A stretch of DNA of 24,790 nucleotides from positions 1-24,790 of IMG/VR virus record IMGVR_UViG_3300044825_000017. One strand, written 5' to 3'. The DNA comes from a virus. The notes beneath the pieces were generated by a model. It searched no databases. It had not been told where the DNA came from and saw only the letters and a list, made by a program, of their open reading frames with translations. Shown here in pieces: positions 1-24,790 of the stretch. The position numbers were made by a program, and so were the translations under genes. Positions within the stretch are counted from its first letter, which is position 1, and each line of letters opens with the position of its first letter.

Positions 1-11
1 GGGCCACTCAT
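1..11 (-). CDS. Possible start of the next gene (truncated at window edge)
   Basis: ATG at 11-9 overlaps the phosphoesterase stop (ATGA) and reads Met-Ser-Gly before the window ends. This is the coupling style used throughout, but three codons are too few to show that a gene exists. Confidence 0.25.
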
Positions 12-961
12 ACTTTTATGAGCTTCCCTCGAAACTCAATCACATTGTCAGCAAACCTGTGGACAAGTTCCGGCCACAATAACTGCCCGTCTACAAGCGT
101 CAACACAGCAAAACCCGAGCGCCAGTTGAGTGGGTTCTCTTCCGTGTAGTCCCTAAACTGCGGGCCTTCCGGGTCAGCCAACGTGCCAGTGTCTACACCA
201 AACCTTGTGCCGCCGTAGTCTGAGAACGGGGTAACTCTCAGCGAGTGCAAGTGGCCGGTGACGATGCTTTTACCGGACCACATGGTGTTATTGTGTGTGG
301 CATGAATCCCGCCCTTAAACCTGTGCTTTACGACCACGTTATCGTTGACCCAAACCGACCAAACTGGTTGCCATTTGGCGAAGTGATCTTTTAGACGGAA
401 CCCCGCTACCCGCTCGAACTCCGGAGCACCGTTAGCCAGCCGAGACTCAAACCTGGCATCGTGGTTGCCCAATGGCCAGATGAGCTTGCAGTTAGATTTA
501 ACTAGCGACTCGATCTCTTCTAGTGAGCTTTGGCAGGCTTTCAGCTCCTCTATCACAGAGGGAACCTTTTGCCACATAATGCGTGGATGGCGGCTAATGC
601 TGGCACCGTCGAAAGCGTCACCGTTGTTAATGACAGCAACAGGCTGCAGCTCTTTTATCGCCCAGAGTAGACCCCTGAAGGCTGTGGTGCGTATCCCTGG
701 CCAGAAGTGAGCGTCAGAGAAAACCAAAACGGTTCCGTTTCGGATGCCAAGGTCTACTTTATTAGGGTAAACCCCACCTACAGATTGGAAAGAATTGTTC
801 TTTTCTTGGTGCTTGGCTTTCAGGGTTATGTTGTACCGAACCTCGATATTTCTTCTGCGATACATGACATTGCGGATAGTCTGCCCCAGCTCTTTTGCCA
901 CCTCCGCGCTAGAACCTAATCGCTCCCAAGTCTGGATGAATAACTTATCGTCCGGTTTCAT
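8..961 (-). CDS. HTH-metallophosphoesterase (317 aa)
   Basis: The ATG at 961 has GAGG six bases upstream, so I reject the 11-residue longer start. Residues 5-50 look like a helix-turn-helix (FIQTWERLGSSAEVAKELGQ, IRNVMYRRRNIE). The rest is a calcineurin-like phosphoesterase with metal motifs in order: SDAHFWPG (82-89), NGDAFDGAS (113-121), GNHDARFE (165-172), KHRF and IHATHN (212-224), and GHLHS (236-240). Residues 259-283 (GTLADPEGPQF, NPLNW) are a conserved-looking tail. The HTH fusion suggests a nucleic-acid substrate such as phosphodiester ends, but phosphatase activity on other substrates cannot be excluded. It is complete in the window. Confidence 0.88.
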   Translation of the reverse strand: MKPDDKLFIQTWERLGSSAEVAKELGQTIRNVMYRRRNIEVRYNITLKAKHQEKNNSFQSVGGVYPNKVDLGIRNGTVLVFSDAHFWPGIRTTAFRGLLWAIKELQPVAVINNGDAFDGASISRHPRIMWQKVPSVIEELKACQSSLEEIESLVKSNCKLIWPLGNHDARFESRLANGAPEFERVAGFRLKDHFAKWQPVWSVWVNDNVVVKHRFKGGIHATHNNTMWSGKSIVTGHLHSLRVTPFSDYGGTRFGVDTGTLADPEGPQFRDYTEENPLNWRSGFAVLTLVDGQLLWPELVHRFADNVIEFRGKLIKV

Positions 962-1298
962 TTTTCGCCTCAAAAATGAGACGCTCAAGTACATTTATTA
1001 CTTGGTGCTCTGTGGCGCCTAGCACCACATCGTCAGCCTTTGCGTCTCGTGCAACTTCTATGAGATCAAATAGAAAAACGTGCAAGACCTCATGAAGTGC
1101 CGTCTTGCTTAAAGACTCCGAGTTGATTTCATCCCCAGCCCAGTCGCCCAAACGATAAGTAGCTAACCGAGGCTCCAACTGGCACTCGACCTCTGCCATC
1201 GCGCCACGTTGAGCAGGTTTCTTGCCACGCTCTATGCGCCAGCCAAGCAGCCCTAGCTCTCGCTGCCACTTAGCAACGTAAGCATCGAACTCTGCCAT
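945..1298 (-). CDS. SprT-like zinc metallopeptidase-fold protein (117 aa)
   Basis: The start at 1298 (MAEFDAYVAKWQRELGLLGW) gives 117 aa. A GTG at 1325 forming GTGA with the endolysin stop would add nine residues and is possible. The central motif is HEVLH (residues 69-73) in ALHEVLHVFLFDLIE, the zincin HExxH, followed by EHQVINVLERL (97-107), which may provide the third metal ligand as in SprT-like or ImmA-like families. The N-terminal WRIE strand and MAEVECQLEPRLATY fit a compact minimal peptidase. The substrate is unknown. Small phage SprT-like proteins are often found near lysis or packaging genes. The next gene overlaps it by 17 bases. Confidence 0.75.
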   Translation of the reverse strand: MAEFDAYVAKWQRELGLLGWRIERGKKPAQRGAMAEVECQLEPRLATYRLGDWAGDEINSESLSKTALHEVLHVFLFDLIEVARDAKADDVVLGATEHQVINVLERLIFEAKNETGR

Positions 1299-1321
1299 CT
1301 GACTGTCGCTAGGTCGGTTCT

Positions 1322-1831
1322 TCACGACATTTCGAGTGCTGCTGACCGAACCTCTTCTACCCTTCGCTCCCAGCCTTTTCCGAAGGTATCCCATGTTTTA
1401 AGTTCTTTTAAAAATGCCAGACGCTTATCACAGTACAAATTAATAAGGTCAGACGGAACCATAGACCGAGCAGCTTGCAAAGTGAGATTGCCGATAGCAC
1501 CATCTGGTTGCGTTCCTACGCATTCTTGTAGCCACTTGGCTGCGCGACCTGGCCCAGAATTGATAGCAGCGTCAAACACGATGTAATCAATCCCAGTGGG
1601 AAGCTCGTCGCCCTTTACCTTGTCCCAATACTTAGACTTGTATAGCGGAGCAACCTTCTCCGGCGTCAGCTCTCGCATATCCTTTTCTGTAACTGGATGG
1701 CCACACCACTCTTCCCAGACGGCTTTGGTACAGCCCAAGTTAGTGATGCCACCTGGGTCATCCTTGTGGTGAACGTAACCCCCCTCGTGCATTAGAACGT
1801 GCTGAAGCGCCTTCTTCCAGTTGTCGGTCAT
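1322..1831 (-). CDS. Endolysin: GH108 N-acetylmuramidase with PG_binding_3 domain
   Basis: A 169-aa lysozyme-like muramidase that cleaves the glycan backbone of peptidoglycan at the end of infection. The N-terminus carries the GH108 signature HEGGYVHHKDDPGGITNLG; Glu16 in HEGGY is the expected catalytic residue. Residues about 100-169 (DYIVFDAAINSGPGRAAKWL, VGTQPDGAIGNLT, RRVEEV) match the C-terminal peptidoglycan-binding type 3 domain. Full length is usual for the family. There is no signal peptide, so it depends on the holin. The ATG at 1831 overlaps the holin stop (ATGA); the frame continues upstream to 1906, but that extension is not supported. Confidence 0.93.
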   Translation of the reverse strand: MTDNWKKALQHVLMHEGGYVHHKDDPGGITNLGCTKAVWEEWCGHPVTEKDMRELTPEKVAPLYKSKYWDKVKGDELPTGIDYIVFDAAINSGPGRAAKWLQECVGTQPDGAIGNLTLQAARSMVPSDLINLYCDKRLAFLKELKTWDTFGKGWERRVEEVRSAALEMS

Positions 1832-2238
1832 TTCTTGCCTTTCATGTCGATGATCTTCTCCAACGTCCTGCCACCAAAGTAGAAGGACATGATGAGCATC
1901 CCCCATTGGCCGAGAAGCTCAACGTAGTTTTCGTTCGTGTTCTTACCGAATGCCGACATCATGGCAAAGGTGAAATACCCCGCCAGGATCGCTATAAGCG
2001 TCATAGGACGGATATTTTTGGATAGCCAGCTATCGCTACCCATATCGGCTTTTAGGCGCTCTGTGAGGTTGTTTTGCTCTACCTCAAACAGCTTGGTGTC
2101 GTTAGCCATTTTAGCTAACTCACCGTCTTGGTGGAGCTTGGCTAGCTCCGCTTGCGCTTTGGCTTTTGACTCTGGGTCAGGTAGTACCCGGTCGAGTATC
2201 TTTGACCCAACTTCAAGCAGTGGTCCTAGGGGTAGCAT
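1828..2238 (-). CDS. Holin of the 3-TM (GTA_holin_3TM) family
   Basis: I choose the ATG at 2238 (MLPLGPLLEVGSKI) because AAGG lies 6 bases before it; the ATG at 2244 directly abuts that site. Residues 20-70 are an amphipathic charged helix (DPESKAKAQAELAKL). Hydrophobic segments are at 78-97 (PMTLIAILAGYFTFAMMSAF) and about 105-122 (YVELLGQWGMLIMSFYFGG). The GGRTLEKI ending matches the known family signature of the 3-TM holins of phages and gene transfer agents. The protein should open the inner membrane to release the endolysin. Its stop overlaps the endolysin start (ATGA), a tight holin-endolysin pair. The N-terminal hydrophobic patch may serve as the third segment. Confidence 0.88.
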   Translation of the reverse strand: MLPLGPLLEVGSKILDRVLPDPESKAKAQAELAKLHQDGELAKMANDTKLFEVEQNNLTERLKADMGSDSWLSKNIRPMTLIAILAGYFTFAMMSAFGKNTNENYVELLGQWGMLIMSFYFGGRTLEKIIDMKGKK

Positions 2239-2500
2239 CGTCATCCTTCTTCATAAGATTGGCAGCAGCATAGGCACCCTTTCTGCCAGCGATCCCGCCA
2301 ACTGCACCAATGCACAAAAGCATCACATCTTTCAGAATGGCTAGGAATGCCTGGTCAATCGGTGCGATACGGTCCTTGTCCTGCTCTACAAACAGAACCC
2401 CACCGATAATGGCGATAACGCTAATCAGGAGAATAGCCGCCAGGGTGAGCAGAATCGCAGCCCACACCCTAACCTCAATTTCTTCTGTAGACATCCTCAT
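2213..2500 (-). CDS. Two-TM holin-like membrane protein (95 aa)
   Basis: Longer frames start at 2641, but the upstream residues are out-of-frame reading of the neighbouring gene. GGAG lies 8 bases before the ATG at 2500 (MRMSTEEIEVRVW), and membrane segments begin soon after. Segment one is about residues 12-37 (WAAILLTLAAILLISVIAII), and segment two about 51-71 (FLAILKDVMLLCIGAVGGIA). The C-terminus is charged (MKKDDDATPR). This fits a class II-like holin or antiholin, the class that has two membrane helices and forms or controls holes in the inner membrane. The 3-TM holin gene follows with a 26-base overlap, so this may be its partner. The role is inferred from position and topology. Confidence 0.75.
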   Translation of the reverse strand: MRMSTEEIEVRVWAAILLTLAAILLISVIAIIGGVLFVEQDKDRIAPIDQAFLAILKDVMLLCIGAVGGIAGRKGAYAAANLMKKDDDATPRTTA

Positions 2501-2577
2501 TGGGCTATCTCCGCTAAGGTGGCCATCAACAGAACGATGGATATCATCAAGAACACGAATATCTTTATCGGGGCCAT
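2497..2577 (-). CDS. Possible 26-aa hydrophobic micropeptide
   Basis: An ATG at 2577, inside the last codons of the 159-aa gene, opens a 26-codon frame. It is nearly a single membrane helix (IFVFLMISIVLLMATLA, residues 6-22) with a Lys at position 5 and a polar end (EIAQ). Its stop overlaps the next start (ATGA at 2497-2500), the junction style used by real genes here, and it fills an otherwise unexplained 64-base gap. There is no Shine-Dalgarno, so expression would need coupling from the upstream gene. It could be a small lysis peptide or a coupling leader. Existence is uncertain. Confidence 0.4.
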   Translation of the reverse strand: MAPIKIFVFLMISIVLLMATLAEIAQ

Positions 2578-3044
2578 TTGTCGTAAATGTAAGCGCCAAT
2601 GTGGTACAGGATGATCCCACCTGTAAGCACCACGACAGCAATCAGCGCACGCTCTTTCTTCTTGCGTGCTGCTTCCTCTATCCGTTTCTTTTCTGCCAAC
2701 TCAGCGGCTTTCCGGCGTTGAACGACAGCATTGTGCTCGCGCTGTATCTCGTCCCACAAGTCAGCCTGGCCAGACCAGATAAGGTGCTGCTTTAGGTCTT
2801 CCGTCATGTCGCGGATTTTCTTTGCCGCTATGACAGACTCTAGCGCCTCGGACATTGCCGATTTCTGCTTGTCTGGCAGCTTGGATCGCTCTTCTAGTGA
2901 CGCTTTTTGTACTTGGTCTTGTGCGTCAAACAGAGCCATGAATTCACCAAGGCATTCCTTGGCGTCTTTCCCTACCTGGATGGCTTGCTTGATCCCGGCA
3001 ACTGCCGCCTGTGCAGCAGCAAGAGCGACAGCAACCTCGATCAT
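2565..3044 (-). CDS. Membrane-anchored coiled-coil protein of the lysis region (159 aa)
   Basis: Residues 1-22 are an amphipathic Ala-rich helix (EVAVALAAAQAAVAGIKQA). The middle is helical with SGQADLWDEIQREHN (91-105). A strongly basic and acidic coiled coil (RRKAAELAEKKRIEEAARKK, 110-129) leads to one clear transmembrane helix (residues about 133-153) and a short tail (YDKWPR). It follows the 53-aa membrane protein and precedes the holin genes. Spanin or antiholin functions are possible, but a C-terminal anchor is unlike the N-terminal anchor of standard i-spanins. No enzyme motif is present. Similar proteins occur in other phages without assigned function. Confidence 0.75.
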   Translation of the reverse strand: MIEVAVALAAAQAAVAGIKQAIQVGKDAKECLGEFMALFDAQDQVQKASLEERSKLPDKQKSAMSEALESVIAAKKIRDMTEDLKQHLIWSGQADLWDEIQREHNAVVQRRKAAELAEKKRIEEAARKKKERALIAVVVLTGGIILYHIGAYIYDKWPR

Positions 3045-3045
3045 G

Positions 3046-3207
3046 CTAAACCTTTACTACGATTCCAATCAATAACAGTATGATAGCCCCAGCCGAGGCA
3101 ATCATAATTTGCTCTAGTCTCTTTAACCTTGCGTTAATTCCTAAGTATCGTTCGGCACAAACCGCTTCGTGAACGCTTAAGCGGGTTTCAACTTCTGTAG
3201 CCATCAT
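3046..3207 (-). CDS. Small single-pass membrane protein (53 aa)
   Basis: This gene is short and easily missed. The first ATG overlaps the fibre stop (ATGA at 3204-3207), and a second ATG follows at once. Residues 11-35 read SVHEAVCAERYLGINARL then KRLEQIM, a polar amphipathic helix typical of XhlA-like and related small phage proteins. Residues 35-52 form one hydrophobic segment (MIASAGAIILLLIGIVV) ending just before the C-terminus, giving a C-tail-anchored topology. The stop lies one base before the next ATG. In related phages such proteins sit at the start of lysis cassettes, so a role in holin function or membrane attachment is likely, though not proven. Confidence 0.78.
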   Translation of the reverse strand: MMATEVETRLSVHEAVCAERYLGINARLKRLEQIMIASAGAIILLLIGIVVKV

Positions 3208-4139
3208 GCCGTCCTCTTCCACATATAGACAGTAATGTAGGGCTGAAGATTTGCGTTAGTTCCTGATGAACCAGTAGACGCAACTGTTGTTGACGTTGAT
3301 ACGGTAATACCAGTTACCGCTGAATCAGTAGTAACTCCAGCGCCATTACCTTGGTCATAGTAACCTTGGCCAATGTTTTGATATGTAACACCTTTGAGAC
3401 CGTGAACGTGGCCAGGATCGGTGACGGTTGATGTGGATGTCGCAGTGTGGTTATGACTTACAACGATGGCGTCTTTGCTACCACCAGTCTCTTCTGCCGT
3501 ATCAAATAACGGGTCACTTGCGTTAAATCCAACAGGGACTCGGCCAGCACCAAACGCAGTCCATGTACCAAAACCTAGCAATGTCCCTGGGTTGGTGGAG
3601 TTTGTAGCGTTGATATAAATCGAACCAACAGGGTATGCCGCTTGCAGGGCAGTCTGAACAAATGCAGTCGTAGCAATTTGCGTTGTGTTTGTACCGCTAC
3701 TTGCCGTAGGCGCTGCTGGAGTACCTGTAAATGTAGGCGACGCTACAGGCGCAACGTCAGTGCCAATAACAAGACCCAAATTTGAACGTGCATTAGCAGC
3801 AGTAGAAGCGCCAGTCCCGCCGTCAGCAACAGCAAGATCGGTAATGCCAGAGATAGACCCACCGGTAATTGCTACGGAACTGGCAGACTGCGTTCCCATC
3901 GTACCGATACCAAGGTTAGTCCTGGCATCGGCTGCGGTAGTGGCATTCGTACCACCACCGGCGATAGCGAGTTGGTTGCTAGTCTGATTCCCAGCTTGGA
4001 AGTCCTTTAGCTGAGACATCAACTCACGGATAGCGTTGTTCAGGTTAGCAGGAGAGCAACCCTCATCTATATTGATACCGTCAATCTCTGTGTTGTCACC
4101 CGGGGTGACGGAGAACTCGCTAATCTTTGTCTTTGCCAT
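3204..4139 (-). CDS. Short tail fibre / collar-like protein (311 aa)
   Basis: The N-terminus (ISEFSVTPGDNTEIDGINI, NLNNAIRELMSQLKDF) is a typical phage fibre attachment segment. Two related repeats follow at about residues 57-80 (GGGTNATTAADARTNLGI) and 102-124 (DGGTGASTAANARSNLGL). Residues 134-161 match the side-tail-fibre repeat (SPTFTGTPAAPTASSGT, TTQIATTAFV). Residues 169-205 (YPVGSIYINATNSTNPGTLL, FGTWTAFGAGRVPVGF) resemble the T4 gp10 C-terminal/collar domain. Two His pairs, HNH (229-231) and HVH (244-246), resemble the metal-binding HxH of short tail fibres. The C-terminus LQPYITVYMWKRT is the usual closing strand. It probably contacts the host receptor. Confidence 0.87.
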   Translation of the reverse strand: MAKTKISEFSVTPGDNTEIDGINIDEGCSPANLNNAIRELMSQLKDFQAGNQTSNQLAIAGGGTNATTAADARTNLGIGTMGTQSASSVAITGGSISGITDLAVADGGTGASTAANARSNLGLVIGTDVAPVASPTFTGTPAAPTASSGTNTTQIATTAFVQTALQAAYPVGSIYINATNSTNPGTLLGFGTWTAFGAGRVPVGFNASDPLFDTAEETGGSKDAIVVSHNHTATSTSTVTDPGHVHGLKGVTYQNIGQGYYDQGNGAGVTTDSAVTGITVSTSTTVASTGSSGTNANLQPYITVYMWKRTA

Positions 4140-5743
4140 TATTGTTGCCTCATCTGTTCTGCTTGATACAGCATATTCAAGAGATTTTGATAATTTATAT
4201 CAGGAGCTGCTTGAGCGGCTCCCAATAATCCTCTTGTAGCCACTCCGGTTCCGTAAGCGGCTTCGCCCATAAGCCTTGGTGATGATATAGCGGCCCCAGC
4301 AACTCCTGTCGCTGGCCCACCAAGATACAAACCCATGCCGCCTAAAAATGGAGCAGTTGCTCTTTGCAATCCTCTAGGGGCCAACTCTGACAATGCTTGC
4401 CCGGCCAACGCTGGCATCATCTGTTGCCCACCCTTCTCTTCAAGCTCCCTAGCAAGCTGCAATCGTTGTCCATAATTAGTTGATACATTATTTCTCATTA
4501 GGCTTTGCAACTTTCTCATTGCAGTATCAACAGATGCTTTGTTGCCGAGCGACAACGCTCTTTCTATTTCAAGAATTTGGTCAGAGGCTTCAGAGTAAGC
4601 CTTCATGGTTTTGGAATACGTTGGGGCCTGCCTATTTATCTCTGACTTGATTGCGTTGTATATCTCTTTGACAACCAAATCAGATTGCGTTCTTGGGGTG
4701 GTTTTTTCCAACACCTGACCAATTTGTTGCTTTAATGCGTCCAACCCTTCAGGAGTATGGAAATCGGCTGGGTTCAAAGACTTCCAGTCGTTAACCATTT
4801 TCCTAACTTCATTAAGTCGTTCTGCTGCGTCAACGTTTTTAACTTGGCCCTTAAAAAGCACCTTGCTTTCTGCGCTCTGCAATGCTTTATCTATACCAGC
4901 GAAATCAAGGACGGTTGTATCGCCCTTGATGTTTTGCATATTAGATTTGTATATAGCACTTCTATCTGATCGCAATTGCTCTAAGTTTTGTTTGGCAATG
5001 TCTAATACATCAGTCATATTAGCTTTGCCACGCAAATTTTCTGCAAATTGTGTTGCCCTAGCACCGCCTTCTTTCCCGGCTGCGTATGCTTGCTCAATTG
5101 CTTCTCGCCCTACTCCTGTAGTCATGCCAAGAGTACTAGGAGCTACGGCTCCAACGCCCCTAGCAGCAGCAGCGCCAGTTTTTGCGACTAACGACAGTGG
5201 ATCAACATAACTTGCAGCAGCAGACAGTGGCGCGGCAATGACTGGCGCTCTCGTCGCTGCCATAGCGCCACCAGTCAATACCGTAGAAACATCAGCCATA
5301 AATGCCGCTGGATCGGTAGCAATCAACTTTTTTACTTCTTCAGTTGACCCATACCGTTGCTTATACATTTGAGCCACAGCGTTTGCAGCTTCACGAGAAG
5401 CCTTGTCCTCTCCTATGGCTTGAACAACGCTTTCAGGAAGAATGTTTTGCAATGCCCCGGCGGCTACGTCTAATACAGCCTTGCCAGTTTGAATTGGGCT
5501 TGTAATTGCAGAGGCAATGTCTCCAACCATTTTCCCTAAAGACTTAGGGAAAGCCTTTGCCGCCCTTTCTCCTACTTCCATTGCTCCCATTTCGCCATAA
5601 GACACGCGATTTACATCTGCGATACTTTTATTTGCGAAGTCACTAGAAGCCCGTTGCAATATCTGTTCGCGGCTAACATTTCTAGGTACGTTTTCATAAA
5701 CGTGCGTAGAACCGTCAGAAAAAGTTATGGTTATATCTGCCAT
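4139..5743 (-). CDS. Putative large internal virion / DNA-ejection protein (534 aa)
   Basis: The start at 5743 is chosen over GTG 5752. Residues 1-48 form a small alpha/beta domain (ITITFSDGSTHVYENVP, VSREQILQRASSDFANK), a unit often found at the front of ejection-type phage proteins. Residues about 60-210 mix helices with Ala-rich stretches (AAPLSAAASYVDPLSLVAKT). Residues 240-430 are long charged helices (LDIAKQNLEQLRSDRSAIY; KSEINRQAPTYSKTMKAYSE). The C-terminal 90 residues include a membrane-like segment (FLGGMGLYLGGPATGVAGAA). No transglycosylase or peptidase motif is evident. The stop overlaps the fibre gene start (TAATG). It is likely the largest protein of the ejection set; the assignment rests on context and composition. 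Confidence 0.75.
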   Translation of the reverse strand: MADITITFSDGSTHVYENVPRNVSREQILQRASSDFANKSIADVNRVSYGEMGAMEVGERAAKAFPKSLGKMVGDIASAITSPIQTGKAVLDVAAGALQNILPESVVQAIGEDKASREAANAVAQMYKQRYGSTEEVKKLIATDPAAFMADVSTVLTGGAMAATRAPVIAAPLSAAASYVDPLSLVAKTGAAAARGVGAVAPSTLGMTTGVGREAIEQAYAAGKEGGARATQFAENLRGKANMTDVLDIAKQNLEQLRSDRSAIYKSNMQNIKGDTTVLDFAGIDKALQSAESKVLFKGQVKNVDAAERLNEVRKMVNDWKSLNPADFHTPEGLDALKQQIGQVLEKTTPRTQSDLVVKEIYNAIKSEINRQAPTYSKTMKAYSEASDQILEIERALSLGNKASVDTAMRKLQSLMRNNVSTNYGQRLQLARELEEKGGQQMMPALAGQALSELAPRGLQRATAPFLGGMGLYLGGPATGVAGAAISSPRLMGEAAYGTGVATRGLLGAAQAAPDINYQNLLNMLYQAEQMRQQ

Positions 5744-5761
5744 GATTACCACTGACTCCTT
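5741..5761 (-). promoter_or_regulatory. Ribosome-binding region that decides the start at 5743
   Basis: AAGGAG (5756-5761) is followed by GTGGTAATCATG. A GTG at 5752 lies only 3 bases from AAGGAG, and the ATG at 5743 lies 12 bases away. The GGTAATCATG match to two other gene starts, and the clean MADITITF start, favour the ATG. Confidence 0.6.
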
Positions 5762-7041
5762 CCAGTCCTAGACCTTGATGACTGTAGTTTCTGCTCAATT
5801 TGTTTAGCAAGATCTCCAGTGCCAAACAATCGATCAAGATTTGCCATCGCCTCCATATTAGCTTCATAACCAAGCGCAGGATTGGTTGCGGCATTAAGGT
5901 ATAGCTGCATCTCAGCATTAGAGTTCATTTGTTGAGCACTCATCCCGGTAGCGTTTTTAATCAAATTCAGCAGCAACGGACGAGTTTGCTCAATCGTTTG
6001 GCGTTGTTGTTCAGCAACCGACCCTATTGCTGCGCCAATTGCCCTACCAGTACCAGAAACAGATGATCGCGCTCCAAGATTCTCCAGTGCAGATGATTGC
6101 GTGCTTACGATAGCCCCTTCTTTTAGAAGAGTATCGTAATTTTTCATCATATTACTTAGCGTTACTTTGAATTGTTCACGAGCATCATCTTTTTTGGCTT
6201 GCTCTTCTCGTTGGAGTCGTTCTTTTTCTGCTTGAGTTGCCGCCGCTTGTTCACGGCGAAGTTCAAGCATCCCTCTGGATATGTCTTGTTGTCCAGCAGC
6301 AATCAAGCCAGTCATCTCTTGCTGACTTTGAGCAAGTTTTAGAGACTGCTCCATTTGCTGCTTACGCAACTCCAGGCTTTCTTTATTTGTAGCAGACCTT
6401 TGAGCCGCATCTCCAAGCTGACGAATCCTTTCATCTATTTTATCTGGAGGTAATAGACCACTACTAAAACTTGAGTAGTATCTTTGAGCAACTGCACGCA
6501 ACGATTCTGGGAGAGTCGTATCATTGGCAAACAACTCAAACGGGTTGTCTTGTTGCAATGGTTGAGTAGTAAGGCCAGCTTCACGCAATGTTTTTGTTGT
6601 TTCACCTATTGTTTTAAGAGCACTCAACGGATCAGCCGACGTTGCCGCAAGCAATGAAAGTTTGCTCGGATCAATTGAGTACCGAACTGGTTGACCTTCT
6701 TCCCCGCCTGTTCTTTGAAAAACTTGCGGAAACAGCTTTTGCATTGCTTCTTGTTGCTGACGCTTTTTCTGCATTTCAGCAATCTGCTGGCCTAGCATCT
6801 GCTCTTGCACTCTCTGTTGCAATGCTCCGGTGTAAGCCTGTTGTCCAGCCTGCAAGCCTTGCGCGAGAGACTGACCAAAGCTAACAGGAGTACGGCTAGG
6901 ACCGCCAGCAGATAGAAGCCCCAGCGCAGCACCTAGCAAGCCTTGCTGCTGGGCTTGTTGTTGCGCCAGCCTTGCCTGCTCTTCGCCTAGTAAACTAGGG
7001 AAGTAACTCGGCGCAGCAGGGAAGAGTGCAGATAAATCCAT
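5746..7041 (-). CDS. Putative internal virion / DNA-ejection protein 3 (431 aa, coiled coil)
   Basis: Residues 1-60 are a hydrophobic start (LFPAAPSYFPSLLGEEQARL) followed by QQQ runs and a Gly/Ala segment. Residues about 75-100 and 200-290 are long Gln/Glu/Lys coiled coils (QIAEMQKKRQQQEAMQKLF; REQAAATQAEKERLQREEQ). A helical domain around 290-400 has NMMKNYDTLLKEGAIV and LLLNLIKNATGMSAQQMN. The C-terminus is basic (SSRSRTGRSQW). GGGG overlaps the preceding stop codon (GGGGTAAGACATG). The coiled-coil content and the position between two other candidates suggest an internal virion protein. A tail-needle role is less likely because of the length and lack of a beta tip. Confidence 0.7.
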   Translation of the reverse strand: MDLSALFPAAPSYFPSLLGEEQARLAQQQAQQQGLLGAALGLLSAGGPSRTPVSFGQSLAQGLQAGQQAYTGALQQRVQEQMLGQQIAEMQKKRQQQEAMQKLFPQVFQRTGGEEGQPVRYSIDPSKLSLLAATSADPLSALKTIGETTKTLREAGLTTQPLQQDNPFELFANDTTLPESLRAVAQRYYSSFSSGLLPPDKIDERIRQLGDAAQRSATNKESLELRKQQMEQSLKLAQSQQEMTGLIAAGQQDISRGMLELRREQAAATQAEKERLQREEQAKKDDAREQFKVTLSNMMKNYDTLLKEGAIVSTQSSALENLGARSSVSGTGRAIGAAIGSVAEQQRQTIEQTRPLLLNLIKNATGMSAQQMNSNAEMQLYLNAATNPALGYEANMEAMANLDRLFGTGDLAKQIEQKLQSSRSRTGRSQW

Positions 7042-7044
7042 GTC

Positions 7045-7755
7045 TTACCCCAACAAACTAATCTTACGTTTTTCTAACCGTTTTGGCGCTAGCAGATTGA
7101 GCACAGCGTCTTTCTGAACCGCACGCGGGTCGCCCCGAGTCACACCGCCACCACGTATGGCTGGCTGCTCTTGCTGTTTGCCAGAATTCATTGATTGCAA
7201 TGCTGACATTGGATTGAATCTAGGCCCACTACCAGGGAGCCTTCCGGTCCCGATAGCTTCCATTTGGCTTTTAGAAACGTTATCCATCCAGCTAAGGTCG
7301 CCGTTTAACGCCGGCATTGCCTGGCCAGTATTGGCAGCGAAGTAATCGCCAGTAAGACTTGGTGGCGTACCCATACTAGCGCCCATTGCCGCATCCATCA
7401 TTTCACCGGCATAAAACTGATCCGGCATCATCGCTATTTCTGGTACACCGATACCCGGAATGGGGTAAGCCATTGGCGCACCCATTCCTGCGGCTTGGTA
7501 GGCAGAGCCGAGCGAAGCGTCTATCCCAGCACCTAACAAGCCTTCAGCGGCACCTAACCCAGCGGCTTCAGCCCCCAGTAATCCAGCGCCTTCAGCCGCT
7601 CCAGCAGCAGCTCCAGCGCCAGACATAGCTCCTAACCCAGCCCCCCCTAAGCCACCAATAGCGGCTCCTTGGAGTGCGCCTTTGATTGGATCATCCTCGT
7701 TTGAGGCTGCGCCAATCGTTGCGCCAACAACAGCGAGTGTGATTGGATCAGCCAT
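7045..7755 (-). CDS. Putative internal virion / DNA-ejection protein 2 (236 aa, Gly/Ala-rich)
   Basis: The first 110 residues are extremely rich in Ala and Gly with GxxxG spacing (GAAIGGLGGAGLGAMSGAG, GLLGAEAAGLGAAEGLL), which favours tight helix packing in membranes. The rest is polar, with MQDPxG-free loop sequence, FNPMSALQSMNSGKQQEQ and a basic C-terminus (LLAPKRLEKRKISLLG). No signal peptide or enzyme motif is present. It has a strong ribosome-binding site (GGGAGGTAATC). Given the neighbours, I infer a small ejection protein similar in composition to those of P22-like phages. A glycine-zipper membrane protein is the alternative description. Sequence identity to a named family is not visible to me. 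Confidence 0.68.
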   Translation of the reverse strand: MADPITLAVVGATIGAASNEDDPIKGALQGAAIGGLGGAGLGAMSGAGAAAGAAEGAGLLGAEAAGLGAAEGLLGAGIDASLGSAYQAAGMGAPMAYPIPGIGVPEIAMMPDQFYAGEMMDAAMGASMGTPPSLTGDYFAANTGQAMPALNGDLSWMDNVSKSQMEAIGTGRLPGSGPRFNPMSALQSMNSGKQQEQPAIRGGGVTRGDPRAVQKDAVLNLLAPKRLEKRKISLLG

Positions 7756-7766
7756 GATTACCTCCC
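7753..7766 (-). promoter_or_regulatory. Ribosome-binding/stop-start junction GGGAGGTAATCATG
   Basis: A near-ideal Shine-Dalgarno (GGGAGG) overlaps the TAA stop of the upstream gene, and the ATG follows 2 bases after TAA. It shares GGTAATCATG with the junctions at 18732-18743 and 5741-5752. Confidence 0.72.
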
Positions 7767-8948
7767 GCTGTAGCCCAACAGACCACCGGCTACCGCGCCA
7801 GGAACCGCGTATTGCGGCCCTGCTGCGTTACCCAACATATAACCCGCCGCAGCGCCGCCTAGCCCTTGAGCCAGCGGAGAGCGGTAGGTTGGAGCGGTTG
7901 TAATCGTACCCATTGGAGCGCCATAGACAGCGCCTAGATAGCTTTGCAACTGACTGTAGGGAGCTTGCTGTAGGAAGTTGAATCGGGCAATGTCAGCACC
8001 GAGCGCCTGCTCTTGGTAAGCCTCTTGAGCTTGCCCTGCTTGCAACAGACGTTGAGCCTGTGCGTAATCTTGTTCAGCCAGAGCAGGAGCCAATTGAGCG
8101 GCTTGCAATCGAGTAGCTGCTGCTCTTTCCTCGGCACCTGTAAGACCTTGTGCGGCCTGTAACTGAGCTTGCAACTGCTGAGCCTGAGTTGTACCCATCC
8201 CACCAGCTGCAGCCAACTGAGTCTGCAATGCTTGTTGCTGAGCTTGTTGCTGGCGATTGATAGCGGCTTCTTGCAACTGACGCTCGGCTTGATAGCCCTG
8301 ATACCCCAGGCGCTCACCTAGACCGGCTAGATTCTGCGCTAGAGCCTCTGCTGCGCCTGTCTGCAACTGAGCCATCGCCCCAGACCCATACCGACCAGCT
8401 TTAGACGCTTGGCTTTCAATACCGGCTAGATTCCGTTGGAACTCTGCACCGATTGGCCTAGCAGCAGCTTGGAATGCGCCTTGTAGGAACGGGTTGTATC
8501 CGAGATATGCACCGGCAGCAGTGGCATCCGGCGCAACCTGTCCGGCTCTGCCGTATATGTCGCCATAAGCTCCCATCGCCGGCGAACCCATTGCCCGACC
8601 GTAGATAGACTCAAACGCACCGCTAGGAGCTTGAAATCCTGTAGCGGCTTGCGTGGCTTGTTGAGCAGCAGATACAAGAGGAGAGCCAGTCATCGCCCTC
8701 TGCGCGGCCATGTTGATAGCCTGCGTGGAATACTCACTGGGGCTTACATACGTCTGACCTGGGTAATATTGCAGCGGTCGGTTATACAACTGCTGGGCTT
8801 GTTCCAAGCCAAAAGTAACGTAAGGCTTAATATCAGGGTCTATTTCCTGCCGTTGAACCGTAGTATTGCCACTACTTCCTGGCATTCCCCAATTGTATGA
8901 CCGTCTACCGTCGGGGGAGTATCCAGAAAACTTATTTTTAATCAGCAT
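7758..8948 (-). CDS. Putative internal virion / DNA-ejection protein 1 (396 aa, Gln/Ala-rich)
   Basis: The N-terminal 30 residues hold GMPGSSGNTTVQ. A conserved-looking segment follows (PDIKPYVTFGLEQAQQLYN, YYPGQTYVSPSEYS). Residues about 90-330 are long Gln/Ala/Leu helices with many QQ and QAQ stretches. The C-terminal 40 residues are Gly/Ala-rich (GLGGAAAGYMLGNAAGPQY), compatible with membrane insertion. Known ejection proteins of podoviruses are Ala/Gln-rich and helical and are ejected to form a conduit through the envelope. GGAG lies 8 bases before the ATG; the start overlaps the previous stop by 7 bases. It leads a run of four similar genes. No lytic transglycosylase motif is seen. Confidence 0.72.
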   Translation of the reverse strand: MLIKNKFSGYSPDGRRSYNWGMPGSSGNTTVQRQEIDPDIKPYVTFGLEQAQQLYNRPLQYYPGQTYVSPSEYSTQAINMAAQRAMTGSPLVSAAQQATQAATGFQAPSGAFESIYGRAMGSPAMGAYGDIYGRAGQVAPDATAAGAYLGYNPFLQGAFQAAARPIGAEFQRNLAGIESQASKAGRYGSGAMAQLQTGAAEALAQNLAGLGERLGYQGYQAERQLQEAAINRQQQAQQQALQTQLAAAGGMGTTQAQQLQAQLQAAQGLTGAEERAAATRLQAAQLAPALAEQDYAQAQRLLQAGQAQEAYQEQALGADIARFNFLQQAPYSQLQSYLGAVYGAPMGTITTAPTYRSPLAQGLGGAAAGYMLGNAAGPQYAVPGAVAGGLLGYSGR

Positions 8949-9385
8949 TTCAGATGCTCCTTCCGGTAGTCATCAAATCGTTCGTAAAACACACTTTTCC
9001 ACATCTCAGGCAAGTAATCGTTTGCAGCTTTGCCTAAACAAACGTGCATCGCATAGGCAATTATATTTCCAGCGGCATACCGTAAACCATGCCCTATTTC
9101 TAGCCCATGCTCGTCTTTGTCACGCTCAAACTTGTTGGCAACCTCGTAACTCGAAACAACAACAACCCACATGGGCATGATTTCGTTTTGTATAGACCTG
9201 TAAAAAGGATTGGCAGGCAACCAGACGAGAGCAGTCAAAAACGCTTGATTGATATCGTTTTCTGAGACTTCCTTGTCCTTGTCAACCAAGTCATCCCATG
9301 TGTGCAAAAGGAAAATAAAACACCTGTATATGTTCAAGGCATCTTGATTCCCATTGAACCACTCTAACTTGCCTTCTTTGTTCAT
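8942..9385 (-). CDS. Helical conserved phage protein with DDLVD motif (147 aa)
   Basis: The start at 9385 forms ATGA with the GNAT stop; an upstream ATG at 9403 would add six residues. The protein looks all-helical. Conserved-looking parts are FLLHTWDDLVDKDKEVSEN (26-44), FLTALVWLPANPFYRSIQ (49-66), a hydrophobic helix with KFERDKDEHG (86-94), a GLRYAAGNIIAYAMHVCLG helix and a C-terminal ERFDDYRKEH. The Trp-x-Pro-Ala-Asn-Pro-Phe-Tyr-Arg arrangement looks like a true family signature, which I have seen only in unassigned phage proteins. DDLVD matches the DDxxD metal motif of class I terpenoid synthases, but the protein is far shorter and no second metal motif is clear. Function unknown. Confidence 0.75.
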   Translation of the reverse strand: MNKEGKLEWFNGNQDALNIYRCFIFLLHTWDDLVDKDKEVSENDINQAFLTALVWLPANPFYRSIQNEIMPMWVVVVSSYEVANKFERDKDEHGLEIGHGLRYAAGNIIAYAMHVCLGKAANDYLPEMWKSVFYERFDDYRKEHLKC

Positions 9386-9804
9386 AGGACTTCTGCTATC
9401 CATTTTCGGGGGGAAAATCCGTATTTTTTAGCCATTTTCTCCCACCCAGGTCTTCTAGATTCAAATGAAATTCTACGCGCACCGCCTGCTTTTGCAATCT
9501 CTTTGGCGTGTTTAAAGCCATCTTCCATTACAAAAGCACCCCAACCAGCCCAAATATGTAAACAATCGCCAATCGGCTGCAAAACACCAAAACCGACTGG
9601 CCGGTCAGTTACTAGCAACCAGAGCATCGAGTGACCGTTGAAACAATGTGTATACACATCCTCTGGTATCCATTTGTCCGTTGAGTGCTCCATTACTTCA
9701 ATCAGCCCAGGCCGAACAAAATCCCAGACTTCCCTTAGCTTTTGTGGCTCTATAAATACTCTATCCAAGGACAACGTACCTATATGTTTTGTCTGCTGTA
9801 GCAT
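9382..9804 (-). CDS. GNAT-like acetyltransferase-fold protein (140 aa)
   Basis: I take the start at the ATG at 9804 (MLQQTKHIGTLSLDRVF), which overlaps the previous gene by 44 bases. A longer frame from 9879 would extend unrelated basic sequence deep into that gene. The layout fits a compact GNAT: an N-terminal helix (EVWDFVRPGLIEVMEHST), a strand pair (MLWLLVTDRPVGFGVLQP), a strand-turn (LHIWAGWGAF), a helix (GFKHAKEIAKAGGA), a strand (RISFESRRPGW) and a terminal helix-strand (KMAKKYGFSPRKWIAEVL). The usual Q/R-x-x-G-x-G/A acetyl-CoA loop is not clear, as in many phage GNAT-like proteins, so activity is uncertain. The next gene starts on its stop (ATGA). Confidence 0.72.
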   Translation of the reverse strand: MLQQTKHIGTLSLDRVFIEPQKLREVWDFVRPGLIEVMEHSTDKWIPEDVYTHCFNGHSMLWLLVTDRPVGFGVLQPIGDCLHIWAGWGAFVMEDGFKHAKEIAKAGGARRISFESRRPGWEKMAKKYGFSPRKWIAEVL

Positions 9805-10540
9805 TGGCGAAATGGTTGACCGTACACTGGCCTTGCGTCTGGTTCGATGCGTAAATGTCGCTCGTACTAGACTCGTCAACCTTGTTTATCGTGACAATCG
9901 CACTCGGAGTTGCTGGCCGTGTTGGGCTGGTCTGCGCTGGCAACTGCTCAAGCGTTACATCAGTCGAAGTGGTCGCCCACATAATTTGAACGTAATCACC
10001 CGCCGCCAACTGTAAATAGTAGTTAAGCGCCGCAATCAGGTGGCCATCCACCCCGCCATGACTGTTAGGAACTGAAAACTTACTATTCGACCCAGCGACA
10101 TCGGTGCCGTTCTTGCGAAACCAAATATCGATGTCTTGAATAGCAACATTGGAATTAGCAAACTGAAACGAAAACTGAATATTATAGATACCAGCGGATC
10201 GGACGGTAATCTGCGAGCTGCTAACAATCGCAACACCAACAGCGTAGTCCGTTGTATTGAACGTCACCGCATACGCAGCCGTCGTACTCGCAGCAGATTG
10301 GTCTGTAGAGTCCTGGAATGCCCCGTATGGCACCGGATCGGACATAGACGCAGCAGAGTAGGGGACAAACAGAATAAGGCTGTCTTCGCTGATCCTGGCG
10401 TCGTACAGGGTGGTTGTTGTTGCGTTGCCCGTTGCTAGCGTCAACAAACCAGTCGAGTTGATCTTGCCATCCAGAATGCGGTTGACTACCTCGGATACTT
10501 GTCGAGGTTGACCACCAGCAGGAGGAAGGCGTAGAAACAT
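9761..10540 (-). CDS. Tail-associated protein with C1q-like jelly-roll domain (259 aa)
   Basis: The N-terminal 65 residues carry a phage attachment-type segment (PRQVSEVVNRILDGKI, then SEDSLILFVPYSAAS). Residues about 75-220 look like a C1q/TNF-like beta sandwich, with AGIYNIQFSFQF (116-127), WFRKNGTDVA (140-149) and LAAGDYVQIMW (178-188) in the order found in that fold. Such domains trimerise and serve as binding heads in phage appendages. The C-terminal 35 residues are polar. The ATG overlaps the nozzle stop (TAATG). Position after the nozzle suggests a tail needle, fibre or fibre-anchor protein. The fold is inferred from pattern only; the exact tail position is unknown. Confidence 0.75.
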   Translation of the reverse strand: MFLRLPPAGGQPRQVSEVVNRILDGKINSTGLLTLATGNATTTTLYDARISEDSLILFVPYSAASMSDPVPYGAFQDSTDQSAASTTAAYAVTFNTTDYAVGVAIVSSSQITVRSAGIYNIQFSFQFANSNVAIQDIDIWFRKNGTDVAGSNSKFSVPNSHGGVDGHLIAALNYYLQLAAGDYVQIMWATTSTDVTLEQLPAQTSPTRPATPSAIVTINKVDESSTSDIYASNQTQGQCTVNHFANATADKTYRYVVLG

Positions 10541-12186
10541 TACCTGACCCCCGTCGGAGTCATGTCAACGTCTACCCCTACAGCACTGGTCCAGTTGCCT
10601 GTGGGAGTAAGCGAGATACGATGGAAGCGCCCCCTACTCCGGAGCGACACCCTGTTGTCCGAGTCAGCAGCGACAGCAGTACCAAAGGTGATACTACCGT
10701 CCAACCGTTTGCGACTTGCGACAGATACCGTTGCCGAGCCTGAGTCGATCAACGGTCTAGCAAGGCTCACAAGCGTCTCAGCACCAGCGTCTATGTCGCC
10801 AGATGTAAGCGTTGCGGTAAGGTTCGGGCCACCAAAAGATACGATCTTGGCACCATCCACCCCGCCAGCCAGCAGCTTGCCGCCAGCCCACACACGGGAA
10901 TCCAGGCTTGCAGGGACCGTCTCGATAGACGGGTAGAGTAGGGCCAGGCTTTCCAGATCAGTCGAGCTTGTGGCAATGGTTGATATGTAATCAGCAGTTG
11001 TCTCGCCCCATGACCATTTATCTAGCGCCCAGTTGTAAATAATCAGTCGTTTGCTCGCAAAGATGTCGGTGAAGCACCAAGTAACGGTCTTGTTGATCGG
11101 GTCAATCGCCGCCGACATCTCGGACAGCTTGGCAGGATCTAGGTAACTGAAGAACCACTTGTCTACTTTTTCGTTACCAATCGACCTGACAGACTGACCG
11201 TCGCAAACGTAAAAACCGTCGTCTGACAGGAAGTAAGTCATCGACCCGTTCTGTATCACGGAACGGCTCTCGTAACAGCCGAGTGACCGCGTGAGCGTGT
11301 CGAATTGGAAGAAAAGAGGAGCGCCGACGTAGGTCATCCTCGCCACAGCCCGCTCCAAAAGCACCAGCCCAAACTCGCCACCCGTCAGACCGCGAACTTC
11401 ACCGCCGTCTGGGATGTCTTGATAATCCGATTGGCTTCCAGTTCCAGAAGTCCAGTCCGTCTCGTCGTTTATGTCAGACCACTGGACACGGTTAGGATTG
11501 CCGCTCGTCTTGCCGCCAACAACAAAGTCTCTAACGGTCGTGACAAACTGAGACGTAGGCGCAGCAGCAGCAACATCCGCAAAGTTGGAGGACGTTCCGA
11601 TTGTCCAGGCTTGCAGCTTGTCCAACCCGTTAGCGGCAATCAGCACCTTCCCGAATTGGGCAAACGTCCACAAAGTTGTTTGCGAGTAAGCCGAGGAGGT
11701 ACGAGACACATCCTGCAAATACTTGTAGGTCGCAGCAGACCCGCCAGATGTGTAAGTGCCATAAGCCGTAGAGTTGATCCCATCCAAGCTGAACGAGTTC
11801 GCATTTATCACGGTAATTACATAGGTGTTACCGTTTAATTGCGTCATGCCACCGACACCGGAGATCGTGACCGATATGCCGGTCTTGAATCCGTGTCCGG
11901 TAGCGGTAATCACACAGGGATTGGCATTGGTAGCGCCGCTGATTGTGGCCGTTTTGGTTGGCCAGTAGCGGAACAAGTCGTTAGGCCCAGCAGCGAATAG
12001 CTGCGTATCCGTCAGCCAGCGTCCGACAGCGCAAGTCAGCAGGTTTTCGCTTGCAGCATTGGAGAAGTCAGCAGCAGAGGGAAGTGGACCGTAGCCAGCA
12101 GCTAAAGGCAGGACGTTCTGAGCCTCTGTTATTGCTCCAGTAATCCCAGGCTGATCCGGTAGCCACGCTGTAAAGTTGATTCTCAT
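10540..12186 (-). CDS. Tail nozzle / stabilisation protein (P22 gp10-like) with FCCH-like insert
   Basis: A 548-aa protein that should form the tail nozzle below the adaptor. The N-terminus (NFTAWLPDQPGITGAITEAQNVLP) and the propeller-like body fit podovirus stabilisation/nozzle proteins: FVVGGKTSGNPNRVQWSDIN, then FGLVLLERAVARMTYVGAP, FLSDDGFYVCDG and IIYNWALDKWSWGE. Residues about 90-150 form a separate small beta domain (TATGHGFKTG, MTQLNGNTYVI, YGTYTSGG). It resembles the domain often labelled ubiquitin-activating enzyme E1 FCCH in phage proteins, although no ubiquitin chemistry is implied. The ATG overlaps the upstream stop (ATGA). It follows the usual adaptor-to-nozzle order, interrupted here by the repeat genes. 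Confidence 0.87.
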   Translation of the reverse strand: MRINFTAWLPDQPGITGAITEAQNVLPLAAGYGPLPSAADFSNAASENLLTCAVGRWLTDTQLFAAGPNDLFRYWPTKTATISGATNANPCVITATGHGFKTGISVTISGVGGMTQLNGNTYVITVINANSFSLDGINSTAYGTYTSGGSAATYKYLQDVSRTSSAYSQTTLWTFAQFGKVLIAANGLDKLQAWTIGTSSNFADVAAAAPTSQFVTTVRDFVVGGKTSGNPNRVQWSDINDETDWTSGTGSQSDYQDIPDGGEVRGLTGGEFGLVLLERAVARMTYVGAPLFFQFDTLTRSLGCYESRSVIQNGSMTYFLSDDGFYVCDGQSVRSIGNEKVDKWFFSYLDPAKLSEMSAAIDPINKTVTWCFTDIFASKRLIIYNWALDKWSWGETTADYISTIATSSTDLESLALLYPSIETVPASLDSRVWAGGKLLAGGVDGAKIVSFGGPNLTATLTSGDIDAGAETLVSLARPLIDSGSATVSVASRKRLDGSITFGTAVAADSDNRVSLRSRGRFHRISLTPTGNWTSAVGVDVDMTPTGVR

Positions 12187-13082
12187 TGTACCGTCCAGAC
12201 GTTCGATCCTGGCGAAACTGTAGTCCAGATGTTACTACCTGCCGTAGCATCCGTCCATGTATTCGGCCCCTCGTCAGGTATAGACCAGACACCCAAAACA
12301 GTCACCGTACCGACCTCTGCCGTAGCAGACAACCCGGTAACATCCAGGTAGTTGTTACTCTCTAGCGTTACCGTTCCGAGCGCAGTAGTACCCTGCACTC
12401 CAGTAACCGGCACGACAATCAAGACATTGGCAGTCCCGATCTCGCCGGTAGCCGATACGCCAGTAAGCGGAACTACAGCCTTACCGACAACCGTTACATC
12501 GCCAACAAACCCGGTCGCAGAGACTCCAGTAGGCTCTACAACGGCTTTGGCTACAACAGTAACAGTTCCGACAGAGCCAGTTGCCGATACGCCGGTAACA
12601 GGGGCAGATATGTTGACTGCAACGGTGGCAGTACCGACCTCGCCTGTAGCCGACACACCAGTTAACGGTACGTTTGCCTTGCCAGAGACAACAACGTCAC
12701 CGACTGCGCCTGTGGCCGATACGCCCGTCACCGGCACATAGGTAAAGACGCCAGCGGTTACGGTTCCAATTTGACCCGTAGCTGATACGCCGGTTAGCGG
12801 TACATTGGCCTTGCCGACAACAGTAACCGATCCGACTTCGCCCGTGGCAGATACGCCAGTTACCGGCGCTGCGTAAACGATTGCTACCGTTGCAGTTCCA
12901 ACTGCTCCGGTCGCCTCGACACCTGTTAGTGGTACGTTAGCGGTGCCGACAACAGTAACAGTACCGACCGCACCTGTAGCAGATACGCCAGTGACAGCAA
13001 CAGTAACACCGGTCCCGCCAGACTCGAACAGCCAGCCTAGAGAACCGTTGTTTGTGCTATTAGCACCAGCGTACCAACTCAT
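12183..13082 (-). CDS. Tandem 22-aa repeat protein, probable split-off C-terminal part of the giant repeat protein (299 aa)
   Basis: Residues 1-28 start MSWYAGANSTNNGSLGWLFE, the cap motif seen inside the upstream protein (FYAGANST after module 3). Residues 29-268 are eleven units built on P-[VL]-TGVSATGxVGTVTV. Residues 269-299 hold three roughly 10-residue mini-repeats ending in NTWT, SNIWT and SNVWT. No Cys and few charged residues are present. The ATG overlaps the giant protein's stop (ATGA) and no good Shine-Dalgarno is seen, so translation probably depends on coupling. It is likely a beta-rich stalk or tip of the same appendage. Ig-like or adhesin repeats are an alternative, but the 22-aa period is too short for a complete Ig domain. 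Confidence 0.8.
   Translation of the reverse strand: MSWYAGANSTNNGSLGWLFESGGTGVTVAVTGVSATGAVGTVTVVGTANVPLTGVEATGAVGTATVAIVYAAPVTGVSATGEVGSVTVVGKANVPLTGVSATGQIGTVTAGVFTYVPVTGVSATGAVGDVVVSGKANVPLTGVSATGEVGTATVAVNISAPVTGVSATGSVGTVTVVAKAVVEPTGVSATGFVGDVTVVGKAVVPLTGVSATGEIGTANVLIVVPVTGVQGTTALGTVTLESNNYLDVTGLSATAEVGTVTVLGVWSIPDEGPNTWTDATAGSNIWTTVSPGSNVWTVQ
12279..12998 (-). repeat. Eleven coding tandem repeats of ~66 bp (22 aa)
   Basis: Each unit encodes TGVSATG or a close variant followed by a valine-rich strand. Units alternate: odd ones tend to end in V-GKANV-like sequence, even ones in hydrophobic ends such as AIVYAA, AGVFTYV and AVNISA. The next unit correspondingly starts PL or PV, giving a 132-bp dimeric period. 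Unit 9 is two residues short; units 10 and 11 are more diverged. Confidence 0.88.
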
Positions 13083-16000
13083 AACGGATATGCCCGCACA
13101 CCGGTTATCGTTAAGTAATCAAGACCAGTAACGTCACCCGCCCCAGTATAGACCAAGGTAGCAGGGCTAGACGCAGACGTTCCTTGTATCGTCAACACCT
13201 TTCCTGATGCACCAGTACCAGTCCATTGCGATACGCGCTGGGTTGTTGTGCCAAGAGCAATTGTTGTTGCACCCGTTGCGCTGTAGGTGTTCGTGATGTC
13301 TTTAAAAGTGTTATTGCCGGAGATCGTAAGGGTGCCAGCGCCGCCTTGATCAAGCGTGATGCCTGAGTAGGAGATACCGCCTCCAGTAAAAGTTTTAGCA
13401 GAGCCAGAAGTTAGGCTGATGGTGCCGGTGCCTGTGACTGTTGTGTTTGCTGGAACGCCAACGTTCCAAACAGTGCTGCTTCCAGCTAATGTCCAAGTGC
13501 CAGAGCCGACTGCAATCGTCTTGGATGTAGCCGAGTTCCCCAAAAATGCCGCAGAAGCACCCGTCATTGAGAAGTTGGACGAGGCCGCATTAAACGTCCC
13601 CGAAACAACAGTAAAGTTGTTGCTTGTCGAAAAAGCATCTTGCAACGCCACCGACCCACCGGGGCTGTTGATTGTGAAGGGCTGAGTAAACGTAACCCCA
13701 GCACTTGTAATCGTCTGACTGCCACGCCCTGCAAATGTCATCGTCCCCGTACCCGTCAGCGTAGTGCCAGTACCGTTGATCCAGTTGCCGTAGATTGCTG
13801 GTGTAGTTGTACCCGTTGCCAGCGTCATTGTGTTGCTGACAAGTCCACTCATATCAAGCGTGCCGAGGTTATACCCGGAGTTGACAGTTGCGGTTGCTCC
13901 TGTTGTTACATTGGCGTCATTAAAAATTGCCGTGTCTTGTGCAAGAGGGAAATAAATTGTGTCGGTACCGCCTCCAGATGTATTTGACCAGTTGGCTGCC
14001 CCGAATGTTCCAGTACCACCTCTCCAATAAACCGTCTTCGCCGCAGGAAACGTAATCCCGCTGTTGCCCTTGCAGTCGCCCAATCGAGTACCGCTGACAG
14101 GAGCCGCTGCACCAGCAATAGTGATGTCGCGGAAGTCAATATCGGTTAAGGATGCAACAGCAGCGCAGGTAAGAGTGCGGGTTGTGCCGATGGTATCAGA
14201 GCGCACGAACGTTCTTTGCGTTGCATTACCACCCGCAGAGAGCGTCAAAGTTCCAGTGATGGTTTGATTGGCTCTTATTTCCAATACTGCCACGCCTGAT
14301 GCAGAAGCCCCTGTTTTAGAAAGATTATTAAAAGTAGCAGACCCAGTCAAAACTAAAACTGCGCTGGCGCTGGTACTGGTATAAGAAACATTGTAAAAAG
14401 TTTGACCGCCAGAATTTAAAGTAGAGTTTGTTCCATTCAAATTTATTTGTGAAGTACCAGAAGAAAAAGTCAAATTTGTTGGGTCTGTAAAAGATAGCGT
14501 ATCGGCAATTGAAACTGTCGATGAACCCAAAGTCACTGATCTTGTATTTGTGTTATTGGAAATAAGCTGTTGGCAAGTTACGTTGTAATTGCCAGTATCA
14601 AAAGAACCGTTAGTAACGTTTAAATTAGATGAACCAATATCCAGCGCACTACCAAAAGTCCACCCACAATTAACCCCGTTGACCGTAATTGCTGACGCCA
14701 GCGTCACACCATTAGTTGTAAACGTCCTGCCAGTGCTGGAACTTGAAAGCGTAATGGCACCCGTATAAGTCCTGGTCAGGCCCGTAGCAGGTAGCGTCAC
14801 ATTCCCGTGAATACCTACAATCGCTGCGCTTCCAGCCAACGTAAGATTTCCAGACAATGGCCCAGCAATGGTCAGCGCCTTGCAACGAATGCCGCCGGTT
14901 ACTGTGTTAACTGTAGCCGTGTATGCGGTGGCGTTAGAGGCAGAGTCGAACACCACATCGTCGTGACTGCGTGGGACAGAAGCGCCTGAACTACCTCCAG
15001 AGCTTGTAGACCAACGGGCTGTATCCGACCAGTTGCCCGTTCCACCGACCCAGTAGCGCGTACTGTCAGCAGGTTTGGCAGTTAAGTACAAAGGCGCAGC
15101 AGCACTTGTAGCGGTGCTATTAGCCCCAGCGTAAAACTCACCGGGGCTTGTTGCGCTGACTGTAGTTGTGCCAAGAGCCAAGTAATCTACGCCAGACACC
15201 GCTGCACCAGCAATCGTCAGTGTGGCTGTACCTGTGACTGTGACCACGTTGCCCACCGTGCCTGTGACCGTCCAAGCGCCAAAGGTCTGTGTGGTTGTGC
15301 CAAGGGCAATGGTGTGCGCTACGGTCTTGGTGGAGGCCAACTCGGTGAATTGGTTGTTGCCGCTGATGGTCAGGGTAGATGTGCCGGTTGTGCCGCCGAT
15401 GGTGAGTTTGTTGTAGGTAACAGTTCCTCCTCCAAATGTTCTTGCAGTTGTGCTGGTATCAGACAAAACAATGTTGGCAGTGCCTTTGTAAAAAGTTACG
15501 TTTGATACCTGAAAGTTCCAGCAAGTTCCAGTGCCAGAAATTGTCCATGTTCCAGAACCCATTTTAAGTGTTGCTGGAACCGCCGTGTTTACAACAAAGA
15601 CCCCCGTAGTCACGTTATACGACACCGCATCAAACGTGCCGCTTGTAAGCGTCAGGGTTCGTGCGGAGTTGAGCGTTAGAGCGTCAGCAAGTTGTACTGT
15701 GCCTGTGGCGCAGTCGATGGTTATTGGAGTGCCAAAAGTTACGCCATTGCTAGTGATAGTTTGCGTGCCTCGACCAGAAAATGTAATTGCATTGTTTGAA
15801 CTTGATGAAGTAACTCCTGTGCCAAATTTCCAATCCGCATACACAAAATTTGTGTTTGAAGTAAAAGACAAGGTCATGGCACTGGTGCGACTAGATGCGT
15901 CAAATGTGCCAATGTTGGATGTTGTTGAAACCGTAACTATCCCAGCAGCCCCAGCGTTATCAAAAACCGCAGTGTCTTGAGCTAGAGGGAAGTTGTTGAC

Positions 16001-18091
16001 AGCAGGTGATCCACCACTTGATGTTGCCCAACCCGTATCTGTCCAGTTGACAGAACCTGCCAAGTTCCAATACACCGTCTTGGCCGCAGGGAACGTAATC
16101 CCAGAGTTCCCCCCGCAGTCACCAGCACGAGTGGGAGAAGAACCCGCAGCAGCACCGGCTATCGTAATGTCCCTAAAGTCGCAGTCCGTAGCAGAGAGGG
16201 TGCCAACGGTAAGGGTTCGGGTGGTGCCGAGGGTATCGGAACGAACGAAGATGCGGCGTACTGCTGTGGCTCCGGCAACGGTAAGAGTGCCAGAGATGGT
16301 TTGGTTGCCAATGCAAACCAATACAGTCAATCCTGCTGAAGATGGCGCAGTAACAGACAAATTGTTAAACGTACAAGAACCATTAACCTGATGGGTAGAT
16401 GCGCTTGTGCTGGTAAACGATATGTTATAGAACGAGACAGATCCTGTAATCACTGGAGTTGATCCAGTGCAATTTATCTCGGATGTTCCCGCATTGAAAG
16501 TCAAATTTGTTTGCGCTGTAAAGTTAATTGCAGATGATGTTGAAATGGTCACCGTACTTGACCCGAGCGTAATAGTCCTGACGTTGCTGTTACTAGATGA
16601 CAAAGAGCCAGCGGTAACGTTGTAGTTCTTGGTATCAAACGTGCCGTTGGTGACGGTTAAACTGCCGGAACCAATATTCAGCGCGTCGGCTAGTTCTACA
16701 GATCCCCCGTAAGAATCAATCGTCAACGTTTGTACAAATGATTTTCCTGCGCTCGTAATCGTCTGCGTATTGCGCCCAGAAAAAGTCAACCCACCAGAAT
16801 AACTACGCGTAACACCGCTTCCAAACTTCCAATCGCCATACACCGTATACGCTGTTGATCCGGCCAATGTCATCACATTTGTCCGTGTGGACATATCAAT
16901 GGTGCCGAAATATACAACTGGCGAGTCTAGCGTCACTGTAGCCGACGTATTCAGCCCCGTGTTTTCGATAACAGCCGTGTCTTGAGCGAGTGGGAAGAAG
17001 TCCGTAGAAGGGGCAACACCAGAACCAGAAGCCCAGTTGTTGCCAGACCAGTTACCACCTGCTGCTTGATTCCAATACACCGTCTTTGGTGTACTGAACG
17101 TAATCCCTCTACATCCTCTCAAGTTACCAACCCTAGTACCAGAGATCGGTGCAGCAGTACCAACAACGTAGATGTCTCGGAAGTCTGCGTCTGTCAGGCT
17201 GGGAGTGGCGTTGACAGTGAGGGTTTGGGCTATGCCGTAGGTGACACCACGGAACCAGACACGGCGATTGCCTGCGGTTCCTGTAGTGGACAAGGTGCCG
17301 TTGATGGTTTGGCGGGAGTCGAATGTGACTGGATTTACCCCAGCCGATGCTGGGCCGGTAACAGAAAAATTATTGAATGTGTTTACGCCCTGAATTGCTA
17401 CCCCAGTAGTTGGGCTAGTAAAACTAATGTTGTAAAAAGTTAACCCACCACTGGCTATAAGCGGGCCTGCGGCAGAGCAAACAATATTTGAAGTCCCAGC
17501 ATTAAACGTCAACCCTGTGATGGTTGCCATGCTAAACGCCGCACCAGCAGTCAATGTAACCGTACTGCTCCCCAAGTTAATCGTGCGAGTATTGCTGTTG
17601 CTGGAGGATAACTGAGTTACCGTGACGTTGTAGTTAGCGGTATCAAATGTGCCAGATACAACCGTTATGGCACCAGATGATGTAAACGCATCACCAAGAG
17701 TCCAAGTTGCAGTAGAGGTTCCGGTAAACCCAAACGTTGTTGGCCCTAAAGTTTTCCCAGCCGTGGTAATAGTAAATGAGCCTGACGCAGCACGAATATC
17801 CATAGAGCCTGAATGACTCCATGTGACACCAGCGTTGAGCGTCAATCCACCATGTATGATTATCGTTCCAGTCCCAGTGACAGTCCCAGTAAAACCTGTT
17901 GTGTTTAGCGTTCTACAAATTGCCTGAGCAGTAACAGGCGTTACCGTTCCTGTTGATGCGGCGTCAAAATAAACATCATCTGCACTGGTAGGCACAGACG
18001 CGCCACCAGCACCGCCAGACGTAGTAGCCCACTTAGTACCAGCAGTGCCGTCCCAGTTCGCAGTGCCGCCGACCCAATACCTATCGGCCAT
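13079..18091 (-). CDS. Giant modular repeat protein, putative virion appendage/adhesin (1670 aa)
   Basis: The largest gene here. It is Thr/Ser/Gly/Ala-rich, almost without Lys or Cys, and looks like a beta-helix or beta-solenoid. Five modules start at YW headers (Y5, Y339, Y674, Y1013, Y1355). Headers 1 and 4 are RYWVGG type with GASVPxSxDDVxFD. Headers 2, 3 and 5 are VYW type with FPLAQDTAVF. Recurring inner motifs include QTITS, GTFDxxNYNVT, SSNSNTRTI, FYNISFTS and NQTISGTLT. Modules 1, 2 and 4 end with DFRDI followed by GITF; modules 3 and 5 end with LTISGNN then DYL. No signal peptide is visible, which fits a virion protein. AAGG lies 7 bases upstream of the ATG. Such proteins occur widely in environmental phages and are presumed structural; receptor binding is inference. 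Confidence 0.85.
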   Translation of the reverse strand: MADRYWVGGTANWDGTAGTKWATTSGGAGGASVPTSADDVYFDAASTGTVTPVTAQAICRTLNTTGFTGTVTGTGTIIIHGGLTLNAGVTWSHSGSMDIRAASGSFTITTAGKTLGPTTFGFTGTSTATWTLGDAFTSSGAITVVSGTFDTANYNVTVTQLSSSNSNTRTINLGSSTVTLTAGAAFSMATITGLTFNAGTSNIVCSAAGPLIASGGLTFYNISFTSPTTGVAIQGVNTFNNFSVTGPASAGVNPVTFDSRQTINGTLSTTGTAGNRRVWFRGVTYGIAQTLTVNATPSLTDADFRDIYVVGTAAPISGTRVGNLRGCRGITFSTPKTVYWNQAAGGNWSGNNWASGSGVAPSTDFFPLAQDTAVIENTGLNTSATVTLDSPVVYFGTIDMSTRTNVMTLAGSTAYTVYGDWKFGSGVTRSYSGGLTFSGRNTQTITSAGKSFVQTLTIDSYGGSVELADALNIGSGSLTVTNGTFDTKNYNVTAGSLSSSNSNVRTITLGSSTVTISTSSAINFTAQTNLTFNAGTSEINCTGSTPVITGSVSFYNISFTSTSASTHQVNGSCTFNNLSVTAPSSAGLTVLVCIGNQTISGTLTVAGATAVRRIFVRSDTLGTTRTLTVGTLSATDCDFRDITIAGAAAGSSPTRAGDCGGNSGITFPAAKTVYWNLAGSVNWTDTGWATSSGGSPAVNNFPLAQDTAVFDNAGAAGIVTVSTTSNIGTFDASSRTSAMTLSFTSNTNFVYADWKFGTGVTSSSSNNAITFSGRGTQTITSNGVTFGTPITIDCATGTVQLADALTLNSARTLTLTSGTFDAVSYNVTTGVFVVNTAVPATLKMGSGTWTISGTGTCWNFQVSNVTFYKGTANIVLSDTSTTARTFGGGTVTYNKLTIGGTTGTSTLTISGNNQFTELASTKTVAHTIALGTTTQTFGAWTVTGTVGNVVTVTGTATLTIAGAAVSGVDYLALGTTTVSATSPGEFYAGANSTATSAAAPLYLTAKPADSTRYWVGGTGNWSDTARWSTSSGGSSGASVPRSHDDVVFDSASNATAYTATVNTVTGGIRCKALTIAGPLSGNLTLAGSAAIVGIHGNVTLPATGLTRTYTGAITLSSSSTGRTFTTNGVTLASAITVNGVNCGWTFGSALDIGSSNLNVTNGSFDTGNYNVTCQQLISNNTNTRSVTLGSSTVSIADTLSFTDPTNLTFSSGTSQINLNGTNSTLNSGGQTFYNVSYTSTSASAVLVLTGSATFNNLSKTGASASGVAVLEIRANQTITGTLTLSAGGNATQRTFVRSDTIGTTRTLTCAAVASLTDIDFRDITIAGAAAPVSGTRLGDCKGNSGITFPAAKTVYWRGGTGTFGAANWSNTSGGGTDTIYFPLAQDTAIFNDANVTTGATATVNSGYNLGTLDMSGLVSNTMTLATGTTTPAIYGNWINGTGTTLTGTGTMTFAGRGSQTITSAGVTFTQPFTINSPGGSVALQDAFSTSNNFTVVSGTFNAASSNFSMTGASAAFLGNSATSKTIAVGSGTWTLAGSSTVWNVGVPANTTVTGTGTISLTSGSAKTFTGGGISYSGITLDQGGAGTLTISGNNTFKDITNTYSATGATTIALGTTTQRVSQWTGTGASGKVLTIQGTSASSPATLVYTGAGDVTGLDYLTITGVRAYPL
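13079..18091 (-). repeat. Five tandem ~1 kb coding modules (A-A-B / A-B)
   Basis: Boundaries taken at the header codons are: module 1, 17081-18091; module 2, 16076-17080; module 3, 15059-16075; module 4, 14033-15058; module 5, 13079-14032. Header spacing is 334, 335, 339 and 342 residues, with a final 315. Modules 1, 2 and 4 are A type; 3 and 5 are B type. The RYWVGG header starts each higher-order block (modules 1 and 4). Similarity is clear in protein and patchy in DNA, so the duplications look old. Confidence 0.8.
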
Positions 18092-18093
18092 GG

Positions 18094-18300
18094 CTACGCC
18101 TTCACATACTTAACGCCGTCAATCTCGATATATTCCGGCTCGGCTTCTACAGGCGGCGCGGTGACAACAGCGATCCAGTTATCCCGGCGCTGTTCTTTCA
18201 TCGCCTGTATCTCAGCTTCCGTATAACCGTGGTCATCCGGAAGGTGGAGAGCGTCAGCAAACTTGCCATGAGGAGTTTCAAACTCAAAATCAATCTTCAT
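18094..18300 (-). CDS. Small hypothetical protein (68 aa)
   Basis: A 68-aa acidic, soluble protein. The N-terminus reads MKIDFEFETPHGKFADAL, a helical TEAEIQAMKEQRRDNWIAV lies in the middle, and the end is EYIEIDGVKYVKA, which looks like a beta hairpin. GGTGG sits 7 bases before the ATG, and the stop lies 2 bases before the next start. The placement just ahead of the giant repeat protein would fit a small chaperone or attachment factor, but I do not recognise a family and nothing in the sequence proves this. Confidence 0.72.
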   Translation of the reverse strand: MKIDFEFETPHGKFADALHLPDDHGYTEAEIQAMKEQRRDNWIAVVTAPPVEAEPEYIEIDGVKYVKA

Positions 18301-18311
18301 GGCAAGCCACC

Positions 18312-18734
18312 TTAAGCAATGCGGATAATCGCGTTGGATGCGTCAGCAGTCGGGAACTGCACAACAAAGTCACCGTTCGTACTCGTCTTGTCAGCGCCAA
18401 AGTCCAGCACCGCAATCGCTTTGTTAGACTTAGACGAGTTGTATATCAGCGCACCCCTGGCCGTAAACGATGCGCTCGACCAGGTTGAGTCCGAGAAGTC
18501 TACGAAGGCAGTCGTACCGCTAGACGTAATAGACGCCCCTGTGAGCGTGTTTCCGCCCGTGGTGTACCCGCTACCGCTCGCTACCTCGTTCGTGCTGCTG
18601 TAGGCCGTTGTAGAGGCTCCCAGCGTAGCGGAGGAGGTGTACAGGGCGATCTTGATGGTATCGGTATCGAGATCGTGTGTGCCGCCGAGCAATTCGGTCT
18701 TGAAGCTGGTGCACATTGCTTGTGAAATAGGCAT
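18312..18734 (-). CDS. Putative virion structural protein (140 aa, Ser/Thr-rich)
   Basis: A 140-aa protein beginning MPISQAMCTSFKTELLGG, then TIKIALYTSSATLGAST, a GYTTGGNTL segment, WSSASFTARGALIYNSS and a C-terminal FVVQFP strand. The sequence looks all-beta and is rich in Ser, Thr, Ala and Gly. I recognise the pattern as a common podovirus protein placed between adaptor and tail genes, usually annotated only as structural. No membrane segment or catalytic motif is visible. A decoration, collar or fibre-attachment role is plausible from position, but not shown. It has a strong ribosome-binding site, GAGGTAATC, directly before the ATG. Confidence 0.82.
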   Translation of the reverse strand: MPISQAMCTSFKTELLGGTHDLDTDTIKIALYTSSATLGASTTAYSSTNEVASGSGYTTGGNTLTGASITSSGTTAFVDFSDSTWSSASFTARGALIYNSSKSNKAIAVLDFGADKTSTNGDFVVQFPTADASNAIIRIA

Positions 18735-18743
18735 GATTACCTC
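18732..18743 (-). promoter_or_regulatory. Ribosome-binding/stop-start junction GAGGTAATCATG
   Basis: The Shine-Dalgarno GAGG, the upstream gene's TAA stop and the downstream ATG are compressed into 12 bases. The same GGTAATCATG string occurs at two other junctions (7753-7766 and 5741-5752). The arrangement fixes the start of the 140-aa gene. Confidence 0.7.
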
Positions 18744-19357
18744 ACGGAAAGAGTCATTTTAAGGGGGGATGCACTGAACTCGCCTGCTTCATCTGCGGCT
18801 GTCAGCGCAGCAACCGCCCGGTTATACAACGCACCCCAAGTCTGCAACCTGGCGTCGTTCATTAGATACGGCTCAGCTTCTCCCAATGCCGCATAAAGCA
18901 GAGCATCCGGGCATTGCTGTAAGAACACATTGGTACTTACCGAATCCGATAGGAACGTCGGAGCTGCGTAGTACAGCATTTGAATCGTGTAAGTGTTGTC
19001 CGGGATCGGAGCAAACTGGAATTCAGCCGATAGGATGGTGTAGTTCACCGGCTTACCGGATTCCGTTGTACGAGCGTTCCTGGTAAACGTCGAGGGGGTC
19101 ATGTACATAACCGTGATCGACGGGTCGTTTACGAAGAAAATGTCTCGGAGTTCCAGGAAGTCAGTCGGAAGCCCGACCGTAGCATCGCCGCCCGTGGTAG
19201 TGGTGGTGGCGACTTTTAGCATCTGCCGGATTCGCAGTTCCCGGCGTAGCCTTACCTCTGCAAGCTGAATGAAATCAGGAATCTGTGACGTAAGGTCACT
19301 TCTTGCGAGATAGTTTGCGATGCTTGTTTTTAGATCGCTGTATGTTGTCAGGGCCAT
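18737..19357 (-). CDS. Head-tail adaptor protein (SU10 adaptor-like)
   Basis: A 206-aa protein beginning MALTTYSDLKTSIANYL, followed by FIQLAEVRLRRELRIRQM. This N-terminal helical pattern is characteristic of adaptor (connector) proteins of SU10-like and related podoviruses, which form a ring under the portal and bind the tail nozzle. A central part has LPTDFLELRDIFF and a PDALLYAALGEAEPYL helix towards the C-terminus, as in the family. The start lies 62 bases inside the glycosyltransferase gene; the N-terminal motif begins at this ATG, so I keep it. A GGGATGA element lies upstream but at long spacing. The gene ends in AGGTAA, which also forms the ribosome-binding site of the next gene. Confidence 0.87.
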   Translation of the reverse strand: MALTTYSDLKTSIANYLARSDLTSQIPDFIQLAEVRLRRELRIRQMLKVATTTTTGGDATVGLPTDFLELRDIFFVNDPSITVMYMTPSTFTRNARTTESGKPVNYTILSAEFQFAPIPDNTYTIQMLYYAAPTFLSDSVSTNVFLQQCPDALLYAALGEAEPYLMNDARLQTWGALYNRAVAALTAADEAGEFSASPLKMTLSVR

Positions 19358-20006
19358 GTTTTACATCATCCCATCCGAAGACTTTGACCCCTATGTGGCC
19401 GATGTGCATGGAAAGTTCGTGGTCAACAAAGACAGGAATATCATTTTCCATACACCTAACGCAGAAAGTGACATCCTCGCCAATTACGTTCCCGTGGTCG
19501 GTCCAGATAATGTCAAACCAAGGGCGCGGAACTTTCTCAAACACTTCTCTATTGATAAGTGTACAAGCAAAGCCCACCGCTGTCACCTGTTCAATACCCT
19601 TCTTCCCCCTTGATTCCACCTTATGCCAAACCTGATACGGCTCACCATCTGGCTTGCCATTTAGCATATCTCGCTCAATCTTGAGATTCAGCGCGGTAGG
19701 GAGGATCGGCTCTCGCCTGGTCGTGGCATTTACCCCGCAGACCGGCACCTGCCTAGCCTGCAAGACTTCTAGCGTATTGGTAGGGAAACGCTGGTCCGAG
19801 TCAATCCAAAGTAATTGATCGGCTCCCCACTCTAAAGCCTCTGCCGCCAGTTTTTCTCGCTGGGTGAAGATCAACGTCCCAGGCATCTGTAACAGTTGAA
19901 TCTCGTTGACACCGCGAAGCGATTCGTATCCCACCAGTCTTGCAAGGTCGAATGCAAACGCAGACATAACCTCGTCCCGGCATGGGACACAAATGGCGAC
20001 TTTCAT
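19296..20006 (-). CDS. Glycosyltransferase-like protein, GT-A fold (family 2-like)
   Basis: A 236-aa protein with an N-terminal nucleotide-sugar-binding start (MKVAICVPCRDE). It carries a DxD metal/nucleotide motif at residues 69-71 (WIDSDQRFP), a GED acidic motif at 176-178 and HIGHIG at 201-206. In GT-A enzymes such motifs bind UDP- or GDP-sugar through a divalent metal and place the acceptor base. There is no membrane segment. The C-terminus is very basic (KNKHRKLSRKK) and is encoded within a 62-base overlap with the adaptor gene. It lies between head genes, so a virion protein could be the acceptor; lipopolysaccharide, DNA or host protein acceptors are alternatives. Fold assignment is fairly secure; donor and acceptor are unknown. 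Confidence 0.82.
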   Translation of the reverse strand: MKVAICVPCRDEVMSAFAFDLARLVGYESLRGVNEIQLLQMPGTLIFTQREKLAAEALEWGADQLLWIDSDQRFPTNTLEVLQARQVPVCGVNATTRREPILPTALNLKIERDMLNGKPDGEPYQVWHKVESRGKKGIEQVTAVGFACTLINREVFEKVPRPWFDIIWTDHGNVIGEDVTFCVRCMENDIPVFVDHELSMHIGHIGVKVFGWDDVKHGPDNIQRSKNKHRKLSRKK

Positions 20007-20311
20007 ACTTTAGCTGGGTGAGTCCTGAAGAAACGATTATCGGGATGGTTCAGAAAGGCACGAAAGGCTTTCTCGTCTATAACACGAAAACCTTGCATAA
20101 CGTTCTTTCTGTTAAGGTCGTCGATTACTGTTAGAGGCAATCGAGCAATGTGCGTGACTACAGGGTCAAACTTGCCGTCAGACTCGTTGAACTGCCGTTT
20201 GTTGGCTTCTACGATCTCACTGACATCCTGCTTAGTCTCTAAGATAATTCCGTCGTCTGTAGCATGAGCTACCGTGTACCGACCTTGATCTGTAGAAAAT
20301 AGTCTTGTCAT
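20003..20311 (-). CDS. Conserved phage protein downstream of capsid gene (102 aa)
   Basis: A soluble 102-aa protein. Its features are an EANKRQFNESDG segment (residues about 34-45), a THIARLPLTVIDDLNRK segment and a C-terminal FLNHPDNRFFRTHP motif. I recognise this layout as a small family that often follows the capsid gene in related podoviruses, but know of no established function. It has no signal peptide or membrane segment. Head completion or an intracellular assembly role are both possible. No clear Shine-Dalgarno is seen. Its stop overlaps the start of the glycosyltransferase gene (ATGA at 20003-20006). Confidence 0.8.
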   Translation of the reverse strand: MTRLFSTDQGRYTVAHATDDGIILETKQDVSEIVEANKRQFNESDGKFDPVVTHIARLPLTVIDDLNRKNVMQGFRVIDEKAFRAFLNHPDNRFFRTHPAKV

Positions 20312-20318
20312 GTAAGCA

Positions 20319-20340
20319 GGGGAGAGGTTTCCCCCTCCCC
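20319..20340 (-). promoter_or_regulatory. GC-rich hairpin just after the capsid gene
   Basis: An inverted repeat in the 37-base gap between the capsid stop and the next start. On the transcribed strand it reads GGGGAGGGGG, AAA, CCTCTCCCC. The stem is about 9 bp with one A-C mismatch. No U-run follows, so it is not a standard intrinsic terminator. It could be a leaky terminator or an mRNA-stabilising hairpin that raises capsid mRNA relative to downstream genes. The structure is visible; the role is inference. Confidence 0.45.
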
Positions 20341-20348
20341 TTCAGCCA

Positions 20349-21293
20349 TTACAGCGCGGGGTTAAGATCAGCCACGATTCCGTGAGCTGCCTCGTTCCGC
20401 ATCTCCAGCGTGAACTCAGCGAGAAGCTGCGTATTCTCCGAGTCGCCAGTCTTAGCCAGATCATTCGTCGCAAACGGACGGAGATAGGCAAGGGCAGCGT
20501 ACTCAGGATCAAGCAGCAGCGCATCGCGGGTACGCATGAAGCGGTCCGGAACAATCGAGAGAGTCCCGAAGTCGCCCATGTACACATCAGCAGCGCCAAT
20601 AATGGTCGTCGGCTGGTCGCCGGGAGCCATATAACGCTGAGCTGCGATACCAGCAAACGCCGACACCTTCTGCTTCAGACCGGAATTGACAACCAGCATG
20701 GTGGGATTGCCGCCAGCGTCATAAGCAAGCTTGATGACATCCTTGAGCAACGTCTCGGTGAAAGTGCGGGTAGCACCGTCCGAACGGGTCGAGACACCAA
20801 TCGTCGTGGGATCGGTGCCGCTAGTGCCCTTGCTGGTGTTGGTCTTGAGCCAAGACAGAATCGCACCGAGCTTACGAGCAGACGAGGACGAACCAGCATC
20901 ACGGCCTTGGTTGGCGGTAATGATGGTTTCCATGTCGCGCTTCAACTCAGCCGAGGCTTTCGACAACTGATACGCCTTCTCAGACCGGCGGCCAGCCTTG
21001 TTGACTGCTTCCAGAGTGCCGGAAACCTGTACGGTTTTCTGCACGATCTGGCAATAGTTGCCAAGACGGGTGGTCGGGCTGATGGTCGCAGAGGTAGCGT
21101 CAGCACCCTCGACAGCAGCGTTAGCAGACGTTGCCGCCGCTAGGCTGTCACTCTGCCACTCATGGAAAACAGCGGTCGCTTTGGTGCGAGCCAGCGTCGA
21201 CATGATCGGCGTTTCGGTGGGGGAGATGTCATAGATGACATCGATAAGGTCTTCGCGCTGGCCAATGGCCGTGTGTGCGGTAAAGGTAGGCAT
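20349..21293 (-). CDS. Major capsid protein (DUF5309 / SU10 capsid family)
   Basis: A 314-aa protein with features of the DUF5309/SU10 major capsid family, an HK97-fold coat protein. It has a short N-terminus (TAHTAIGQREDLIDVIYDIS), then TPIMSTLARTKA, a W-containing EWQSDSL segment, an NYCQIVQKTVQVSGT strand, and a basic helical region around residues 120-140. The C-terminal part has MVVNSGLKQKVSAFAG and YMGDFGTLSIVPDRFM, a pattern typical of the family. It follows the scaffold gene by 8 bases, with AAGGA overlapping the scaffold stop codon. It should be the most abundant virion protein. Antisense ORFs across it are coding shadows. Confidence 0.93.
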   Translation of the reverse strand: MPTFTAHTAIGQREDLIDVIYDISPTETPIMSTLARTKATAVFHEWQSDSLAAATSANAAVEGADATSATISPTTRLGNYCQIVQKTVQVSGTLEAVNKAGRRSEKAYQLSKASAELKRDMETIITANQGRDAGSSSSARKLGAILSWLKTNTSKGTSGTDPTTIGVSTRSDGATRTFTETLLKDVIKLAYDAGGNPTMLVVNSGLKQKVSAFAGIAAQRYMAPGDQPTTIIGAADVYMGDFGTLSIVPDRFMRTRDALLLDPEYAALAYLRPFATNDLAKTGDSENTQLLAEFTLEMRNEAAHGIVADLNPAL

Positions 21294-21301
21294 GATAATC
21301 C

Positions 21302-22213
21302 TTAAGTCATAAATCGTTCAAAAATGGTCGCGGCATCCCTGGTTTTACCAGTTCTACGCAACCTGTTTCGGTCAGTTTTGAGCGCGTCAGCATCAGGATT
21401 AGACACTTTCGAAGTTCCGGGCTTCATCATCTTGGGAGCCTCAGAAACCTTTTTGGTTACCTCTGGCTTGTTAGAGATGAGCTTGTCGTACTGCGATGCT
21501 TTCCACAATGTCAACACCGCTCTGGAATCATAAACAGCAGAAAGTTCTTGGTCGGAGAATCCCAGTCCTTTCGCATAAGTGCGAATGTCCCGGCGAATAT
21601 CCTCACCCTTTTCCGTATTCCAGTCAGGAATAGCACCAGACAGTTTCTCAGCTTCAGAGGCAATCATCTGCTGAAGTTTCGACTGATATTCCGATTGTTG
21701 CTGTTCAGCAAGTCGGCGTCTCTCAGCTTCAACCGCAGCCAGTTGCTTCTCGCGCTGGGCCTGCTCCGCTACCTTGACCGCATACCCGATAGGGTCAGTC
21801 TCTTTCAGTGATTCCAAATCCTCCGTTTTGTTCTGCTCGGCTAGAACTTTTTGGATAAGTTCCAACCGTTGAGCGTACTGGTCACGGAGTTGCTTTGCCT
21901 GCTCCACTGCGGATTTCTCGGCTTCTATAGCCTTCCGCTGTTCGGCAAGCGCTTGGGTCTTTGTCGTGTAGTCTGTGCCAAGCTGGTAAGACTTAATCAG
22001 CTCGTCCAAGGTAACTTCGCGTTCCTCACCTGCGGCTTTCACCCGGTAGCGCGGTGTTTCCTCGACTGGCTGCTCTTCCTGCTCAACCTGCGTCTCTTCC
22101 TGTTGTACCTCGGGAGTCGGCTCTTCGCCTTCCTCTGGCCCCATCATTCCGAGAAACGCTTGGGCTGCACCATTTACACTGAGCGGTCCACTTCCATCAG
22201 GAGTCGTGTCCAT
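21302..22213 (-). CDS. Capsid scaffolding protein
   Basis: A 303-aa protein immediately before the capsid gene. Composition fits a scaffold: a Glu/Gln-rich acidic N-terminus (residues about 27-53), a small segment around 55-90 (TLDELIKSYQLGTDYTTKTQ), a long Gln/Glu/Ala/Arg coiled coil (about 90-200), and a basic C-terminal tail (RNRLRRTGKTRDAATIFERF). In P22-like and SU10-like phages the basic C-terminus contacts the coat protein to direct procapsid assembly, and the scaffold later leaves. No protease motif is seen. The stop codon overlaps the Shine-Dalgarno of the capsid gene (TTAAGGA), linking the two genes. Identity rests on composition and position. Confidence 0.85.
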   Translation of the reverse strand: MDTTPDGSGPLSVNGAAQAFLGMMGPEEGEEPTPEVQQEETQVEQEEQPVEETPRYRVKAAGEEREVTLDELIKSYQLGTDYTTKTQALAEQRKAIEAEKSAVEQAKQLRDQYAQRLELIQKVLAEQNKTEDLESLKETDPIGYAVKVAEQAQREKQLAAVEAERRRLAEQQQSEYQSKLQQMIASEAEKLSGAIPDWNTEKGEDIRRDIRTYAKGLGFSDQELSAVYDSRAVLTLWKASQYDKLISNKPEVTKKVSEAPKMMKPGTSKVSNPDADALKTDRNRLRRTGKTRDAATIFERFMT

Positions 22214-22229
22214 ATATACCCGTCAAAAG

Positions 22230-22457
22230 TTAAAGAATCTTCCAGCGTTTGCGCTCAATCTCTTTGGTATCAGCGATACTTTGAAAATGAGCGCGTATAA
22301 CTGAAATTGCCCTAATCATTCTATAAGCATTTTCCCTAATGTCAACATCATGCTCTTGTGAGTTAATAATCTGAGCAATATAACTGTCGTTTAGCTTATT
22401 TAGCTCGGCGTTAAACTCATCGTCTCTAAGCAGATTAGCAGCGCGTTCTGGCGTCAT
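22230..22457 (-). CDS. Conserved small phage protein after portal (75 aa)
   Basis: The ATG overlaps the portal stop (ATGA), suggesting translational coupling. The 75 residues look entirely helical and charged, with a basic C-terminal end (IERKRWKIL) and no membrane segment or signal peptide. No catalytic motif is visible. Small proteins at this position, between portal and scaffold, recur in related phages without a known role. An assembly cofactor or portal-associated function is possible but is inference only. Confidence 0.75.
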   Translation of the reverse strand: MTPERAANLLRDDEFNAELNKLNDSYIAQIINSQEHDVDIRENAYRMIRAISVIRAHFQSIADTKEIERKRWKIL

Positions 22458-24490
22458 CCTGGTATCTCAACGTTCGCGGATATACCCGCTCCAACCTTGG
22501 CGGCTTTCAATTGAGCCTCAACTTGAAACTCTTCCCGCTTCAGCATTAACTCGGCAGCGGCTTTTTCTCGCGCCAATTGAATATCAGCCTCGGCTTTGAT
22601 TCGTTTAGTTTCGATGTCAGCCATGGCTTTCTGACGGTCAATCTCAATCTGAGCTTGAGCCTGGGCCAGCATTGCATCCACCGGGCTAGGCGGCTGTTGC
22701 TGCGGAGGAGGATTCGATAGGGCTTGATCGACCTCGGGAGGAATCTCCTTAAAGAACTCCGTTGAGTCTTTGAACCCCGCCGCCTCGATAAACCGGCCGA
22801 TTGTTGTCCGGTACTGCCCAACCGACACCAACGGATTAGCAGGGCCGTAAGACTGGAGAATCTGCTCCTGCTTGGCAAGAATCATCTGGAGCATAGCCAT
22901 CTGTTCCTGCTTGCTACCAGTCCCCAAACCGACAGAGACCGACACGTCGTACTGATTGGACCACTCTCTCGGGTCCATCTCGATGTATTTACCCCGCATA
23001 CGGATTAGGCGCGGCTTGTCCTGGTACTTGCAAAGTAAATGCAGGATGCCCTTAAACAGCGATTTAACGCCCGTCTCAGCGAAGATTCTGGCGATTAGTT
23101 CCAGCTTCCCCTGCGCGGCTTGCGTTGTCGCCGCTACAGCGGCAGCCGTGACGTTTTGCAGGATGTTGGGGTCCAATCCCTGCTGGGTATCCGATACGCC
23201 GCTACGCTTAGCCTGCACCCCGTCAAAGTATCCGAGGAGCGGATAGGCAGAACCCGTGACATCAGGCACCGTTAGCCCACGCACCATACCCGGCGCTTTC
23301 GTCCTGACAACCCCACCCGGTGTAATGTTCAGCAGGTCGTCCAGATTCACCTGGCCCTCAACTACTTCGCTCCGAGCGTTGTTCACCAGGTAGATGTTAT
23401 CGAGAATCTGTCTTGTTACCGTTGACTTGATAAGCTGGATGTCCATCACCCGATCTGCGAGTGACTGGCCAAAGAACTTATGCGGAACCGGCAACGGGCA
23501 GATAACGTGGAACGGAATGTAATCCGTCTTGACGTTAGCCTCTGACCCGTCAGCCCAGATTAGGACCTGCTGGCCACCGTAGAAAATCTGCCGAAGCTCA
23601 GCGATCCCGTCACCGTCGAAGTCAACGTAAATGTAACACTCGTAAACCTCGACCTCTTGCATAGACTCGTCGAGACTTTCCTGCTCGAACGGCTCTTCAC
23701 CAGGCGAATACCTGGCGAGACGCTCTTCCGTAAAGTCCAGCGAATTGTAGGCAGGCAGCGAGTTGATCAGGGTGGCATCGAACCCCATCGCAATCAGCTC
23801 TGATCGCGTGGCAAGCCTCCTATGACCGATAAAAGGCGCATCCTCTACGCAGGTCGCCTTCTTACTGACAATCAACTCTTCCGGCGGCACAACGTCAATC
23901 TGGATGCGGCCAGCGTTCGTGCGCTTCTGAACGATGACGTTATGCGTGGTTTGCTGCATCGCACCAGCAGGGGAGGCGACTTCTTCCGTTACCGTCTCTT
24001 GGGCCACAATCTGCCGAGTGCCATCCGACATCAACAGGAGCAGCTCGTTGTCGGTCAGACCTCGGTAGACTTCCTCGTCTACGTCAATCTTTTCCTGCCA
24101 GTAGGCTTTCAGCGTGCCAGTCTTCTCTAGCAGCGCGTCTTTGAACCAATCATGCAGCAGGGCAAAACCGCGATTGTCTTTGTAGAAAACCCAGTTTGCG
24201 TAATCGGTCGCTTGTTTAGCGCCTTCCTCGTCGCCAGGGCCAACAGGCTCAAACCTGCCTAGCTCGTCTGACGAGGTGAATACACGGATGAGCTGCGGCA
24301 GCGCACCATCGACAACCTCGGCAACCTCGCCGGTGACGATCTGGGAGCGCCCTTCTACCTCGTTGCCGTAGTTACGGCGCAGATAGTAGTCAATCGCCTT
24401 CCCTCGCTCCGCTGTGGTCTCGGAGTCGAGCATCCCAATTGCATCGTCAATCTCGGCTTGGAGAATGCCTTCCAGACTACCGATATCCAT
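22454..24490 (-). CDS. Portal (head-to-tail connector) protein, P22/SU10-like
   Basis: A 678-aa protein that should form the dodecameric ring at the special capsid vertex, through which DNA is packaged and ejected. The N-terminal part (residues about 1-130) has the portal-type helical start with RSQIVTGEVAEVVDGALPQL and a following FEPVGPGDEEGAKQATDYAN stretch. These match what is known of podovirus portals of the P22/SU10 type, which are usually 650-730 aa. The C-terminal 90 residues are a Pro/Gln-rich linker followed by a long Ala/Glu/Lys/Arg coiled coil, consistent with the portal barrel region. AAGGA sits 7 bases before the ATG. The gene lies directly after terminase and before scaffold and capsid genes, the canonical order. 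Confidence 0.93.
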   Translation of the reverse strand: MDIGSLEGILQAEIDDAIGMLDSETTAERGKAIDYYLRRNYGNEVEGRSQIVTGEVAEVVDGALPQLIRVFTSSDELGRFEPVGPGDEEGAKQATDYANWVFYKDNRGFALLHDWFKDALLEKTGTLKAYWQEKIDVDEEVYRGLTDNELLLLMSDGTRQIVAQETVTEEVASPAGAMQQTTHNVIVQKRTNAGRIQIDVVPPEELIVSKKATCVEDAPFIGHRRLATRSELIAMGFDATLINSLPAYNSLDFTEERLARYSPGEEPFEQESLDESMQEVEVYECYIYVDFDGDGIAELRQIFYGGQQVLIWADGSEANVKTDYIPFHVICPLPVPHKFFGQSLADRVMDIQLIKSTVTRQILDNIYLVNNARSEVVEGQVNLDDLLNITPGGVVRTKAPGMVRGLTVPDVTGSAYPLLGYFDGVQAKRSGVSDTQQGLDPNILQNVTAAAVAATTQAAQGKLELIARIFAETGVKSLFKGILHLLCKYQDKPRLIRMRGKYIEMDPREWSNQYDVSVSVGLGTGSKQEQMAMLQMILAKQEQILQSYGPANPLVSVGQYRTTIGRFIEAAGFKDSTEFFKEIPPEVDQALSNPPPQQQPPSPVDAMLAQAQAQIEIDRQKAMADIETKRIKAEADIQLAREKAAAELMLKREEFQVEAQLKAAKVGAGISANVEIPG

Positions 24491-24644
24491 CTTGAACTTC
24501 CTTCTTCTGGAACGGCTTGTAAGCGCGTTGCTCAGGTTTATTGAGAGCTTTTAGGGCCTCGATCTGCCGCCGCAAATCCTCGACTTCTCGCACCAGAGCA
24601 TCGAATGATTGCTTTGTAACGATATTGCCTTGTGCCATTAGCAT
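24477..24644 (-). CDS. Small coiled-coil protein between terminase and portal (55 aa)
   Basis: A 55-aa open frame whose ATG overlaps the terminase stop codon (TAATG) and whose end overlaps the portal start by 14 bases. GGTGGGTGG lies just upstream of the first ATG. A second in-frame ATG two codons later (24638) gives a 53-aa alternative. Residues 14-35 have a heptad-like pattern of Leu, Val and Ile among Glu and Arg (ALVREVEDLRRQIEALKAL), which predicts a short coiled coil. The C-terminus is basic and polar. I do not recognise a family. Proteins of this size between TerL and portal are common in short-tailed phages and usually unassigned. The overlaps at both ends support it as a real gene. 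Confidence 0.7.
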   Translation of the reverse strand: MLMAQGNIVTKQSFDALVREVEDLRRQIEALKALNKPEQRAYKPFQKKEVQDGYR

Positions 24645-24790
24645 TAGACCACCCACCTTGTGTTGGCTTTAATTGGTTTGCCCCAGTCATCATTTGACAT
24701 CAAATCAAGACTTTGGGCAAGGTAACGCCACGCATCTGCTGCATGGCTGTGCTCATCGTGCAAAGGAGCGCCAGGTTCGTTCGTTATCTG
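24644..24790 (-). CDS. Terminase large subunit, C-terminal fragment (partial at window edge)
   Basis: Only the last 48 codons lie in the window; the 5' part is beyond position 24790. Reading down from 24790 gives an open frame that ends at TAA (24646-24644). It contains HDEHSHAADAWRYLA, which resembles the conserved Asp/His-Ala-Asp-Ala-hydrophobic-Arg-Tyr signature at the end of the RNase H-like nuclease domain of phage large terminases. That domain cuts concatemeric DNA during headful or site-specific packaging, docked on the portal. The position directly before the portal gene fits. The next gene starts on the stop codon (TAATG). The ATPase domain is not visible, so the assignment rests on this motif plus gene order. 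Confidence 0.85.
   Translation of the reverse strand, partial: QITNEPGAPLHDEHSHAADAWRYLAQSLDLMSNDDWGKPIKANTRWVV

Follow-up and report, generated by a model that had tools for sequence, protein, structure and literature searches.

The window analysed here (24,790 nt, a phage sequence from IMG/VR) carries a giant ORF that probably encodes a conserved fibre shaft of five beta-helices, to which a variable host-contact tail is joined at a conserved cap. Some relatives carry the tail as an in-frame extension of the shaft, whereas the window has it as a separate ORF beginning exactly at the cap.

The giant ORF consists of five modules built from two types of N half and two types of C half

The giant ORF (13079..18091, minus strand) starts with ATG and encodes 1670 aa. 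ORF calls, motif positions, self-comparison and profile search delimit five tandem modules, predicted to be beta-helices, with the half order R-a V-a V-b R-a V-b returned by the profile search. An earlier note had proposed five modules of about 335 aa with regularly spaced headers, and this observation holds: the YW headers lie exactly where it placed them, at residues 5, 339, 674, 1013 and 1355. Ungapped comparison of the protein with itself gave the strongest diagonals at offsets 335/336, 679-681 and 1015/1016, with up to 115 high-scoring 25-residue windows, versus at most 16 on any diagonal in five shuffled controls. Further motifs recur at FPLAQDTA (residues 366, 701 and 1381), DFRDI (303, 638 and 1319), GITF (329, 664 and 1345), TISGNN (908 and 1589) and DYL (969 and 1658).

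By profile search, with all coordinates on the minus strand, module 1 covers residues 4-337 (17081..18082; R half 4-143, a half 147-337), module 2 residues 338-672 (16076..17080; V half 338-480, a half 483-672) and module 3 residues 673-1011 (15059..16075; V half 673-814, b half 818-1008), the last with an internal cap, FYAGANST. Module 4 covers residues 1012-1353 (14033..15058; R half 1012-1159, a half 1162-1353), and module 5, residues 1354-1670 (13082..14032; V half 1354-1494, b half 1498-1669), lacks the final cap, as also seen in the junction alignment. The mosaic of two header types and two ending types described before is upheld by segment identities and half trees as well as by the profile search. 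Modules 1 and 4 share the R type of N half (67% identity in the first 60 alignment columns), and modules 2, 3 and 5 share the V type; the a type of C half is common to modules 1, 2 and 4 (about 40-75% by segment) and the b type to modules 3 and 5 (45-54%), whereas identity between types is about 16-31%. A tree of C halves sets a apart from b with support 100, and a quick-method tree of N halves sets R apart from V with support 83.

A second ORF begins with the cap missing from the last module

The last beta-helix of the giant ORF is cut short, and its final ~17 residues, WYAGANSTNNGSLGWLF, open the next ORF (12183..13082, minus strand). The last b ending, which the earlier note took to close the second block within the giant ORF, is completed by the next ORF, a point that the note missed. 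ORF calls and junction sequences place an ATGA stop/start overlap at 13079..13082 (minus strand), with the tail ORF in the -1 frame. The start of the tail ORF, MSWYAGANSTNNGSLGWLF (13026..13082, minus strand), corresponds in junction alignments to the missing end of module 5, and in the predicted model of a fused homologue this cap forms strands at the end of the beta-helix. The conserved cap, WYAGANSTNNGSLGW, is the joining point of the tail. In the window, sequence and repeat analysis divides the 299-aa tail protein into the cap, a series of 11 repeats, each about 22 aa long, with the motif TGVSATGxVGxVTV (starting at residues 31, 53, 75 ... 249) and a Trp-rich C-terminus.

The same cap position is split in 26 of 71 distinct junctions, a count that is not phylogenetically independent, and other relatives are fused in frame. 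The split or fused state segregates with tail class: every one of the 23 junctions leading into a TGVSATG or GQDA tail is split, and every one of the 20 leading into an SDTATGAD tail is in frame. ATGA, TGATG or TAATG stands just before the cap in 26 of 26 split junctions, giving each the stop/start overlap of a coupled gene pair. In 24 of 26 split junctions, versus 7 of 43 in-frame ones, a Shine-Dalgarno-like AGG or AGA codon precedes the ATG by 8-11 nt; in the rest of the junction-bearing genes, AGR accounts for about 30% of Arg codons. The window is one of the two split junctions that depart from this pattern, as its Arg codon ahead of the ATG is CGG. Overlaps of the ATGA/TGATG kind are a recognised signal of translational coupling, and the two genes of a pair are often for different subunits of one heteromeric complex (PMC6728339, PMC10666635). 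Translation of the window's tail ORF probably begins by termination-reinitiation at ATGA, and the tip would sometimes be a separate, translation-coupled subunit. Among the freely accessible papers searched, we found none that joins termination-reinitiation with bacteriophage tail fibres.

The first residues of the tail protein would then complete the last beta-helix of the giant protein. We tentatively propose that the first ~17 residues of a reinitiated tail protein would supply the final strands and snap onto the shaft, which would take exchangeable tips through a split-solenoid joint. It is unlikely, by comparison with the general picture of a shaft and a tail meeting at the cap, that the two are ordinary overlapping operon genes and that the WYAGANST start is merely left over from an old fusion, with no structural role alongside the giant protein. 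Overlaps of 4 nt and 1 nt are indeed frequent in prokaryotic operons (PMC10666635), but the cap stays highly conserved in split versions (consensus WYAGxNSTNNGSxGWxF) while the tail class behind it differs, and its strands in the fused model argue for a structural role. Less probable still is programmed -1 frameshifting, by which a fraction of the product would bridge the split cap as a fused giant-plus-tail protein. As frameshifting would have it, every split junction examined puts the tail ORF in the -1 frame of the giant ORF, and there are homologues fused in frame, but inspection by eye revealed no slippery heptamer at the junctions, the ATG is retained at every split junction although a frameshift does not require it, and the upstream AGR enrichment fits initiation. 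RNA folding at the junction showed no significant structure (z -1.7), and an Rfam search for RNA elements gave no match.

Each module is predicted to fold as one beta-helix

Structure prediction with AF2 gave a mean pLDDT of 86.4 for block 1 and 87.8 for a fused homologue of block 2 that is 75% identical to the window; the fold of modules 4 and 5 is read from this homologue, with its cap joined, rather than from the window's truncated module 5 and separate cap. Superposition of the predicted models on solved parallel beta-helices gave, module by module, Z scores of 12-17 over 255-304 residues. The matches span model residues 1-333, 334-669 and 670-990 of block 1, corresponding to modules 1 to 3, and 345-691 of the second model. 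They follow the module borders, in line with the earlier suggestion of one repeated fold bordered by the YW headers. We conclude that each ~335-aa module, opened by a Trp-rich header, is predicted to form a single right-handed parallel beta-helix. This assignment combines AF2 with realignment (VIA) of the top-ranked Foldseek chains, a second look at the same ranking rather than an independent search; Foldseek alone against the PDB gave no E below 0.7 for block 1. Searches of the giant ORF by sequence returned nothing above cut-off in Pfam, PHROG and NCBIfam, and hence no curated beta-helix family, and nothing meaningful in the PDB. Sub-threshold matches to DUF881 and PRK02227 were treated as chance.

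Phage tailspikes and polysaccharide lyases are among the top structural matches: CBA120 TSP1 (Z 12.9, 255 residues, 3.9 A), PL6 lyases covering model residues 1..333, and, for the fused block-2 homologue, the Sf6 tailspike (Z 16.6, 296 residues, 4.1 A, residues 348..691, extending to the cap). The beta-helices could accordingly be read as enzymatic tailspike depolymerases instead of a passive shaft. We regard this as improbable, since a fold held in common proves no function; the giant protein is rich in Thr, Gly, Ser and Ala with 6 Glu in 1670 residues, and its conserved acidic residues lie largely within the header and ending motifs present in each module, which argues weakly in the same direction.

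The shaft is conserved among relatives and the tail is exchanged

The first 80 relatives were picked by whole-protein similarity and are biased toward the window's plan; to counter this, we resampled with a header DNA pattern and a partner-gene search. Several loci in the relative sets are duplicates of one contig. The exact half plan of the window is found in 50 of the 85 complete family proteins that are distinct, and 21 more differ from it in a shortened first module. In trees, module halves group by position across phages and not by protein, so the module duplications are old and predate the five-module family. Length in close relatives varies in the first module and in the C-terminal repeat tail, which runs on past the cap for about 33-760 aa. 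Module number varies among distant relatives only, with other plans such as Rb, RaVb and RaVbRb, so that length tuning through gained or lost modules finds partial support. Module count as a currently evolving length ruler, the reading of the earlier note, thus fits the differing counts among distant relatives, but is the least probable alternative and disfavoured for close relatives, given the plan fixed in 71 of 85 proteins (the short-first-module form included) and the grouping of halves by position. The proposed grammar, in which RYW opens a block and a b ending closes it, stands in the five-module family and is looser in distant members, where parses such as RaRb, RaVRb and RRb break it, some of them on weak hits.

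Sequence beyond the cap is exchanged between relatives. In the 160 residues that lead up to the cap, identity is 98% between two of them (L055 and L129) and 91% between two others (L006 and L105), with different tails in both pairs. Together with the split cap, this exchange leads us to propose a conserved shaft with exchangeable tips: five predicted beta-helices in series, in two blocks that each have an R header at the start and a b half at the end, with host-contact specificity expected in the variable tail attached at the cap.

The family is widespread in environmental phages, as the earlier note had it, with many relatives among environmental phage contigs. GenBank phages yielded one relative (Limnohabitans phage DC31), and a scan of one genome-contig set also yielded one (L194), which may be the same viral sequence as a sampled IMG/VR contig.

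The giant ORF occupies a tail fibre slot

The window derives from a LUZ24/SU10-like podovirus of freshwater type with a short tail. On the minus strand, the giant ORF lies between a gene for a head-to-tail adaptor of the SU10 adaptor family (18737..19357; Pfam PF24175, E 5.6e-36; SU10 adaptor 7z47, E 3.8e-12) and one for a nozzle/stabilization-type protein, phrog_3287 (10540..12186; PHROG and structure-set matches), the gene order of a podoviral tail fibre. Between the adaptor gene and the giant ORF are genes for a 140-aa protein that matches phrog_644, of unknown function (18312..18734), and a 68-aa partner (18094..18300). The partner gene lies directly upstream of the giant ORF, with a gap of 2 nt, and in almost all relatives it adjoins an RYW-headed beta-helix gene. 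This position supports the appendage role proposed earlier, and we infer a virion location in which the giant protein is the shaft of an appendage, most likely a tail fibre near the adaptor and nozzle.

Tailspikes with a beta-helix are well known, and so are modular tail fibres; we found no description of a five-beta-helix chain with this half-type order, a small dedicated partner gene and a one-cap tip joint. Provided that the split cap functions in the proposed way, the split tail gene suggests a simple route by which such phages could swap host-contact fibre tips with the shaft untouched, a joint that would then be used by many environmental phages with otherwise unannotated host-contact proteins. 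The RYWVGG header, the WYAGANST cap and the partner gene provide a sequence handle for finding them.

Comparison with known systems

The tailspikes of P22, Sf6 and HK620 and CBA120 TSP1 are trimeric enzymes or receptor binders with one central beta-helix per chain. Their right-handed parallel beta-helix resembles that predicted for single modules of the giant ORF, and the genes lie among tail genes in both; the giant ORF differs in having five predicted helices in one chain, according to its sequence and to monomer predictions. The bacterial adhesins Vag8, pertactin, HxuA, EtpA and Fap2 have a solenoid fold similar to the predicted modules, but are cell-surface or secreted bacterial proteins to which no sequence relation was found; one Fap2 match spans both block-2 modules at 25.6 A rmsd, which is not a real superposition. 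UniProt A0A6J5T8W4 ('Parallel beta-helix repeat', uncultured Caudovirales phage), a metagenomic entry without a described function, matches block-2 homologue L003 with 55% identity and a TM of 0.86 for the predicted structure.

The adaptor of SU10 (Kuravirus) is the docking site of six long fibres, and the products include adaptor gp11, fibre gp12/13/16 and nozzle gp17 (PMC9509320). Its long tail fibres gp12/gp13 resemble the window's arrangement in their coding position between adaptor and nozzle and as a multi-protein fibre (PMC9509320), but the searches run detected no sequence relation to the giant ORF, and the SU10 proximal fibre starts with a coiled coil where the giant ORF starts with a predicted beta-helix. 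In phiM5 a putative host-binding fibre, detected in the phiM5 particle proteome, is encoded near the corresponding slot and is for the giant ORF a positional analogue only. The homologue in Limnohabitans phage DC31 (PQ492658), unannotated in that record, is 47% identical over the matched length; its half order, RaVaVbRa as far as the record reads, agrees with the window, and the partner gene lies directly upstream. Since DC31 has a long tail of ~203 nm (PMC12195039), the cassette is not bound to one tail type.

Module architecture and predicted fold

The giant ORF (13079-18091, minus strand; 1670 aa) is organized as an earlier note had described, with ORF, header positions and spacings all exact, and self-comparison gave a ~335-aa periodicity well over shuffled controls. 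In an alignment of the five modules (M1-M5), N-halves and C-halves fall into different similarity groups, R (M1, M4) and V (M2, M3, M5) for the former and a (M1, M2, M4) and b (M3, M5) for the latter. Taken in order, the modules give R-a V-a V-b (block 1) followed by R-a V-b (block 2), which confirms the proposed order of half types.

The AF2 model of residues 1-1007 had a mean pLDDT of 86.4. For the second block the homologous region of L003 was modelled instead (mean pLDDT 87.8); L003 is a fused relative, 75% identical to the window over that block, and was picked because it bears the cap. The block 2 model is thus L003's and not the window's own module 5. Structural matches track the module borders (1..333, 334..669 and 670..990 in block 1; 345..691 in the L003 model) and are right-handed parallel beta-helices, the best phage matches being the tailspikes CBA120 TSP1 and those of HK620, Sf6 and P22. 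Since Foldseek E-values against the PDB were not significant for block 1, the fold call rests on AF2 confidence and on realignments to the structural matches (Z 12-17). The giant protein is best read as a tail fibre shaft built of five tandem beta-helices.

Module plans among relatives

We built four half-type profiles from the window, iterated them on relatives, and examined 85 distinct complete family proteins pooled from two samples. The exact plan RaVaVbRaVb occurs in 50 of them; another 21 read aVaVbRaVb, with a first module ~180 aa shorter and the RYW header still at the start. N-half and C-half trees cluster by position, with strong support for the m2V, m1a, m3b and m5b sets (half type at the numbered module); the remaining sets have lower support or are partly split, with three of the m1R rows lying outside the main m1R group. 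Because halves group by position, the module duplications are older than the family.

The header-pattern sample contained complete Rb (357-593 aa), RaVb (697-744 aa), RaRb and other proteins, and the sample seeded with the 68-aa partner gene, not the giant ORF, gave RaVb, Rb, RaVbRb, RaVRb, RRb and RaVaVbRaVb. In the distant proteins, several of the internal R matches are weak and have no RYW header, so some may be extra solenoid turns instead of whole modules. The suggestion that blocks are duplicated or lost is thus partly supported: block counts vary among distant relatives, but not as ongoing duplication within the family.

The partner gene and its cassette

The 68-aa gene (18094-18300, minus strand) lies 2 nt upstream of the giant ORF. 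It was detected in 134 of the loci searched, commoner than any other neighbour, and these include loci where other window genes are weak or undetected. In the scan seeded with it, the next gene encodes an RYW-headed protein in 54 of 56 informative loci. Its product is, at a guess, an adaptor or assembly helper. The cassette crosses tail types, since Limnohabitans phage DC31, which carries a relative, has a long tail (PMC12195039). In the DC31 record (PQ492658) the giant homologue at 5-4120 is unannotated; the annotation instead has two small hypothetical genes there on the opposite strand. The homologue's position across the start of the record may be the reason.

A split cap and exchangeable tails

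The cap WYAGANSTNNGSLGW closes complete b endings. The window's giant ORF ends ahead of it, and the next ORF (12183-13082, minus strand; 299 aa), overlapping by ATGA, opens with MSWYAGANSTNNGSLGWLF. The 71 distinct terminal junctions divide into 45 that stay in frame and 26 that are split at the same place, each of the 26 with ATGA, TGATG or TAATG. Whether a junction is split goes with the class of its tail: every one of the 23 tails of TGVSATG or GQDA type is split, and each of the 20 of SDTATGAD type is in frame. An AGR codon stands 8-11 nt before the ATG at 24/26 split versus 7/43 in-frame junctions (background ~30%); the window has CGG. Fisher p-values for this enrichment (~1e-10) overstate its significance: the sequences are related to one another, and the idea arose only once the junctions had been read. 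Termination-reinitiation is favoured over frameshifting. The tail protein's cap may dock onto the giant protein.

Tails past the cap range from ~33 to 760 aa; the window's has 11 repeats of ~22 aa and a Trp-rich end. Two pairs of relatives, L055/L129 and L006/L105, share 98% and 91% identity over the 160 residues ahead of the cap, yet their tails differ, and the cap therefore looks like a joint where tips get exchanged. This split, exchangeable tip is the feature most worth experimental attention. C-termini across family members L003-L270 are of a few recurring kinds: Phe-rich ends (for example NFLMFF or FFLMF), Trp-rich IDDxQxPxW repeats, and RSFTERRRF/RSFTGRY ends. A 1227-aa ORF (L183, from 1812 onward) reads RaRaVb and then continues into a long stretch of LLxKLNITNxDKIDxx repeats, a different kind of C-terminal tail.

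Genomic setting and proposed appendage role

Its neighbour genes mark the window phage as a LUZ24/SU10-like podovirus: its major capsid protein (at most 77% identity to GenBank records) is related to LUZ24-like phages, and portal, scaffold, adaptor and nozzle genes are also present. In the nozzle-type protein (10540-12186), residues ~79-155 score above the Pfam cut-off for E1_FCCH, a domain found in ubiquitin-activating enzymes, and the region also matches E1 enzyme chains in the PDB; this is probably a small beta-barrel shared by the two. A 311-aa protein (3204-4139) with a T4 Gp10 C-terminal domain (PF21939) and weak tail-fibre matches is a candidate second appendage protein. The low-coordinate end (1-3044, minus strand) holds lysis-type genes (endolysin phrog_315, holin phrog_3427) and a metallophosphoesterase (phrog_221).

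Position and predicted fold together suggest that the giant protein is a virion appendage. In SU10, whose products include adaptor gp11, fibre gp12/13/16 and nozzle gp17, the long fibres are docked on the adaptor (PMC9509320). Close to the equivalent slot, phiM5 encodes a tail fibre, putatively host-binding, that was detected in its particles, and Venkman carries several fibre/adhesin genes at that slot.
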